Positions 1 through 64,000 of a stretch of 64,000 nt of DNA are shown here, in pieces. The position numbers and the translations under genes are program-made. How positions within the stretch are numbered: position 1 is the first letter of the stretch; every line of letters starts with the position of its first letter. Source of the DNA: Bordetella sp. 02P26C-1 (lineage in GTDB: Bacteria; Pseudomonadota; Gammaproteobacteria; Burkholderiales; Burkholderiaceae_B). The stretch spans positions 186,001 to 250,000 of the forward strand of contig NZ_WSJB01000032.1 in NCBI RefSeq assembly GCF_009763255.1, given 5' to 3'. A model generated the notes under the pieces. That model was not told the origin of the DNA, did no database searches, and saw nothing but the letters and a program-made list of their open reading frames with translations.

Positions 1-1007
1 CCTTCAAGCTTGATGTTGCCGGCCTGAATGATGTCACGCCACTTGGCGATCTCTGCAGCGATGAGCCGCGAGAAATCCTCGCCGCCCGTCGACACGTTTT
101 CAGAGCCAAACGAAGCAATGACGGAACGCACAGACGGCACGCTCGCCGCTTGCATGGTCGCCTCGGTCAAGCGCTTGGTGATCTGCGGATCGATGTTGGC
201 GGGCGCCAACAGACCATACCATCCCCGCGCCTCGAAGCCATCCACGCCCGATTCGGCCACCGTGGGCACATCCGGTAGCTGCACGGTCCGGCGCGCGCTC
301 GAGACGGCCAGCGCCTTCATCTTTCCACTTTGCAGATGCGGCTGCACAAGCGCGAGATTTTCGAACGAATACAACACCTCGCCGCCAATCACCGCGACCA
401 CCGCGGGCGCCCCACCTTTGTACGCAACATGCGTGGCATGACCACCGGTTCGCTGCTTTAACAATTCGCCGGCCAGGTGCTGCGGTGTGCCTGTTCCCGC
501 CGAACCATAAAAGGGCGGATTCTTGGCGTCTTGCATCCGGCTCATCAGCTGATCAAACGAATTGATGCCCGATTGGCTGCCGGTGACCAACACCAGCGGC
601 GTCGCGGCGATCAGCGAGATCGGGGTGAAATCACGGGTGGAGTCGTAAGTCAGATTTTTCTGCAGCGAGACATTGATTGCCAAAGGGCCGCTCGCGCCTA
701 ACAGCAGCGTATAGGGATCGCCCGAGGCCCGCGCCACGAACGCGGTACCGATATTGCCGCCTGCGCCGGGCTTGTCCTCCACAATAATGGGTTGCCCCAG
801 CGTTTTACTGATTTCCGCCCCGACCAACCGCGCCAGAATATCCACGATCCCGCCTGGCGGGTATGGGTTGATGATGCGCAGTGGCTGGCTCGGCCAATTT
901 GTCGCGGCGGCACTCGCCTCCGCTGCCCACGCTCGCATAGAGTGTGTTGCGCCGAGCGCACCCGCCATGGCGGTCGCGACACCGCCTAGAAATTCACGTC
1001 TTTTCAT
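1..1007 (-). CDS. Bug-family tripartite tricarboxylate receptor (3' end cut by window edge)
   Basis: Periplasmic solute-binding protein of the TctC/Bug family, which captures carboxylates or related small acids for uptake. The reading frame stays open from an ATG at 1007 to the window edge (335 codons). A GGAGGGGG ribosome site lies just upstream. The N-terminus starts MKRREFL and continues into a hydrophobic Ala/Gly stretch ending AWAAEA, a Tat-like signal peptide. Family motifs follow: PLRIINPYPPGG, the GAGGNIGT stretch and the YGSAGTGTPQHLAGELL block. The last visible residues, NIKLEG, resemble the usual Bug C-terminus, so only a few codons are missing. It follows the dioxygenase gene by 46 bp, so the receptor may import the dioxygenase substrate; the ligand is unknown. 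No tctAB membrane genes are visible. Confidence 0.88.
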   Translation of the reverse strand, partial: MKRREFLGGVATAMAGALGATHSMRAWAAEASAAATNWPSQPLRIINPYPPGGIVDILARLVGAEISKTLGQPIIVEDKPGAGGNIGTAFVARASGDPYTLLLGASGPLAINVSLQKNLTYDSTRDFTPISLIAATPLVLVTGSQSGINSFDQLMSRMQDAKNPPFYGSAGTGTPQHLAGELLKQRTGGHATHVAYKGGAPAVVAVIGGEVLYSFENLALVQPHLQSGKMKALAVSSARRTVQLPDVPTVAESGVDGFEARGWYGLLAPANIDPQITKRLTEATMQAASVPSVRSVIASFGSENVSTGGEDFSRLIAAEIAKWRDIIQAGNIKLE

Positions 1008-1053
1008 ATATTTGTCCCCCTCCAACCGGCCAACATCATGCCCTCGATCCGGC

Positions 1054-2130
1054 TCAAGCCGGTTGCAAGGCAAAAGTCAGCGTCGTGCCTTTCACAATAA
1101 TGCCGCCGCGCTCACCCGGCGTCAGCGAGCCATAGCGCGCCGCGAACGACGGCGGCAAGGCACGCGCTTCCTTAGGCGCTAACCATAGGCGCAGCAAATG
1201 ACGTTTGCGCTCCGGCTCGGGCCAATCTTCGAAATCGGTGCGCGAGTGCAGGATTTGATGGTTATGCAGGAACTGTATGTCGCCGGGCAGGAACTCCATT
1301 TGCAGACAGAACTGCGGATCGTTGGCCAGCTCGTCGAGCATGGCGAGCGCCTCGATCTCCCGCTCGGTCAGACGACGCGCCTGTGGGAAGTTTTTCTGTG
1401 CACTGCGGATGTATTGGCCCACATAGATAGTGGTGAGCTGTCCGTCGAACCAGTTGAACACCGGCACATCGAACCAGGGTTTTTGCCCGTCGGGGACTTC
1501 GCCGCGACGATCCGTGGGAAACGCATGGAACAGCTCCGCCGCGAGGTCGGGCCGGCGTTCCATCATGGCGTTGTAGATCGAATAGGAACTGACGATACGA
1601 CTCTCGCCGCCAGACTTGGAAGTTTTCAAACACATCAGACCGACGATGTCGCACGAGTCGGTGTGATATTCCAGCTGCCGGTTCGTCTGATAGTAACGAG
1701 TCGCCGGCTGATTGATGTCGGCACCCGTATCACGAACATGGCCCAGCAAATGCCCGGCTGCATTTTGCGAGCGGAAACTGCCGAACCAAGAACCAATCCC
1801 GAGGTACGCGATCGCCGCCTGCTCGGTCGTATAGCGCTCAACCGGAAAGCCGCGTAGCAACACAAACCCCCGGCCGTTGAGCACCTCTTGCAGCATATCC
1901 TTCAGACGCGGTCCGAGCGTGGGTAGCAGAAAGGTCTCTGGCGAAATATCAGCGAAGGTTCGGCCGGAGGTGAGGTGGTGCCGGATGGCGGCATCGATCT
2001 CCTCGATTTCGGTGGGCGTCAGGACTTCAATCCATCGGGTGTCCCGCGCCATTTCCGCACCCAGCCAAGCACCGGGGCTGGTCAGGCGCGCGGGCGGCAG
2101 ATCTTCCTGCACGTTGGCAAGCTGTTGCAT
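1054..2130 (-). CDS. TauD/TfdA-family Fe(II)/2-oxoglutarate dioxygenase
   Basis: Non-heme iron, 2-oxoglutarate-dependent oxygenase of the clavaminate synthase/TauD-like group (358 aa). The facial triad is visible: H156-x-D158 in the YHTDSC segment and the distal His in LHSRTDF (about residue 295). Arginines around 310-314 (RKRHLLRLW) would hold the 2-oxoglutarate carboxylate. A GTG five codons upstream is in frame, but AAGGAG sits six bases before the ATG at 2130 and decides the start. It is probably co-transcribed with the downstream Bug receptor and divergent from a LysR regulator at 2249, so the three look like one inducible uptake-and-oxidation unit. Substrate not predictable. Confidence 0.88.
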   Translation of the reverse strand: MQQLANVQEDLPPARLTSPGAWLGAEMARDTRWIEVLTPTEIEEIDAAIRHHLTSGRTFADISPETFLLPTLGPRLKDMLQEVLNGRGFVLLRGFPVERYTTEQAAIAYLGIGSWFGSFRSQNAAGHLLGHVRDTGADINQPATRYYQTNRQLEYHTDSCDIVGLMCLKTSKSGGESRIVSSYSIYNAMMERRPDLAAELFHAFPTDRRGEVPDGQKPWFDVPVFNWFDGQLTTIYVGQYIRSAQKNFPQARRLTEREIEALAMLDELANDPQFCLQMEFLPGDIQFLHNHQILHSRTDFEDWPEPERKRHLLRLWLAPKEARALPPSFAARYGSLTPGERGGIIVKGTTLTFALQPA

Positions 2131-2213
2131 CGTGGTCTCCTTCACTCAAGCATCTTGTGGCATTGCTAAAACGTGGCTATAAGTCTACTGAGCGACCCGG
2201 ATCGCTCCAAACG

Positions 2214-2226
2214 AATAATATTTATT
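2214..2226. promoter_or_regulatory. Palindrome in divergent dioxygenase/LysR promoter region
   Basis: The 118-bp divergent spacer holds an AT-rich perfect palindrome, AATAA-TAT-TTATT. Its shape resembles LysR-type operators, but AT-rich palindromes arise easily by chance, so assignment to the adjacent LysR protein is inference from position. Confidence 0.35.
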
Positions 2227-2248
2227 AACTTATCGCTTCATTCAATAG

Positions 2249-3214
2249 ATGAGTTCCGCCAACATCACGCTCAAGCAGTTGCGCGCCTTCACCGCCGTTG
2301 CCCGCGAAGGCAGCTTCACACGCGCCTCTGAAATGCTGCACGTGACACAGTCCACGCTCACCACATCGATCAAGATTCTGGAGAGCGAGATCGGTGTGCG
2401 TCTCTTTGATCGTTCGACGCGCGCGGTGCTGTTGACGGCTCAGGGCACGCAGTTCTTGCCAGCGGCCGAGCGCATGCTGCGTGATCTGACCGAGTCGCTC
2501 GAAGAACTGCGCCTGACGGTCACGCGACAGCGCGGCTCGGCCGTGGTCGCGGCGGCGGCTTCGTTCATCAACTATGTGATGTCACCCGCAGTGATGGAGA
2601 TGGCCTCGCGGTATCCGGGCATCAGCGTACGGATGCGCGAGGAAACCACGGAAGGCGTCTGTCGGCTCGTACTAGGGGGTGATGCGGATTTTGGCGTAAC
2701 GACGCTGTTCCAGACCGTACCCGAGCTCGACAGCACACTGATACTGACGGACGACTATGGCGCGGTCTATCACAGCGGCCACGCACTCGCTCAGGAAGAC
2801 TCGCCCATGCCCTGGAGTCGTCTGGCCTCGCACACCATGGTGGCCCTGCATCCCTCTAACGGGATACGGGCGCTGGTCGATCTACATCCTCGCATCGCCA
2901 CGCGGTATAAGAAACCCGCTTATGAAGTGGGATCGATGTCCACGCTTTTGCCATTGCTGCAACGCGGACTGGGTTACGCCGCCCTACCAGCGCTGGCTGC
3001 GGCGCCGCTAGTGACAGCGGGCTTGAAATTCAAGCCCCTACGTCAACCGGTATTGCGCAGGAACCTGTACATAGTGAAAAAACGCGGCCGAGCCCTGTCG
3101 CCTTCGGCCTATGCAATGCTCGAAGCCATGACACGCGCGGTCCAGCGTATCGATGTACACGCCCAAGTTGATGTGGCGTTTAACGAAGCCAGGATGCGGG
3201 AATTCGCGGGATAG
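2249..3214 (+). CDS. LysR-family transcriptional regulator
   Basis: LTTR of normal length (321 aa). The N-terminal winged helix begins at ITLKQLRAFTAVAREGSFTRA and includes the recognition-helix segment HVTQSTLTTSIKILE. A periplasmic-binding-fold effector domain occupies about residues 92-300. It is divergent from the dioxygenase/Bug pair with a 118-bp shared spacer, the usual layout for an LTTR controlling its neighbour and itself. It ends 22 bp before the convergent greB. Effector unknown. Confidence 0.92.
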   Translation: MSSANITLKQLRAFTAVAREGSFTRASEMLHVTQSTLTTSIKILESEIGVRLFDRSTRAVLLTAQGTQFLPAAERMLRDLTESLEELRLTVTRQRGSAVVAAAASFINYVMSPAVMEMASRYPGISVRMREETTEGVCRLVLGGDADFGVTTLFQTVPELDSTLILTDDYGAVYHSGHALAQEDSPMPWSRLASHTMVALHPSNGIRALVDLHPRIATRYKKPAYEVGSMSTLLPLLQRGLGYAALPALAAAPLVTAGLKFKPLRQPVLRRNLYIVKKRGRALSPSAYAMLEAMTRAVQRIDVHAQVDVAFNEARMREFAG

Positions 3215-3236
3215 CGGTGCTGCTTGGACCAAAGCG

Positions 3237-3788
3237 CTAGTCTGGGTAGCGAACCTCGAGAATATCGAGTTCCTGCACACCGCCAGGCGTGCGCAACACG
3301 ACTGTGTCGCCCTCGCGCGCTTTGATCAACGCGCGCGCAACGGGCGAAATCCAGCTGATCTTGCCCGCCAGCGGCTCGGCTTCGTCCACGCCGACGATGG
3401 TGACGGTTTGCTCCTCGCCGTTCTGATCGGCGTAGGTCACCGTAGCGCCAAAGAAAACTTGATCACGATTAGGCTGGGCGGCGGGATCGACAACCTCGGC
3501 AATGTCCAGGCGTTTCGTGAGGAATCGCATGCGCCGGTCGATTTCGCGCAGGCGTTTTTTCCCATAAAGATAGTCGCCGTTTTCTGAACGATCGCCGTTG
3601 GAGGCCGCCCAGGATACGACTTGCACAACAGAAGGACGCTCGACGTTCATCAGATGCGCCAACTCATCGCGCAAACGGGCATAGCCCTCGGGCGTCATAT
3701 AGTTGCGTGTACCCGTGGGCAGCGCCTGCGCTTCGGGCAATTCCTCGTCGTCGTCGCGATCCGACTCTTTAACAAAAGCCTTGTTCAT
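3237..3788 (-). CDS. greB: Transcription elongation factor GreB
   Basis: Rescues backtracked RNA polymerase by stimulating transcript cleavage in the secondary channel. The 183-aa protein has an acidic 30-residue leader, the coiled-coil domain starting at MTPEGYARLRDELAHL, the GreA/B tip region (NGDRSENGDYLYGKKRLREID, with the acidic DxxE-type pair) and the C-terminal FKBP-like domain (VFFGATVTY onward). It starts 7 bp after the PHP phosphatase gene, so it is probably the last gene of the nadE-PHP-greB run. GreB rather than GreA is judged from the YLYGKKRLREID tip sequence. Confidence 0.92.
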   Translation of the reverse strand: MNKAFVKESDRDDDEELPEAQALPTGTRNYMTPEGYARLRDELAHLMNVERPSVVQVVSWAASNGDRSENGDYLYGKKRLREIDRRMRFLTKRLDIAEVVDPAAQPNRDQVFFGATVTYADQNGEEQTVTIVGVDEAEPLAGKISWISPVARALIKAREGDTVVLRTPGGVQELDILEVRYPD

Positions 3789-3795
3789 TCGTCGC

Positions 3796-4641
3796 CTAGA
3801 ACCAATCGTGCCACACGGGCTTTAAGTCATCGGGCAAGGGTGGCAAGGCACCAAGATCCGCCTTGCTCTCCGTTGGACTATGGAAGTCGGATCCACGCGA
3901 GGCCAGAAACCCATAACGCCGTGCCACGCCGGCATAGTGGCGCGCTTCATCCGGGGTGTGGCTACCGGTCACGACCTCGATGCCTTCCCCGCCTAGTTGA
4001 ATGAATTCATCGAATAACGCCTGAAACTGCAGGATGGAGTATTTATATCGTCCCGGATGCGCGATCACCGCGCGACCGCCCGCGCCTCGGATCCAGCCTA
4101 CCGCATCAGAGAGCGTCGCCCATTGCATCGGCACATGCCCCGGGCAGTCGTCGCCGAGGAATTTGTTGAATACGGTTTGCACGTCGGGACAATAGCCGGC
4201 CTGAACCAGATAGCGCGCGAAATGGGTGCGACTGACAAGCTCCGGGTTTCCAGCCAGCGGAATTGCGCCTTCGTAGGCGCCGGGCATGCCCATTTCCGCC
4301 AGTCGATCACCCATCCGGCGGGCGCGTTCGGCGCGCCCCGCGCGCGTGCGCCGCAAGCCGTTGACCAACGTGGCGTTGCTGGCATCGAACCCCAGGCCGA
4401 CGATGTGCACGGTGTGACCGCTCCAGGTCACGGAAATCTCGCTGCCCGTGACGAACCGCATGCCGAGCTCCTGCGCGGTGGCTTGCGCCTCGGCCAGACC
4501 GCCCACTTCGTCATGATCGGTCAACGCCCACACATCCACCCCGTTCGCGTGTGCGCGCCGCGCCACTTCCGCTGGCGGCAGAATGCCGTCAGACACCGTG
4601 GAATGGCAATGCAGGTCGATATTCAAGGCGGTAGGATCCAT
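3796..4641 (-). CDS. PHP-domain phosphoesterase (YciV/TrpH-type)
   Basis: Polymerase-and-histidinol-phosphatase-fold metal-dependent phosphoesterase (281 aa). Members act as 3',5'-nucleotide bisphosphate phosphatase or 5'-3' RNase (YciV/RNase AM). Metal-binding PHP motifs are present: DLHCHSTVSDG near residue 8, ALTDHDEVGG, the EISVTW stretch, AHPGRYK and GSDFHSP near the C-terminus. The frame is open further upstream, but that extension overlaps nadE and lacks family similarity, so the ATG at 4641 before DPTALNIDLHCH is chosen. It lies 97 bp downstream of nadE and 7 bp from greB. Confidence 0.87.
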   Translation of the reverse strand: MDPTALNIDLHCHSTVSDGILPPAEVARRAHANGVDVWALTDHDEVGGLAEAQATAQELGMRFVTGSEISVTWSGHTVHIVGLGFDASNATLVNGLRRTRAGRAERARRMGDRLAEMGMPGAYEGAIPLAGNPELVSRTHFARYLVQAGYCPDVQTVFNKFLGDDCPGHVPMQWATLSDAVGWIRGAGGRAVIAHPGRYKYSILQFQALFDEFIQLGGEGIEVVTGSHTPDEARHYAGVARRYGFLASRGSDFHSPTESKADLGALPPLPDDLKPVWHDWF

Positions 4642-4738
4642 AGCGGGTATTGTACGGCTGCAAACCAGGCCCACAAGCGCTAAGCGACGGGCCGCCATAA
4701 AACACAGCCGTGCCTCGCACCCATGTGAGCCTGCCGCA

Positions 4739-6457
4739 TCAATACTGACGCGCCACGATAAATACGCGCCTACCCGCCTCGGGCGCGGCGCGCATTCTGA
4801 TAATTGGCGGCGACTGCCGCCGTTTGTATTCGCTGCGCGCGATGAGCTGCTCAACTTTCTGCAATGTGGCTCGGCCGTTCTCCGTCAGCTGTAAATCGTC
4901 AACCGTGCCTTGAGCCGCCTCGCGCTCCTCGGGTGCGAGGAACGCGCCTTCGACGCGCACTTTCAGAATGTCATCCAACACCTCGTATGGCGGTAAAGCG
5001 TCGGAATCTTTCTGCCCCGGCGCCAGCTCAGCCGATGGCGGCTTGTCGATGATGGCGTTCGGTATCAGCTCGCGCCCCGCCGTATCGTTGATATGCCGCG
5101 ACAACGCAAAAACCTCGGTCTTGTATAGATCGCCGATCAAACCCAAACCACCATTGGTGTCGCCATAAAGGGTGCAATACCCCACCGACGCCTCGGACTT
5201 GTTACCCGTGGTCAATAGCAAGGGCCCATACTGGTTCGAATACGTCATCAACAACGTGCCGCGCACCCGGGCTTGCAGGTTTTCCAAAGCCAGACCACTG
5301 GGCGCCTCCTGCACGTCGCTCTGCTCCATCGAGGAGGAAAACTGCGAGACGATGTCGCGGATCGGGACCTGATATAGCGTCACACCGAGATTGCCGCACA
5401 GCGTCACCGAATCCGACACACTGCCTTCGCTGGAATAAACGGAGGGCATCGTAATGGCGACGACGTTTTCCGCGCCCAGCGCCTCGGCGGCCAAAGCGAT
5501 CGTGAGTGCCGAATCAATGCCGCCGGACGAACCAACCAGGGCCTTTTTAAATCCACAGCGGCGTGCATAATCGCGCAGGCCCACGACAGCCTGACGTCGG
5601 TAGAACTCCATCAATGGCAAGCCTTCGGGGTCTATCGGCGCGAGCGCCTCGCCTTGCCCGTCAACAAACCGCGGCGGATCCAGTTCGAACCGCAAGGTCG
5701 GCGCATCTGGCTCGAACCGTTTGGCTTCGAATACCACGGTGCCTTCTGCATCGACCGCAAACGACCCGCCATCGAACACAATATGATCCTGCCCGCCGAC
5801 CTGCGCCACGCAGACCATGGACAGGTGATAGCGCGTGCAGACCTCGGCAATACGCTGGTGACGGTTGCGACGCGCGCCTTTGCTACTTGGGCTTGCCTGC
5901 AGCGACACAACCAGATCCGGCGAGGCATCAGCCAGTCGTCGCAGCGGCGCTGTCGGGCAATCCGAGCCCCCGTCGCACCACGCGTCCGCGCCAATCAGAA
6001 AACCCACGGTGGCATCGCGAATACGCAGTACTTTCACGCTTTCGCCGCCTGCGCTGAAGTGCCGATGCTCATCAAAGACGCCATCACCAGACAGCGACTG
6101 CTTGCTCTGAGTCAAGACGACCACCCCGTTGAGCAAGACCTGCACACCGTTATAAAACGATCCGCTCGCGCCACCCTCCTTGCGCAAAGGCTGGCCGACT
6201 ACCCAGTAAACATCGGGAGTTTTCCGGCTGGCTTCGCACAAAAGCGCACGCGCGTCGTTCAAACGCTCGGCGAACAAGGGATCGGCCAACAGGTCGCCCG
6301 GCGTATACCCGGTGAGTGCCAGCTCCGGAAACACCACCATGTCCACGCCCTCAGCCTGCGCTTCGGCGGCGACGGCTGACATCAAGGCAACATTGCCTTC
6401 CATGTCGCCGATGGTGGGATTGATCTGACCAAGCTTGATTGAAAGGGGGTTTCGCAT
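4739..6457 (-). CDS. nadE: NAD+ synthetase with glutaminase-like domain lacking its Cys nucleophile
   Basis: Last step of NAD synthesis, amidation of nicotinate adenine dinucleotide (572 aa). The nitrilase-fold domain spans about residues 5-260 and the ATP-pyrophosphatase synthetase domain about 285-570, with the PP-loop SGGIDS at 311-316 intact. In the nitrilase domain the catalytic Glu (FPELALTGY, E45) and Lys (SKQS, K119) remain. The segment normally reading I-C-E/A-D-x-W reads I-G-A-D-A-W (155-160), so the nucleophilic Cys is Gly; the nearest Cys is C161. The protein may therefore use free ammonia. An in-frame ATG at 6475 exists, but GAAGG six bases before the ATG at 6457 favours that start. 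Confidence 0.88.
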   Translation of the reverse strand: MRNPLSIKLGQINPTIGDMEGNVALMSAVAAEAQAEGVDMVVFPELALTGYTPGDLLADPLFAERLNDARALLCEASRKTPDVYWVVGQPLRKEGGASGSFYNGVQVLLNGVVVLTQSKQSLSGDGVFDEHRHFSAGGESVKVLRIRDATVGFLIGADAWCDGGSDCPTAPLRRLADASPDLVVSLQASPSSKGARRNRHQRIAEVCTRYHLSMVCVAQVGGQDHIVFDGGSFAVDAEGTVVFEAKRFEPDAPTLRFELDPPRFVDGQGEALAPIDPEGLPLMEFYRRQAVVGLRDYARRCGFKKALVGSSGGIDSALTIALAAEALGAENVVAITMPSVYSSEGSVSDSVTLCGNLGVTLYQVPIRDIVSQFSSSMEQSDVQEAPSGLALENLQARVRGTLLMTYSNQYGPLLLTTGNKSEASVGYCTLYGDTNGGLGLIGDLYKTEVFALSRHINDTAGRELIPNAIIDKPPSAELAPGQKDSDALPPYEVLDDILKVRVEGAFLAPEEREAAQGTVDDLQLTENGRATLQKVEQLIARSEYKRRQSPPIIRMRAAPEAGRRVFIVARQY

Positions 6458-6580
6458 AGTGAACCTTCGAAGCATTCAAATAGGCGTTGCCCGAAGTGGG
6501 TCGTTACTATGACCACCGCTCCTGGCGCGATGCGCGAACCCCAGCATCTATCGTTCCCATCACCCAGGACCCGGGCGGGA

Positions 6581-7522
6581 TCATGGGTGAGTCGGCTCAC
6601 GCTCCAATAAAAACCCCACGACGGGATCGAGCTGCGCCGCATCCATCAGAGTGGGCGCATGTCCGACGAGCGGGACAGTCACAAGACGCGCCCGAGGATT
6701 TCGCCGCAGCATTTCCGACGCGGTAGCCGTCGACAGCAAGTCCGAAGCTTCACCGCGTACGATCAGCACCGGACAATCCAGCGAGTCGTAGGCATTCCAT
6801 AACATCTGCTCGCCCGTGGAATAGACTTCCGCAGCCTGGGCGGCCAGCGGCAAGGCGAGATTCAGATCGTAGTGCTTGACCCATTTCCCATCGCGCTCTA
6901 CGTAGGTTCGGCGGGTAAAGCGTTCCCACTGTTCATCTGTCATGGGACCGAACGGCGCCGCTGTCTGGCGCACCGACCGGATAGCCTCGTCCAACGAATT
7001 GAATTCCCCCGTTTGACCGACATACTGACCGATACGACCGAGCGCCAGGGGGTCCAATCTAGGCCCGACATCATTGAGCACCATGCTATCGAAACGGATC
7101 TGCGCATCAGGTGGCAAGCCCCCCACGCGAGGCTGCATGACCGAGCTCATGCGCGCCCAGTTCGCCACGCCAGCCAAGGACAAACCTATGAGTCCGCCCA
7201 TCGAGGTACCCACCCACGACAGAGACGCTGGCCGCAGTCGCGCGATCAATGTCACCATATCCGCGACATATTGCGGCACGCTGTACAAAGTGGGCGTCGT
7301 CAGCCAATCCGAGCGGCCACGCCCGACCACATCCGGACACACCACTCGGAATTCACCGGCCAAACGCTGCGCGAGCTCATCGAAATCCCGCCCGTGCCGC
7401 GTCAAACCATGCACGCAGATGAGCACGCGATCATTGTCGGGGTCTCCCCATTCGGTATAGGCCATGCGATGCAGCCCGGCAGGACTGGCGCACGTGACGT
7501 AATCGAATCGCGGCGTGAACAT
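6581..7522 (-). CDS. Alpha/beta-fold hydrolase
   Basis: Serine hydrolase fold of 313 aa. The oxyanion-hole HG motif is in LICVHGLTRHG (about 35-45), the nucleophile elbow is G-T-S-M-G-G (about residue 109), and the catalytic His lies in LVGHAPTL near the C-terminus. Similar proteins in Burkholderiales are annotated as esterases or homoserine acetyltransferase-like hydrolases; the substrate cannot be named. It lies 30 bp downstream of comEC and 123 bp upstream of nadE on the same strand. Confidence 0.85.
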   Translation of the reverse strand: MFTPRFDYVTCASPAGLHRMAYTEWGDPDNDRVLICVHGLTRHGRDFDELAQRLAGEFRVVCPDVVGRGRSDWLTTPTLYSVPQYVADMVTLIARLRPASLSWVGTSMGGLIGLSLAGVANWARMSSVMQPRVGGLPPDAQIRFDSMVLNDVGPRLDPLALGRIGQYVGQTGEFNSLDEAIRSVRQTAAPFGPMTDEQWERFTRRTYVERDGKWVKHYDLNLALPLAAQAAEVYSTGEQMLWNAYDSLDCPVLIVRGEASDLLSTATASEMLRRNPRARLVTVPLVGHAPTLMDAAQLDPVVGFLLEREPTHP

Positions 7523-7552
7523 GCGTGCTCCTGGGTGACAGAAACAGGCATC

Positions 7553-10063
7553 TTATCGCAAGGCCGGGGCGGCGACAGCAGGTGTTTCCCGATGCCAATA
7601 ACGGCGCGCGGACTGAGCATATGACTGCACGTCCAGGCCACCCGCATAAGATTGCACGATCATGGCGCCATGATGATCGGTACGCCAAAACTGCGCGCCC
7701 GCCTCGGTCCAACGTGTTTGTACCGCGGGCGTGGGATGGTTAAACCGATTCATGTACCCCGCTTGAGCAATGACATGCTGTGCTTGCACCGTGCGCACCA
7801 ACGCGGCGCTCGATGAAGTCTTCGACCCATGATGCGGAGCAAGGACGATATGAACTTGTGGCAAGGCGGCGATCAGACGGCGTTCCTGCGCAACGCCGAT
7901 ATCTCCGGGTAGCAGTGCGGTATGCGCTCTACCCTGGATGAGCAGTACACAACTACTCGCGTTACCCGGTTCATCGCTAGCCTGCCCCGACGCCGGATGC
8001 AGGAAGCGAAACTGCACATCATCGGCTGTCCACGTCAAACCTGCATAGCAGCGATCCATCGAATTAGGCAACCGTTCTTCGCTCGTCAGCGCGGCGTTGC
8101 TGTCGTTGCGACCTCGTTTACGCAGGAATTTCGACAGATCGAAGGAGGTATACGCACGATCGACCGGCATCGCCGCGAGCACACTGGCCGAACCGCCCGA
8201 ATGATCCATGTCGGCATGCGAAACGATCAGGCCATCAATGTGTCGATGGCCTCTGGCACGTAGATACGGGACCACCACGCGCTCACCGGCATCCGTGCCT
8301 TGACGCGAGCTCGGGCCAGTATCAAAGAGCCAAACCTGTGTCGCCGTCTCCACCACAATAGCGCCTCCCTGCCCCACATCCAACGCCGTCAACGTCCAAT
8401 AACCCGGCGCTGGACGGTCGGGCTTAGACAAGAGCATGGGCAGCATCAGCAGCCATCCCGCCCATCGCAATGGCAGACCCGCCGGCTGCACCGCCCAAAC
8501 GACACCGCAAACCGCCAGGACCACCCACGGCAATGGCGCCGCTGCCACGTCCAGCACCGCCCATGAAGCATCGCTCATCCAGCGTACCGGGCCCATCATC
8601 GCCTCGAACACGGCATGCCCCATGACGCCGGTGACTTCGGCCAACCAATGCAATCCTGGCACGGCGCTCAACATCGCGCATGCCAAGGCGAGCGGCGTCA
8701 CCACGAAGCTGACAATCGGTATCGCATACACGTTAACCAACGGCGAGACGATCGATACCTGATTCATCAGGAAAGCAAGCAAGGGAACCAAGCCTAATGT
8801 GATCGCCATCTGCACCATACCGAACTCACGAAGCATGGCTCGCAAACGCGTGCGCCAACCGTCGGTTTTCAGCGACCCGCTTTGCTCCACGGACACGGCC
8901 AGACGAAGCAAGATCGCCACCGCGCCAAACGATAACCAAAACCCTGGCGCGAGAGGCGCCCAAGGATCCATCAATGCAATCGACGCCCCGGCCACCGCCA
9001 GGATTCGCGAGGGCGACAAAGGCAGGCGTGCCATCGCCGCCAAAGCCACGACGGCCAGCATGAAGAAAGTCCGCCTTGCCGGCACGCCCCATCCTGCCAA
9101 CAGGCAATAAAGCAATGCCACCCATAACGCGATGGCCGCGCCCACTACTTGTGCCGGCAAATACTCGGCCAGCCTTACTCCGCGCCAGCTTGCTCGCCGC
9201 CAAAACACCATCGCCAACACGCTTCCCATTGCCGCGATTAAGGTGACATGCATGCCGCTGATCGACACCAGATGCGTAATGCCACTGCGATTGAATATTT
9301 GCCAATCGCCTCGCGCCACAGCCGCCTGATCACCCAACGCCAACGCAATCATCACGGGCGCATATCGACGCTCGCCCAAGGCGCGGCGCATGCCCTCGCG
9401 CAGCCAATGACGAATCCGCTCTATCAATATGCCGGCGCTATGGAATGGTTCGTCCGCCAACAGTACCGGGACGCCTCGCACAGTCGCTGTTGCCAGGATG
9501 CCCGAGGCGAACATGCGCCCTTCCGCGTCGAAGCCATAAGGGTTACGCAGCCCGTGCGGTTGACGAAGCACCAATGCCATACGCCACAGCTGGCCAGGCT
9601 TCAGTTGAGTCGCGGGCTTATCGCCCACGACATCCCAGCTCACGGAGATACGCGCGGGTATGCCGTCGGGTCGAGGTTCGCTCACATCAGCCGCGAATCG
9701 GTAATGCCCTTCGTCGCCCTGGGGTAGATCCGCGATACGCACGACCAGACGGCTTACCACATCGTGATGGGTCCAGGCGAGCCGGTCGCCCATGCGGATT
9801 TGCGCGCGCCAGATCGCTGTGCCTAAGCCGAGGCCTAACCCTAAAACGACTGCCACCAGGCTGAGAGCGACCGTTCTTAAACAACGTCCTCGTCGTTTCG
9901 AACCTGCGGGTAAGGAAAATGGATTTGAGATCCGCGACGCCGCGTACAGGAGGGGGATTGCCGCCGCCAGTGCCGACACACCGGCGCCAATCCAACGCGA
10001 AGCCGGCAACGCGGAGAGACATTGCGCTGCAGCGGCGCCCGCGACAACGCCCAGCAGAAACAA
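7553..10063 (-). CDS. comEC: ComEC/Rec2-family DNA internalization protein
   Basis: Inner-membrane channel protein for uptake of single-stranded DNA (836 aa). After N-terminal membrane segments comes a soluble OB-like domain (about 90-200). The multi-spanning Competence domain follows, beginning near LGDQAAVARGDWQIFNRSGITHLVSISGMH. A C-terminal metallo-beta-lactamase-like domain starts at LDVGQGGAIVVE and includes SHADMDHSGG and APHHGSKTSS. The frame begins with TTG at 10063, far from any Shine-Dalgarno. A GGGGAG lies six bases before an in-frame ATT upstream, so the true start is uncertain by a few codons. The gene looks intact, but natural competence itself cannot be judged from here. Confidence 0.9.
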   Translation of the reverse strand: MFLLGVVAGAAAAQCLSALPASRWIGAGVSALAAAIPLLYAASRISNPFSLPAGSKRRGRCLRTVALSLVAVVLGLGLGLGTAIWRAQIRMGDRLAWTHHDVVSRLVVRIADLPQGDEGHYRFAADVSEPRPDGIPARISVSWDVVGDKPATQLKPGQLWRMALVLRQPHGLRNPYGFDAEGRMFASGILATATVRGVPVLLADEPFHSAGILIERIRHWLREGMRRALGERRYAPVMIALALGDQAAVARGDWQIFNRSGITHLVSISGMHVTLIAAMGSVLAMVFWRRASWRGVRLAEYLPAQVVGAAIALWVALLYCLLAGWGVPARRTFFMLAVVALAAMARLPLSPSRILAVAGASIALMDPWAPLAPGFWLSFGAVAILLRLAVSVEQSGSLKTDGWRTRLRAMLREFGMVQMAITLGLVPLLAFLMNQVSIVSPLVNVYAIPIVSFVVTPLALACAMLSAVPGLHWLAEVTGVMGHAVFEAMMGPVRWMSDASWAVLDVAAAPLPWVVLAVCGVVWAVQPAGLPLRWAGWLLMLPMLLSKPDRPAPGYWTLTALDVGQGGAIVVETATQVWLFDTGPSSRQGTDAGERVVVPYLRARGHRHIDGLIVSHADMDHSGGSASVLAAMPVDRAYTSFDLSKFLRKRGRNDSNAALTSEERLPNSMDRCYAGLTWTADDVQFRFLHPASGQASDEPGNASSCVLLIQGRAHTALLPGDIGVAQERRLIAALPQVHIVLAPHHGSKTSSSAALVRTVQAQHVIAQAGYMNRFNHPTPAVQTRWTEAGAQFWRTDHHGAMIVQSYAGGLDVQSYAQSARRYWHRETPAVAAPALR

Positions 10064-10175
10064 GCGACCAATAATGGTTGACTCCCCAAATGGTCAAGCA
10101 TAGGAGTCCCCCCTCGTCCCTCGGAAGAGCAAGTGAACGAAAATATCCATGCGGATATTTCCCTAGGGCTTGAGA

Positions 10176-10841
10176 TCAATCGCCCCGCATTTCGGGAAAC
10201 AACGCGATGAAATCCAACAATTTCTCGCCCAAGAGATTGACATGCTCCGTCATCATCCGGTCCGCCAGATCTTCGTCACCGTCGACGATAGCCTGCAGCA
10301 CTGCCGCGTGCTCTGTGAGCGAGTCAACGCGCCGGCGTCGGCGCTGCGTGACCAGTTTGCGATACGGCGCGACGCGATTACGCAGGCCCCGCGTCTGTTC
10401 GGCCAGGAACTCGTTCTGGCTGGCTTCGTAGATGACTTCATGGAAATCGCGATTGATCTCGTAAAACAGATCCACATCGTCACCGTCCGCAATCGCCTCC
10501 AGACGCGCATGGGCATCGCGCATTCGGGCAATCTGCGCGCCGGTCGCGCGGCGAGCCGCCAGCCGCGCGCACAGTCCTTCTAGTTCCGCCATGACCTGGA
10601 ACATCTCGATCAGCTTGCGCGCCGACAGCGCCGACACCTCGGCGGGCTGGCGCGCCCGGACGGTGATAAGCGAAGCCGCAGCCAGCTGGCGGAACGCCTC
10701 TCGCACAGGGGTTCGCGAGCACTTGAAGCGCGCGGCGATTTCTTCCTCTTCGAGGCGAGTGCCCGGGGCGAGTACGCCTGACAAGATTTCTTGTTCGAGT
10801 GTCTGCTGAATGGTCTCGGCGTACGTTGCGGCTTCTTGCAC
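10176..10841 (-). CDS. GntR-family regulator, FCD subfamily
   Basis: 221-aa regulator. The winged helix-turn-helix (about residues 10-75) carries the signature ARFKCSRTPVREAFRQL. The C-terminal FCD helical effector domain has the metal-ligand pattern D/H typical of the group (YEINRDFHEVIYEAS and the later EHAAVLQAI and EHVNLL segments). The frame is open upstream to 11027, but that extension is unlike the family; GTG at 10841 with GGAG eight bases upstream is chosen. Divergent from the SDR-aminotransferase-amidohydrolase-MFS operon, which it probably controls as a ligand-responsive repressor. FCD effectors are usually small carboxylic acids. Confidence 0.88.
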   Translation of the reverse strand: MQEAATYAETIQQTLEQEILSGVLAPGTRLEEEEIAARFKCSRTPVREAFRQLAAASLITVRARQPAEVSALSARKLIEMFQVMAELEGLCARLAARRATGAQIARMRDAHARLEAIADGDDVDLFYEINRDFHEVIYEASQNEFLAEQTRGLRNRVAPYRKLVTQRRRRRVDSLTEHAAVLQAIVDGDEDLADRMMTEHVNLLGEKLLDFIALFPEMRGD

Positions 10842-10898
10842 TGAGCGGACTCCATGATCGAGAGGCGTGATTCTAACGCTAAGCGCGCAAACTCCGGT

Positions 10899-10935
10899 TA
10901 TTTGTATACGTTTCAACCAGTTTATGTATACCTTA
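10899..10935. promoter_or_regulatory. Paired GTATAC operator-like palindromes
   Basis: Two copies of GTATAC (10904-10909 and 10926-10931), each in a T-rich/A-rich setting, lie exactly 22 bp apart, two helical turns. FCD-type GntR proteins commonly bind short palindromes of the TNGTNNNACNA class, which these fit loosely. They sit in the 284-bp spacer just upstream of the GntR start, so autoregulation is plausible. Confidence 0.5.
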
Positions 10936-11078
10936 AGTAATAACTCCAGTGGGCCACTAATGTTCCGTCGCCGTGCACATAGGCACCCACAGCAGGCCCG
11001 AATGCCCACTTTTAGGGCATGCACCAAAAACGAGATAGGTGTAATCCCGAGCTACAAGCAAAAACATGAAGTCCCTAT

Positions 11079-11096
11079 CATGTATACACATACAAG
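11079..11096. promoter_or_regulatory. Third GTATAC operator-like site before the catabolic operon
   Basis: ATGTATACAT-like palindrome (core GTATAC at 11082-11087) followed by ACATACAAG, 38 bp upstream of the SDR start codon. It shares its core with the pair at 10904 and 10926, so all three probably bind the same regulator, most likely the adjacent GntR protein. Confidence 0.5.
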
Positions 11097-11125
11097 ATTT
11101 TTGTATTTCGAATAGGATTTCCACA

Positions 11126-11908
11126 ATGGATTTGCAACTCAAGGGGAAGAAAGTCCTCATCACCGGGGCATCGCAAGGGATCGGCGAAGGGTTGGCCTAC
11201 GCCTTTGCCGAAGAAGGGTGCGACCTACATCTCACTGCACGGTCCGAAGAAAAGCTGGAAACACTACAGCGCCAAATTTCGGAACAGCATGCGGTCGCGG
11301 TGACCACAACGGCCATCGACATGACTACATCAGGGGCGTGTGAACGCATCGTGGACGAGGCCGGTGATATTGATGTGCTGGTGAACAATGCTGGCGTCAT
11401 CCCCAGCGGCACGATTTTCGACCTCGATGCGCAAAAATGGCGCGACGGCTGGGCGTTGAAGGGTTTCGGCTACGCCGACATGATCCGCCTGGTGTACCCA
11501 CGCATGAAACGCCGTGGCGGCGGAGTCATTCTTAATAATATCGGCAATGGCGGCGAGGTATGCGACCCCAATTACATCGCAGGTGCGGCCGGCAACGCAT
11601 CCCTGATGGCGATGACTCGCGCGCTGGGCGGTTCCAGTCTCGACGACAACATACGCGTGGTCGGTGTCAATCCGGGTCCGGTGGATACGACCCGGATCTA
11701 CAACATGCTGAAAAAATTCGCCGAGAACCGGCTTGGCGATGCCGGACGCTATGAGGAACTGCTGGAACGCTACCCGCTGGGCCGTCCCGCCAAAGTCCAT
11801 GAAATCACGGACTTATTCCTGTTCCTGGCGTCGTTTCGCTCTGGCTACACCTCCGGCACCATTTTCACGGTGGATGGCGGTATCGCCTCGCGCCGCGCCG
11901 TCGTCTGA
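11126..11908 (+). CDS. SDR-fold protein with substituted catalytic tetrad
   Basis: Short-chain dehydrogenase/reductase fold, 260 aa. The cofactor motif TGASQGIG (13-20) and the NNAG motif (87-90) are intact, so NAD(P) binding is likely. The catalytic residues are not: the usual N-x-K-G Asn is A110 (WALKG), the Ser region reads LNNIGNGGE, and the YxxxK block reads Y150-IAGAAGN with no Lys at the fourth position. I recall this YIAGxAGN variant from other Burkholderiales SDRs, so it may be a subfamily with its own chemistry rather than a dead enzyme. The ATG at 11126 follows AGGA; the frame upstream of it is not family-like. First gene of a five-gene operon. Confidence 0.85.
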   Translation: MDLQLKGKKVLITGASQGIGEGLAYAFAEEGCDLHLTARSEEKLETLQRQISEQHAVAVTTTAIDMTTSGACERIVDEAGDIDVLVNNAGVIPSGTIFDLDAQKWRDGWALKGFGYADMIRLVYPRMKRRGGGVILNNIGNGGEVCDPNYIAGAAGNASLMAMTRALGGSSLDDNIRVVGVNPGPVDTTRIYNMLKKFAENRLGDAGRYEELLERYPLGRPAKVHEITDLFLFLASFRSGYTSGTIFTVDGGIASRRAVV

Positions 11909-11935
11909 CCGCCCTATCACTCCGTGAACGAGACC

Positions 11936-13069
11936 ATGAAGAACTTCGAAATCCGTAATCAGTATTTCGACCGCCTATGCAACACATCGGGACTGATGTG
12001 GCTAGGCCAGAACACCAATCATTATGCTCCCCACGAATCGGTGCGCGAGGCAGTCATTCAAGCGATGGACAATGGCGAATACCACGCGTATGCGCCGCCT
12101 GCGGGCTTTGAAGAGCTGCGTCAATTGATCCGTGAAGACATGGGCACGCCCGACGCCGCCGTCCTGGTCACCGACGGCGCGGTCGAAGCTCTCTACAACG
12201 TCTGCAGCAATATCTGCGCGCCCGACACCGACTTCATCACCACCGATCCAAGTTGGGCGTGGCCGGTGCATTTTGCGCGCAAAGCCGGCGCGAACATCAT
12301 AGAGCTGCCCATTTACAACGCCGAACAGCACTACAAACTCACGGCCGAGCAGTTGCGCGCCGCCGTGACCGAGAAAACGCGCGTGATTTATCTGGTCGAC
12401 CCGAACAACCCTTTGGGCACCTGCCACACCGCCGACGAGATCGAGGCCTTTACCGACATCGCGCGCTCGGTCGGCGCCTATCTGATTCACGACGCCACCT
12501 ACAGCAGTTTTGCCGAACGCTTCACTCCCGCCTATCGCTTCTATCCCGAAAAATCGATCCAGATTTACAGCTTTTCTAAATGGCTGGGTTTGGCTGGCAT
12601 GCGGCTGGGCGCAGTGCTGGCGCATGAAGACCTGGTGGAACGATTCGCCAGTGCGCCGCCGAACAATCTTGGCAGCAACGTACTGTCGCAGCGCGCCGCC
12701 ATCGCAGGGTTAAAGACCAAGGCGCAATGGTTTCCTGAAATCTGGCAGCGGCAGCGCCGCAACCAGGAAGTCGTGGCCCAAGCCGTCGCCCGCGTACCCG
12801 GCCTGGTTCTACCGGTCTATCCGTCGCAAGCAAACCTGTTGATCATCGAGACCGTCGATGCGGGCATCACGCCCGAAGCGTTGGTGGCTGCCTATCAAAC
12901 AAAAGGCATCATGATCCGGCAAGGCGCCTATCACACCAAACGATTCGGTCATCGCTTCGTCAAGGTCAGTCTGACCGTGCCGGAAGGCTGGGCCGACCGG
13001 TTCTGCGAACTGCTGCCCGAGATGGTTCAGTTGGCGCGCACCATCGACGTCCCTCAAAACTTGTTCTGA
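11936..13069 (+). CDS. Class I/II PLP-dependent aminotransferase
   Basis: Fold-type I aminotransferase, 377 aa. Visible are the substrate-binding YAPPAGFEELRQ block, the PLP-contact TDGAVEALYN loop, DPNNPLGTCH (Asn-Pro motif), HDATYSSF (Asp pairing with the pyridine nitrogen) and the Schiff-base lysine in SFSKWLGLAGMRLG (about residue 215). A GTG at 11924 is in frame, but GAG is better spaced before the ATG at 11936. It follows the SDR gene by 27 bp and precedes an alpha/beta hydrolase by 10 bp. Amino donor or acceptor unknown; context suggests catabolism of a nitrogenous compound. Confidence 0.88.
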   Translation: MKNFEIRNQYFDRLCNTSGLMWLGQNTNHYAPHESVREAVIQAMDNGEYHAYAPPAGFEELRQLIREDMGTPDAAVLVTDGAVEALYNVCSNICAPDTDFITTDPSWAWPVHFARKAGANIIELPIYNAEQHYKLTAEQLRAAVTEKTRVIYLVDPNNPLGTCHTADEIEAFTDIARSVGAYLIHDATYSSFAERFTPAYRFYPEKSIQIYSFSKWLGLAGMRLGAVLAHEDLVERFASAPPNNLGSNVLSQRAAIAGLKTKAQWFPEIWQRQRRNQEVVAQAVARVPGLVLPVYPSQANLLIIETVDAGITPEALVAAYQTKGIMIRQGAYHTKRFGHRFVKVSLTVPEGWADRFCELLPEMVQLARTIDVPQNLF

Positions 13070-13079
13070 GCGTAGCCCC

Positions 13080-13961
13080 ATGCCCTATATCAAGACCTCC
13101 GACGACATACAGCTCTATTACGAGGAAACAGGAGAAGGCGAGCCGATCATCTTCGTCCACGAATTCGGCGGTGACATGCGTAGCTGGGAGCCGCAGATGC
13201 GCTACTTCGCGCGTCGTCATCGCTGCATCGCGTTCAATGCGCGCGGCTATCCCCCATCGGATGTGCCGGACGACCTCGAACGCTATTCGCAGCGCCGCGC
13301 CGCGCTAGACGTGGTGGATGTGCTCACCGCGCTGGACATCCCAAAAGCGCACATCGTAGGCCTGTCCATGGGCGGCTTCGCGACGTTGCATGTGGGCCTG
13401 ATCGCGCCCGACCGTGCACTATCGTTGGTCGTGGCCGGCGCCGGGTATGGCGCGGAAAAGGAACACGAAGCGTACTTTCGCGACGTGTCGCTAGAGGTAG
13501 CGGCGCAGTTCGAAAAACAAGGTGCAGAAGCATTCTCCAAGACCTACGCACTGGCCGCTTCGCGCATCGCCTTTCTACTGAAAGATCCGCGCGGCTGGGA
13601 CGAATTCGCCGAGCATCTTTCGCAGCACTCGGCCAAGGGTGCGGCGATGACCATGCGCGGCGTGCAAGCGCGCCGCCCCTCCCTCTACGATCTGGCTGAC
13701 GAATTCAAAGCCATGACCGTCCCGACTCTGATCGTAGTGGGAGACGAAGACGACCATTGCCTACAGCCCGGCATATTTCTTAAACAGACGATTCCCGCTT
13801 CGGGATTGGCGGTTCTACCAAAAGCGGGCCATACGCTCAACCTGGAAGAACCAGCACTCTTTAACCAGGTCGTCGCCGATTTCCTCGCCTCCGTTAGCCA
13901 GAACCGATGGCTGCCCCGAGACCCTCGCGCGCAGCCGTCTCAAATCATGAAGACATCATGA
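13080..13961 (+). CDS. Alpha/beta-fold hydrolase
   Basis: 293-aa hydrolase. The oxyanion region is IIFVHEFGGD (HE replaces the commoner HG), the nucleophile elbow is G-L-S-M-G-G (about 97-102), an acid is in VVGDEDDHC and the catalytic His is in KAGHTLNLEEP. The C-terminal tail (QNRWLPRDPRAQPS) extends past the fold. Its TGA overlaps the next gene's ATG in ATGA, so the two are translationally coupled. Ester, lactone or amide hydrolysis is possible. Confidence 0.87.
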   Translation: MPYIKTSDDIQLYYEETGEGEPIIFVHEFGGDMRSWEPQMRYFARRHRCIAFNARGYPPSDVPDDLERYSQRRAALDVVDVLTALDIPKAHIVGLSMGGFATLHVGLIAPDRALSLVVAGAGYGAEKEHEAYFRDVSLEVAAQFEKQGAEAFSKTYALAASRIAFLLKDPRGWDEFAEHLSQHSAKGAAMTMRGVQARRPSLYDLADEFKAMTVPTLIVVGDEDDHCLQPGIFLKQTIPASGLAVLPKAGHTLNLEEPALFNQVVADFLASVSQNRWLPRDPRAQPSQIMKTS

Positions 13962-15202
13962 GCGCCCGGGTATCTGACTATGTCTCGATGCAGCGGCTAT
14001 GGAACCGTCATGAAGCACTCGCGCGTATTGGCGCCACAGCCGCTGGTGGCGTGAATCGTCAGGCCTTGTCTGCTGAGGACATCGACGCATGCCGGCTGCT
14101 CATCGATTGGGGAAAATCGCTTGGCATGCAGCCCTCGCGCGATGTCGCAGGCAATGTATTTTTACGCCTGGCCGGACGCGACGATCGCGCTGCGCCGGTG
14201 CTATCGGGTTCCCATCTTGACAGCCAACCCAGCGGTGGAAAATACGATGGCGCATATGGCGTCCTGGCCGCACTCGAAGCTTGCGAGGCGATCATCGAAT
14301 CGGGATGCCAGCCACAGCGAGCCATCGAAGTCGTAGCTTGGATGAACGAAGAAGGCTCCCGTTTTGCGCCAGGGATGATGGGCTCGTCCGTGTTCGCCGG
14401 AGCACGCACATTGGACGATATCGGTTCAATCCAAGACCGTGACGGCGTCACGGTAGCCAGCGCTTTGCAAACGGCGCATGACGCGTTCGCGGATATCCCT
14501 ACACACCCACTGTGCACGCCGGTCCACAGCTACGTCGAAGCCCATATCGAACAAGGCCCATTATTAGAACGACTGGGAACAACCATCGGTGTGGTCAGCG
14601 GCATTCAGGGGAAACGGACATTCAAGGTACACATAGATGGTGAAGCCGCGCACGCGGGAACATCGTTGCGTCGCGAGCGCAAGGACGCACTGCTTGCCGC
14701 GGTGCGCATTATCGATGCGTTGACCCAGCGCATGCACGATGACCAGGACCTGGTGAAATTCACAGTCGGCCGGCTCGACGTGCATCCGAATGCGCCTTCC
14801 GTGGTAGCCAAAAGCGTTGAGTTCTCTATCGATTTGCGTCATCCCGATTCGGAAGCTCTGACGACGTTAGGCGATGCGGTGGCGCAGATTTGCCAGGCGC
14901 ATGCCGGTCCTTGCTCGGTCAAGGTCGACGAATTGTCCAACGCGATGTCGCTCGAATTTCCGCAGTCGATGAGGCAACGCATACGGTCTGCGGCCGAAAC
15001 GATAGGCGTGAGCTGGATGGATATGCTCTCGGCGGCTGGACACGATGCGCGGTATCTGCATCCGATCTGCCCGTCCGCGATGCTCTTCATCCCTTGCCAC
15101 CAAGGTATTACCCATAACGAAGCTGAATCCATTACCGCGGCCGACGCAGCCGCTGGTGCCCGAGTATTGAGTGAGGTGTTGTTGAGTTTGGCCGATTCTT
15201 AA
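13958..15202 (+). CDS. M20-family Zn amidohydrolase (N-carbamoyl-L-amino acid hydrolase/allantoate amidohydrolase type)
   Basis: Hydrolyses N-carbamoyl or ureido amides, giving ammonia, CO2 and an amino acid in known members (414 aa). The two-metal centre is complete: GSHLDSQPSGGKYDG (His and bridging Asp), WMNEEGSRF (Glu), EAHIEQGP (His) and the late AGHDA His. The dimerisation/lid domain lies in between (about 210-325, with HAGTSLRRERKDAL). The start is the ATG of the ATGA overlap with the hydrolase; the upstream in-frame region is the neighbour's coding sequence. With the aminotransferase and SDR it points to degradation of a ureido or hydantoin-like nitrogen compound. Confidence 0.88.
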   Translation: MSARVSDYVSMQRLWNRHEALARIGATAAGGVNRQALSAEDIDACRLLIDWGKSLGMQPSRDVAGNVFLRLAGRDDRAAPVLSGSHLDSQPSGGKYDGAYGVLAALEACEAIIESGCQPQRAIEVVAWMNEEGSRFAPGMMGSSVFAGARTLDDIGSIQDRDGVTVASALQTAHDAFADIPTHPLCTPVHSYVEAHIEQGPLLERLGTTIGVVSGIQGKRTFKVHIDGEAAHAGTSLRRERKDALLAAVRIIDALTQRMHDDQDLVKFTVGRLDVHPNAPSVVAKSVEFSIDLRHPDSEALTTLGDAVAQICQAHAGPCSVKVDELSNAMSLEFPQSMRQRIRSAAETIGVSWMDMLSAAGHDARYLHPICPSAMLFIPCHQGITHNEAESITAADAAAGARVLSEVLLSLADS

Positions 15203-15232
15203 TTTTGCATTCAGAAATTCAAGGGGAGAACG

Positions 15233-16546
15233 ATGAATGATGCTGTACTTTCAGCGCCAGTGGCGCTGCCGGTGGATGAGGAAAAACGCCTGTTCAGGAA
15301 AATCACCTGGCGCCTGATTCCATTTTTGATGTTTTGCTATGTAGCGGCCTATATTGACCGGGTAAACGTCGGCTTTGCCAAACTGCAGATGCTGGACGAG
15401 CTGGGATTCAGCGAAACGGTCTATGGCCTGGGCGCCGGAATCTTCTTTATCGGGTACTTCTTGCTCGAGGTGCCGAGCAACCTGGCGCTGCGTAAAGTCG
15501 GCGCGCGCGTCTGGATTGCTCGCATCATGCTCACCTGGGGGGTTATCTCGGCCGCATTCGTGTGGGTGACCACTCCCACACAATATTATGTGCTTCGCTT
15601 CTTACTCGGTGCCGCCGAGGCCGGTTTCTATCCAGGCGTTATCTATTACCTCATGTCCTGGTACCCATCGAGAAGACGGTCGCAAATCATTGCGCTATTC
15701 ATGGTGGCGATCCCTGTGGCCGGCATACTGGGCGGGCCGATATCCGGGTGGATTATCGCCGAGTTCGACAAATTCCACGGCTATTCCGGTTGGCAATGGA
15801 TGTTCTTTCTAGAAGCCTTGCCGTCAATCGCGCTGGGCGTGGCCACGTTTTTTGTGCTGGACAGCACGCCGGATAAGGCCAAATGGCTCACCGCATCTGA
15901 AAAAGCCTATATCGCGAGGGAACTCGAGCCCCCAACGAATCCGCATGCGCGGATGCTGACTTCGGTCGGGCATGTTTTCCGGGACCCGCGCATGCTGCTG
16001 CTGTCGTTGATCTATTTCTGCGTCATCATGGGGCAGTACGGCCTGACGTTCTGGATGCCAACATTGATCAAAGCGTCGGGCGTGACGGGCGTGGTCAATA
16101 TCGGGCTGCTCTCCGCAGTGCCGTATATTTTCGCGATTATCGCTATGCTGGGATTCGGCCGCAGCTCCGATCGCACCGGCGAGCGGCGCTGGCACCTCAT
16201 CATTCCCATGCTAATGGGAGCGACCGGATATATGGTCGTGGCGATTGCTGGAAACAACATCCCGCTCGCACTGGTGGGACTCTCGCTCGCCGCAGCCGGG
16301 GTGATCACCCCGGGCCCGCTATTCTGGGCACTGCCGTCGGCCTTTCTGGTGGGCAGCGCCGCCGCTGCGGGCGTAGCGGCCATCAACGCCTTCGCCGGCC
16401 TCGCCGGCTTCGTCAGCCCATACTTCATTGGATGGCTGCGCGATCTGACCCAAAGTTCCACCATCGCCATGTATGTCTCGGCGGCGGTGTTATTGGCCGG
16501 CGCCATGATGATTCTGTTGATCCCGGCTAAGGTGGTCAATCGCTGA
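15233..16546 (+). CDS. MFS transporter, anion:cation symporter (ACS) type
   Basis: Twelve-helix major facilitator of 437 aa. The ACS family pattern shows in the first helix (FCYVAAYIDRVNVGFAKLQM), in the SNLALRKVGARVWIARI loop between helices 2 and 3, and in GAAEAGFYPGVIYYLMSWYPSRRRS. A central cytoplasmic loop at about 200-245 separates the halves. AGGGGAG precedes the ATG. ACS members import organic acids such as tartrate, phthalate, hexuronates or ureidosuccinate; here it is the last gene of the operon and probably imports its substrate. Confidence 0.9.
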   Translation: MNDAVLSAPVALPVDEEKRLFRKITWRLIPFLMFCYVAAYIDRVNVGFAKLQMLDELGFSETVYGLGAGIFFIGYFLLEVPSNLALRKVGARVWIARIMLTWGVISAAFVWVTTPTQYYVLRFLLGAAEAGFYPGVIYYLMSWYPSRRRSQIIALFMVAIPVAGILGGPISGWIIAEFDKFHGYSGWQWMFFLEALPSIALGVATFFVLDSTPDKAKWLTASEKAYIARELEPPTNPHARMLTSVGHVFRDPRMLLLSLIYFCVIMGQYGLTFWMPTLIKASGVTGVVNIGLLSAVPYIFAIIAMLGFGRSSDRTGERRWHLIIPMLMGATGYMVVAIAGNNIPLALVGLSLAAAGVITPGPLFWALPSAFLVGSAAAAGVAAINAFAGLAGFVSPYFIGWLRDLTQSSTIAMYVSAAVLLAGAMMILLIPAKVVNR

Positions 16547-16575
16547 TTGCGCTGACTTAACGGAATGGAAGAGTG

Positions 16576-16643
16576 GCGCGGAGCGCAATGCCGGGCAATG
16601 GCGGTTTCAGACCTACCAAAGCACCGTTAGCGCTCCGCGCTAA
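16576..16643. repeat. Inverted repeats between convergent genes
   Basis: An 11-bp perfect inverted repeat (GCGCGGAGCGC at 16576-16586 and its complement at 16630-16640) with a 43-bp loop. Nested at 16627-16643 is a second hairpin with 7-bp arms TTAGCGC/GCGCTAA around TCC. No T-run follows, so it is a possible Rho-independent-like stop or folded 3' end between the MFS gene and the convergent hypothetical gene rather than a clear terminator. Confidence 0.5.
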
Positions 16644-16704
16644 CCTAAAGGGCTAGCGCTAACTACACTCAAAAATACAATCGCGGTTGTTCCTCGCATT
16701 TCAG

Positions 16705-17493
16705 TCATTTCGGTTGTCCTCGCCTTCGGACCAGCTGAAGTGAAGTCGACAGAATACGGACGCACACCGGTATCAAAGCAGCCAGATAGAGCGCTGGTAC
16801 GGCCGTGAAAACGAGAATCTGAGTAGCAGACGCAAAAGTGCTGGCGTACAGAAGCACCGTCCGCCTGGACAGCGTCGGCCCAACGTAATCATGGTTGATT
16901 ACGTCATAGGCAAGTAGAGCGAAAAGGGGGATAAACAGCGCAACCAAAATCGACTTCCACATGGGAATCTTCTTCAGTTCGGCTCGAAGCAGCACTGTCT
17001 TAAGGATACTTGGCCGCACAGACCACAACATCCCCCACGCGGTAAGCAGGATGGCCCCAGGAAACAGGTAAAGCACCACCACCTTCATCGGCATCGGCTC
17101 CAAACCCGTCATGACCGCGACACGATCCACCATTCGCAGCGCATCAATCCGCTCGGTCCACTCGGCGATCCACGCACTGTCATTGGGCGGATATTCCATC
17201 AGCCATGATGCAAAAAACAACGCATAACCGACCAGCATGAAGACAAGCGCGCCGATCAGCAACGGTGCAGCTTGCCGCAAGGTGATCCGCGGCAGCCCAT
17301 CGTCTGGCGCGAACTGTTTCACCAGCTCTGCCTTAAAATTTTTCCAAAACACGCCGTTCACCCTCATGCCTATGCGGTCTGCCGCCCAAACCGCTCTATC
17401 GACAAGATATAGAAACCGCTCGCGCGCCAACACCCCGAGTGAACGAAAACATCCATGAGTAATTACCGCAATGCGCGAGCCACGCGCCTTCAC
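16705..17493 (-). CDS. Unknown multi-pass membrane protein
   Basis: I do not recognise a family for this 262-aa protein. Four hydrophobic segments are visible: about 75-98 (LLIGALVFMLVGYALFFASW), about 145-167 (VVVLYLFPGAILLTAWGMLW), about 182-200 (SILVALFIPLFALLAYDV) and a long pair near 213-250. The N-terminal 70 residues are basic and soluble. The GTG start at 17493 overlaps the upstream gene's TGA in GTGA, so it is coupled to that gene. Confidence 0.68.
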   Translation of the reverse strand: MKARGSRIAVITHGCFRSLGVLARERFLYLVDRAVWAADRIGMRVNGVFWKNFKAELVKQFAPDDGLPRITLRQAAPLLIGALVFMLVGYALFFASWLMEYPPNDSAWIAEWTERIDALRMVDRVAVMTGLEPMPMKVVVLYLFPGAILLTAWGMLWSVRPSILKTVLLRAELKKIPMWKSILVALFIPLFALLAYDVINHDYVGPTLSRRTVLLYASTFASATQILVFTAVPALYLAALIPVCVRILSTSLQLVRRRGQPK

Positions 17494-18137
17494 CGCCTCC
17501 GCGCTGAACAGTGCCGATTCATCAGTTTCATCACTCTGGCATCGGTCTGTGCGAATTGCGCGAGCAGGCTACGTGGCATCTCGTAGTCCACTTCCAATTC
17601 GGCACTGACCTGTCGCAACACGCGCAATCGTTCCGAATTGATATCCGGGTCGTCAATCAAAACGGATAGTCCGTTGGCATCACGTTTCACATAACTGCGA
17701 TCCACGCGCAAAGGGTGGCGCTGTAGTTCGCAGACATAGATAGCGAACCCTTCGCTCGTTGTCCCCACCATCCGCGTCGCAGTGGCGGTTTGCGCCGCTC
17801 TGGACAAGCGCGTTGCCATCACGCGCGAGCGCATCGATTCCGGATTCCCGGCGTGAAATACCCTGACGTTCGTCGCGTCTTGCGACCCATGCTCGGCGGC
17901 CGGCAACAGATCCGGAACAGTGAGACTTAATGTCGTGGGTTCAACCACCCACTTGGCATCAAAACCGCGTGGAAACCGACACGTACGGTCGCCGATATCT
18001 ATTGGATCGTCGTAGCGGATCGCGACGATAGCTTCGTACAACAGCCAGTTCATCAATGCGACGCAGATGATGACGACGGTATAGAAAACCAGCGACCGCC
18101 TGCGGCTGAAAGGTGCGTTCCAAGTGATGCGTCTCAT
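17490..18137 (-). CDS. Unknown protein with one N-terminal membrane anchor
   Basis: No family recognised (215 aa). A single hydrophobic segment at about 14-38 (RSLVFYTVVIICVALMNWLL) is preceded by Arg-rich residues, so the remaining 175 residues are probably periplasmic. Two Cys (CRFPRGF and VCELQRH) could form a disulfide. It overlaps the next membrane protein by 4 bp and the pair is presumably one functional unit. The 221 bp upstream, up to the tatD stop, contain no gene that I can see. Confidence 0.68.
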   Translation of the reverse strand: MRRITWNAPFSRRRSLVFYTVVIICVALMNWLLYEAIVAIRYDDPIDIGDRTCRFPRGFDAKWVVEPTTLSLTVPDLLPAAEHGSQDATNVRVFHAGNPESMRSRVMATRLSRAAQTATATRMVGTTSEGFAIYVCELQRHPLRVDRSYVKRDANGLSVLIDDPDINSERLRVLRQVSAELEVDYEMPRSLLAQFAQTDARVMKLMNRHCSARRR

Positions 18138-18358
18138 ATCTGGCCACCCTGACTCTATCGGTTGATAGCCGCAGCGTAACGGTGATTACGGTAGAAATAC
18201 TGACGCAGTGAACGTTTTTGTCCCTTTGAAATTGTTTCAAGCGGAATCGTGAGAGGGACAGTGCAACACCCTAATGCGAATAGGCTCGCAAGGTCTGTGC
18301 GGCCCGCGTCCAACGCATAAAACTTCGGCGAACTTAGACTGCAAACGAAGATTTCAAC

Positions 18359-19171
18359 TTAATGCTGACCCGCCGCAGCCAATCGAGGAATGACGCGATA
18401 CGCGGTGCTCGTCGTCGCTCGAACAACCTCCTGCACATCCACCCCGCGCAGCTCGGCAAGCACGTCTGCAATACGGGGCAACTGATCCGGTGAATTGCGC
18501 CGATTCGGCGCATGTAGCCACGCGGGCGGAATATCCGGCGCATCGGTCTCCAAGACCAAGTGCTCCAGTCCAATATCCACGGCATGACGCCGAATCTGCA
18601 GCGCGCGCTCGAACGTCATCGCTCCGCCCAGCCCCAACGCAAAACCGCGTTCGACAAACCCCTGCGCCTGTTGCGCGCTGCCGTTAAACGCATGCGCGAT
18701 GCCACAACGCACGCCGGTGCGACGACGCAGATACTTCAGCACAATATCTTGCGAACGACGCACATGCACCAGCACCGGCAAATCGAATTCCGCCGCCAGC
18801 GCAAGCTGCATGTCGTAAAAATATTCCTGCCGTTCGCGCGCTTGGCCACTCGAAATCTCGGGCACAAAGAAATCCAACCCGATCTCGCCAATCGCGACGA
18901 ACAGCGGATCGTCCATCGCGGAAATCACGCTCTGCCGCAGGAATTCGAGGTCTTCATCGCGTGCGCGCGCAACGAATAAGGGATGAATGCCCAACGCATA
19001 GGCGCCACCCTGGATACCGTGCGCCAGATCGCAGACCGTCGAAAAATTCGCCACTTCCACGGCCGGAATCACGATGCGCTTCACCCCGGCTGACCAGGCG
19101 GCATTCGCCACCTGCTCACGATCGGCATCGAATTCCGAGGCATCGAGATGACAGTGCGTATCGACCAGCAT
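18359..19171 (-). CDS. TatD-family metal-dependent DNase/hydrolase
   Basis: TIM-barrel metalloenzyme, 270 aa. The ligands are DTHCHLD at the N-terminus (His-x-His), GEIGLDF (Glu), VHVRRSQD (His), IAHAFNGS (His) and LETDAPD (Asp). Known relatives are 3'-5' DNases used in DNA repair or fragmentation. It is 21 bp downstream of lolD on the same strand, a pairing that may only reflect gene packing. Confidence 0.92.
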   Translation of the reverse strand: MLVDTHCHLDASEFDADREQVANAAWSAGVKRIVIPAVEVANFSTVCDLAHGIQGGAYALGIHPLFVARARDEDLEFLRQSVISAMDDPLFVAIGEIGLDFFVPEISSGQARERQEYFYDMQLALAAEFDLPVLVHVRRSQDIVLKYLRRRTGVRCGIAHAFNGSAQQAQGFVERGFALGLGGAMTFERALQIRRHAVDIGLEHLVLETDAPDIPPAWLHAPNRRNSPDQLPRIADVLAELRGVDVQEVVRATTSTAYRVIPRLAAAGQH

Positions 19172-19192
19172 GGCGACCTCCCGTGTTCCGTT

Positions 19193-19888
19193 TTAACCGG
19201 AAACGAGGTGGCCGCCGTCCATCAGCAACTGCCGGTCGGCACGCGCGGCCAACTCGTTATCATGGGTGACGATAGCAAACGCTGTTCCCGATTCGCGGTT
19301 GACCTGGGTGAGCAGTTCAAACATCTTATGCGCGGTGCCGCGATCCAGATTCCCCGTGGGCTCGTCCGCCAGGACGCACGCGGGCCGCGTGACCAACGCC
19401 CGTGCCAAGGCCACACGCTGACGCTCACCCCCAGACAGCTGCCCCGGGAAATGGCCTTCGCGCGCCGCCAAGCCGACCATCGCCAGAACCTCGCGCGCCG
19501 CTTCACGCGCCTTGTCGCGATTCTCGCGCCGCACGATCAGCGGCATCGCCACGTTATCCAGCGCGGAAAACTCCGACAGCAGATGATGGAACTGGTACAC
19601 GAATCCCAGACTGCGATTCCGCAAGGCGCTTTTCTGACTTTCCGACAAGCCAGTCGTCGAGACGCCGTCGATCGTCACCTGACCCGTACTAGGCACATCC
19701 AGCAAGCCGAGGATATGCAACAGCGTGCTTTTTCCGGAGCCCGAGGCCCCAACGATCGCCACCATCTCGCCACGTTCAACCGTGACGCTCACATCATTCA
19801 GAACCTGAATCCGCGCGGGGCCTTCGTCATAGACCTTGGTCAGGTTCAGCGCTTGCAGCGCGGGCGTCGTCATATCGCGATCAATCAT
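19193..19888 (-). CDS. lolD: Lipoprotein-releasing ABC ATPase LolD
   Basis: ATPase of LolCDE, which extracts outer-membrane lipoproteins from the inner membrane and hands them to LolA (231 aa). Walker A GASGSGKST, signature LSGGERQRVAL and Walker B VLADEPTGNLD are all intact, with the LolD/MacB-type YQFHHLLSEFSALDNV stretch after the Q-loop. The start overlaps the end of the permease gene by 8 bp, so they are coupled. Confidence 0.95.
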   Translation of the reverse strand: MIDRDMTTPALQALNLTKVYDEGPARIQVLNDVSVTVERGEMVAIVGASGSGKSTLLHILGLLDVPSTGQVTIDGVSTTGLSESQKSALRNRSLGFVYQFHHLLSEFSALDNVAMPLIVRRENRDKAREAAREVLAMVGLAAREGHFPGQLSGGERQRVALARALVTRPACVLADEPTGNLDRGTAHKMFELLTQVNRESGTAFAIVTHDNELAARADRQLLMDGGHLVSG

Positions 19889-21161
19889 GGCGCAACACCT
19901 GTGCGGGTTGCAGGCGCGAAGCGCGCCAGCTCGGGTACAAGGTTGCCAGCAAGGACAAAATCAGCGAGGTCACGGCAATCACCATAATGTCTTGCGATTG
20001 CGGATCGGATGGCAACGCACTAATGAAATAGATCTCGCGTGGCAGGAAATGCACGCCCAGCAGCCCTTCGATAAACGGCACGATGACGTCCACGTTATGG
20101 GCGATCAACATGCCAGCCAATACGCCAACTATCGTCCCCACCACACCGATCAACATGCCCTGCACCAGAAAAACACGGGCAATCACGCCGGGCCCGGCAC
20201 CCAGGGTACGCAGGATGGCGATATCCGACTGCTTGTCCTTGACCACCATGACCAGCGAAGACAATAGATTAAACGCCGCCACCGCCACGATAATCGCGAG
20301 GATCAAAAACATCATGCGCTTCTCGGTTTGCACGGCGGCAAACCAGGTGCGATTGTTGCGCGACCAGTCGCTGGCCATCACATACGGCGGCAGCGTCTTG
20401 CTCAGCTCCAGCGCCACCTGCGGCGCGCGCTGCATGTCATGGATACGCAGCCGCACGCCGCCCGTACCGCTGTCGCGGAACATCTTCGCGGCGTCCTGAT
20501 CGTCGACAAACACCAGCGTCGAGTCATATTCATAGTGACCGGACGAGAAAATCCCGACCACCGTGAACTGTCGCATCCGGGGCGTAAAGCCGGCCGGGTT
20601 GATCGAACCTTGCGGGGCCATCAACATCAGCGTGTCGCCTTCTCTGACGCCCATCATATTGGCCAGGTCACTGCCCAATACCGCGCCAAAGCCCCCTGGC
20701 TTCAGATCGGACAGCTTGCCGCTGACCATCTGCTGCGGCAGATCCGACACCTCGCCCTCGCGCTCGGGATCAATGCCTCGAATCTGCGCACCGCGCAACG
20801 TCTGTCCGCGCACCACCATACCTTGCGCCCCGACAAAGGGCGCCGCGCCCGCGACCTCGGGATTACGCTCTGCCACATCGGCGAACTGCTGCCACTGCTC
20901 GAGCACGCGTTCCGGCGACGCGCCCGGGATATACAGTTCGATATGCGGCAACACCGACAGCATGCGGTCGCGCACCTCTTTCTGAAATCCGTTCATCACG
21001 GACAGCACCACGATCAGGGCCGCCACGCCCAGCGCGATACCCACCATGGAACTGGCGGAAATAAAGGAGATGAAGCCGTCGCGACGGCCGCGTCTTTTGC
21101 GGAGTCTGGCCATGCCCGCATAGCGGGCGCCGATCCAAAGTTCGTAGGGTATTTTCAGCAC
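19881..21161 (-). CDS. lolC: Lipoprotein-releasing permease LolC/LolE
   Basis: Membrane component of the Lol release machine (426 aa). It has an N-terminal transmembrane helix (SFISASSMVGIALGVAALIVVLSVMNGFQ), a large periplasmic domain from about 55 to 275 and three C-terminal helices of the FtsX fold. Only one permease gene is present before lolD, as in many betaproteobacteria where a single LolF-like protein forms a homodimer; whether LolC or LolE is meant cannot be told. The start codon is GTG at 21161, directly before LKIPYELWIGARY, the usual N-terminus. Confidence 0.93.
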   Translation of the reverse strand: MLKIPYELWIGARYAGMARLRKRRGRRDGFISFISASSMVGIALGVAALIVVLSVMNGFQKEVRDRMLSVLPHIELYIPGASPERVLEQWQQFADVAERNPEVAGAAPFVGAQGMVVRGQTLRGAQIRGIDPEREGEVSDLPQQMVSGKLSDLKPGGFGAVLGSDLANMMGVREGDTLMLMAPQGSINPAGFTPRMRQFTVVGIFSSGHYEYDSTLVFVDDQDAAKMFRDSGTGGVRLRIHDMQRAPQVALELSKTLPPYVMASDWSRNNRTWFAAVQTEKRMMFLILAIIVAVAAFNLLSSLVMVVKDKQSDIAILRTLGAGPGVIARVFLVQGMLIGVVGTIVGVLAGMLIAHNVDVIVPFIEGLLGVHFLPREIYFISALPSDPQSQDIMVIAVTSLILSLLATLYPSWRASRLQPAQVLRHD

Positions 21162-21330
21162 GCGTGCATTATGGCATTAACGAAAGACGCCATTTTGAAC
21201 TAAACCGAGCGGGACAGTTCCCGGCGCCGTGACGATGATGGTCACCGGACGTACCAGCCCATTTAGCCATGTAACGCGACCCAGTTTGCTGGCCTGCACC
21301 TGGACGCGCCGTAGCGACTACAATTCCAGC

Positions 21331-22260
21331 ATGCAAATTGTGATTCCGGGGGCACTCCCCCCTTTGTCGGTCGCCGGCGAGCTGGGTCGACTGCTACCCG
21401 AGCGCGCGCCAGTGTTGCTGAGCTGGTTCCAGGCCGCCACGGCGCAAGCCGAAAATTTCGACCTGCGCGCCCTGGGCTGCACGCCGTTCGAAGCTTGGCA
21501 ACTGGAACAAGCAGGCTTTCGACCCCAGCCTGGAATGCCACCAGGCGCCGGCCTCGGCCCGTTACGGGCCGGTACGAGTGTCACGGATGCGCAACCAGTC
21601 TGGTTGGCCGAGCTTGCCCACCTTTCGCTAGGTACGGATCAGGCCGCCCTGCTCCACCCGGACCATATGGACGTACGCGCCGAGGAATCGGATGCGCTCT
21701 TTGCCGCGGCACTGCCGAGTTTCGAGGCGGCCGGGTTCACCGCGACCCCAATCGCGCCACAACGCTGGCGCCTGATTCTGCCCGCGGACCTGCATCCTGC
21801 CAGCGCCAGCCCGGCTGCCGTGGCCGGCCAGCCCCTGCGTGACTGGTGGAGCCAGGACGCCGACACGCGCCCGTGGCGCCGGCTGGTCAATGAGATCCAG
21901 ATGGCGTGGTACGAGCATCCCGTCAATGAGGCACGCGCACTACGTGGCGCACCGCCGGTCAACACTCTCTGGCTCTATGGCGGCGCCGCTGCCTGGCCTG
22001 CCGCCACGTCCGACGCCGCCATGCACCTGTACACCGAGCTCGCCGCCGCCCATCGCGACGAAGATTGGGCCAGTTGGCTGGATGCGCTCGGCGCCCTGGA
22101 CCAACGTCTGCGCGCCGAAATCACCGGACAGCCCAAGCAGCTTATTCTGCTTGGCGCCGACCGGCGCGTCACGCTCACCTTGCAACCGCGCAGTCGCCTG
22201 CTCGCCTGGCTGCCTGCGCCTAAAAAGAATTGGAATACCTGGTGGTCTCGCCCCGTTTAA
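21331..22260 (+). CDS. RpfE-like conserved protein upstream of recJ
   Basis: 309-aa cytoplasmic protein of the family called RpfE in Xanthomonas and sometimes labelled regulatory protein or phosphoglycerate mutase-like; its biochemical role is not established. The ATG at 21331 before QIVIPGALPP is chosen; the in-frame extension to 21229 is not family-like. The late segment PPVNTLWLYGGAA is characteristic. Its 3' end overlaps recJ. The order RpfE-like, recJ, prfB, lysS recalls the Xanthomonas rpf neighbourhood. Confidence 0.75.
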   Translation: MQIVIPGALPPLSVAGELGRLLPERAPVLLSWFQAATAQAENFDLRALGCTPFEAWQLEQAGFRPQPGMPPGAGLGPLRAGTSVTDAQPVWLAELAHLSLGTDQAALLHPDHMDVRAEESDALFAAALPSFEAAGFTATPIAPQRWRLILPADLHPASASPAAVAGQPLRDWWSQDADTRPWRRLVNEIQMAWYEHPVNEARALRGAPPVNTLWLYGGAAAWPAATSDAAMHLYTELAAAHRDEDWASWLDALGALDQRLRAEITGQPKQLILLGADRRVTLTLQPRSRLLAWLPAPKKNWNTWWSRPV

Positions 22261-23942
22261 CTGTCCGCTCGACCAATCACGAAGCGCGTCTCGCGCTGGA
22301 AGCCGCCGGCATCCACCCGCTGCTGGCCCGACTGTGGGCCGCGCGCGGCGTCTCGCATCCTGACCAGACGCGCCTGGCTTGGCCCGCGCTCATTCCGCCC
22401 AGCGGTTTGACCCATGTGGATCATGCCGCGCGTATCCTGGCCGACGCCATCGGAGCGGGTAAAAAGCTGCTCATCGTCGCGGACTACGATTGCGACGGCG
22501 CAACCGCCTGCGCGGTCGGCCTGCGGGCGTTGCGTGCCTTTGGCGCCAATGTCGACTTTCTCGTACCCAACCGTTTCGAGACTGGGTACGGCTTGTCGCC
22601 GGCCGTGGTCGATCTCGCTTGCGCCCATCGTAACGGCAAGCCCGATCTCATCATCACCGTCGACAACGGTATCGCCAGCGTCGACGGCGTCGCCGCCGCC
22701 AACGCAGCAGGCATCGGCGTCGTGGTCACGGATCACCACTTACCCGGCGACCGGCTCCCCGATGCACTCGCACTGGTCAATCCGAATCAGCCCGGCTGCG
22801 GTTTTCCCTCCAAGAACCTCGCCGGCGTGGGCGTGATTTTCTACGTCATGCTCGCGGTGCGCGCGGAACTGCGTCGCCGTGGCGTGTATCCGCCGGATGG
22901 CGGACCTCGCCTGGACGCGCTATCTGATCTGGTCGCCCTGGGTACCGTGGCCGACGTCGTCAAACTGGACAACAACAACCGGCTGCTCGTCACGCAAGGC
23001 TTGCAGCGCATGCGCGCCGGCCGCATGCAGCCAGGCATACGCGCGCTATTCGCCGTGGCCAGCCGCGAACCGCGCAACGCCAGCGGCTTCGACCTGGGCT
23101 TCGCGCTGGGCCCGCGCATCAACGCCGCCGGGCGTCTGGCGGACATGAGCCTGGGCATCGCCTGTCTGACCACCGACGACGAAGCCGAGGCCCTGGACAT
23201 GGCCCGCCAGCTCGACCAGATCAACCGCGAACGCCGCGGCATTGAAGCCGAAATGCGGGAACAGGCCCTGGCCGCCATGGAAAGCGCGGGCGCCGCCCCG
23301 GGCGCATCCGTCTGCGTCTTCGACCCCGGCTGGCACCAGGGCGTGGTGGGCCTCGTCGCCTCACGCCTGAAAGAAAAATTCTGGCGCCCGACGCTCGCCT
23401 TCGCCCCCGCCGACGACGACGAAATCCGTGGCTCGGGCCGTTCCATCCCCGACGTGCATTTGCGGGACGTGCTGGATCTGGTCTCCAAGCGCCACCCTGG
23501 CCTGATCCGCAAATTCGGCGGCCACGCCATGGCGGCCGGCCTCACCCTCGGACGCCAGGATTTCCCGACCTTCGCCCCCGCCTTCGATGCGGCCGTGCAG
23601 GAGCTGACGGGCCGTAGCCAGTTCGAGCCGCTACTGGAAACCGACGGTTCGCTCGAAACAGGCTATGCCAATGCCGAGGTCGCCACATTGCTGCAACAGC
23701 AAGTCTGGGGCGCGGGCTTTGCGGCGCCGTTGTTCCTGGACGAGTTCACCGTTCGTAATCAGCGGCTCGTCGGCGAAAAACACCTGAAGCTCTCGCTCGA
23801 ACGCGGCCACCAACGTTTCGACGCCATTTGGTTCGGCCACGATCAGTCCGTACCCGAACGCGTCAATGTCGCCTACCGCCTGGAACCCAACGTCTGGAAC
23901 GGCATGGTCTCCGCCCAACTCGTCGTCGAGCATGCCGAGTAA
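22230..23942 (+). CDS. recJ: Single-strand-specific 5'-3' exonuclease RecJ
   Basis: DHH-family exonuclease used in recombination and mismatch repair (570 aa). Motifs are VADYDCDGATA (motif I), the ITVDNGIA region and VTDHHLPG (the DHH motif, residues about 166-172). The DHHA1 domain follows with GSGRSIPDVHLRDVL and KFGGHAMAAGL (GGH motif), then an OB-fold C-terminus. The start is uncertain: TTG at 22230 gives the longest frame, GTG at 22242 is an alternative 12 bp later; both lie inside the upstream gene. Confidence 0.94.
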   Translation: MEYLVVSPRLTVRSTNHEARLALEAAGIHPLLARLWAARGVSHPDQTRLAWPALIPPSGLTHVDHAARILADAIGAGKKLLIVADYDCDGATACAVGLRALRAFGANVDFLVPNRFETGYGLSPAVVDLACAHRNGKPDLIITVDNGIASVDGVAAANAAGIGVVVTDHHLPGDRLPDALALVNPNQPGCGFPSKNLAGVGVIFYVMLAVRAELRRRGVYPPDGGPRLDALSDLVALGTVADVVKLDNNNRLLVTQGLQRMRAGRMQPGIRALFAVASREPRNASGFDLGFALGPRINAAGRLADMSLGIACLTTDDEAEALDMARQLDQINRERRGIEAEMREQALAAMESAGAAPGASVCVFDPGWHQGVVGLVASRLKEKFWRPTLAFAPADDDEIRGSGRSIPDVHLRDVLDLVSKRHPGLIRKFGGHAMAAGLTLGRQDFPTFAPAFDAAVQELTGRSQFEPLLETDGSLETGYANAEVATLLQQQVWGAGFAAPLFLDEFTVRNQRLVGEKHLKLSLERGHQRFDAIWFGHDQSVPERVNVAYRLEPNVWNGMVSAQLVVEHAE

Positions 23943-23990
23943 ACCACGGTAAAATGCGGGGTTTCGCACTAATCGCTATCAGGAAGCACC

Positions 23991-25095
23991 ATGGAAGCCG
24001 AACGTCAGAACCAGCTCGCCGCCCGCCTCGCCGACTACGCCGAGCGCGAGTTGGCGCTACGGGGGTATCTTTGACTACGATCTGAAGGCCGAACGCCTGC
24101 AGGTCGTCAACGCAGAACTCGAAGACCCCGCCGTCTGGAACGATCCCAAGCACGCCCAGGATCTGGGCCGTGAGAAAAAATCCCTCGAAGACGTCGTCGA
24201 AACGCTGAGCGCCTTGCACAGCGGCGTCGCTGACGCGCTGGAGCTTTTCGAGCTCGCCGCGGCTGACGATGACGACGCCACGTTGCAGTCCATCGAAAAG
24301 GACGCCGACGGATTCCAGGAAAAGCTCGAGGGTCTCGAATTCCGCCGCATGTTCTCGAATCCCGCCGATCCGCTGAACTGCTTCCTGGATATTCAGGCCG
24401 GCGCCGGCGGCACCGAAGCCCAGGACTGGGCCTCGATGCTGCTGCGTCAGTATCTGAAATACGCCGAACGCAAAGGCTTCAAGGCCGAAGTCCTCGAAGA
24501 ATCCGAGGGCGAAGTCGCCGGCATCAAATCGGCCACGATCAAGATCGAAGGCGAATACGCCTTTGGTTTCCTGCGCACCGAAACCGGCGTGCACCGCCTC
24601 GTGCGCAAGAGCCCGTTCGATTCGTCCGGTGGCCGTCACACCTCGTTTGCCAGCGTGTTTGTCTACCCCGAGGTCGACGACTCGTTCGAAGTCGAGGTCA
24701 ACCCGGCTGATCTGCGCGTGGATACCTACCGTGCCAGCGGCGCGGGCGGCCAGCACATTAACAAGACCGACTCGGCCGTGCGCTTGACGCACATGCCGAC
24801 CGGTATCGTGGTGCAGTGCCAGAACGACCGTTCGCAGCACCGTAACCGCGCCGAAGCCATGCAGATGCTCAAATCCAAGCTCTACGAGCTGGAAATGCGT
24901 AACCGCATGGCCGAACAGCAGAAACTCGAAGACTCCAAAACCGATGTGGGTTGGGGCCACCAGATCCGTTCCTACGTGCTCGACCAGAGCCGTATCAAGG
25001 ACCTGCGTACCAACGTGGAAATCTCCAACACCCAGAAAGTGCTGGATGGCGACCTCGATCCCTTCATTCAGGCCAGTCTGAAACAAGGCGTGTGA
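23991..25095 (+). CDS. prfB: Peptide chain release factor 2, programmed +1 frameshift
   Basis: Recognises UGA/UAA stop codons and triggers peptide release. Translation begins at the ATG at 23991 (AGGAAG upstream), runs 27 codons to CTT (24069-24071), meets in-frame TGA at 24072 and shifts +1 to read GAC from 24073. This yields 367 aa, close to the family's usual 365. Downstream features are the SPF anticodon-like tripeptide ([10 protein letters not shown]) and the catalytic GGQ ([12 protein letters not shown]). The gene is intact, not broken: the frameshift is autoregulatory and responds to RF2 level. Confidence 0.96.
24060..24076 (+). promoter_or_regulatory. RF2 +1 frameshift site
   Basis: GGGGG followed by TAT CTT TGA C. 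The G-run acts as an internal Shine-Dalgarno three bases before CTT, and slippage of peptidyl-tRNA from CTT to TTT is favoured when RF2 is scarce. Matches the classical prfB signal. Confidence 0.95.
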
Positions 25096-25147
25096 TCTAG
25101 CTGGGCGTCTGCGATCGCGGACGTCCCACCCATCAGGAGACCAGCGC

Positions 25148-25903
25148 ATGACCGATACCATTGCAGTCCTCACGGGCGCGTCACGCGGCCTGGGCGCGGG
25201 CTTGGCTCGCGGCCTGCTGCGCAAAGGCACGCGCCTTATCACTTTAGCGCGCCGCCCCGATGCAGAATTGCAATCGCTGGCCGCGCAGCACGGCGTGGAA
25301 CTCGAACAGATCGAGGTCGACCTGTCCGATCTGCAAGCCGCAGGCGAAGTCGCCGAACGCGTGTGCGCCAGTCTGCCTCGTGATGCGAAACGCTATCTGC
25401 TGATCAACAACGCCGGCACCGTCGAACCTGTCGCCTCCGCCGCAAAGCTGACCGATGGCGCCGCCATCAACGCCGCCTTCACGCTAAACGTATCGGCCGT
25501 CATACTCCTGACCGCGCGTTTCGTCGCGGCGGTGCAAGACCTGGCCGCGGATCGCCGGGTGCTAAATATCTCTTCCGGCGCGGGCCGCAACCCGAACGCC
25601 GGCTGGGGCGTCTATTGCGCCACCAAGGCCGCGCTCGATATGTACACCCGCGTGCTGAAGCTCGAACAAGGCAACAGTGGCGTGCGCACCGTCTCCCTGG
25701 CCCCCGGCATCGTCGATACCGGGATGCAGGAAACGATCCGCGCCAGCGACCCGGAGAACTTCCCGGCGCTCGCCAAATTTCAGGAATACCACGCCACTGG
25801 CAAACTGGCCGCGCCCGCTGACGTCGCCGCCCGTATCCTGGCCTACCTAGACCGTGACGATTTCGGCAACACCGAAATCGACGACATTCGAAATTACAAC
25901 TGA
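25148..25903 (+). CDS. Short-chain dehydrogenase/reductase (sepiapterin/benzil reductase-like)
   Basis: Classical SDR of 251 aa with TGASRGLG cofactor motif near residue 9, NNAG, NISSGAGR (catalytic Ser) and YCATKAALD (Tyr-x-x-x-Lys). The LINNAGTVEPV segment and the C-terminal DIRNYN resemble YueD/sepiapterin reductase-like proteins. Translation signal AGGAG precedes the ATG. It sits between prfB and lysS with 52-bp and 6-bp gaps. Unlike the SDR at 11126 its active site is complete. Confidence 0.88.
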   Translation: MTDTIAVLTGASRGLGAGLARGLLRKGTRLITLARRPDAELQSLAAQHGVELEQIEVDLSDLQAAGEVAERVCASLPRDAKRYLLINNAGTVEPVASAAKLTDGAAINAAFTLNVSAVILLTARFVAAVQDLAADRRVLNISSGAGRNPNAGWGVYCATKAALDMYTRVLKLEQGNSGVRTVSLAPGIVDTGMQETIRASDPENFPALAKFQEYHATGKLAAPADVAARILAYLDRDDFGNTEIDDIRNYN

Positions 25904-25909
25904 TTCACC

Positions 25910-27433
25910 ATGACCGACCACACGCCCGCCGCCCCGTCCGCCCAAGATGAAAACCGCTTGATCGCCGAGCGGCGCGGCAAACTAGCCAAACTGCGCGAAG
26001 CCGGGGTGGCCTACCCCAACGACTTCGTGCCCGACGCACGCGCCGCCGACCTGCACGCCCGCTACGACGACCAGGAGCAACAGGCCCTGGTGGACGCCGG
26101 CATCCAGGTCAAGGTCGCCGGCCGCATGATGCTCAAGCGCGTCATGGGCAAGGCCAGCTTCGCCACCGTGCAAGACAGCACCGGCCGCATCCAGATCTAC
26201 CTGGAACGCGGCACGCTGGGTGAAGACGTCTACGCCGCCTTCAAGCAATGGGACATCGGCGACATCATCGCTATCGAAGGCTCGGTCTTTAAAACGAACA
26301 AGGGCGAGTTGTCGATTCACGCTACCGCCGCGCGTCTCTTGTCCAAATCCCTGCGCCCGCTGCCCGATAAATTCCACGGCGTGGCCGACCAGGAATTGCG
26401 CTATCGCCAGCGCTATGTCGATCTCATCATGACCGAGGCGACGCGCCGCACCTTCGAGGCGCGCAGCAAGGCCATCGGCAGCATTCGCCAGGTCATGTTG
26501 GATTCCGGCTTTCTGGAAGTCGAAACGCCGATGCTGCATCCCATCCCGGGCGGCGCGGCGGCCAAGCCTTTCGTCACGCACCACAACGCGCTGGACATGC
26601 AAATGTACCTGCGCATTGCCCCCGAGCTCTATCTGAAGCGCCTGATCGTCGGCGGCTTCGAACGCGTCTTCGAGATCAACCGGAACTTTCGTAACGAAGG
26701 CGTGAGCCCGCGTCACAATCCCGAATTCACGATGATGGAGTTCTACGCGGCCTACGTGGACTACCGCTGGCTCATGGACTTCACCGAACGCGTGATCCGC
26801 GAAGCCGCCATCGCCGCCACTGGCAGCGCCGTGCTCACCTATCAAGAACGCGAACTCGATCTGTCCAAGCCGTTCGACCGTCTGACCATCTGCGAAGCGA
26901 TCCTCAAATACGCCCCGCAGTACACCCAGGCGCAACTGGACGACGCCGACTTCGTGCGCGGAGAACTCAAACGCCTGGGCGCCGATGTGAATGGCCCCAC
27001 GCTCTCACGCGCCGGTCTGGGCGCACTGCAACTGGCGCTCTTCGAGGAAACCGCCGAAGCGCTGTTGTGGAATCCGACTTACATCATCGACTACCCCGTC
27101 GAAGTGTCCCCCCTGGCCCGCGCCTCGGACACGCGCCCGGGCATCACCGAGCGTTTCGAGCTGTTCATGACAGGCCGTGAAATCGCCAACGGCTTCTCCG
27201 AGCTGAACGACCCCGAAGACCAGGCCGACCGTTTCCGCGCCCAAGTCGAAGCCAAGGACGCCGGCGACGAAGAAGCCATGTACTACGACGCCGACTACAT
27301 CCGCGCGCTCGAGTACGGCATGCCTCCGACCGGCGGCTGCGGCATCGGCATCGACCGTCTCATCATGTTGTTGACCGACAGCCCCACGATCCGTGATGTG
27401 CTGCTCTTCCCGCACCTGCGACGCGAAGACTAA
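25910..27433 (+). CDS. lysS: Lysyl-tRNA synthetase, class II
   Basis: Charges tRNA-Lys (507 aa). The N-terminal OB anticodon-binding domain ([21 protein letters not shown]) is followed by the class II catalytic core with motif 1 near [10 protein letters not shown], motif 2 [21 protein letters not shown] and motif 3 [13 protein letters not shown]. Ends at HLRRED as usual. It is only 6 bp from the SDR gene. The prfB-lysS proximity is common in proteobacteria. Confidence 0.96.
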
Positions 27434-27450
27434 CCGAGGGCCCGGCCGCC

Positions 27451-27768
27451 ATGCTCGTCAAAATACTGATCATCGCGGCCTTTATTGGTCTCATCCTCTA
27501 CGTCGTTCTACCTAAGCGACGCATTCCCCAAGCCCCAGCCGTACCCGCTCGCCGCGGGCGGCTGGTGTTCAGCTTGCTCAGCAGCGCCGCGCTGCTCTTC
27601 ATCATTCTCGCTCTCTTCTGCCTGATGCTTTGGCTGGGCGGCGCGACCAGCGCCATCTCCGGTAGCGGCGAGGTGCTTAGCGGCAATGGACTATTGCGTA
27701 TCGCCGGCGTACTCGGTATCTTGGCGCTCATTTGCGGTATCACGGCCTGGATTAAGCGGCCGCGCTAA
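27451..27768 (+). CDS. Small two- to three-helix membrane protein
   Basis: Unrecognised 105-aa protein. Hydrophobic segments are at about 3-20 (VKILIIAAFIGLILYVVL), 35-60 (VFSLLSSAALLFIILALFCLMLW) and 80-100 (LRIAGVLGILALICGITAW), with basic loops. It lies 17 bp after lysS and may be co-transcribed. No function can be assigned. Confidence 0.72.
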   Translation: MLVKILIIAAFIGLILYVVLPKRRIPQAPAVPARRGRLVFSLLSSAALLFIILALFCLMLWLGGATSAISGSGEVLSGNGLLRIAGVLGILALICGITAWIKRPR

Positions 27769-27811
27769 AAATTCGAATTGCAAAACGCATCCCTCCAGAG
27801 GAGACACCTCA

Positions 27812-28786
27812 ATGAAGCCGTTGTTGGGCATTCTCGCCCTTAGTTTGTCATCCGTTTGCGTCACGGCGCCGGCTGTTGCACAGACCAGCACCTTTCCCGA
27901 TCGCCCCATTAAGATCGTAGTCCCCTTCCCGCCTGGCGGATCGACCGATGTGCTGTTTCGCATGATTGGCCCGCGCTTGTCCGAACGCCTCGGCCAAACC
28001 GTCGTCATCGAGAACAAGCCCGGCGCGGCTGCCACGGTGGGCGCCGACAACGTGGCCCGCTCCAACCCCGATGGCTACACATTGTTGGCCGCCTCCGCGC
28101 ACCACACCATCGCGCAGGCCGTGCTGCCCACGCTCAACTACCGCATCGACAAGAGCTTCGCACCCATCGGCACCGTGGCCATGGTCCCGAACCTCGTGGT
28201 CGTCAACAGCACACTGCCCGTTGAAGACATCGACCAACTCGTCGCGCATACCAAGATTGATCCTGGCCGCTATAACTACGGCTCCGCGGGCCCGGGCACG
28301 GCGCACCATCTGATCGGGGAAATGTTCAAGCAACGCACTGGCGCACAGCTCACGCACATTCCCTATAGCGGCAGCGCTCCGGCCGTCACGGGCTTACTGT
28401 CGGATCAAGTACAGGTGATGTTCGACACCGTCCCATCGGCGCTGCCCCATATCAAGAGCGGCAAAACGCGCGCGCTGGCCACCACCACGGCTCGACGCTC
28501 CACGGCTTTACCCAACGTGCCGACGTTACAGCAAAGCGGCCTGGAAGGCTTTGATGTCGGCACCTGGATGGGCTTGGTCGCGCCCGCTGGCACCCCGCCC
28601 GAGGTCGTGGAACGCTTGAATCGTGAAATGGTCGCGGTCGTGAACGATCCCGCTGTTCAACAACAGCTACTGAACCAAGGCATCGAACCCGATCCCAGCA
28701 CGCCCGAAGCGCTGCAACAGCGTATCGAACGCGAAGTCCGTCAGTTCGGCGATCTGGTCAAACAGGCCAAGCTAAAAGTCGAATGA
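27812..28786 (+). CDS. Bug-family tripartite tricarboxylate receptor
   Basis: Second Bug/TctC receptor in the window (324 aa), with Sec signal peptide MKPLLGILALSLSSVCVTAPAVAQ-type (cleavage near AVAQ). Family blocks are PIKIVVPFPPGGSTDVLFR, NKPGAAATVGADNVA and YNYGSAGPGTAHHLIGEMF; it ends LKVE. GAGGAG precedes the ATG at 27812, which decides the start over upstream in-frame codons. It is an orphan: no tctA or tctB nearby. The ligand is unknown. Confidence 0.93.
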   Translation: MKPLLGILALSLSSVCVTAPAVAQTSTFPDRPIKIVVPFPPGGSTDVLFRMIGPRLSERLGQTVVIENKPGAAATVGADNVARSNPDGYTLLAASAHHTIAQAVLPTLNYRIDKSFAPIGTVAMVPNLVVVNSTLPVEDIDQLVAHTKIDPGRYNYGSAGPGTAHHLIGEMFKQRTGAQLTHIPYSGSAPAVTGLLSDQVQVMFDTVPSALPHIKSGKTRALATTTARRSTALPNVPTLQQSGLEGFDVGTWMGLVAPAGTPPEVVERLNREMVAVVNDPAVQQQLLNQGIEPDPSTPEALQQRIEREVRQFGDLVKQAKLKVE

Positions 28787-28800
28787 GGATCTGACCAGGT

Positions 28801-28834
28801 TCTTTGCATGCTCGTTGCGTCGAGCATGCAAAGA
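28801..28834. terminator. 14-bp stem hairpin between convergent genes
   Basis: Perfect 14-bp arms (28801-28814 and 28821-28834) around a 6-nt loop TTGCGT, 14 bp past the Bug receptor stop codon. There is no long T-run, but the position between convergent genes suggests transcript end formation for the receptor mRNA. Confidence 0.65.
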
Positions 28835-28889
28835 CGTCACCTCATCGCAAGACGCTGCACCGTCGCTAGACGATACTCGCCGCCTAACC

Positions 28890-29780
28890 CTACTTCATCG
28901 CTTGACGCTTACGCACCGCCTCGGCCCACCGGCGCGCCACCGAGGGCGACGTTGCGCACGTCGCATGCGCGGTCACGACGCGCACCGCGCGTTCCAGCAA
29001 TTGAATATCTGCTTCATGTTGACGCGCGACATGCGGATCCTCGAAGAAGATCACGCGCTGGCACTGATATTCCAACACCAGTTCGGCGATCTGCGCATCG
29101 CCGCCAAGCGGCCCGCTCAGATAACGCGTCACCCAGGGCGTATCCTTAGGCCAGCCCTTCGACCAGGCCAGCTCGTTCAAACGCCCACCGGTCGTGCCCG
29201 TCGCGACACGTCGCGCATACTGCGACAGCAGATCGAAATGCTCGTCCGCAAACGCCACCATTTCGTCTTTGAGCGCATCGTGAGCGATCATGGCCAGCGT
29301 TTGGCCTTCAAAATTGAAGTAACGCGACAACGCCGGATCGGGTGCCAATCCCGCCAACACACGCTCCACCTCGATCCATTCAATCGCGCCCGCCAGCGTC
29401 GAAATAAACGGCCGTCCATGCGTGATGCACTGGCGCTTCAACGCCAACGCTTCCGGGAAAATCGAAGACGGGTCCACGGGGTCAATCAGATAGATCGCGC
29501 CATCAAACGGCGCTTGTCCGTCACGACCCTCCGTCACACGCGCCACGAGCTTCATCAATCCGCCCTCACGCCCATACGGATACCGGACCAAGCCTTTATA
29601 GCCTTGCAGCATGCCTTCCCGAATAATCGCGTCATGGGTGCGTCCCACCGTATGCAGCTCGATCCCCATCTCGCGGATCGAGGCGCCGGAGGCGCGCAAC
29701 CACGTGAACAGCGCCGCATCCGGCGTTTCATGATGAAGTCTGTTGGCCGCCAGGCCAAATCGCAAAGCAGGCGCAGTCAT
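28890..29780 (-). CDS. Tandem methylglyoxal-synthase-like protein
   Basis: The C-terminal half (about 160-296) matches methylglyoxal synthase, which turns dihydroxyacetone phosphate into methylglyoxal and phosphate. It has AHDALK (H167-D168), ATGTTGG (193-199), SGPLGGDAQIA (D228), FFEDP (D248) and the H255-x-x-D258 pair. Enzymes of this family are about 150 aa; this one is 296. The N-terminal half aligns with the same fold (ELHTVGRTHDAI at 41-52, YPYGREGGLMKLVARV at 67-82, IYLIDPVDPSS at 96-106), but the H-D pair, the phosphate-binding Asp and the H-x-x-D pair are gone, so it looks like a degenerate copy. ATG at 29780 is preferred to an in-frame TTG at 29789. Confidence 0.8.
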   Translation of the reverse strand: MTAPALRFGLAANRLHHETPDAALFTWLRASGASIREMGIELHTVGRTHDAIIREGMLQGYKGLVRYPYGREGGLMKLVARVTEGRDGQAPFDGAIYLIDPVDPSSIFPEALALKRQCITHGRPFISTLAGAIEWIEVERVLAGLAPDPALSRYFNFEGQTLAMIAHDALKDEMVAFADEHFDLLSQYARRVATGTTGGRLNELAWSKGWPKDTPWVTRYLSGPLGGDAQIAELVLEYQCQRVIFFEDPHVARQHEADIQLLERAVRVVTAHATCATSPSVARRWAEAVRKRQAMK

Positions 29781-29835
29781 AAGGGTCAAATCATTCAGCT
29801 AATCGAACCTGAATCATATACCGCCAGAAACACAA

Positions 29836-29870
29836 AACCCCGGTTCGGAACGCATCCGATACCCGGGGTT
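29836..29870 (-). terminator. Terminator of the isc operon
   Basis: Read on the minus strand: 8-bp arms AACCCCGG/CCGGGGTT with inner pairing, followed by TTTTGTGTTT. It lies 68 bp past the iscX stop codon. Confidence 0.8.
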
Positions 29871-29937
29871 ATTCGTTGATGGCCCACGCGAAAACTGCGC
29901 GAGAGGCTTCAACCCATCATTGCCGACCCAAAGCGAC

Positions 29938-30132
29938 TCATTCGGCCTCTTCGATCCACGCCATTTGAATGGCTTCCAGAATCTTCTCGCCGCTGCGCCC
30001 GGGCTCATCATCAAAATCAGGCAAAGCCATGACCCATTCACGCAGCTGCGTGAAGCGCACGGTCTTCGGATCCACGTCCGGATGCGCATCCACCAGCGCC
30101 GCCGCGATTTCGTATGTGTCGACCCACTTCAT
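29938..30132 (-). CDS. iscX: Fe-S assembly protein IscX
   Basis: Small acidic partner of IscS (64 aa) that modulates cysteine desulfurase activity and may supply iron. The family sequence is clear: WVDTYEIAAAL, DPKTVRFTQLREWV, and the conserved C-terminus ILEAIQMAWIEE. The ATG at 30132 shares bases with the ferredoxin stop (TGATG), so it is coupled. Last gene of the isc operon. Confidence 0.95.
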   Translation of the reverse strand: MKWVDTYEIAAALVDAHPDVDPKTVRFTQLREWVMALPDFDDEPGRSGEKILEAIQMAWIEEAE

Positions 30133-30473
30133 CAATGTGCCTCTTTCGCGTGATTGATCGTGTACTTGGGGATCTCGACGGTCAAGTCCTTATCCGCAAT
30201 CATGGCCTGACAGGATAACCGCGATGTAGAGCTCAGGCCCCAGGCCTTATCCAGCATATCCTCTTCGTTATCGGACGCATCCTCCAACGAAGAAAAGCCC
30301 TCGCGCACGATAACGTGACACGTCGTGCAGGCGCAGGACAGCTCGCACGCGTGCTCGATCTCGATGTCGTGATCGAGCAGGACACGGCAGATCGACTTGC
30401 CCTGCGGTGCGTCCTCGATGACGGCACCCTCGGGGCACAGTTCCGGGTGAGGTAATACAGTAAGTTTAGGCAT
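30132..30473 (-). CDS. fdx: ISC-type [2Fe-2S] ferredoxin
   Basis: Electron donor for Fe-S cluster assembly (113 aa). Cluster cysteines lie in C-ELSCACTTC-HVIV (CX5CX2C pattern) and in SRLSCQA near the C-terminus. Adrenodoxin-type fold. It is 3 bp downstream of hscA and overlaps iscX. Confidence 0.95.
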   Translation of the reverse strand: MPKLTVLPHPELCPEGAVIEDAPQGKSICRVLLDHDIEIEHACELSCACTTCHVIVREGFSSLEDASDNEEDMLDKAWGLSSTSRLSCQAMIADKDLTVEIPKYTINHAKEAH

Positions 30474-30476
30474 AAC

Positions 30477-32396
30477 TCAGGCGATTTCGTCTAGTTTACG
30501 GCCGGCCAGGGCGGCGCGGATCCCGCGGTCCATACGGCGCGCGGCAAAGTCTTCAGTCGCGTCCGACAGCGCTTGCACCGCCGCGCGCACCACGTCGACG
30601 TCGTCGGCATGCTGCGCCGCCGCGGCTGCCGCCAGACGCTCGTCCACCAGCGCCCGTTCGGTCTCGTCTAACAAATCCCCGTCCGCCGCCAGCGCGGCCT
30701 GTACGGATTCCACGAGCTGGCGCGCTTCCACCTGTTGCTCACGCAGCATACGGGCACGGGCATCGCTATCGGCCTGCGCCACGCTATCGGACAACATGCG
30801 GGTAATTTCGTCGTCCGACAAGCCATAGGAGGGCTTGACCGACACCGAAGCTTCTACACCGGTACTCTGCTCGCGCGCAGTCACGCTCAGCAGCCCATCG
30901 GCATCCACTTGGAACGTGACGCGAATACGCGCCGCGCCCGCCACCATGGGCGGAATACCACGCAATTCAAATCGGGCCAACGAACGGCAGTCAGACACCA
31001 AATCCCGCTCGCCCTGGACCACATGCACGCTCATCGCGCCCTGGCCATCCTTGAACGTGGTGAACTCCTGCGCACGCGCGACCGGAATGGTGCTGTTGCG
31101 TGGAATGATGCGTTCAACCAGCCCGCCCATCGTTTCCAGGCCCAGCGACAGCGGCGTCACATCGAGCAGGAGCCAGTCTTCACCCGGCATGCGATTACCC
31201 GCCAGCAGGTTCGCCTGCAGCGCGGCACCCAATGCCACGACTTCATCAGGATTCAGATCCACCAGCGGCTCGGTGCCGAAGAATTCCGCCACCGCACGCC
31301 GAATCACCGGCATACGCGTCGCGCCGCCAACCATGACGACACCTTTGACATCGGCAACCTTCAAGCCCGCATCGCGCAACGCGGCGCGAGCACGATCCAG
31401 GGTGCGGCGCACCAAGGGCTCGGCCAGCGTTTCAAACGCACCACGGGTGACCGTCACGTTGAGCTCACGGCCATCTTGCAGTGAGACTTGAAGCGATGCA
31501 CTGCCGGCATCTGACAACGCCTCGCGCGCCGCGCGGGCCGCAACCAACACGGCGCGGCGATCAGAGGGGGCCAATGCTCCCAGCGCGCCGGCACGGCCTG
31601 GTGCAGGCGCGTCGGCAGCCTCCGCATCGGCGGCTTCGCCGGACAACGACGCCACGGCAAATTCGCCAATGGCCCAATCAAAGTCGTCCCCACCCAGCTC
31701 CGTATCGCCGCCGGTGGATACCACTTCGAACACGCCCTTGGTCAGACGCAGGATCGACACGTCAAACGTGCCACCACCGAGGTCGTACACGGCATAAGTG
31801 CCCTCGGCAGCTTGATCCAAGCCATAGGCGATCGCGGCCGCCGTCGGCTCGTTGAGCAGACGCAGTACATTCAAACCCGCCAGACGCGCCGCATCGCGCG
31901 TCGCCTGCCGTTGCGCATCGTCGAAATAAGCCGGCACCGTAATCACGGCGCCCACCAAATCATCGCCCAACACGTCTTCCGCGCGCTGGCGTAACTTTGC
32001 CAACACCTGCGCGGAAACTTCAACCGGGCTCAGCTCGCCTTGCACCGTGCGCAACCGCACCATGCCAGGAGCATCCACGAATTCATAAGGCGCGCCACTG
32101 GCTCGCGCCTCATCGAGCGAACGCCCCATGAACCGCTTGACCGACACAATCGTATTGAGCGGATCAGCCGCCTGCTGCGCCAGCGCCTCGCGGCCGATCG
32201 CGACCCCGCCATCCGCAAAATAACGCACGGCGGAGGGCAGCAACACAGCCCCCTCCTCATCACGCAACACTTCGGCCGTGCTGCTACGCACCGCCGCGAC
32301 CAGGGAATTGGTGGTTCCCAGATCGATACCTACCGCCAGTTTGCGTTGGTGAGGGGCCGGCGATTCGCCAGGCTCGGAAATCTGCAATAAGGCCAT
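30477..32396 (-). CDS. hscA: Hsp70-family Fe-S chaperone HscA
   Basis: Specialised DnaK homologue that with HscB releases clusters from IscU (639 aa). The ATPase domain shows [28 protein letters not shown] and [14 protein letters not shown]. The substrate-binding domain begins near [17 protein letters not shown] and a helical lid follows. An insert rich in Ala/Glu/Asp ([16 protein letters not shown]) sits at about residue 255 in the nucleotide-binding domain, slightly longer than in E. coli HscA (616 aa). Confidence 0.96.
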
Positions 32397-32460
32397 GTAT
32401 ATGCTTTGAATCGGTTAACGCACCCGCGGCGCGGGCGTCGCGGCGCCGCCAGGCAAACCG

Positions 32461-32970
32461 CTAATGTGAGGATACGGCGTCAAGTTCCTGCGCGATTTTC
32501 TCGATGAACATCCATTCGCGCACTTTGCCGCCAGCGGTGGCGTAGTCCTGTTGCTCGTCCAGCAAACGGGTCAGCGTCTCGCGCATCTGCGCGCGCGCCT
32601 CGTCAAGCTCGCCCTTCAACGCGGCCTGCGCCTGCGCATCGTCGCGCGCATCGTCCAACATCTCGCGCCACTGCATCTGCTGCATCAGAAACGACACATC
32701 CATGGACGTATTGCTTTCCGTTTGCAGATCAACGCCATGCTGCTCGCACAAGTAACGCGCGCGCGATAACGGATCGCGCAACAGCCGATAGGCTTCGTTC
32801 GCCCGCGCGGCCCATTGCATGGCAACGCGCCGCTCGGCCGGGCTGGCCGTGGCGAAACGGTCCGGATGCACCTGCGCCGCCACGGTGCGCCAAGCACTTT
32901 CGAGTGCCTGGGCATCCATGGCGAATCGCGCCGGCAAACCAAACAAGCTGAAGTGATCGTCTGCCGCCAA
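32461..32970 (-). CDS. hscB: J-domain co-chaperone HscB
   Basis: Recruits IscU to HscA (169 aa). The J-domain starts DHFSLFGLPARF, carries the HPD motif (VHPDRFATA) and is followed by the C-terminal three-helix IscU-binding domain (SFLMQQMQWREML). The start is TTG at 32970; no ATG sits upstream of DHFSLFGL, and the next ATG would cut the J-domain. It lies 2 bp after iscA. Confidence 0.95.
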   Translation of the reverse strand: MAADDHFSLFGLPARFAMDAQALESAWRTVAAQVHPDRFATASPAERRVAMQWAARANEAYRLLRDPLSRARYLCEQHGVDLQTESNTSMDVSFLMQQMQWREMLDDARDDAQAQAALKGELDEARAQMRETLTRLLDEQQDYATAGGKVREWMFIEKIAQELDAVSSH

Positions 32971-32972
32971 CG

Positions 32973-33296
32973 TTACACCGTGAACGACTCGCCGCAGCCG
33001 CAGGTCGCCTTTTCGTTAGGGTTACGGAACTTGAAGCCTTCGTTCAAGCCCTCGCGAGCGTAGTCGAGCTCCGTACCTTCCAGGTACGCAAAGCTCTTGG
33101 GATCGACGAAGACCTTTACTCCAAAACTCTCGAAGACCATGTCTTCCGACGCCGGCTCATCCACGTACTCGAGCTTATACGCCATGCCCGAGCACCCCGT
33201 GGTGCGCACTCCCAGGCGCAAGCCCACACCCTTGCCGCGCTTCTGCAAATAGCGTTCTATGTGCGAGGCGGCCTTTTGAGTCAAGGTCACCGCCAT
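32973..33296 (-). CDS. iscA: A-type Fe-S carrier IscA
   Basis: Cluster carrier of 107 aa with the three conserved cysteines: TTGCSGMAY and the C-terminal CGCGESF. The ATG at 33296 is just downstream of the iscU TGA; an in-frame GTG at 33302 overlaps iscU and is less likely. Confidence 0.96.
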
Positions 33297-33298
33297 AT

Positions 33299-33724
33299 TC
33301 ACCCCGCTGTCGCAACAGCAGCCGCGTCATCCTTGGCGGAAGCAACGGCATGCTTGTTCTTGTAATCCTCGACCGCCGCCTTGATCGCGTCTTCGGCCAG
33401 GATGGAACAGTGAATCTTCACCGGCGGCAAGGCCAGCTCTTCGGCGATCTGGGTATTACGAATGCTCAGCGCCTCGTCCAACGATTTGCCTTTGACCCAT
33501 TCCGTCACGAGCGAGCTCGACGCGATGGCCGAACCGCAGCCGTAGGTCTTAAAGCGCGCGTCTTCGATAATGCCCGACTCGTTGACCTTGATCTGCAACT
33601 TCATTACGTCGCCACAGGCCGGCGCGCCCACCATGCCGGTACCCACCGAGGTGTCGCCCTTCTCGAACGCACCCACGTTGCGGGGGTTTTCGTAGTGGTC
33701 CAGAACTTTATCGCTGTATGCCAT
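33299..33724 (-). CDS. iscU: Fe-S scaffold IscU
   Basis: Scaffold on which clusters are built (141 aa). Cysteines are in [21 protein letters not shown] and [11 protein letters not shown], and the HscA-recognition motif is LPPVKIHC. The C-terminal tail ([14 protein letters not shown]) is 13 residues longer than in E. coli and Ala-rich. Confidence 0.97.
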
Positions 33725-33754
33725 GATGTTTCTCCCGTATCTTTGTCGTGGCGC

Positions 33755-34966
33755 TCAGTGAGCAGCCCATTGCACACTGTTGAGGTCGATGCCTTCTTGG
33801 GCCATCTCCCACAGCGGCGACATGTCGCGCAATTTACCCACGCGGCTCTTGATCAATTCGATCGTGAAATCGACTTCCTGTTCCGTCGTAAAGCGACCCA
33901 GCGTAAAGCGGATCGAGCTGTGCGCGAGTTCGTCATTACGACCCAGCGCGCGCAACACATAAGACGGCTCCAGGCTGGCCGAGGTACATGCCGATCCGCT
34001 GGACACCGCCAGCTCTTTGATCGCCATGATCAACGATTCGCCTTCGACGTAGTTAAAGCTCACGTTGAGGTTATGCGGCACGCGGTGTTCCATGCTGCCG
34101 TTCAGATAGGTTTCCTCGATCTGCGACAGACCAGCCCACAGGCGATCGCGCAGCATGCGCACGCGTTCGTTCTCGGTGCCCATCTCTTCGCGCGCCAATC
34201 GGAAAGCCTCGCCCATACCGACGATCTGATGCGTAGCCAGCGTGCCCGAACGGAAACCCCGCTCGTGACCGCCGCCGTGCATTTGCGCTTCGATACGCAC
34301 GCGCGGCTTGCGGCGTACGTACAAGGCACCAATACCCTTCGGACCATACGTCTTGTGGGCCGAGAACGACATCAGATCGACTTTCAGCTTTTGCAGGTCG
34401 ATCGCGACCTTGCCGGTGGCTTGGGCCGCGTCGACGTGAAAAATGATGCCCTTTTCACGGCAGATCTCGCCGATCGTTTCGATATCCTGGATCACGCCGA
34501 TTTCGTTATTGACCATCATCACCGAAACCAGAATCGTGTCGGGGCGCAGCGCGGCCTTGAACACATCCAGATCCAGCAAACCGTCGTCACGAACGTCAAG
34601 GTAAGTCACCTCAAAGCCCTGACGCTCGAGTTCACGACAGGTATCCAGTACCGCCTTGTGTTCGGTCTTGACCGTGATGATGTGCTTGCCACGCTCGGCG
34701 TAAAAGTTCGCCGCGCCCTTCAATGCCAGGTTGTCAGATTCGGTCGCGCCCGAGGTCCAGATGATTTCGCGCGGATCCGCGTTCACCAGCTTGGCCACTT
34801 CGTTACGCGCGTTTTCGACGGCCTCTTCCGCGTCCCAACCGAACGCGTGGCTACGCGAGGCCGGGTTGCCGAAATTGTCATACAACCAAGGCACCATCTT
34901 TTCCACCACGCGAGGATCGACAGGCGTGGTAGCGGAGTAATCGAGATAAATGGGACGAGTAGTCAT
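33755..34966 (-). CDS. iscS: Cysteine desulfurase IscS
   Basis: PLP enzyme that supplies sulfur from cysteine (403 aa). The Schiff-base Lys lies in [16 protein letters not shown] and the catalytic Cys loop is [17 protein letters not shown]. Full length compared with E. coli IscS (404 aa). Second gene of the isc operon, 15 bp after iscR. Confidence 0.97.
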
Positions 34967-34981
34967 GAATGATGCTCCTGC

Positions 34982-35518
34982 TTATAGGGTGGCGCCGGCG
35001 GCGGCGACAGAGGGGGTGGCCACGGCGTCGCCTGCCCCGCGCTCCACTCTGACAGTGGAGCAGCCTTGGGCCGCCTTGGAGGCCTCCTGCAATTGGCGCA
35101 GCCGTTGCTGATCGACCAGATCTTGCAGGGAAACGGAATCCAGGTAGTCGACCATCTTGCGATTCAGCGTGGTCCAGAGCTCGTGCGTCATGCACTTACC
35201 CGACTTGCCGTCGCGCCCGCTGGTACAGTCGCGCTTGCCCCCACAGCTGGTCGCATCCAGCGGCTCATCGACTGCGAAAATGATGTCGGCGACCGTAACG
35301 TTGCGCGCCAGACGGGCGAGCGAGTAGCCGCCGCCGGGGCCGCGTACGCTATCGACCAGCTCATGACGACGCAGTTTGCCGAAGAGCTGCTCGAGATACG
35401 AGAGCGAAATATTCTGGCGCTGACTGATCGCCGCGAGCGTTACCGGACCGCTGTGCTGCCGCATGGCCAGGTCGATCATCGCGGTAACCGCGAAGCGCCC
35501 CTTAGTTGTGAGCCGCAT
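34982..35518 (-). CDS. iscR: Rrf2-family Fe-S regulator IscR
   Basis: [2Fe-2S]-sensing repressor of the isc operon (178 aa). The winged helix begins MRLTTKGRFAVTAMIDLA, and the cluster cysteines are C-x5-C-x10-C (SCGGKRDC through GKCMTHELW); the second spacing is longer than the CX5C of E. coli by five residues (RDGKS region). The ATG at 35518 is the family start. An IscR-type operator lies 47 bp upstream. Confidence 0.95.
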   Translation of the reverse strand: MRLTTKGRFAVTAMIDLAMRQHSGPVTLAAISQRQNISLSYLEQLFGKLRRHELVDSVRGPGGGYSLARLARNVTVADIIFAVDEPLDATSCGGKRDCTSGRDGKSGKCMTHELWTTLNRKMVDYLDSVSLQDLVDQQRLRQLQEASKAAQGCSTVRVERGAGDAVATPSVAAAGATL

Positions 35519-35564
35519 GGTGCATTCCTGTGGAAACGTGCTGGCGCCCAAAGCCGGGCGGCCA

Positions 35565-35590
35565 ATACCTGAGTGATTAGGTCAAGTATA
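35565..35590 (-). promoter_or_regulatory. IscR type 1 operator over an extended -10 promoter
   Basis: The 25-bp element 35565-35589, read on the minus strand, has ATA-CTT-GAC at one end and AGG-TAT at the other with AAT in the centre. It fits the E. coli type 1 consensus at most positions (outer ATA/TAT and GAC kept; three or four inner mismatches). It overlaps TATACT (35585-35590), preceded by TG as an extended -10, so holo-IscR would block its own promoter. Confidence 0.8.
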
Positions 35591-35700
35591 GCAAATTCCT
35601 GACTAAATCGCTAGGTCTTCTTGTTGCCTGGAATAACACCGGAGGCGCGGAGCGAGACCCCTCGCCGTTCAGCGCGTTGCGCGCCGCCTACTCACAAAAA

Positions 35701-35718
35701 ACCGCGCCTGAGCGCGGT
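35701..35718 (-). terminator. Terminator after the low-Mr phosphatase gene
   Basis: Minus strand: ACCGCGC-TCAG-GCGCGGT followed by TTTTTT. It separates the phosphatase transcript from the isc operon. Confidence 0.88.
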
Positions 35719-35752
35719 ATGGAAAGCCGGCCATGGCCGGCGATGATGATGA

Positions 35753-36241
35753 TCAGGCTGCCTGATATTGCGTAGCCCGCTTGCGAACCAACTCGAGCAC
35801 ACCTTGACAGGAGTCTTCCAGGTAGTCGAGGACCTTGCCAAAACCGTCCAATCCGCCATAATAGGGGTCAGGAACGGTAGCTTCTTCGAACTCATTGGCA
35901 AAGCGCATCAACAGCATCAGCTTATGCTGATAGACTTTCGGGCATTGCTGTTGCAACGCGGACAGATTGTCCCAGTCCATTGCCAGAATGAGATCGAAAT
36001 CGCGGAAATCCTCGGCGGTCACCTGGCGCGCTTGGCAGTGCGAAATGTCGTAGCCACGCTTACGTGCAGCCGCCTGAGCTCGGGCGTCAGGAGCCTCGCC
36101 AATGTGATAGGCGTGCGTAGCTGCGGAGTCCACGTGGACCACGTCGCCCAAACCGGCATCGTTCACCATATGGCGAAAAACGCCCTCTGCGCTGGGTGAG
36201 CGGCAGATATTACCCATGCAAACGAAAAGTACCTTGGTCAT
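35753..36241 (-). CDS. Low molecular weight protein-tyrosine phosphatase
   Basis: Cytosolic phosphatase of 162 aa. The P-loop is at the N-terminus, VCMGNICRSPSAEG (C-x5-R-S), and the general acid is in DPYYGG. These enzymes act on phosphotyrosine in proteins, often within exopolysaccharide control; no tyrosine kinase gene is nearby. Two adjacent ATG codons (36244 and 36241) are possible starts and no strong ribosome site distinguishes them. Confidence 0.93.
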   Translation of the reverse strand: MTKVLFVCMGNICRSPSAEGVFRHMVNDAGLGDVVHVDSAATHAYHIGEAPDARAQAAARKRGYDISHCQARQVTAEDFRDFDLILAMDWDNLSALQQQCPKVYQHKLMLLMRFANEFEEATVPDPYYGGLDGFGKVLDYLEDSCQGVLELVRKRATQYQAA

Positions 36242-36512
36242 CATGGGTGTAAGTCTGAGGGAAAACCCGGAATATGGCAAGAGTTTTTTCTGTGGCGCAG
36301 CCCAGGAAACGGGCCGCCAGAACTCTCATTTTGTGCCGATACTTCAGGCACTTACAGCGCGTTTTCGGCGTAGAAATCAGGTTTGTAACGGCGACCGGAC
36401 AGTAACCGCCATTAAACGCTTTTGCGGCGCAACAACGACATTTAGTTTTCGCTGCGGCGCCCACTCGGGCCCCGTACAGGGCCCCTGAAGACCACCGCCG
36501 GCCGCCCTTGCA

Positions 36513-38534
36513 TCATCCGCCTAATATCAGGCGCTGCTTGAGGGCCGTCAACGCATCGCGCGCGGCCGCCGCCTGTTCGAACTCCAGATTCCGGGCGTGA
36601 TCCATCATGAGCTTCTCGAGCCTACGGATCTCCTTGGCCATCGCTTTCTCGTCCGTCAAGATTTCGGTGTTAACGGGTGTCTCCAACGCTTCCTCGCGGG
36701 CCGGGGCCACAATGCCGTCGATCAGTTCGCGCACGGCCTTGTTCACGCCCCGCGCGGTGATACCGTGATCGGCATTGAACTTCAACTGCTTCTCGCGTCG
36801 GCGCTCGGTTTCGTCCATGGCCTTGCGCATCGAAGCCGTGATCTGATCGGCGTACAAAATGGCATAGCCATTCAAATTTCGCGCCGCGCGTCCGATCGTT
36901 TGGATCAAACTCCGTTCGGAACGCAGGAAGCCTTCTTTATCCGCATCGAGGATCGCCACCAAGGACACCTCAGGAATGTCCAAGCCTTCCCGCAAGAGGT
37001 TGATGCCGACGAGCACATCAAAAGTCCCCAGGCGCAGGTCACGGAGGATTTCGACCCGTTCGACGGTGTCAATGTCGGAGTGCAGATAGCGTACGCGGAT
37101 ACCGTGCTCGGTCAGGTAGTCCGTCAGATCCTCGGCCATGCGCTTGGTCAGCGTGGTCACAAGCACCCTTTCCTGCTTGGCCACGCGCAGTTTGATCTGG
37201 CCCAACAGATCATCGACCTGGGTACGTGCCGGGCGCACTTCGACGATCGGATCGACCAGACCGGTGGGACGCACGACCTGTTCGACGACGTTGTCCGCAT
37301 GCTCTTGCTCATAGGCCGAAGGCGTCGCAGAAACGAAGACGCACTGACGCATGCGGGCCTCGAATTCCTCGAGCTTGAGCGGCCGGTTATCCATGGCGGA
37401 AGGCAGGCGAAAGCCGTATTGCACCAGGGTTTCCTTGCGGGCGCGGTCACCACGGTACATGCCGCCAAGCTGCCCTATCGTTACGTGACTCTCGTCGATG
37501 AACATCAGCGCATCGGCGGGAAGGTAATCAATCAGCGTGGGCGGCGGCTCGCCGGGGCCGGCCCCCGACAGGTGGCGGGAATAGTTTTCGATCCCTTTGC
37601 AAAAGCCTAGCTCCTGCAGCATTTCCAGGTCAAAGCGCGTGCGTTGCTCGAGGCGTTGCGCTTCGACGAGCTTGCCTTCGGAGGTAAAGAACTTCAGGCG
37701 TTCGCGCAGTTCTTCCTTGATGGTTTCAATCGCACGCAGGACCGTGTCACGCGGCGTCACGTAATGCGAACCCGGGTAAACGGTGAAACGCGGCACTTTC
37801 TGGCGCACACGGCCCGTGAGCGGATCGAACAGCTCCAGGGTTTCAATTTCGTCGTCGAACAGCGTCAGGCGCAGTGCAAGCTCCGGGCTTTCCGCCGGGA
37901 AGATGTCTACGGTTTCGCCGCGTACACGGAAAGTGCCCCGGGTGAAATCGGCATCATTGCGCGTGTATTGCATGGCCACCAGGCGCGCCAGAATCTCGCG
38001 CCGGGAAATGCGGTCACCCGAGCGCAGAATGAGCACCATGGCGTGATAGTCGCCGGGGTTACCGATACCGTAAATGCACGATACCGTGCCCACGATCACG
38101 GTGTCGCGGCGTTCCAGCAGGCTCTTGGTCGCCGACAATCGCATCTGCTCGATGTGCTCGTTGATGGACGAATCCTTTTCGATGAACAGATCGCGCGTCG
38201 GCACATAGGCCTCGGGCTGGTAGTAATCGTAGTACGAGACGAAATACTCGACGGCGTTCTTCGGGAAGAACTCGCGCATCTCGGCGTACAGCTGCGCGGC
38301 GAGCGTCTTGTTTGGCGCCAAGACGAGCGCCGGGCGGCCCAGACGCGCGATGATGTTCGCCATCGTATAGGTCTTGCCCGAACCGGTGACGCCCAGCAGC
38401 GTCTGGTACATGAGCCCGTCGCGGATGCCTTCGGTCAACGCCTCGATGGCCGTCGGCTGGTCACCGGCCGGCGGATAAGGCTGATAGAGGTGAAACGGGC
38501 TGTCGGGAAATTCGACGAATCCAGGAGCTGTCAT
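36513..38534 (-). CDS. uvrB: Excinuclease ABC subunit B
   Basis: Nucleotide-excision repair helicase that verifies damage and loads UvrC (673 aa). Walker [11 protein letters not shown], the beta-hairpin [14 protein letters not shown] box ([11 protein letters not shown]) and helicase motif VI (QTIGRAARN) are present, and the C-terminal UVR motif ends the protein. No SOS box is seen in the 78-bp spacer to the divergent aminotransferase gene. Confidence 0.97.
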
Positions 38535-38612
38535 GCTAGACTGTCTCTCAGGGTAAACCCCCCATTATCCATAGCACTGCTTGTTGCGTCTATCTCTCCT
38601 TAGCGAACCCTC

Positions 38613-39815
38613 ATGAGCTCTCTTTTCGATTCCGTCGAACTTGCGCCGCGCGACCCCATTCTGGGCCTGAACGAACAGTACAACGCCGATCAGCGTCCCG
38701 GGAAAGTCAACCTGGGCGTGGGCGTGTACTACGATGACGACGGTCGCATCCCCCTGCTGAACGCCGTCCGTAAGGCCGAAATCGCGCGTATTGAAGCCGC
38801 CGCCGCGCGTGGCTATCTCCCCATCGAAGGTATCGCTGGTTACAACAAGGGTGCGCAAACGCTGCTGTTGGGCGCGGATTCCAAGCTGGCGGCCGAAGGC
38901 CGTGTGCTGACCGCCCAGGCACTGGGTGGTACGGGCGCGCTGAAAATCGGCGCCGATTTCCTGCGTCAGCTGCTGCCGCAATCCAAGGTTCTGATCAGCA
39001 ACCCCAGCTGGGAAAACCACCGCGCCCTGTTCGAGCGCGCCGGCTTCCCGGTGGACACCTATGCGTATTACGATGCCGCGACGCACGGTCTGGACTTCCA
39101 AGGCATGCTGGCTTCCCTGCAAGCCGCGCCGGAACAGACGATTGTCGTGCTGCACGCTTGCTGCCATAACCCGACCGGCGTGGACCCCACGATCGAGCAG
39201 TGGGAACAGATCGCTCAGGTCGTGAAGGCACGCAATCTGGTGCCGTTCCTGGACATCGCCTACCAAGGCTTTGGCGCCGGTCTGCAAGAAGACGCCGCCG
39301 TGGTCCGCATGTTTGCCGATCTCGGCCTGACGATGCTGGTCAGCTCGTCGTTCTCGAAGTCGTTCTCGCTGTATGGCGAGCGCGTCGGCGCCCTGACGGT
39401 CGTCGCTGGCAACCAAGACGAAGCCAAGCGCGTGCTGAGCCAACTCAAGCGCGTCATCCGTACGAACTACTCGAACCCGCCCACCCATGGCGGCACGGTA
39501 GTTTCGTCGGTGCTGAACACGCCCGAGCTGTACACCCTTTGGGAAGAAGAGCTCGCTGGCATGCGCGATCGTATTCGTCTGATGCGTCAGCAGCTGGTCG
39601 AAAAGATCAAGACCGCGGGTGCGACGCAAGACTTTAGCTTCGTGCTGCAACAGCGCGGCATGTTCTCGTACTCGGGTCTGACCTCGGCGCAGGTGGATAC
39701 CTTGCGCGAAGAGCACGGTATCTACGCGGTGAGCAGCGGCCGTATCTGCGTCGCGGCGCTCAACAGCCGTAACATCGATACGGTGGCGAAAGCCATTGCC
39801 GCGGTGATCAAGTAA
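38613..39815 (+). CDS. tyrB: Aromatic amino acid/aspartate aminotransferase
   Basis: Class I aminotransferase of the AspC/TyrB type (400 aa) that interconverts aspartate or aromatic amino acids with their 2-oxo acids. Motifs are NLGVGVYYDDDG at the N-terminus, HACCHNPTGVDPT, DIAYQGFG and the PLP lysine in SSSFSKSFSLYGERVG. The symbol is by family resemblance; aspC-like activity is equally possible. Divergent from uvrB. Confidence 0.9.
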   Translation: MSSLFDSVELAPRDPILGLNEQYNADQRPGKVNLGVGVYYDDDGRIPLLNAVRKAEIARIEAAAARGYLPIEGIAGYNKGAQTLLLGADSKLAAEGRVLTAQALGGTGALKIGADFLRQLLPQSKVLISNPSWENHRALFERAGFPVDTYAYYDAATHGLDFQGMLASLQAAPEQTIVVLHACCHNPTGVDPTIEQWEQIAQVVKARNLVPFLDIAYQGFGAGLQEDAAVVRMFADLGLTMLVSSSFSKSFSLYGERVGALTVVAGNQDEAKRVLSQLKRVIRTNYSNPPTHGGTVVSSVLNTPELYTLWEEELAGMRDRIRLMRQQLVEKIKTAGATQDFSFVLQQRGMFSYSGLTSAQVDTLREEHGIYAVSSGRICVAALNSRNIDTVAKAIAAVIK

Positions 39816-39830
39816 GCATTGCGTCACATA

Positions 39831-39861
39831 GATCGAGGCACGCGCGAACGCTGCCTCGATC
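39831..39861 (+). terminator. Inverted repeat 15 bp after the aminotransferase gene
   Basis: 10-bp arms GATCGAGGCA (39831-39840) and TGCCTCGATC (39852-39861) around an 11-nt loop. No T-run follows, so it may be a processing or weak termination element upstream of the structured region that begins at 39868. Confidence 0.5.
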
Positions 39862-39867
39862 GAGAAG

Positions 39868-40003
39868 GCCCCTCCCCAAGGAACTGTCGCAACGGGTCGG
39901 ACGAGAATCCGACCCATTGCAAGCTGCACCGATCCCAAGAAGTCGGATGAATGTCCAACTTTTGAAGTGCAGCTCAGGACAGAGAAAGCGGAGGGGCTTT
40001 TTT
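39868..40003 (+). ncRNA. Putative structured small RNA or complex 3' UTR ending in a terminator
   Basis: About 135 nt with four nested stems. P1: GCCCCTCC 39868-39875 pairs with GGAGGGGC 39990-39997. P2: GGGTCGGA 39894-39901 pairs with TCCGACCC 39908-39915 over a 6-nt loop. P3: AGCTGCAC 39922-39929 pairs with GTGCAGCT 39967-39974. Inside P3, AAGT-GGA pairs with TCC-ACTT. TTTTTT at 39998-40003 directly follows P1, so the plus strand is the coding strand. No protein frame fits. It could be an independent sRNA or a 3' fragment of the aminotransferase mRNA; no convincing promoter was seen. I could not match it to 6S RNA, 4.5S RNA or a known riboswitch. Confidence 0.55.
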
Positions 40004-40166
40004 GGCCGGTTTTGGCGGATCACGTTCATTCAGTGCCGTACCCGATCGGGTCGAAGCTGAATGCTACCCCGGACGATTAGGCGACACAGCGCTCGCGGGC
40101 CCCCAGCGCCACGCCCTCGCAATGCGGGCGACTTGCAATTTCTAGCCGTCTCGTCCAGAATCCTGA

Positions 40167-40182
40167 CTGTATATTCATACAG
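40167..40182. promoter_or_regulatory. LexA (SOS) box
   Basis: CTGTATATTCATACAG matches the CTG-N10-CAG SOS consensus with an AT-rich centre, 18 bp before the lexA ATG. It implies autorepression of lexA. Confidence 0.92.
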
Positions 40183-40200
40183 TCCACGCGGATCATTGCC

Positions 40201-40893
40201 ATGGCTACCAAACTCACCGCTCGCCAACAGGAAATTTTGACCCTAATCCGGCAGACGGTGGCACGCACCGGTTTCCCCCCCACGCGCGCCGAGATCGCGC
40301 GCGCATTGGGATTTCGTTCGCCCAACGCCGCCGAGGACCATCTGAAAGCCCTGGCGCGTAAAGGCGCGATCGAGCTGACGGCAGGCGCCTCGCGGGGCAT
40401 TCGGTTGATCGAATCGGTCGAGACAGCCACCGCCGCGCGCGAGAGCTCGTCAGCGGCCGCTGCTGCCTCCACGTTGGTGGGCATGGCGACGGAAACGATT
40501 ACGCGGTTAATGCTGCCCCTGGTAGGACGCGTGGCCGCAGGCAGCCCCATCCTGGCCGCCGAGCATGTGGAACGTGAAGTCGGCGTAGATCCGGGGTTGT
40601 TTGCGCAAACGCCTGACTATTTGCTCAAGGTTCGCGGCATGAGTATGCGCGATGCTGGGATCTTGGAAGGTGACCTGCTGGCCGTCAAGCGCGTTGCCGA
40701 GGCACGCAATGGCCAGATCGTCGTGGCGCGCCTGGGTGACGACGTGACGGTCAAGCGCCTACAGCATCGCCAGGGACACATCGAGTTATTGCCCGAGAAC
40801 CCGGAATTTGAGCCGATTCGCGTCGATGGCACGCAAGAGTTTGCGCTGGAAGGCATTGCCGTCGGCCTGATCCGTACTCACGCATTGCACTAA
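40201..40893 (+). CDS. lexA: LexA repressor
   Basis: SOS repressor and self-cleaving protease, 230 aa against 202 in E. coli. The helix-turn-helix (about 28-50) includes [24 protein letters not shown]. The cleavage site is A113-G114 in RVAAGSP and the Ser-Lys dyad is S148 (GMSMRDAG) and K185 (DVTVKRL). The extra length is a linker of about 30 residues rich in Ala/Ser/Thr (72-104). Convergent with lon. Confidence 0.95.
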
Positions 40894-41061
40894 AGAATAT
40901 AGTTGTCGCGCTAACGCTTCAGGTGCGATGTGTCTGGACCTGTAAGCGCGGGGCATGGCGCAACGTGAAGTAGTCTGTGCTATCGAAGGAACGCCCCAAA
41001 TTCCCATAGGAATTCAGGGTCTAGTCTCGCCATAACGAAGCGAAGACCCGTTGCCGCCGAA

Positions 41062-41115
41062 CACAAAAGCCCGCGGCTGCAGTCGTATCGACGTCTGCAG
41101 CCGCGGGCTTTTGTG
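41062..41115. terminator. Bidirectional terminator between lexA and lon
   Basis: A perfect 21-bp stem (41062-41082 with 41095-41115) around a 12-nt loop. Each arm carries AAAA or TTTT next to the GC core, so either strand yields a GC stem followed by a U-run. Serves lexA on plus and lon on minus. Confidence 0.92.
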
Positions 41116-41165
41116 CAGCAGTGTTACTTACAGGCGCCCTTACGGACGCCCGCTGGTTGCCGCGA

Positions 41166-43628
41166 TCAGTGCTTAATCACAGGATCAGCCGTCGCACTGG
41201 AGCTTTCCGCAGCTTTCGCTGCCAGAGGCTCCTTTACGACTTCGTCCTCGGCCAGGGGCTCTGGCATGCGCTCGAGCGCCAGTTCCAAGACCTTGTCGAT
41301 CCAGCGCACAGGAATGATTTCCAGCTGGTTTTTGACGTTGTCCGGGATCTCCGCCAAGTCTTTGACGTTTTCCTCGGGGATCAGCACGGTTTTGATGCCA
41401 CCACGGTGAGCAGCCAGGAGTTTTTCCTTTAGCCCGCCAATCGCGAGGACTTCCCCGCGCAGCGTGATTTCGCCCGTCATCGCCACATCTGCCCGCACGG
41501 GAATGCGCGACAGGGCCGACACCATGGCCGTGGTGATGGCGATACCGGCCGATGGACCGTCTTTAGGCGTGGCGCCTTCGGGCACGTGGACGTGCATGTC
41601 ACGCTTTTCAAAGACGGTATCGGCAAAGCCCAAACGGCGCGCGCGCGAGCGCACGACCGTGCGGGCCGCCTCGACCGATTCCTTCATCACGTCGCCCAGC
41701 GAGCCGGTACGCTGAATCGCGCCCTTGCCTGGCATGTCCGCGACTTCGATGGTGAGCAGATCGCCGCCCACTTCGGTCCAAGCGAGTCCTGTCACCTGGC
41801 CGATCTGGTTTTCCTTCTCGGCCATACCGAACGAATAGCGGCGCACGCCCAGATATTTGCTGAGGTTGTCCGCATCGACGTGCACGGGGGTGACGGGCGA
41901 AGATGCTGCCTTGCCAGACGCCTTGGCTTCGTCGGCTTGAGCGAGCAGTTCCTTAACGACCTTACGGCAGATCTTGCCCACTTCGCGCTCGAGGGCGCGC
42001 ACACCGGCTTCGCGGGTGTAGTAGCGAACAATGTCACGCAAAGCTGAGTCATCCACCACCAGTTCGCTTTCCTTGACGCCGTTGTTCTTCATGAGCTTCG
42101 GCAGCAAGTGATCGCGTGCGATATGGATTTTCTCTTCCTCGGTGTAACCCGACAGACGGATGACCTCCATACGGTCCAGCAGCGCGGGCGGAATATTCAG
42201 CGTGTTGCTGGTCGCCACGAACATCACGTCGGACAAATCGAAGTCGACTTCGATGTAGTGATCCTGGAAGGTGTGGTTTTGTTCGGGGTCGAGCACCTCG
42301 AGCAGCGCGGACGCGGGATCACCACGGAAGTCCATGCCAAGTTTGTCGATCTCGTCGAGCAAGAATAAGGGATTGCGCACCCCGACTTTGCTCATGTTCT
42401 GCAAGATCTTTCCGGGCATCGAGCCGATATAAGTGCGACGGTGGCCGCGAATCTCTGCCTCGTCGCGCACACCGCCGAGCGCCATCCGCACGAATTTGCG
42501 GTTGGTCGCACGCGCGATGGACTGACCCAGCGAAGTTTTACCCACGCCCGGAGGGCCAACCAGACACAGGATCGGTGCCTTGACCTTGTCGACGCGCTGT
42601 TGCACGGCCAGGTATTCGACGATGCGTTCTTTGACCTTTTCAAGACCGTAGTGATCGTCGTCCAACACTTTCTCGGCGTTGCCGATCGAGTTGTTGATCT
42701 TGCTTTTCTTTTTCCAAGGCAGGCCGATGAGCGTGTCGATATAGTTGCGCACAACCGTCGCTTCGGCCGACATGGGCGACATCAGCTTGAGCTTTTTCAG
42801 CTCGGCGTCGGCCTTCTTGCGCGCATCCTTCGGCATATGCGCCGCGATGATTTTCTTTTCGAGCTCTTCGATGTCGGCGCCTTCCTCGCCCTCGCCCAGC
42901 TCTTTCTGGATGGCCTTGACCTGTTCGTTCAGGTAGTAGTCGCGCTGCGACTTCTCCATCTGCTTTTTGACCCGGCCGCGAATGCGTTTTTCGACCTGGA
43001 GGATGTCGATTTCCGTTTCGAGCTGGGTCAGCAGGCCTTCCAGGCGCTCGGACGTGGCCAGCACCTCGAGCATGCTTTGCTTTTGCTCGAGTTTGAGCGG
43101 CAAATGCGCGGCGATGGTGTCGGCCAGACGGCCCGCGTCGTCAATGCCCGCCAGCGAAGTGAGAATCTCGGGCGGAATCTTTTTGTTCAGTTTGACGTAC
43201 TGCTCGAACTGCGCGACGATCGCGCGGCGCAAGGCTTCGGTTTCAGAGCTTTGCGTGACGTCGAGTTCTACCGGTGTAACACGGCAAACAAAATGGGTTT
43301 CGGCGTCATCGATCGTATCGATACGCGCGCGCTGGGTGCCTTCGACCAGAACTTTGACGGTGCCGTCGGGCAGTTTCAACATCTGCAGGATGCTTGCGAC
43401 GCAACCGATTTCGTAGACGTCTTCGGGAGTCGGATCGTCCTTGCCGGCGGATTTCTGCGCGACCAGCATGATGCTCTTGCCCGACTCCATGGCGACTTCC
43501 AGCGCTTTGATCGAGCGAGGACGCCCGACAAACAGCGGAATAACCATGTGCGGGAACACCACCACGTCGCGCAACGGCAGCAGCGGCAGATCGATGGGTT
43601 CAGAAGGCAGGGTCTGGCTGGCAGACAT
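41166..43628 (-). CDS. lon: ATP-dependent protease Lon
   Basis: Cytosolic AAA+ protease that degrades misfolded and regulatory proteins (820 aa). The N-terminal LON substrate domain starts [23 protein letters not shown]. The ATPase domain has Walker [13 protein letters not shown] and Walker [13 protein letters not shown]. The protease domain has the catalytic Ser in DGPSAGIAI and Lys in [17 protein letters not shown] at 43628 has AAGGAA six bases upstream; the longer frame to 43700 lacks family similarity. It stands in the run tig-clpP-clpX-lon. Confidence 0.97.
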
Positions 43629-43769
43629 ATCGGATTCCTTGATTTGACTCGGCGTAGTGAAAAGCGGACGCCAGGCAAACCCAGCTATCCTCGTCATCAC
43701 GTCTCATATGGGAACAATAGCCGAAAATTCAAGCTATCGTCGTGCAGAGGGGCAGCAAAACACAAAAAA

Positions 43770-43787
43770 ACCCGTTACAAAACGGGT
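43770..43787 (-). terminator. Terminator of the clp operon
   Basis: Minus strand: AACGGGT complement arms of 7 bp around a 4-nt loop, followed by TTTTTTT and a GTGTTTT stretch. About 93 bp past the clpX stop. Confidence 0.85.
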
Positions 43788-43879
43788 CATTTGCCTACTC
43801 AGCGGCCGGCTGCGTCACAGTGGCGCGCGCTCGGCGCGCGCCGTTCCGTTTACTCGCTGTTGCTAGTATGTCAGCCGTG

Positions 43880-45178
<1,299 letters not shown>

Positions 45179-45277
45179 ATGTGTTTCGTATCTCTGGTGA
45201 GAATGCGCCAGCCACAGGGCCGGCGTATTCAACGCTTACTTGGACGTCACCGCACTGCTCCGGGTTTTACCGCGAGC

Positions 45278-45931
45278 TTAGCCCTCGGAGCGGGATGCGA
45301 GAACCTTGTCCACCAACCCATACGATACCGCATCTTCAGCCGACATGAAGTTGTCGCGCTCGGTGTCGACGGCGATTCTCTCTACCGGCTGCCCGGTATT
45401 GTCGGCCAGAATGCGGTTCAAACGCTCGCGCAGGTCCAGAATTTCGCGAGCCTGGATCTGAATATCCGAGGCCTGACCCTGGGCACCGCCGGACGGCTGG
45501 TGAATCATGATGCGCGAGTTAGGCAGCGTGAAACGTTTGCCCTTCTTGCCAGCCGCCAGCAAGAATGCGCCCATGCTGGCCGCCAAGCCCGTGCACAATG
45601 TCGAAACATCGGGCTTGATGAACTGCATGGTGTCGTAAATGGCCATCCCGGCATACACCGACCCGCCAGGCGAGTTGATGTATAGCGAGATGTCCTTATC
45701 GGGGTTTTCCGATTCCAGGAACAGCAACTGCGCCACGATCAGATTGGCCGTGTTGTCATTGACCGGGCCAACCAGGAAGATCAGACGCTCGCGCAGCAGG
45801 CGCGAATAGATGTCATAGGCACGCTCTCCGCGACCAGACTGCTCGATGACCATGGGGATATAGCCCAGGCCGGTCGGCGTGACCGAAGACCCGCCGTACA
45901 TTGCTGCATAGAAATCGGTAAACCTCTGCAT
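45278..45931 (-). CDS. clpP: ClpP serine protease subunit
   Basis: Barrel protease of ClpXP/ClpAP, 217 aa. The catalytic triad is S119 ([11 protein letters not shown]), H144 (IMIHQPSGG) and an Asp in [10 protein letters not shown]. It starts 2 bp after the trigger factor stop, so it is probably co-transcribed. Confidence 0.97.
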
Positions 45932-45933
45932 AC

Positions 45934-47244
45934 TTACGCCATCCCCATCAACTGATCAAAGGGCACTTGCTCTTCGGTAACCTTGGCTTGTTCGAGCACG
46001 TGTTGCACGACGTTGTCTTCGAGCACGATTGCTTCGATTTCAGCGCGGCGCTGACGGTCGGACAGGTAGTAGCTGACGACCTGAGCCGGCTGCTCGTAGT
46101 TCTGCGCGAATTCCTCGATGCGAGCGCGGACTTGCTCGGGCTTAGCCTGCAATTGTGCTTGCTTGACCAGCTCGGCAACCAACAGGCCCAGACGCACGCG
46201 GCGTTCGGATTCGGTGCTGAAAGCTTCAGCCGGGATGGGCACCGACTCGGCGTTCGGGATGCCACGCTGCTTGAGCTCTTCGCGGGCAGCTTGAACGCGG
46301 CTTTCCACGTCGCTGTCGACCAGGGCCTTGGGCACGTCGAACTTGGCGGCTTCGACCAGGGCGTCCATGACGCTGGCCTTGGTGCGGCCTTGCGAACGGG
46401 CTTTGACTTCGCGCTCGATGTTGGCGCGGATGTCGGCCTTCAGCTTTTCGACATCGCCTTCGGCTTGGCCGAGGGCTTTGGCAAACTCGCCGTCGACTTC
46501 GGGCAACACGCCTTCGGCGACTTCCTTCACGGTGATCGTGAATTCAGCGGTTTTACCAGCGACTTCCTGGCCTTGGTAGTCTTCGGGGAAGCTGAGCGGG
46601 AAGACCTTGGTCTCGCCAGCCTTCAGGCCGGTCGCGGCCGTTTCGAACTCAGGCAACATGCGGCCTTGGCCGAGCACGAACGAGAAGCCTTCGGCTTTGC
46701 CGCCTTCGAAGGGCACGCCGTCGATAGTGCCGGCGAAGTCGAGCGTGACACGGTCGCCGCTGGCAGCGGCGCGGTCTTCACGGGCTTCGTACGTAGCGCG
46801 CTGTTTGCGCAGCACGTCGAGGGTCTGGTCGACTTCGGCGTCGGTGACCGGGGTCTCGTAGCGGGTCACGGCCAGCGCGGACAGGTCCGGCACGGCGACT
46901 TCAGGATAGACCTCGAACGTGGCCGTAAAGGCTAACGTGTCTTCGGCGACGCCTTCGGTCTTGGGCTCCAGAGAAGGAGTGCCAGCGACACGCAGCTTCG
47001 CGGCTTCGATAGCTTGTTCAAACGCACGGCCGACTTGGCCATTGATCACGTCGTAGCGGATGCCAGGGCCGTGGCTACGTTCCAGCATGGCCAGAGGGGC
47101 CTTGCCAGGACGGAACCCGGGCACTTTGGCCGTACGGGCGACGCGCTTCAATTGCGCCTGGACTTCCTTTTCGACGTCGGCCACGGAAACCGACAGATCC
47201 AAGCGGCGTTCCAGACCAGAGAGGGTTTCAACCACAGGCTGCAT
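45934..47244 (-). CDS. tig: Trigger factor
   Basis: Ribosome-bound chaperone and peptidyl-prolyl isomerase (436 aa). The ribosome-binding loop is GFRPGKAP (about residue 44), the FKBP-like domain is near 160-245 ([19 protein letters not shown]) and the C-terminal crevice domain has helical arms. ATG at 47244 before [14 protein letters not shown] is the family start. First gene of tig-clpP-clpX. Confidence 0.96.
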
Positions 47245-47409
47245 CAAAATTATCCGAGAAATGGGTGAACGAACGGGTAAACCGGGCATTTTACCGGAAA
47301 GTTGGACCAGGCTGCGAAAACCGCTGCCAAGGGTCCGCTTAAGCCCGGCGTACGGCGTCTATCTCGGCCCCTGTCCAGTCGCTAAGAGTGCAGTGCTCGA
47401 ACGAGCAAA

Positions 47410-47440
47410 CGCCCCTGAAAGCGTTGCGCTAACAGGGGCG
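47410..47440 (-). terminator. Terminator of the downstream cold-shock gene
   Basis: Minus strand: CGCCCCTG/CAGGGGCG arms with an inner AGCG/CGCT pairing, followed by TTTGCT. It lies 27 bp past the csp stop. Confidence 0.75.
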
Positions 47441-47466
47441 AGGCCCACACGCGCCTGCCCGAAGAA

Positions 47467-47673
47467 TCAGCCGGCGACGGTGATGTTCTTTGCGCTGGGG
47501 CCTTTGGGGCCCTGCCCGACTTCAAAGCTCACGCGCTGATTTTCCTGCAGCGACTTGTATCCGTCGCTGCGAATTTCCGAGTAATGGGCAAAGAGATCTT
47601 TGCTGCCATCATCCGGGGTAATAAAACCGTAGCCCTTTTCTGCGTTGAACCACTTGACGATACCTGTTGCCAT
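47467..47673 (-). CDS. CspA-family cold-shock protein (copy 1)
   Basis: Single OB-fold RNA chaperone of 68 aa with RNP1 [10 protein letters not shown] and RNP2 LFAHYSEI. A 250-bp leader lies upstream, typical for cold-regulated mRNAs, although no cold box was identified. Tandem with the second csp gene, from which it is separated by a terminator. Confidence 0.94.
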
Positions 47674-47895
47674 GAGAGTGTCCTTACCTACTGAAGCGAT
47701 TGCTCGCGGGATGCTAGATCGTCAAGGATGGGCAACAAAACTGCGGGTACCTGGGCGCCAATGAGACCGACACCATGTCGCTTGAAAATCTCGCAAATCC
47801 AGTTTATGAGGCGCGCGGGCCGACGTCAAACTTTCAAATGGAAACAAGTTTTGTACGAAGACGGAATGTTTCGCCGCGATGGCGCGGGCAACAAA

Positions 47896-47915
47896 AAAGC
47901 CCCTTGCGGGGCTTT
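47896..47915 (-). terminator. Terminator of the upstream cold-shock gene
   Basis: Minus strand: AAAGCCCC-GCAA-GGGGCTTT followed by TTT and GTTG, a strong 8-bp stem 25 bp past the csp stop. It shows that the two csp genes are separate transcription units. Confidence 0.92.
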
Positions 47916-47940
47916 CGGATTCAGTTCCTAGATCTGTGGA

Positions 47941-48144
47941 TTACAGAACTTGGATCTTCGTCGCTTGGGGGCCTTTGGGGCCGTTAGCCGTCACGAAGCT
48001 GACGCGCTGGTTCTCTTCCAGGGACTTGAAGCCGTTGGCTTGGATTTCCGAGAAGTGCGCGAACAGGTCCTTACCGCCAGCTTCGGGGGTGATGAAGCCG
48101 TAACCTTTCTCCGAGTTGAACCACTTAACAACGCCGGTTTCCAT
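47941..48144 (-). CDS. CspA-family cold-shock protein (copy 2)
   Basis: 67-aa OB-fold protein with RNP1 [10 protein letters not shown] and RNP2 LFAHFSEI. Differs from copy 1 mainly in the loop (EAGGKD for DDGSKD) and C-terminus. The ATG at 48144 (METGVVKWF) is the family start. The 268-bp upstream stretch contains no gene and is probably a long leader. Confidence 0.94.
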
Positions 48145-48412
48145 ACTGTATTTCCTAAATAATGTGGGCAACATGCCCGGGAGTCACGAATCAATCAAGA
48201 AGGGGACAGTAGAACAATAACGCCGGCCGGAGAGGCACTGCACTGATCGAAAATCACAACGCTTGAGATCGTGTGCCGTCACTATCGTCAGGTTGTCCCG
48301 ACAAGTCAACATATTCCTCAAAAACGCGTACCAATAATGCAACAAAGCGCAACTTGATTGTCGGGTTTTTGGGAACTTTTGGCGCGCATCACTGTCGTGT
48401 GCGCCCCAAAAA

Positions 48413-48730
48413 TCAGTCGATGGGAAGACCTAAGAGGTCGAGTGCAGCGTTATAGGCGTCCTCATCGGCGCAAAAAAACACTGCAACGTCTCCAGGATTC
48501 ACATTCTCGAGGACTTGATCCACCTGTTCCTGCGCGGTTTCGATATCGTCGACCATGGTCGCGTGAATATCGGCACCGGCTTGGACTTTTTCGGCGGGAA
48601 CGATCTCTGCGATGGCCTCGAGGTCTGACACGCCAGCGATGACGTAGCTATCGATGCGTTCACCGTCCAGCGTGGTCGCGAGCGCGACGCCGCCAGCGAT
48701 GTCTGAGATCTTGGTGCTGGTTATTTCCAC
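48413..48730 (-). CDS. Conserved small acidic protein, unknown function
   Basis: No family recognised (105 aa). Acidic, with a central DATMVDDIETAQEQVDQVLENV-like amphipathic helix (about 62-83) and a single Cys in FFCADEDAY. The ATG at 48751 is in frame, but GAAGGAGG lies six to seven bases before the GTG at 48730, so translation probably starts at GTG. Confidence 0.6.
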   Translation of the reverse strand: MEITSTKISDIAGGVALATTLDGERIDSYVIAGVSDLEAIAEIVPAEKVQAGADIHATMVDDIETAQEQVDQVLENVNPGDVAVFFCADEDAYNAALDLLGLPID

Positions 48731-48925
48731 GAGCGTGCCTCCTTCATGCATTGGTACGCGGGGGTCGGCACTATAACAGCCTTGCGATGGCAGTAATCGT
48801 AAAAAACACTATGAGCGGACCCGGATTTACCCTAACCTGTACGTCTTGCGTCCGCCACGTCTTGAGCGTGTTGTATTTGCCCCTCGGATGGCCGGCCGCT
48901 CAATTAACCGATAGTAAGGATGGCT

Positions 48926-49195
48926 ATGCGACGCGATTTTGATTTGGTGGTGACGATGTTAAGCGAGCTGCGCGACGCAGAGGCCGCGGCGCTATCACAA
49001 GACGAGCTCGTGAGTGCTGTGCGGGCGAGTATTCCCGATGAGTTGACCGATGCGACGATCACGCATCATCTGAATATTTTGCTGGACGCGGGGCTCATCG
49101 CGCCGGCCGCGGTCAATGGCGAAGCGTCGGCTGGCTGGCGCTTGACCTGGAAAGGCCATGATGCGCTGGAACAGGAAGAAGAAGACGAAGAGTAG
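48926..49195 (+). CDS. Small winged-helix-like protein (DUF2513-like)
   Basis: 89-aa protein beginning RRDFDLVVTMLSEL, which resembles the start of DUF2513 proteins. An ATITHHLNILLDAGLI helix-turn-helix-like segment and WRLTWKGHDALE wing follow, with a very acidic tail. Probably DNA-binding or a small regulator; function unknown. ATG at 48926 has AGGA five bases upstream, better than the ATG at 48920. Confidence 0.65.
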   Translation: MRRDFDLVVTMLSELRDAEAAALSQDELVSAVRASIPDELTDATITHHLNILLDAGLIAPAAVNGEASAGWRLTWKGHDALEQEEEDEE

Positions 49196-49208
49196 CGGCT
49201 GAGACAGC

Positions 49209-49508
49209 CTAGCCGCGGTGCATCGTCCGATGCCCGCGCACGCGGTGGGTCAGCAATGCTGCCGCCGTGCCGATCACCAGGGAAAACAAGAATGCCGCCA
49301 CGGCGAGCAAAGTGGTGATGTCCGCGGCCGGCCCTCGCGTGGCGAGACAAGCGACAACAATGGTGGTCACGCAGGACTGTAGCGACACGCCGATCAGGCT
49401 GTTACGACGACGTCTGAAACACCCGGCCACCGCGCCCCCGGCCAGCGCCGCAAGCACCACGATAGCCATTCCCCAAAAGACGGACTCATACGCTTGCACG
49501 GTATGCAC
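49209..49508 (-). CDS. Small three-helix membrane protein
   Basis: 99 aa with hydrophobic segments at about 12-30 (WGMAIVVLAALAGGAVAG), 40-58 and 65-88 (LLAVAAFLFSLVIGTAAALL), and an Arg-rich loop (CFRRRRNS). The shape resembles small cation-antiporter subunits (MrpF), but no sequence motif supports that. It ends 13 bp from the convergent winged-helix gene. Expression not demonstrated. Confidence 0.5.
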   Translation of the reverse strand: MHTVQAYESVFWGMAIVVLAALAGGAVAGCFRRRRNSLIGVSLQSCVTTIVVACLATRGPAADITTLLAVAAFLFSLVIGTAAALLTHRVRGHRTMHRG

Positions 49509-49639
49509 TCATCCTATGAATAGGTGGCGGGCAGCATAGCATGCAGTCTGAATTGTCACACCGCAGGCCATGAGCCAACGTCGGGGCTGTCCTGATTGGT
49601 AGAATTCTCGCCCCTTTTTTCGACAAATTCCGACGCAGC

Positions 49640-50191
49640 ATGATTCGTCACGCCCGTAGTTCCCACGCCTTACCTCCACTTGCAGCTTTGATATTCAGTT
49701 CGCGCTGGCTGCAACTCCCGCTCTATCTCGGACTGATCGTCGCACAGGCGGTTTACGTTTTGCTGTTTCTGAAGGAGCTGTGGCACCTGGTGACACACGC
49801 GTCTTCGTTTGGCGAACTCGAAATCATGTTGATCGTCCTGGGACTGATCGATGTGGTGATGATTTCGAACCTGCTCGTGATGGTGATCGTGGGCGGCTAC
49901 GAGACTTTTGTTTCGAGACTGCGCCTCGAAGGACATCCGGATAGCCCTGAGTGGCTGAGTCACGTGAACGCCAGTGTATTGAAGGTCAAACTGGCGATGG
50001 CCATCATCGGCATCTCATCGATTCACCTGCTGCGTACGTTTATTGAAGCAGGCAATATCGGCGCGCCCGACTCGCGCTTTACGGAGACTGGCATCATGTG
50101 GCAAACCATTATCCATGTCACCTTTATTCTGTCTGCGATCGGCATTGCCTATGTCGACAAGCTTCTGGCATCGGCGAGCAAAGACCACTGA
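49640..50191 (+). CDS. UPF0114/YqhA-family inner-membrane protein
   Basis: 183-aa protein with about four hydrophobic helices. The family pattern includes [48 protein letters not shown] and [10 protein letters not shown]. Function not established. It ends 73 bp before the convergent TAXI gene. Confidence 0.9.
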
Positions 50192-50205
50192 GCAATGTAG
50201 CCTGA

Positions 50206-50231
50206 CTGGCGGACGCCGGGCGTCCTGCCAG
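50206..50231. terminator. Hairpin between convergent genes
   Basis: CTGGC-GGACGC pairs with GCGTCC-T-GCCAG across a 3-nt centre. No T-run on either side, so termination is only possible. Confidence 0.45.
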
Positions 50232-50264
50232 CCAAATAGCGCCTGACAGCAGGCGATGGCGGCG

Positions 50265-51836
50265 CTATTGCGCCGTCTGTACTTCTGACGCCTTGGTTTC
50301 AGCGAAGAAGGCCTCCGCGCCAGAGTGCAGCGGGATGGTGATGCCAGTGAGCGCATGGCGCAGCGAGATCATGGCGCCGGCAGAGCTGCCCGCCGCGACG
50401 AAGTCGATGCCTGTATAGACGCCGGTCAATACCCGGCGTACCTCGGCGTTCGACATACTGGTGGTCGCAACCAGCAGTGCCGCCACGCCCACGGTGCGCA
50501 CGGCAGTGTCCTGCCCCGGATAGGTGCCTGCGGGCAGCATGATTGGCACGATGCCGGGCGACTTGCGCGCCAACATCGCAACGGCCTCGGGCGACAGCGA
50601 CAGAATGCGGATCGCGTTATCGGCGGCCAAACGCTGCAATTGGCGTTCGGGAGCGCTGATCACGGTGACGAAGGCGTCGATTTCTCCTCGCGCGAGCGCT
50701 TGGCCGGCCTCTACCGGGCCCATGTCGGAGGCCTGGATGTCGGACTCTCGCAAGCCGTGGGCCTCTAGCACTGCCAATGCGGTGTTGCGCGTCCCAGAGG
50801 CGGGCAGACCGAGATCGACTTTCAAACCCCGCAAGGCCGACACCGACGTCGGGCCATCGGCGCGCACCACGAACTGCACGGCTTCTGGGAACAGGCTGCC
50901 TAATGCGCGCAGCGACGGTGCCGCGCCCTGTGCGGCAAAAGGACCTGTCCCTTGAAATGCCATCAGCGCGACGTCGCTTTGCACGATACCGACGGTGGCG
51001 AAATGACTGCGCAACAGTTGCGCGTTTTGCACGCTGCCCTCGGTAGTGGTGGCGGCGACCCTGACGCCGACAGGCTTGCCGAGCGTTGCGATTTCTTTGG
51101 CCACCACGGCGTACTCGCCGCTGGGTTGCCCCCCGGCCACGACGAGTACGCGTTGCAGATTATCCAGCCGCAAGTCGATTTGGCGCATCGCCTCCTGCAG
51201 TTCTTCCGCGATGATGGCGCGCGAGGCGGCGGCCTGCGAAGGCGGCATGACGGAGAAACGCTCCATGATCGGTTCGACGAGTTCGCGCGCGGTTTCGCTG
51301 GCCTGATCTTGCACCGGTACGGCGTCGGGGGCCTCGGGAGGCACAAAGAGGACGGGTTTCCAGTCGCCGTCGTCTTCTTTGCTGAATGTCACCGAGCCGT
51401 GCACCAGCAAGGAATCGCCCGCGGCGTTGCCCGTGCTCTGAATGCCGCTGATGCCACGCTCAGTGGCACCCAGCAGACTGGCCAGCGCCGCCGGGTTCAG
51501 GGCATCCCAGTCCGAAAATCGGTAATCGCGCTCCAGCGTGAAACGCGCGTTGTAATAAACGATCATGCGCGCCGCGCCGTCACCACCGGCGGCCAGGGAC
51601 GCGCTGCCCATGCGTTTGAGACTGGCGATTTCAAGTAGCGGGTCGTGAAAGGCCGAACGCAGGCGTTCGCTCACCACATCCCGCACGTCTGCCTCATCCG
51701 GACCGCGAGCGCAGCCGGTAAGAAACGTCAACAAAAGCAGGCAAAGTGCGAGCCACTGGTAGCGGACAGTGCAAGACCAGAGCGAAGTGCCACGCGCGGC
51801 GGGTACGGGGCATGAAGAGACGGAGAGCCTGAGCAT
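50265..51836 (-). CDS. TAXI-family solute-binding lipoprotein with an extra N-terminal domain
   Basis: Periplasmic binding protein of the TAXI type (523 aa; typical members are about 320). A lipobox L39-T-G-C42 ends an unusually long signal region, so the mature protein is lipid-anchored. Residues about 45-165 form an unfamiliar extra domain, followed by a likely helical linker (about 180-228). The TAXI domain starts near residue 229 (LQRVLVVAGGQPSGEY). Known TAXI proteins usually pair with TRAP membrane proteins and some bind glutamate. Here the partner 13 bp upstream is gltS and no TRAP gene is visible. Confidence 0.8.
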   Translation of the reverse strand: MLRLSVSSCPVPAARGTSLWSCTVRYQWLALCLLLLTFLTGCARGPDEADVRDVVSERLRSAFHDPLLEIASLKRMGSASLAAGGDGAARMIVYYNARFTLERDYRFSDWDALNPAALASLLGATERGISGIQSTGNAAGDSLLVHGSVTFSKEDDGDWKPVLFVPPEAPDAVPVQDQASETARELVEPIMERFSVMPPSQAAASRAIIAEELQEAMRQIDLRLDNLQRVLVVAGGQPSGEYAVVAKEIATLGKPVGVRVAATTTEGSVQNAQLLRSHFATVGIVQSDVALMAFQGTGPFAAQGAAPSLRALGSLFPEAVQFVVRADGPTSVSALRGLKVDLGLPASGTRNTALAVLEAHGLRESDIQASDMGPVEAGQALARGEIDAFVTVISAPERQLQRLAADNAIRILSLSPEAVAMLARKSPGIVPIMLPAGTYPGQDTAVRTVGVAALLVATTSMSNAEVRRVLTGVYTGIDFVAAGSSAGAMISLRHALTGITIPLHSGAEAFFAETKASEVQTAQ

Positions 51837-51849
51837 GGGAGCGACTTAT

Positions 51850-53085
51850 TTAATAGCCGAAGATCGGGAGAGTCAGAAAACCCTGTAAAAACAAGGCGTT
51901 TGTGATATCGATCAGGAATGCTCCCACGATCGGAATAATCAAGAACGCCTGTGGCGAGGGCCCGTACTTGGCCGTGATCGCCTGCATGTTGGCGATAGCG
52001 GTCGGGGTCGCGCCCAGCGCCAGACCGCAATGGCCTGCGGAAATCACCGCGGCGTCGTAGTTGCGTCCCATTACAGGGAACGTCAAGTAGGTGATGTAAA
52101 TCGCCGCCAGCACGGTTTGTATAGCTAACACCACCAGAATGGGCAATGCAAGCGACACCAGCTCCCACAGACGCAGCGCGAGCAACGCCATGGCCAGAAA
52201 CAACGATAGGGACACGCCCCCTAATAGCGCCACGGTGTTGTCATCGACTTTATAGAGCCGGGCAAACGACAGACCGTTGCGCAATACGACGCCCGTAAAC
52301 AGCGTCCACACAAAGCTCGGCAGCGTCACATATTCGTTTTGCGCGACGTTGCTAAGCCATCGCCCGCAGAGGACACAGGCCACGATTAGCAACAGGCTAT
52401 GCATGAACGAAATCGGCGTCAGGGTCTTGGCGCCCGAGGCGGTTTCGTCTGGCTGAACTTCGGCCGCCTCAGCAGCAGCCGCCGGTACGCCTGGCGCAAC
52501 GGCAGTCTCCTTGGATAGTTTGTTGCGTTTAATCAGCCGCTGCGCGACTGGACCGCCCAGGACACCGCCCAGCACCAGTCCGAATGTCGCACAGGCCATC
52601 GCCAGCTCCATCGCACCTTGCAGGTTGTCGACTTCGGCGAAACGACCCGCGTAGGCCGCGCCGGTGCCATGCCCGCCCAGCAAGGTGATGGAGCCTGACA
52701 GCAGCCCGACCAGCGGGTGCAAGTCCATCGCCCATGCGGCGGTGATGCCCGCGATGTTCTGCACAACAAGCATGCCGATCATCAACGCCCAGAAGACGAT
52801 CAGGCTTCTGCCCCCCTTCAGTAGCGTACGCAGGTCGGCGCCCAGGCCAATCGTCGCAAAGAAGGCCAGCATCAAAGGGGTTTGTAACGAAAGGTCCATG
52901 GCGACTTGGACGTCCGCGCCAAACAGCAAAACCGTAATCAATACGGCAGCGAGCAACCCGCCTACGACAGGCTCGGGAATGCTGTAGCGACGTAGGAAAC
53001 CGATACGGTTCACGAGCGCCCGACCGATCAAGAGGACCACAATCGCAATGACCAGCGTGCTCATTGCATCGAATTCGAACAGCAT
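51850..53085 (-). CDS. gltS: Sodium/glutamate symporter GltS
   Basis: Na+-coupled glutamate carrier, 411 aa. The family signature is clear: YSIPEPVVGGLL, PLMLAFFATIGLGADL, GLLSGSITLLGGHGTGAAY (first hairpin loop) and ISAGHCGLALGATPTAIANM (second). A Pro/Glu-rich central loop separates the halves. ATG at 53085; the TTG one codon earlier is less likely. It precedes the TAXI lipoprotein gene by 13 bp and is probably co-transcribed. Confidence 0.94.
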   Translation of the reverse strand: MLFEFDAMSTLVIAIVVLLIGRALVNRIGFLRRYSIPEPVVGGLLAAVLITVLLFGADVQVAMDLSLQTPLMLAFFATIGLGADLRTLLKGGRSLIVFWALMIGMLVVQNIAGITAAWAMDLHPLVGLLSGSITLLGGHGTGAAYAGRFAEVDNLQGAMELAMACATFGLVLGGVLGGPVAQRLIKRNKLSKETAVAPGVPAAAAEAAEVQPDETASGAKTLTPISFMHSLLLIVACVLCGRWLSNVAQNEYVTLPSFVWTLFTGVVLRNGLSFARLYKVDDNTVALLGGVSLSLFLAMALLALRLWELVSLALPILVVLAIQTVLAAIYITYLTFPVMGRNYDAAVISAGHCGLALGATPTAIANMQAITAKYGPSPQAFLIIPIVGAFLIDITNALFLQGFLTLPIFGY

Positions 53086-53443
53086 CAAAGTGTTATCCCT
53101 ACGTCAATTCAATCTGGATTGGAGATGCATGCGCTCGCCTGTTAACCGTGTACCACCGCAGGGCGGCCCGCAGCGAGCGAGGCATTTTATAACCAGTGAC
53201 ATGTGACGACGGATGATTCCGTAGGGAAATCCGACCAACTCCGAGAGTGTCGGCGCCAAGCACGAGAAAAAGCGTTTTTGTCCGCCAAGATGGCCCTAAC
53301 TGCAGGCTTTGTTGCGGTATGTGCCAATGGGTCGACTGTCATCAAAATATCACGCTACCGTCACGCGACGGCAACACGCCCTGCCTAGACTGCCGGGACG
53401 CTTGGGAAACAAGCACCCGTCGAAATCTAAGTGAGGCCGTTAC
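53086..53443. other. 358-bp divergent spacer between gltS and the ABC/phosphoesterase operon
   Basis: No gene is seen. The right third holds the Pho-box-like array (53336-53375) and a -10-like TAGACT (53386-53391). The left two thirds contain no motif that I recognise, apart from presumably the gltS promoter. Confidence 0.6.
53336..53391 (+). promoter_or_regulatory. Pho-box array and -10 element
   Basis: Four heptamers repeat every 11 bp: CTGTCAT 53336-53342 (7/7 against CTGTCAT/C), ATATCAC 53347-53353 (5/7), CCGTCAC 53358-53364 (6/7) and CGGCAAC 53369-53375 (4/7), each with a 4-bp spacer. TAGACT begins at 53386, exactly 10 bp after the last heptamer, as in classical PhoB promoters where the box replaces the -35. 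The ABC binding-protein ATG is 53 bp further on. PhoB control is inferred. Confidence 0.7.
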
Positions 53444-55105
53444 ATGAACATCAGCCGCCGTCAGTGGCTCGCATTCACCGCTGGGGTAATCACCACTGCC
53501 GTTTCTACGCCGGGATGGGCGCAGCACCGGGATCAGCCATCCGGAGGAAAACGGATTCTACGCATCGCGGTCTCTGGAATCAGTAATAACGGCACCTTGT
53601 CCACCCTGCGGGAACAGAGCAACGTCGGCAAACGGGTGCTCCCCTCGCTACTGGAACCTCTGATCGCGATGGACGTGCTGGGAGACCTGAGTTTGCAGCC
53701 GGGCCTCGCACAGTCATGGCGCCGCATTGACGACAAAACCATTGAAATCAGTCTTCGCCGCGGAGTGCGATTTCATAATGGCGATGAGATGACGGCTGAA
53801 GATGTGGCTTTCAGCTTTGGACCGGACGTCATGTTCGGCGACACCCCACCGCACCGTGGCGAGGGCGCCAAGACGATTCGCACGGATAACGCCGCAGCGC
53901 ATCGGGCGTCGGGCACACGCTGTCCCGCCGAAGTTGCCGCGGTGGGCCGCCGGCTGTGGCCCTCGCTGGAAGCCGTCGAGGTGCTCGATCCGTATACGGT
54001 GCGATTCGTGAACGCGGTGCCGGACCTGACGTTGGAAGGTCGTTTGGCGCGCATGGGCTGCGACATTATCAGCAAACGGCAATATCAAGAGGCGGGCGAC
54101 TGGCAGGCGTGGGCCTCGGCACCCGTAGGCACCGGGCCGTTCAAGGTGAAGACGTACAAAAAGGATCAGCATCTGATTCTGGAGAAACACGCCGACTATT
54201 GGGGTGGAGCGCCGGAGGTGGACGAAGTGCACTTTTATGAAGTGCCCGAAGTCGCCTCGAGAATCAATGGGATGCTGGCGGGCGAATACGATTTCGCTAC
54301 CGATATTCCGACCGATCAGATCAAGACGATCGAGTCCGCGTCCAAGCTTGAGGCTGTGGGCGGGCCCATTATTAATCATCAGATCACTTGCTTCGATAAG
54401 CATCACCCGGTCCTGGCCGATCCGCGCGTGCGACGGGCCATGGCGCACGCAATCGATCGTCAGCTGATCGTGGAAATGATGTGGGGCGGGCGCACAGTCG
54501 TTCCCCAAGGGCTGCAGTTCGAGTTCTACGGCGAAATGTTCGATCGGAACCACCACACGCCGGAATACAACCCCGAATTGGCACAGCGACTGCTAAAAGA
54601 AGCCGGCTACCAGGGCGAGGTGATCCCTTACCGTGTGCTGAATAACTACTACACCGGTCAAGTGCAAAAGGCGCAGATCATGGTGGAGATGTGGCGGTCG
54701 GTAGGCCTGAATGTACAGATGCAGATGGTCGAGAACTGGTCGCAAATCTATGATGCGTCCAGCCCCCGGGGTATTCGTGACTGGTCGAACTCGGCCGGCT
54801 ATAACGATCCAGTCAGTTCGCTCGTCAATCAACATGGCCCCAACGGCCAGCAGCAGCAAAAGGGCGAATGGAACAACGAAGAGTTCAATCGCCTTTCAGG
54901 GTTGCTCGAGACTTCTACCGACCCGGCGGAACGCCAACGGGTGTATGCGCGCATGCTGCGTATCGCGGAGTATGAGGACCCTGCCTACCTGGTCGTGCAT
55001 CAGACGGCTGCCTTTTACGCCAAACGCAAAGACATTCACTGGAAATGGTCGCCGACCTTTTATATGGATTTCCGGCGCGGCAATACCGCTGAGGTGTCCG
55101 TATGA
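53444..55105 (+). CDS. ABC transporter solute-binding protein (family 5, peptide/opine type)
   Basis: Periplasmic SBP_bac_5 protein of 553 aa that would deliver the substrate to the importer encoded by the next four genes. The N-terminus NISRRQWLAFTAG looks like a Tat signal ending near GWAQ. Family landmarks are the lobe-1 segment PSLLEPLIAMD, RGVRFHNGDEMTAEDVAFSF, and YWGGAPEVDEVHFYEVPE. GAGG lies seven bases before the ATG. Its TGA overlaps the next ATG in ATGA. Family 5 proteins bind peptides, opines, nickel and other compounds, so the substrate cannot be read from sequence. Confidence 0.92.
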   Translation: MNISRRQWLAFTAGVITTAVSTPGWAQHRDQPSGGKRILRIAVSGISNNGTLSTLREQSNVGKRVLPSLLEPLIAMDVLGDLSLQPGLAQSWRRIDDKTIEISLRRGVRFHNGDEMTAEDVAFSFGPDVMFGDTPPHRGEGAKTIRTDNAAAHRASGTRCPAEVAAVGRRLWPSLEAVEVLDPYTVRFVNAVPDLTLEGRLARMGCDIISKRQYQEAGDWQAWASAPVGTGPFKVKTYKKDQHLILEKHADYWGGAPEVDEVHFYEVPEVASRINGMLAGEYDFATDIPTDQIKTIESASKLEAVGGPIINHQITCFDKHHPVLADPRVRRAMAHAIDRQLIVEMMWGGRTVVPQGLQFEFYGEMFDRNHHTPEYNPELAQRLLKEAGYQGEVIPYRVLNNYYTGQVQKAQIMVEMWRSVGLNVQMQMVENWSQIYDASSPRGIRDWSNSAGYNDPVSSLVNQHGPNGQQQQKGEWNNEEFNRLSGLLETSTDPAERQRVYARMLRIAEYEDPAYLVVHQTAAFYAKRKDIHWKWSPTFYMDFRRGNTAEVSV

Positions 55106-56168
55106 ATACGGCAGTATTGACCCGATTTATCGATACGCGAGACTGGACGCGAACCGACAGGCGTCTCATCGGTTCAGCCACCATCGCGCAACCGGCGGCG
55201 GCACGCGAGCGCCAAGCGCTATTGAGTATCCGCGACTTGCACGTCTCGTTCGACACTGGATCGCACCTGGTGCCGGTGCTGCATGGCGTGGATCTGGAGA
55301 TCCGCCGAGGCGAAACGCTGGGAGTAGTGGGCGAGTCGGGCTGCGGCAAGAGCGTGACATGGATGGCGGTGATGCGCTTGCTGGGCGAGCGTGCACGAAT
55401 CCGTGGCCGTATTCAGTTGGGGGCTGACGATATCGCCACGTTTAGCGAACGTCAGATGACACAGGTGAGGGGCAAGCGCATCGCAATGATTTTCCAGGAC
55501 CCCTCCTCTTCGTTGAACCCGGTTCATACCGTCGGCCGTCAACTCATGGAGGCGGTCCGTCTGCATCGAGGCCTGCGCGGCGAGGCGGCACGGGTGGAGG
55601 CGCTAAGACTGCTGGATCGGGTGCAACTGCCCAGCGCGGCGCAACGGATGCGGGCGTGGCCGCATGAGCTGTCCGGTGGGATGAACCAGCGCGTGATGAT
55701 CGCCATGGCGTTGGCGGGCGAGCCTGATCTGCTGGTGGCCGACGAGCCGACGACGGCATTGGATGTCACGATCCAGGCACAGATCCTGGACCTGCTGCGG
55801 GAGCTGCAACGAGACACAGGCATGGGCTTGGCGCTGATCTCGCACGATCTCGGCGTGATCGCGCAGGTGTGTGACCGCGTGATGGTCATGTACGCCGGCC
55901 GGGTTGTCGAAACCGCAACGGCCGATGCGCTGTTTGCTCATCCCCTGCACCCCTATACGCGTGGTTTGCTGGCCGCGCTACCCGAGCTCGATGGACCGGT
56001 CCGGCGGCTGCAGGCCATCCCTGGGACGGTGCCCTCCCCCATGGCCATGCCGGCGGGATGTGCATTTGCGCCGCGTTGCGGTCAGCGCGAGAACGATTGC
56101 GAAGTCCGTCGGCCCGGGTTAAGAGTCAACGCCCTTGACCACTCGGTCGCTTGTTGGAGGCTGACCAA

Positions 56169-56172
<4 letters not shown>
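55102..56172 (+). CDS. ABC ATPase, DppD-type
   Basis: First of two importer ATPases (356 aa). Walker A GESGCGKSV, Q-loop FQDPSSSLNP, signature LSGGMNQRVMIA, Walker B LLVADEPTTALD, and the C-terminal oligopeptide-ABC extension with the cluster-like CAFAPRCGQRENDC. A 40-residue N-terminal leader (to about RQALLSIRD) precedes the ATPase domain, longer than in DppD. ATGA overlaps link it to both neighbours. Confidence 0.94.
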
Positions 56173-57137
<965 letters not shown>

Positions 57138-57152
57138 GAGAAGGACAATCCG

Positions 57153-58088
57153 ATGCTGAATTATCTGGGAGAGCGCAGCCTGCGTCTGGTGATCACGCTG
57201 TGGCTGGTGTTGAGCTTTTCGTTCGTCATTTTGAGACTGTCTGGCGACCCTGCGCTAATCATTCTTTCACCCGATGCCCCACCCGAAGCCGTGGAGGCTT
57301 TTCGTAAAGCCTGGGGGCTGGACGCACCGCTATGGCAGCAGTACGTTGGGTACTTCCTGAATGCGCTGCAAGGGAATTTCGGTGTGTCGATGAAGGACGA
57401 AATCCCCGCGATGCAGTTGGCGCTCGAACGTGTTCCGGCAACGCTGGCGATCACGGTGCCTGCGCTTATTCTGCAATTGCTGATCGGCGTTCCAGCAGGG
57501 GTGTACGCGGCGCTGCACCACAATTCGCGGCTGGATCGATGGTTGATGGGTGCATCGATTGCCGGGCACACCTGTCCAAGTTTCGTGTTGGCGCTGCTAC
57601 TGGTGCTGGTGTTTTCGGTATCGCTCGGGTGGTTGCCTACCGGCGGATATGGCACTTGGCGGCATGCGCTGTTGCCGGTCGCCACCCTCGCCTTCGGTGG
57701 CGCCGCAGTGCTGGCGCGTTTTACGCGATCGGCCATGGTGGAGGTGTTGGCGCAACCCTATATTCGGGCGGCCTTGGCCAAGGGACTGAGCTGGCGGCAA
57801 GTGGTGTTCCAACATGCGCTACCCAATGCCGCGATCCCCACAGTCACGCTGGTGGGCATGATGGTGGGCGGCTTGGTCGCGGGCGCCGTTGTGGTGGAAA
57901 GCGTATTTTCTTGGCCGGGTGAAGGGCGTCTGCTGGTGAGCGCGGTGACGAGTCGCGATTTGTCGGTGGTGCAGGCGGTGTTGTTCATCGTCGCGGCTAG
58001 CATGGTCATCGCCAATCTGATGGTGGATGCGGTGTATGTGATTCTGGATCCGCGTCTGCGCACGCGCCACCATGGTGCGAACGAATGA
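57153..58088 (+). CDS. ABC permease, DppB-type
   Basis: 311-aa permease with N-terminal helix LVITLWLVLSFSFVILRLSGDPA, then the conserved periplasmic segment and a five- to six-helix core. The EAA-type cytoplasmic loop is IRAALAKGLSWRQVVFQHALPNA, followed by VESVFSWPGEGRLL. AGAAGG precedes the ATG and the stop overlaps the next gene. Confidence 0.94.
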   Translation: MLNYLGERSLRLVITLWLVLSFSFVILRLSGDPALIILSPDAPPEAVEAFRKAWGLDAPLWQQYVGYFLNALQGNFGVSMKDEIPAMQLALERVPATLAITVPALILQLLIGVPAGVYAALHHNSRLDRWLMGASIAGHTCPSFVLALLLVLVFSVSLGWLPTGGYGTWRHALLPVATLAFGGAAVLARFTRSAMVEVLAQPYIRAALAKGLSWRQVVFQHALPNAAIPTVTLVGMMVGGLVAGAVVVESVFSWPGEGRLLVSAVTSRDLSVVQAVLFIVAASMVIANLMVDAVYVILDPRLRTRHHGANE

Positions 58089-58975
58089 GCCTGCCTCTTA
58101 TTTCCCACGCGGCCCCGTTTTCGCGCTCGCGCAGCCACATCGCTGCGTTCCTGAAGGCGTGGCCACCCATGGTGCTGCTGAGCCTGGCATGGCTTGCGCT
58201 GATGTTGATTATCGCCTGCACAGCGGACTGGCTTATGCCATATGGCTTCAGTCAGATCGATTTGCGCGCGCGCCTGCAGCCTCCGGTTTTCTTTGGCGGG
58301 GATTGGAGCCATCCCCTGGGCACTGACGAGCTGGGACGCGATGTGTATTCGCGCGTCCTGTCGGCCATCCAGGTCAGCTTGATGATCGCTTTCGCATCGA
58401 CGCTGATATCTACGCTGTTGGGTGTGGTGTTGGGCATGATGGCCGCCCATGTGCGTGGCTGGCTGGAAAGCCTGGTGTTGATGCTTATCGATTTTCAGGC
58501 AGCCATGCCATTCATGATCATCGCCCTGTCGGTGTTGGCGTTCTTCGGTAGCTCGCTTGCGCTATTCATCGTCCTGATGGGGTTTTATGGATGGGAACGC
58601 GCCGCGCGGATTGCACGCAGCATGACGATCACTGCTAATGAGCAGGGCTACGCCGCGGCGGTTCACGATCTGGGTGCATCGGCATGGCGGGTTTACGGCA
58701 AACACGTGCTGCCCAACATCGCCGGCACGATCATCGTCAACATCACGATCACGTTCCCGGGTGTCGTGCTGCTGGAATCGGGATTGTCGTTTCTGGGTCT
58801 GGGCATACAGCCGCCAATGGCGAGCCTGGGCAATATGGTGGGATATGGACGCGAGTATCTGCAATCGGCGCCATGGATCCTGCTGTGCCCCAGCCTGATC
58901 ATCGTGCTCACCACTTTTAGTCTGAGTCTGCTTGGCGATTGGCTACGCGACCGGCTCGACCCTGCTTTGCGTTAA
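58085..58975 (+). CDS. ABC permease, DppC-type
   Basis: 296-aa permease. The hallmark GTDELGRDVYSRVLSAIQVSL segment and the EAA loop EQGYAAAVHDLGASAWRVYGKHVLPN are present, with about six helices and a C-terminal GDWLRDRLDPALR. ATGA overlap with the DppB-type gene and 9 bp before the sulfatase-fold gene. Confidence 0.94.
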   Translation: MSLPLISHAAPFSRSRSHIAAFLKAWPPMVLLSLAWLALMLIIACTADWLMPYGFSQIDLRARLQPPVFFGGDWSHPLGTDELGRDVYSRVLSAIQVSLMIAFASTLISTLLGVVLGMMAAHVRGWLESLVLMLIDFQAAMPFMIIALSVLAFFGSSLALFIVLMGFYGWERAARIARSMTITANEQGYAAAVHDLGASAWRVYGKHVLPNIAGTIIVNITITFPGVVLLESGLSFLGLGIQPPMASLGNMVGYGREYLQSAPWILLCPSLIIVLTTFSLSLLGDWLRDRLDPALR

Positions 58976-58984
58976 GGAACCGAA

Positions 58985-60523
58985 ATGAAGACACGCAAGA
59001 ATGTACTGCTCATCGTGGTGGATCAATGGCGCGGGGATACCCTGCCCATGCTGGGCCACCCTATCAAAACGCCAAACATCACGCGGCTGGCCCAGCGCGG
59101 CGTGACGTTCGCCAATCACTACACGCAGGCGGTGCCGTGCGGACCGGGACGGGCCAGTCTGTTGACGGGTCAGTACATGATGAATCATCGCGCCGTGCAG
59201 AACACCATCCCTCTGGATGCCCGTCATACGAACGTGGCGTGGGAAGCGCGCAAGGGTGGGTACGAGCCAGCGCTGGTGGGCTACACCACGACCACGCCGG
59301 ACCCGCGCCATACCGATGCGAACGACCCGCGATTCCGCGTGTTGGGAGGCGAAATGGAGGGTTGGAAGCTGGTGGGATCGTGGGGGCTGAAGATGGAAGC
59401 TTACTTCGCGTGGGTCGTGCGACAATGGCCCGACATGCCGGCTACGCCAGAAGACATGTGGCTGCCGCAGCAACCGGATCGCGCCGGCACGGACGCGACA
59501 GGCGAACCGTCGCGGGTACCCGCGGAATTTTCCGACACCGCATTTTTTGCCGAGCGCGCATTGGAGTATCTGCATGGCGCGCGACATAAACCATGGTTCC
59601 TCCATCTGGGTTTTTATCGCCCGCACCCGCCGTTTATCGCGCCAGAGCCTTGGAATCAGATGTATGACCCGAGCGATTGTCCGGCGCCGCTGCGGGCCGA
59701 TACGGTAGAAGAGGAAGCCGCCCAACATCCTTTGCTCGGGTTCTATCTGGAAGATGTACGCAAAGAGCGTTTTTTTCGCCATGGCAAAGGCGTAGCCAGC
59801 CGCATGTCGGTCGACGAGGTCAAGCAGATGCGCGCGACTTATTATGGCCTGATGAGTGAGGTCGACGCGCACTTGGGACGCATCTTCGATTTCCTGGAAG
59901 AAACGGGTCAGTGGGAAGACACGCTCATTATCTTTACCAGCGACCATGCGGAGCAATTGGGCGATCATCACCTGCTGGGCAAGCTGGGATATTTCGACGA
60001 GAGCTACCATATTCCCATGATCGTGGCCGACCCACGCAAGGTCGCCGATGGGACGCGAGGCACGATAGTCAGGGAATTCACGGAGACAATCGATACGATG
60101 CCCACCATATTGGAATGGATGGGCCTGCCGATACCGCGGACTTGCGACGGGCATTCCTTGTTGCCCTTTGTCGAAACGGGAGCGACCCCGCCCGGCTGGC
60201 GTACGGAGGTGCATTACGAGTTCGATTACCGCAATATCTTTTATTCGCAACCCGAGTCGTTCGTGGGGACGGGGATCGATGACAGCTCGCTGTGCGTGAT
60301 CCGCGACCACGACTACAAGTATGTGCATTTCACCAATGCTCCACCGCTGTTCTTTGACCTGCGGCGCGACCCCGGGCAATTCAACAACGTGGCGAGCGAC
60401 CCGGCCTATGGCCCCACCCTGCTCCGCTATACTCAAAAGATGCTTTCGTGGCGCATGCGATACATGGACAGAACTTTGACCGGCTACGCGGCCAGCCCTG
60501 AAGGATTACGGAAACGCGCATGA
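58985..60523 (+). CDS. Phosphonate monoester hydrolase/phosphodiesterase (sulfatase superfamily)
   Basis: 512-aa enzyme resembling the phosphonate monoester hydrolases of Rhizobium and Burkholderia (PehA). The metal Asp-Gln pair is D13-Q14 (VVDQWRGD). The nucleophile motif is C52-G-P-G-R56 followed by ASLLTG, which fits the C-x-P-x-R pattern modified to formylglycine; relatives usually carry Ser or Ala where G55 stands. D320-H321 (FTSDHAEQLGDHH) and H213 (RPHPPF) complete the metal/substrate site. TTTTPDPRHT matches the family loop. There is no signal peptide, so it acts in the cytoplasm. It lies in the ABC operon and its stop overlaps the HAD phosphatase gene. Confidence 0.88.
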   Translation: MKTRKNVLLIVVDQWRGDTLPMLGHPIKTPNITRLAQRGVTFANHYTQAVPCGPGRASLLTGQYMMNHRAVQNTIPLDARHTNVAWEARKGGYEPALVGYTTTTPDPRHTDANDPRFRVLGGEMEGWKLVGSWGLKMEAYFAWVVRQWPDMPATPEDMWLPQQPDRAGTDATGEPSRVPAEFSDTAFFAERALEYLHGARHKPWFLHLGFYRPHPPFIAPEPWNQMYDPSDCPAPLRADTVEEEAAQHPLLGFYLEDVRKERFFRHGKGVASRMSVDEVKQMRATYYGLMSEVDAHLGRIFDFLEETGQWEDTLIIFTSDHAEQLGDHHLLGKLGYFDESYHIPMIVADPRKVADGTRGTIVREFTETIDTMPTILEWMGLPIPRTCDGHSLLPFVETGATPPGWRTEVHYEFDYRNIFYSQPESFVGTGIDDSSLCVIRDHDYKYVHFTNAPPLFFDLRRDPGQFNNVASDPAYGPTLLRYTQKMLSWRMRYMDRTLTGYAASPEGLRKRA

Positions 60524-61287
60524 ACACGCTTGAAATTTTCTCGACCCCGGTGGTGGGTGACGATGCCGGCTGCGATCACGCGCGGGCGGATCTGACGACG
60601 GACAAGGTTGAACAGCGCGCGCTGCACGCTTTGTTCCGCCAAGCCGACGTGCGCGGGCTGATATTCGATCTGGATGGCACGCTGATCGACAGCGCGGACG
60701 ATATCGTGGGCAGTATGCGCGACATGTTGCGCGAGACCGGCTATGGCGAGGTCCCCCAAGATTACTTCCCCGAAAATCTGCATGGGACAAGTGACGGCAT
60801 CATTCGCGATGTCATGCGGGATATGGGTTGGGCGGCCCCTGACGATCTGACTGAACTGAAGGCGACGTATTACCGCATCTATGCCGAGCGCGGGCATGCC
60901 AACACCCGGCTGTATCCCCACGCATGGGAAATCCTGCGGCAATGCAGCGAGCATTTCTCATTGGGGGTATGTACCAATAAGATTTATCGCAATGCCGTTT
61001 CGGTAACGGACACGTTGGGCATCCGCCAGCATTTCGCCGCGATCACCGGCGCGGATTCTTGGTCGGCCGCAAAGCCGTCTCCGGTGCCGCTTTTGGAAAC
61101 GATACGCACGCTGAATCTGCGCCCGGAGGAATGCCTCTATTTTGGTGATACGTCCGTCGACGCCGAATGCGCAGCGCGGGCCGGCGTACGTTTCGTGCTG
61201 CATGAGTCGGGGTACGGAGACCCGGCGCTGCACAAGCAGCCTTGTCATCATGCGTTCAAACAGTGGAAGGAACTGTTGACCGTCTAA
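60520..61287 (+). CDS. HAD-superfamily phosphatase
   Basis: Haloacid dehalogenase-type hydrolase of 255 aa, phosphoglycolate-phosphatase-like. Motif I is DLDGT (D50/D52), motif II is VCTNK, the motif III Lys is in AAKPSPVPL, and motif IV is FGDTSVDAE. A 45-residue leader precedes motif I. ATGA overlap places it in the same operon as the phosphoesterase, where it could free phosphate from the monoester released by that enzyme. Confidence 0.9.
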   Translation: MNTLEIFSTPVVGDDAGCDHARADLTTDKVEQRALHALFRQADVRGLIFDLDGTLIDSADDIVGSMRDMLRETGYGEVPQDYFPENLHGTSDGIIRDVMRDMGWAAPDDLTELKATYYRIYAERGHANTRLYPHAWEILRQCSEHFSLGVCTNKIYRNAVSVTDTLGIRQHFAAITGADSWSAAKPSPVPLLETIRTLNLRPEECLYFGDTSVDAECAARAGVRFVLHESGYGDPALHKQPCHHAFKQWKELLTV

Positions 61288-61330
61288 AACCGCTGGCAGC
61301 CCTGGGCACACTCTTATCCGATTCGCTTCG

Positions 61331-62281
61331 ATGACTGCCTCACCGAACATATCGTTATTACAGCTGCGGGCTTTTTTGGCGGTCAGCCGCTACGGCAGCT
61401 TTACGCGCGCTGCCGAGGTGTTGCATCGTACCCAGCCGGCGATTACGCAACAGATACGATCGCTGGAGGAATCGCTGGGGTTGAAGCTATTCGATCGTAC
61501 AACCAGGCATCTGCGCTTGACCGAAGCAGCGGCGGATCTGGTGCCTGTGCTCTCGGCCATGCTCAAACAGCTGGACGATGTCGTGGATGCGACGCAGGAC
61601 TTACGGCACAAGCGTCGCGGCACGGTGAGGCTGGGATGTTTACCGTCGGTTGCGGCACTTTATTTACCGGGGCGAGTGGCAGAATTTCGGCGGCATTACC
61701 CCGGCGTATCGTTTGTGGTGAGCGATGGCCTGGGGGATCAGGTCGTAGGCATGGTCAAACGTGGCGAGGTCGATTTTGGGATCACGGACGTGCAGCAGCC
61801 TGCGCACGATTTGCGTATACGCCCTCTCCTGCGCGAAACCATCCAGATTTTGTATCTGGATGGGCATCCCATTGCGCAGGCGCCGTGTATCGATGTGGAC
61901 GAGCTTAGCCGGCACGATCTGATTCTGACGGCCCCGGGAAGCACCGTGCGACGCATCGTGGACACCGCCTTTGCCGCGCAAGGCCGCGTGGCCATCGCGA
62001 CGTGTCAGGCGTCGTATAACACCACCGCCATCGGCATGGTGCAGGCTGGCCTGGGCGTGGCCTTATTGCCCGCGAGTGGCTTTGATCTGGACCAGGACAA
62101 GCGGCTGCGCACGCGCGCCATCGAGGCGCCAGGCTTCGATCGGGAGCTCTGCATGATTCAGCTCAAGGATCGATGCATGCCGCCTTCTACACAGGCGTTC
62201 TTGGCAATGTTAGAGGCGGAAACGGGACTTCAGTCCTTGCGGGATGCGGTGCCTGCCTGGAGCGCAACGCTGCCCGGTTAA
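61331..62281 (+). CDS. LysR-family transcriptional regulator
   Basis: 316-aa LTTR. The helix-turn-helix is LLQLRAFLAVSRYGSFTRAAEVLHRTQPAITQQI-like (about 8-40) and the effector domain spans about 95-300. Encoded 43 bp after the HAD gene on the same strand, it could be the last gene of the importer operon or regulate the AtuA pair that follows after 157 bp. Effector unknown. Confidence 0.9.
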   Translation: MTASPNISLLQLRAFLAVSRYGSFTRAAEVLHRTQPAITQQIRSLEESLGLKLFDRTTRHLRLTEAAADLVPVLSAMLKQLDDVVDATQDLRHKRRGTVRLGCLPSVAALYLPGRVAEFRRHYPGVSFVVSDGLGDQVVGMVKRGEVDFGITDVQQPAHDLRIRPLLRETIQILYLDGHPIAQAPCIDVDELSRHDLILTAPGSTVRRIVDTAFAAQGRVAIATCQASYNTTAIGMVQAGLGVALLPASGFDLDQDKRLRTRAIEAPGFDRELCMIQLKDRCMPPSTQAFLAMLEAETGLQSLRDAVPAWSATLPG

Positions 62282-62319
62282 ATGAACCAGACGGGACATT
62301 CCCGACCGGTATATATAAG

Positions 62320-62336
62320 AAAGTCTTATCGACTTT
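62320..62336. promoter_or_regulatory. Candidate operator before the AtuA pair
   Basis: AAAGTC-TTATC-GACTTT: 6-bp perfect arms with a 5-bp centre, in the AT-rich spacer 39 bp after the LysR stop and about 100 bp before the AtuA-pair start. Spacing suits a dimeric regulator; assignment to the LysR protein is inference. Confidence 0.4.
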
Positions 62337-62438
62337 TAAGAACATTTCATTTAACTAATATATCGACGCTCTTTAGGATGGTTGCGTAGTGACACCGGCC
62401 GCCTGCCTGGCGGTGATCCCACGGCTACAGGACCAACT

Positions 62439-62801
62439 ATGAAGATTGTCGCGTTACGCGAACTGGCCCATGCCAGATCCGGCGAGAAAGGAAATGATTC
62501 GAACGTCTCCGTGATCGCCTACGACCCCGCGCTTTATCCCGTGCTTGAGCAGCAGGTCACAATCGAGGCCGTCGCGCCACTCTACCGGCCGATTACGCGG
62601 GGATCGATTCGCCGTTATACCCTGCCGGCCATCGGTGCCTTGAATTTTGTTTTCGAAAACGCACTGGAGGGCGGACGATCCCGGACGCTGGCGTTCGAGG
62701 AATCGGGCAAGGCGCTGTCTTCCTTGATGCTGACGTTGCGCGTGCGTGTTCCCGACGATACGGAGGAACGATCCGTGGCGGTGGCGAAGGGGAAAGCATG
62801 A
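62439..62801 (+). CDS. AtuA-type C-terminal domain protein
   Basis: 120-aa protein resembling the small domain found at the C-terminus of AtuA-family proteins: LAHARSGEKGNDSNVSVIAYDPALYP, PITRGSIRRYTLPAIGALNFVFENALEGG. ATG at 62439 is the family-like start. Its TGA overlaps the next gene's ATG, so the two polypeptides are coupled and probably form one complex. Confidence 0.85.
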   Translation: MKIVALRELAHARSGEKGNDSNVSVIAYDPALYPVLEQQVTIEAVAPLYRPITRGSIRRYTLPAIGALNFVFENALEGGRSRTLAFEESGKALSSLMLTLRVRVPDDTEERSVAVAKGKA

Positions 62802-64000
62802 AACGAATTCGTCTAGGCTGTGGCGCGGCTTGGGCGCGCGATCGTTTCGATCATGCCCCGGATCTGGTCGCGCGTGGAGAGATCGACTACCTGTGCTTTG
62901 ACTCCATGTCCGAGGTCACCATGAGCGCCGCACAGGTAGCGCGCATGGAGCGCCCGGATGCGGTGCCCTATGACCCCTACCTTGTCGAACGGATGCGACC
63001 GATTCTGGCCGACTGCAAGCGCCGGGGGATACGCATCGTCACGAATCAAGGATGGCTGGACCCGGTGGCGGCGGCCAAGCGCGTCACCGAGCTGGCACGG
63101 GAGCTGGGCCTGCCGGACTTGAAGGTGGCTGCGGTGTCCGGTGGCGTGCTGCATCAGTCGATCGCTGATCTGGGCCTGACATTCATCGAGAACGGTGAAC
63201 CTATTTCGCTATCGCGCGACAAGATACTGTCGGCCGAGGTCTATCTGGGCGCCGAGGGGATAGTACAGGCGCTTGAACAAGGCGCCGATGTGGTGATCAC
63301 CACGCGAGTCGCGGACGCCTGTGTGTATCTGGGGCCGCTGGCTCATGAGTTCGGCTGGGATTTTAGCGACCACCATGCGATGGCGCGCGGCATGATCATC
63401 GGTCATTTGATGGAGTGCGGGACTCAGGTGACGGGTGGATACTTCGCTGACCCGGGATATAAAGAGGTTCCCGACCTGGCGAACGTGGGCGCACCGATTG
63501 CCGAAGTGAGCGAAGACACGGTGTTCATCACCAAGCTGGCGGGTACCGGTGGCTTGGTCAGCGAAACGACGTGCAAGGAACAACTGATTTACGAGGTGCA
63601 GGATCCGTCGACCTACTATTGCCCCGACTGCATCGCGGACCTGACACGCGTGTCCTTTAAACAGGCGGGGCCGGATCGTGTGCAAGTCCTGATCGATAAC
63701 GCCGGCCGACCGAAAACCGATACGCTGAAAGCACTCATCGGGTTGGCCGAGGGCTATATGACCGAGGAAATGGTGCTGTTTGCCGGCCCGGGCGCGCTGG
63801 AACGCGCAGAGCTCACGAAAGAGATCCTGAGCCAACGATTCGATAAGGTCGGTCTGCGGGCGCAAGAGATACGTATGGATTATGTGGGCATCAATGCCGT
63901 GCATCGCGAGTCCACGCCTGCTTGGACCGGCGACCCGTATGAGGTCGTCTTGCGCATCGCCATCCGTACCGAAACACGCGCGGACGCGGAGAAGCTGCGC
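62798..64000 (+). CDS. AtuA/DUF1446-family protein (3' end beyond window)
   Basis: Open for 401 codons to the window edge. Family sequence: RLGCGAAWARDRFDHAPDLVARGEIDYLCFDSMSE at the start, then VAAVSGGVL, VITTRVADACVYLGPLAHEFGWD and HLMECGTQVTGGYFADPG. AtuA was named for acyclic terpene (citronellol) utilisation in Pseudomonas, but relatives occur in other acid-degradation operons and the activity is not known. It follows the small domain gene by an ATGA overlap. Confidence 0.9.
   Translation, partial: MKRIRLGCGAAWARDRFDHAPDLVARGEIDYLCFDSMSEVTMSAAQVARMERPDAVPYDPYLVERMRPILADCKRRGIRIVTNQGWLDPVAAAKRVTELARELGLPDLKVAAVSGGVLHQSIADLGLTFIENGEPISLSRDKILSAEVYLGAEGIVQALEQGADVVITTRVADACVYLGPLAHEFGWDFSDHHAMARGMIIGHLMECGTQVTGGYFADPGYKEVPDLANVGAPIAEVSEDTVFITKLAGTGGLVSETTCKEQLIYEVQDPSTYYCPDCIADLTRVSFKQAGPDRVQVLIDNAGRPKTDTLKALIGLAEGYMTEEMVLFAGPGALERAELTKEILSQRFDKVGLRAQEIRMDYVGINAVHRESTPAWTGDPYEVVLRIAIRTETRADAEKLR

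Follow-up and report, generated by a model that had tools for sequence, protein, structure and literature searches.

What does an operon import and cleave if it joins a peptide-type ABC importer to an enzyme resembling phosphonate monoester hydrolases (PMH) and to a HAD phosphatase? Such an operon lies in the window, by which we mean the whole stretch of 64,000 nucleotides of Bordetella sp. 02P26C-1 analysed here (contig NZ_WSJB01000032.1, positions 186,001 to 250,000). A first-pass annotation, made from the DNA letters, had read it as a Pho-controlled system for the import and hydrolysis of organic phosphoesters. Pho-controlled use of organic phosphorus is known from the C-P lyase pathway with its PhnCDE importer. 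Ugp/UgpQ and other glycerophosphodiester uptake systems import the intact phosphodiester under Pho control and hydrolyse it inside the cell, but Ugp/UgpQ uses another importer class and a GDPD enzyme. In the accessible parts of the literature found, PMH enzymes figure as much-studied examples of catalytic promiscuity, assayed in vitro on model substrates and assigned no operon role, and AccA-type importers are described only for Agrobacterium opines. A literature search, with subscription journals mostly outside it and hence weak as evidence of absence, returned no report that joins PMH/PehA with an AccA-type importer and Pho control.

Gene content of the operon

All seven genes were found on the plus strand at 53444-61287 (Table 1). 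The tight packing described in the first-pass annotation (overlaps or spacings below 20 bp) was confirmed, with successive gaps of -4, -4, 15, -4, 9 and -4 bp, and the Pfam families agreed: SBP_bac_5 for the binding protein, ABC_tran plus oligo_HPY for both ATPases, BPD_transp_1 for both permeases, Sulfatase (alkaline-phosphatase superfamily) for the hydrolase and HAD_2 for the phosphatase. The hydrolase had been described as lacking a signal peptide, and indeed its N-terminus, MKTRKNVLLIVVDQW, is not signal-like as judged from the sequence itself. The same kind of inspection found a twin-arginine-like SRRQW stretch in the leader of the binding protein. That import precedes hydrolysis, as the annotation had held, is probable, and we count it as supported.

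Table 1. Features of the operon and its surroundings (positions within the window).
Feature	Position	Strand	Remarks
Pho box CTGTCAT-N4-ATATCAC-N4-CCGTCAC	53336..53364	+	11-bp period; ends ~80 bp 5' of first ATG
Family-5 periplasmic binding protein, AccA type	53444..55105	+	SBP_bac_5; AccA nearest
Opp/Dpp-type ABC ATPase 1	55102..56172	+	PF00005 + PF08352
Opp/Dpp-type ABC ATPase 2	56169..57137	+	PF00005 + PF08352
ABC permease 1, OppB/DppB type	57153..58088	+	PF00528 + PF19300
ABC permease 2, OppC/DppC type	58085..58975	+	PF00528 + PF12911
PehA / phosphonate monoester hydrolase-phosphodiesterase, T-PMH type	58985..60523	+	formylglycine motif C52-G-P-G-R56; RlPMH/BcPMH matches
HAD phosphatase, phosphoglycolate-phosphatase-like	60520..61287	+	PF13419; proposed phosphomonoester step
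LysR regulator	61331..62281	+	PF00126/PF03466; 43 bp downstream of operon; probably outside conserved module

Like the acc operon of Agrobacterium plasmids (AccABCDE-F-G), the operon starts with the gene of an AccA-type binding protein, continues with an ATPase pair and a permease pair, and closes with a phosphodiesterase gene and a phosphomonoesterase gene. It differs in that PehA stands where the acc operon has AccF, a GDPD, and the HAD protein where it has AccG, of the inositol-monophosphatase type; a LysR gene is present, whereas a DeoR-type AccR is not adjacent. Plasmid pAoF64/95 carries an acc-type operon (our label, the record itself bearing no acc name) of the same gene order, with a GDPD and an inositol-monophosphatase at the PehA and HAD places. 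According to the accessible part of PMC4086400, which cites Kim et al. 2008, the acc operon is activated by phosphate limitation.

The binding protein keeps the phosphate contacts of AccA

The nearest solved relatives of the binding protein, by sequence and by fold, are the AccA proteins, whose ligand is agrocinopine, a sugar phosphodiester. Their phosphate/anomeric contacts are N54, N284, Y375, Y376 and S419 (PMC4526662). By alignment, all five positions of this cradle are kept in the window protein as N60, N311, Y402, Y403 and S448. Across 108 binding-protein rows, one of them acc-type, the five were invariant with at most one exception each; 40 of the 553 alignment positions are equally conserved, and the presence of all five among them corresponds to a hypergeometric P of about 2e-6. 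Invariance was seen at none of the six gate and sugar positions of this alignment. When ten rows of paralogues from the same genome were compared, N54, N284 and Y375 were each found in none, Y376 in three and S419 in six, and the full set of five was absent from all ten.

The agrocinopine-specific gate W178/W423 is changed to M204/G452, and the sugar contacts T430/E434/E510 are changed to S459/Q463/Y540, where the alignment at E510 is uncertain because the acc-type row has M there. Because the gate tryptophans and the sugar contacts have changed, the side group recognised probably differs from that of AccA. On these comparisons the binding protein is of the AccA type and no generic peptide binder, and its candidate ligand is best read as a phosphodiester and/or a phosphonate monoester. 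The first-pass annotation had considered a peptide-type importer an unusual carrier for phosphodiesters; this no longer holds, since a phosphodiester ligand has been published for the AccA group, and with the acc operon there is a direct precedent.

The hydrolase is of the PMH type

Over its full length the hydrolase belongs to the same family as RlPMH (2vqr, E 3.5e-203) and BcPMH (2w8s, E 2.8e-199). It scored 899.9 bits with the NCBIfam equivalog NF045661, whose cut-off of 900 is a curators' threshold and no biochemical criterion; seven of the eight module relatives tested pass, and L063 reached 895.3. All 39 of the aligned rows, from which fragments and the split L033 gene had been dropped by length, carry D13, C52, P54, R56, N73, H214, D320, H321 and K333. 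We take these residues to be the formylglycine motif (CxPxR) and the metal- and phosphate-binding sites. The PMH-diagnostic Y100/T102, aligned with Y105/T107 of RlPMH and conserved like C52, stand where arylsulfatases have Lys/His and where PMH enzymes have Tyr and Thr or Asp, and a formylglycine-generating enzyme is encoded in the same genome. Every compared catalytic position matches RlPMH, which supports the PMH-type chemistry that had been predicted for the enzyme.

Selenocysteine at an in-frame TGA in the PehA homologues of one genus was considered and rejected. The L029 frame is open for 497 aa and ends there, so we regard the TGA as a terminal stop that had been read through, presumably also in the other three genomes.

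Importer and phosphodiesterase form the conserved unit

The module was tallied in 58 loci, namely the window and 57 that came from a single scan; L090 (22% identity) had been dropped as spurious, and L020 was left out as the same locus as L043. A linked phosphodiesterase (PehA, GDPD or NPP-like) was present in 42 of them, or in 31 of the 43 without a contig-end cut. Ten paralogue regions were taken and nine counted (L164 had no match to the binding protein), and none of the nine had a linked phosphodiesterase. Ten loci contained a TIM-barrel protein and no known phosphodiesterase; this protein (AP_endonuc_2) was not counted as one because it accompanies GDPD in L062 and L093-L095. Two uncut Stella loci had neither. 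NPP-like enzymes were encoded in all four loci (L021-L024) that the order search had found by the binding protein alone, and PehA is present by construction in L026 and L028 because both were found by a PehA search.

The module spans Alpha- and Betaproteobacteria, and within the order it is rare and patchy: of the 300 genomes sampled, 2 have PehA next to the binding protein. In plasmid records with a PehA of at least 56% identity, a binding-protein gene was adjacent in 20 of 20. The RlPMH gene itself (NC_008379, plasmid pRL9) is the first gene of an orthologous operon, whereas PehA is sixth in the window operon. More generally, PehA closes the module in the betaproteobacterial loci and opens it in most of the alphaproteobacterial loci that carry PehA, and GDPD fills the enzyme place in several loci. 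Tandem binding proteins were also seen, up to six within one locus.

These loci support a conserved pairing of transporter and hydrolase in other genomes, in line with the first-pass annotation. Its trio of importer, PehA and HAD was found together in 6 of 58 loci including the window and thus reaches beyond this strain. As a conserved unit the trio did not stand, and importer plus phosphodiesterase takes its place: PehA was near the module in 39 of 58 loci, the HAD gene in seven, for which reason the HAD gene was rejected as a member. The HAD protein scored 117 bits with TIGR01449, below the cut-off of 180. We infer the phosphatase step from the family only, and it is the weakest part of our reading.

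A Pho box precedes the operon

The Pho box consists of three 7-mers followed by a weak fourth unit. A three-unit consensus with at most three mismatches matched once in the 4.1-Mb genome, at the 53336 site, and its backward control did not match; a second pattern, written from this site itself, also matches there and is circular. A two-unit pattern gave 52 genome matches versus 30 for its backward control and was rejected as proof on its own because it is too noisy. Among the places that it matched in this genome are sites next to ppk/ppx, phoU and a pstS-like gene. Eight proteins beside such sites were scanned, the neighbours being drawn as loci from 30 of the 52 sites: four are Pho-linked (polyphosphate kinase, Ppx/GppA, PstS-like, PhoU), and the other four, without such a link, are LacI, EamA, TctB and MFS proteins.

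Among relatives, 18 of 45 dereplicated upstream regions scored at least 15/21 with period 11, compared with 0-3 for other periods; 300 permuted motifs used as a control gave a mean of 1.3 regions and a largest value of 10. The three-unit score was significant in 28 of 64 loci, and was not significant upstream of the relatives L033, L035 and L077. The Pho-regulon features present are thus the box 5' of the operon and a PhoB encoded in the same genome. The single match at 53336 and the period-11 repeats upstream of relatives support the Pho control claimed earlier, and it seems that phosphate starvation, acting through PhoB, induces the operon. A role of the LysR protein as module regulator was not supported: no LysR match above 60 bits adjoins the module in L033 or L034, the nearest relatives, and the one in L040 reaches only 27% and lies on the opposite strand.

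Discussion

We read the locus as a Pho-controlled phosphorus-scavenging operon of the acc type in which both catabolic enzymes are replaced, AccF and AccG by PehA and HAD, and which imports a phosphoester for cleavage in the cytoplasm; the probability of this reading is about 0.75. From the observed gene content, homology, residue and Pho-box conservation and co-occurrence we infer the regulation of the operon, its ligand, the order of its reactions and its role in the cell as follows. At low phosphate, PhoB would act on the 53336 box and turn the operon on. The ligand captured in the periplasm by the AccA-type protein would be a small organic phosphoester. It would be a phosphonate monoester or a phosphodiester; each has two organic arms and a single negative charge on phosphorus. 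To judge from the contacts in the AccA crystals, the phosphoryl centre would be held by N60, Y402, Y403, S448 and N311. The ABC importer would then deliver the intact ester to the cytoplasm, where PehA, activated by the formylglycine-generating enzyme, would cut one ester bond. A phosphodiester would give an alcohol and a phosphomonoester, which HAD or other phosphatases may clear to phosphate; a phosphonate monoester would give an alcohol and a free phosphonate, usable by the C-P lyase of this genome.

The two esters could also be weighted differently, with the phosphonate-ester route as the main one: after import, PehA would remove the alcohol and C-P lyase would break the phosphonate, phosphodiesters being side substrates. 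PMH-like enzymes have been proposed for phosphonate esters (accessible part of PMC5649143). PehA homologues lie near C-P lyase genes in some genomes: where four genomes of a single genus were listed as having one (46-48%), its distance from phnJ is 3-13 kb, and in L028 PehA is flanked on one side by a phnD-type transporter and on the other by an importer that keeps four of the five residues of the cradle. phnJ (PF06007) is present in the window genome. Of the betaproteobacterial module genomes tested, 9 of 12 have it versus 29 of 298 others sampled from the order (Fisher P 4e-7), as do 13 of 14 Acetobacteraceae/Rhodospirillales module genomes, so placed by record title or by our placement of genera, versus 120 of 299 (P 9e-5; Acetobacterales test on raw counts with the overlap left in). 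However, this co-occurrence, which covered 33 of the 57 scan loci, may reflect a general phosphorus-scavenging lifestyle and genome size, and phnJ was not found in three of the 12 betaproteobacterial genomes tested (L033, L077 and G240). The window operon contains no C-P lyase gene, PhnJ being encoded on another contig. The chemistry of the GDPD family, which occupies the enzyme place elsewhere, is phosphodiester cleavage, and a phosphonate route would leave HAD unneeded. We consider such a route possible but rather unlikely to be the principal one.

The import specifically of an agrocinopine-like opine or sugar phosphodiester, as in acc, would fit the relationship to AccA and the gene order, but W178, W423 and E434 have become M204, G452 and Q463, with Y540 in the E510 column. 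A scan of ten proteins from the operon and its flanks showed no DeoR, GDPD or IMPase, and several titles of module-genome records name ponds or lakes and none a plant tumour, so that we hold this to be improbable. Still less probable is sulfate-ester scavenging, in which PehA would act as a sulfatase on imported organosulfates. It could draw on the Sulfatase fold (PF00884), the formylglycine motif and the weak sulfatase activity of one PMH, BcPMH (accessible part of PMC12421950), yet the Y100/T102 pair, the upstream Pho box and the GDPD and NPP-like enzymes of the same module all argue against it. That an ordinary oligopeptide importer stands upstream of unrelated hydrolases by coincidence is hardly credible. 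The ATPases and permeases are of Opp/Dpp families, but the cradle is invariant over the 108 rows, the linkage of PehA survives the differing gene orders, and the nine paralogue loci lack such enzymes.

The preferred reading, of an acc-type operon with exchanged enzymes, may extend further. AccA-type importers could form a broad Alpha- and Betaproteobacterial phosphate-starvation class for intact organic phosphoesters, each paired with a cytoplasmic hydrolase that can be exchanged (PehA, GDPD or NPP-like). The native role of PMH would then be to cleave imported esters, some lineages would feed C-P lyase, and tandem binding proteins would widen the range of esters. We see the case for this generalisation as evenly balanced. 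If it is true, PMH enzymes would by nature work inside the cell, cleaving phosphoesters imported during phosphate starvation, the five-residue signature would allow some 'peptide' importers to be re-annotated as phosphoester importers, and the agrocinopine system would be one specialised case of a wider route of phosphorus acquisition.

The operon and its Pho box

The operon consists of seven genes with intergenic gaps of -4, -4, 15, -4, 9 and -4 bp. The first-pass annotation had described a family-5 binding protein, two ATPases and two permeases, a hydrolase and a HAD enzyme, and this gene content was borne out by Pfam. The ATPases are of the Opp type. The hydrolase (PehA) was classed as a 'Sulfatase' of the alkaline phosphatase superfamily and the last gene as HAD_2. 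A LysR gene lies 43 bp 3' of the operon. The closest named operons belong to an Alcaligenaceae bacterium (L033, binding protein 77%) and Pusillimonas (L034, 75%). In L033, PehA is broken into two frames and the remaining operon is seemingly intact. Within the window, a 523-aa TAXI-TRAP-type solute-binding protein, whose family match spans residues 217-514 only, adjoins a GltS symporter gene.

Coordinates of the features (window positions unless a locus or contig is named)
Feature	Position	Strand	Remark
Pho box	53336-53364		upstream of operon; CTGTCAT-N4-ATATCAC-N4-CCGTCAC
Operon	53444-61287	+	seven genes
TAXI-TRAP-type protein	50265-51836	-	
Window	G000:C24:186001-250000		4.1-Mb genome
FGE gene and PehA/sulfatase-family match	G000:C6:52978-53916 and C6:55733-56131		contig differs from window's
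Broken PehA	L033:15673-17242		
Na/Pi cotransporter gene	L097:3861-5504	opposite	near acc-type operon of pAoF64/95
Apparent phosphorus island	L028:38-13961	all in one direction	

The three-unit Pho consensus with up to 3 mismatches gave 1 match in the genome versus 0 for the backward control. The two-unit pattern was noisy (52 versus 30); some of its matches adjoin polyphosphate kinase/Ppx, a PstS-like gene and phoU of this genome, and the 8 neighbouring proteins scanned were Pho-linked in 4 cases and not in the other 4. PhoB is encoded over the cut-off (367 vs 296 bits).

In the relatives, 64 loci were scored over at most 350 bp upstream and 60 bp downstream of the first module gene's start. 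The best three-unit score reached a shuffle P of ≤0.05 in 28 loci and the two-unit score in 18. For the operon of RlPMH, P was 0.005, and no significant Pho box was found by this scoring upstream of L033, L035 and L077. A score of at least 15/21 was reached by 18 of 45 dereplicated upstreams at period 11 and by 0-3 at each of the periods 8-10 and 12-15. The real mean was not attained by any of 300 permuted motifs, for which the upstreams at or above 15/21 averaged 1.3 (maximum 10).

PehA and its linkage to the importer

PehA matched the solved hydrolases RlPMH (2vqr) and BcPMH (2w8s) over its full length. Residues D13, C52, P54, R56, N73, Y100, T102, H214, D320, H321 and K333 were identical in 39/39 aligned PehA rows; Y100 and T102 align with RlPMH Y105 and T107, given in PMC5488252 as discriminators between PMHs and arylsulfatases. 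The NCBIfam score was 899.9, the cut-off being 900. The formylglycine motif needs a formylglycine-generating enzyme (FGE), and the window genome has two FGE-family proteins over the cut-off. About 2 kb separate one FGE gene from a weak, distant match to the PehA/sulfatase family.

A search of 300 sampled genomes of the order at E 1e-60 gave PehA in 14 genomes and the binding protein in 6. The module is rare in its order, because the two were adjacent only in the window genome and G240 (2/300). A PehA relative (E 1e-80) occurred in 36 plasmid records. Adjacency was checked in the 20 with at least 56% identity, nearly all Rhizobium, and the binding-protein gene was adjacent in all of them; the other 16 records have 38-44% identity.

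One binding-protein-alignment scan of named genomes (58 loci, the spurious L090 dropped), together with the window, gave a tally of 58 loci. PehA was near the module in 39, GDPD in 9 and an NPP-like enzyme in 6, with overlaps; at least one of them was present in 42/58 loci, in 31 of the 43 uncut by a contig end and in 0/9 paralogue loci. A TIM-barrel protein without the three phosphodiesterases accounted for 10/58, and 6/58 had no known enzyme nearby, 4 of these cut by a contig end. HAD was near the module in 7/58, with PehA in 6 of the 7. In betaproteobacterial loci PehA lies 3' of the importer genes, and most alphaproteobacterial loci that have PehA carry it 5' of the binding proteins, so the PehA-importer linkage outlasts gene order. 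The characterised RlPMH gene (pRL9, RL_RS26995) is the first gene of such an operon.

Some loci differ in layout. The operon of Verminephrobacter (L037) is shortened: PehA comes immediately after the binding protein and ATPase 1, and the 3.2-kb contig lacks ATPase 2 and the permeases. Roseomonas-type loci (L054, L068 and others) carry 2-6 tandem AccA-type binding-protein genes per single importer, which suggests a wider ester range. L058, L074, L079 and seven similar loci have no known phosphodiesterase; their importer is linked to a TIM-barrel protein resembling xylose isomerase. It is adjoined by a GntR/UTRA regulator in L074 and, judging by clustering, in others.

Apparent exchange of the enzymes

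GDPD occupies the enzyme place in Pseudosulfitobacter, S. meliloti, A. larrymoorei and R. etli. In a FastTree phylogeny the RlPMH operon's binding protein clustered with five GDPD-linked ones (support 0.996), and the module hydrolases thus appear to have been exchanged. On pAoF64/95, an acc-type operon shows the gene order of the window operon, its enzymes being GDPD and an inositol-monophosphatase. The acc operon is reportedly responsive to phosphate limitation (PMC4086400). The window operon thus shares the acc-type layout, with other enzymes in both places. Close to the pAoF64/95 operon is a Na/Pi cotransporter gene.

Phosphodiester or phosphonate ester

The C-P lyase marker phnJ was present in 31 of 35 binding-protein genomes (33 of the 57 scan loci, the window genome and G240). 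In Betaproteobacteria it occurred in 9/12 module genomes versus 29/298 other sampled genomes of the order (P 4e-7), and in Acetobacteraceae/Rhodospirillales, placed by title, in 13/14 versus 120/299 (P 9e-5), both uncorrected for genome size and lifestyle. A PehA homologue lies 3-13 kb from phnJ in the four PehA-listed genomes of one genus. At L028, PehA adjoins phnD-type, PhoD and Na/Pi genes; the apparent island there comprises importer, PehA, phnD-type transporter, PhoD and Na/Pi cotransporter. A phosphonate-ester route fits the proposal in PMC5649143 that PMH-like enzymes free phosphonate from marine esters. The GDPD partners and the HAD enzyme favour a phosphodiester. We retain both, with some preference for phosphodiesters as what the importer class would have in common.

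A literature search, with subscription journals thinly covered, found no report combining AccA-type import, PMH hydrolysis and Pho control. The parts of the operon are known families. What appears to be new is the predicted Pho-controlled coupling of AccA-type import to PMH hydrolysis, together with how widely it occurs and the residue signature.
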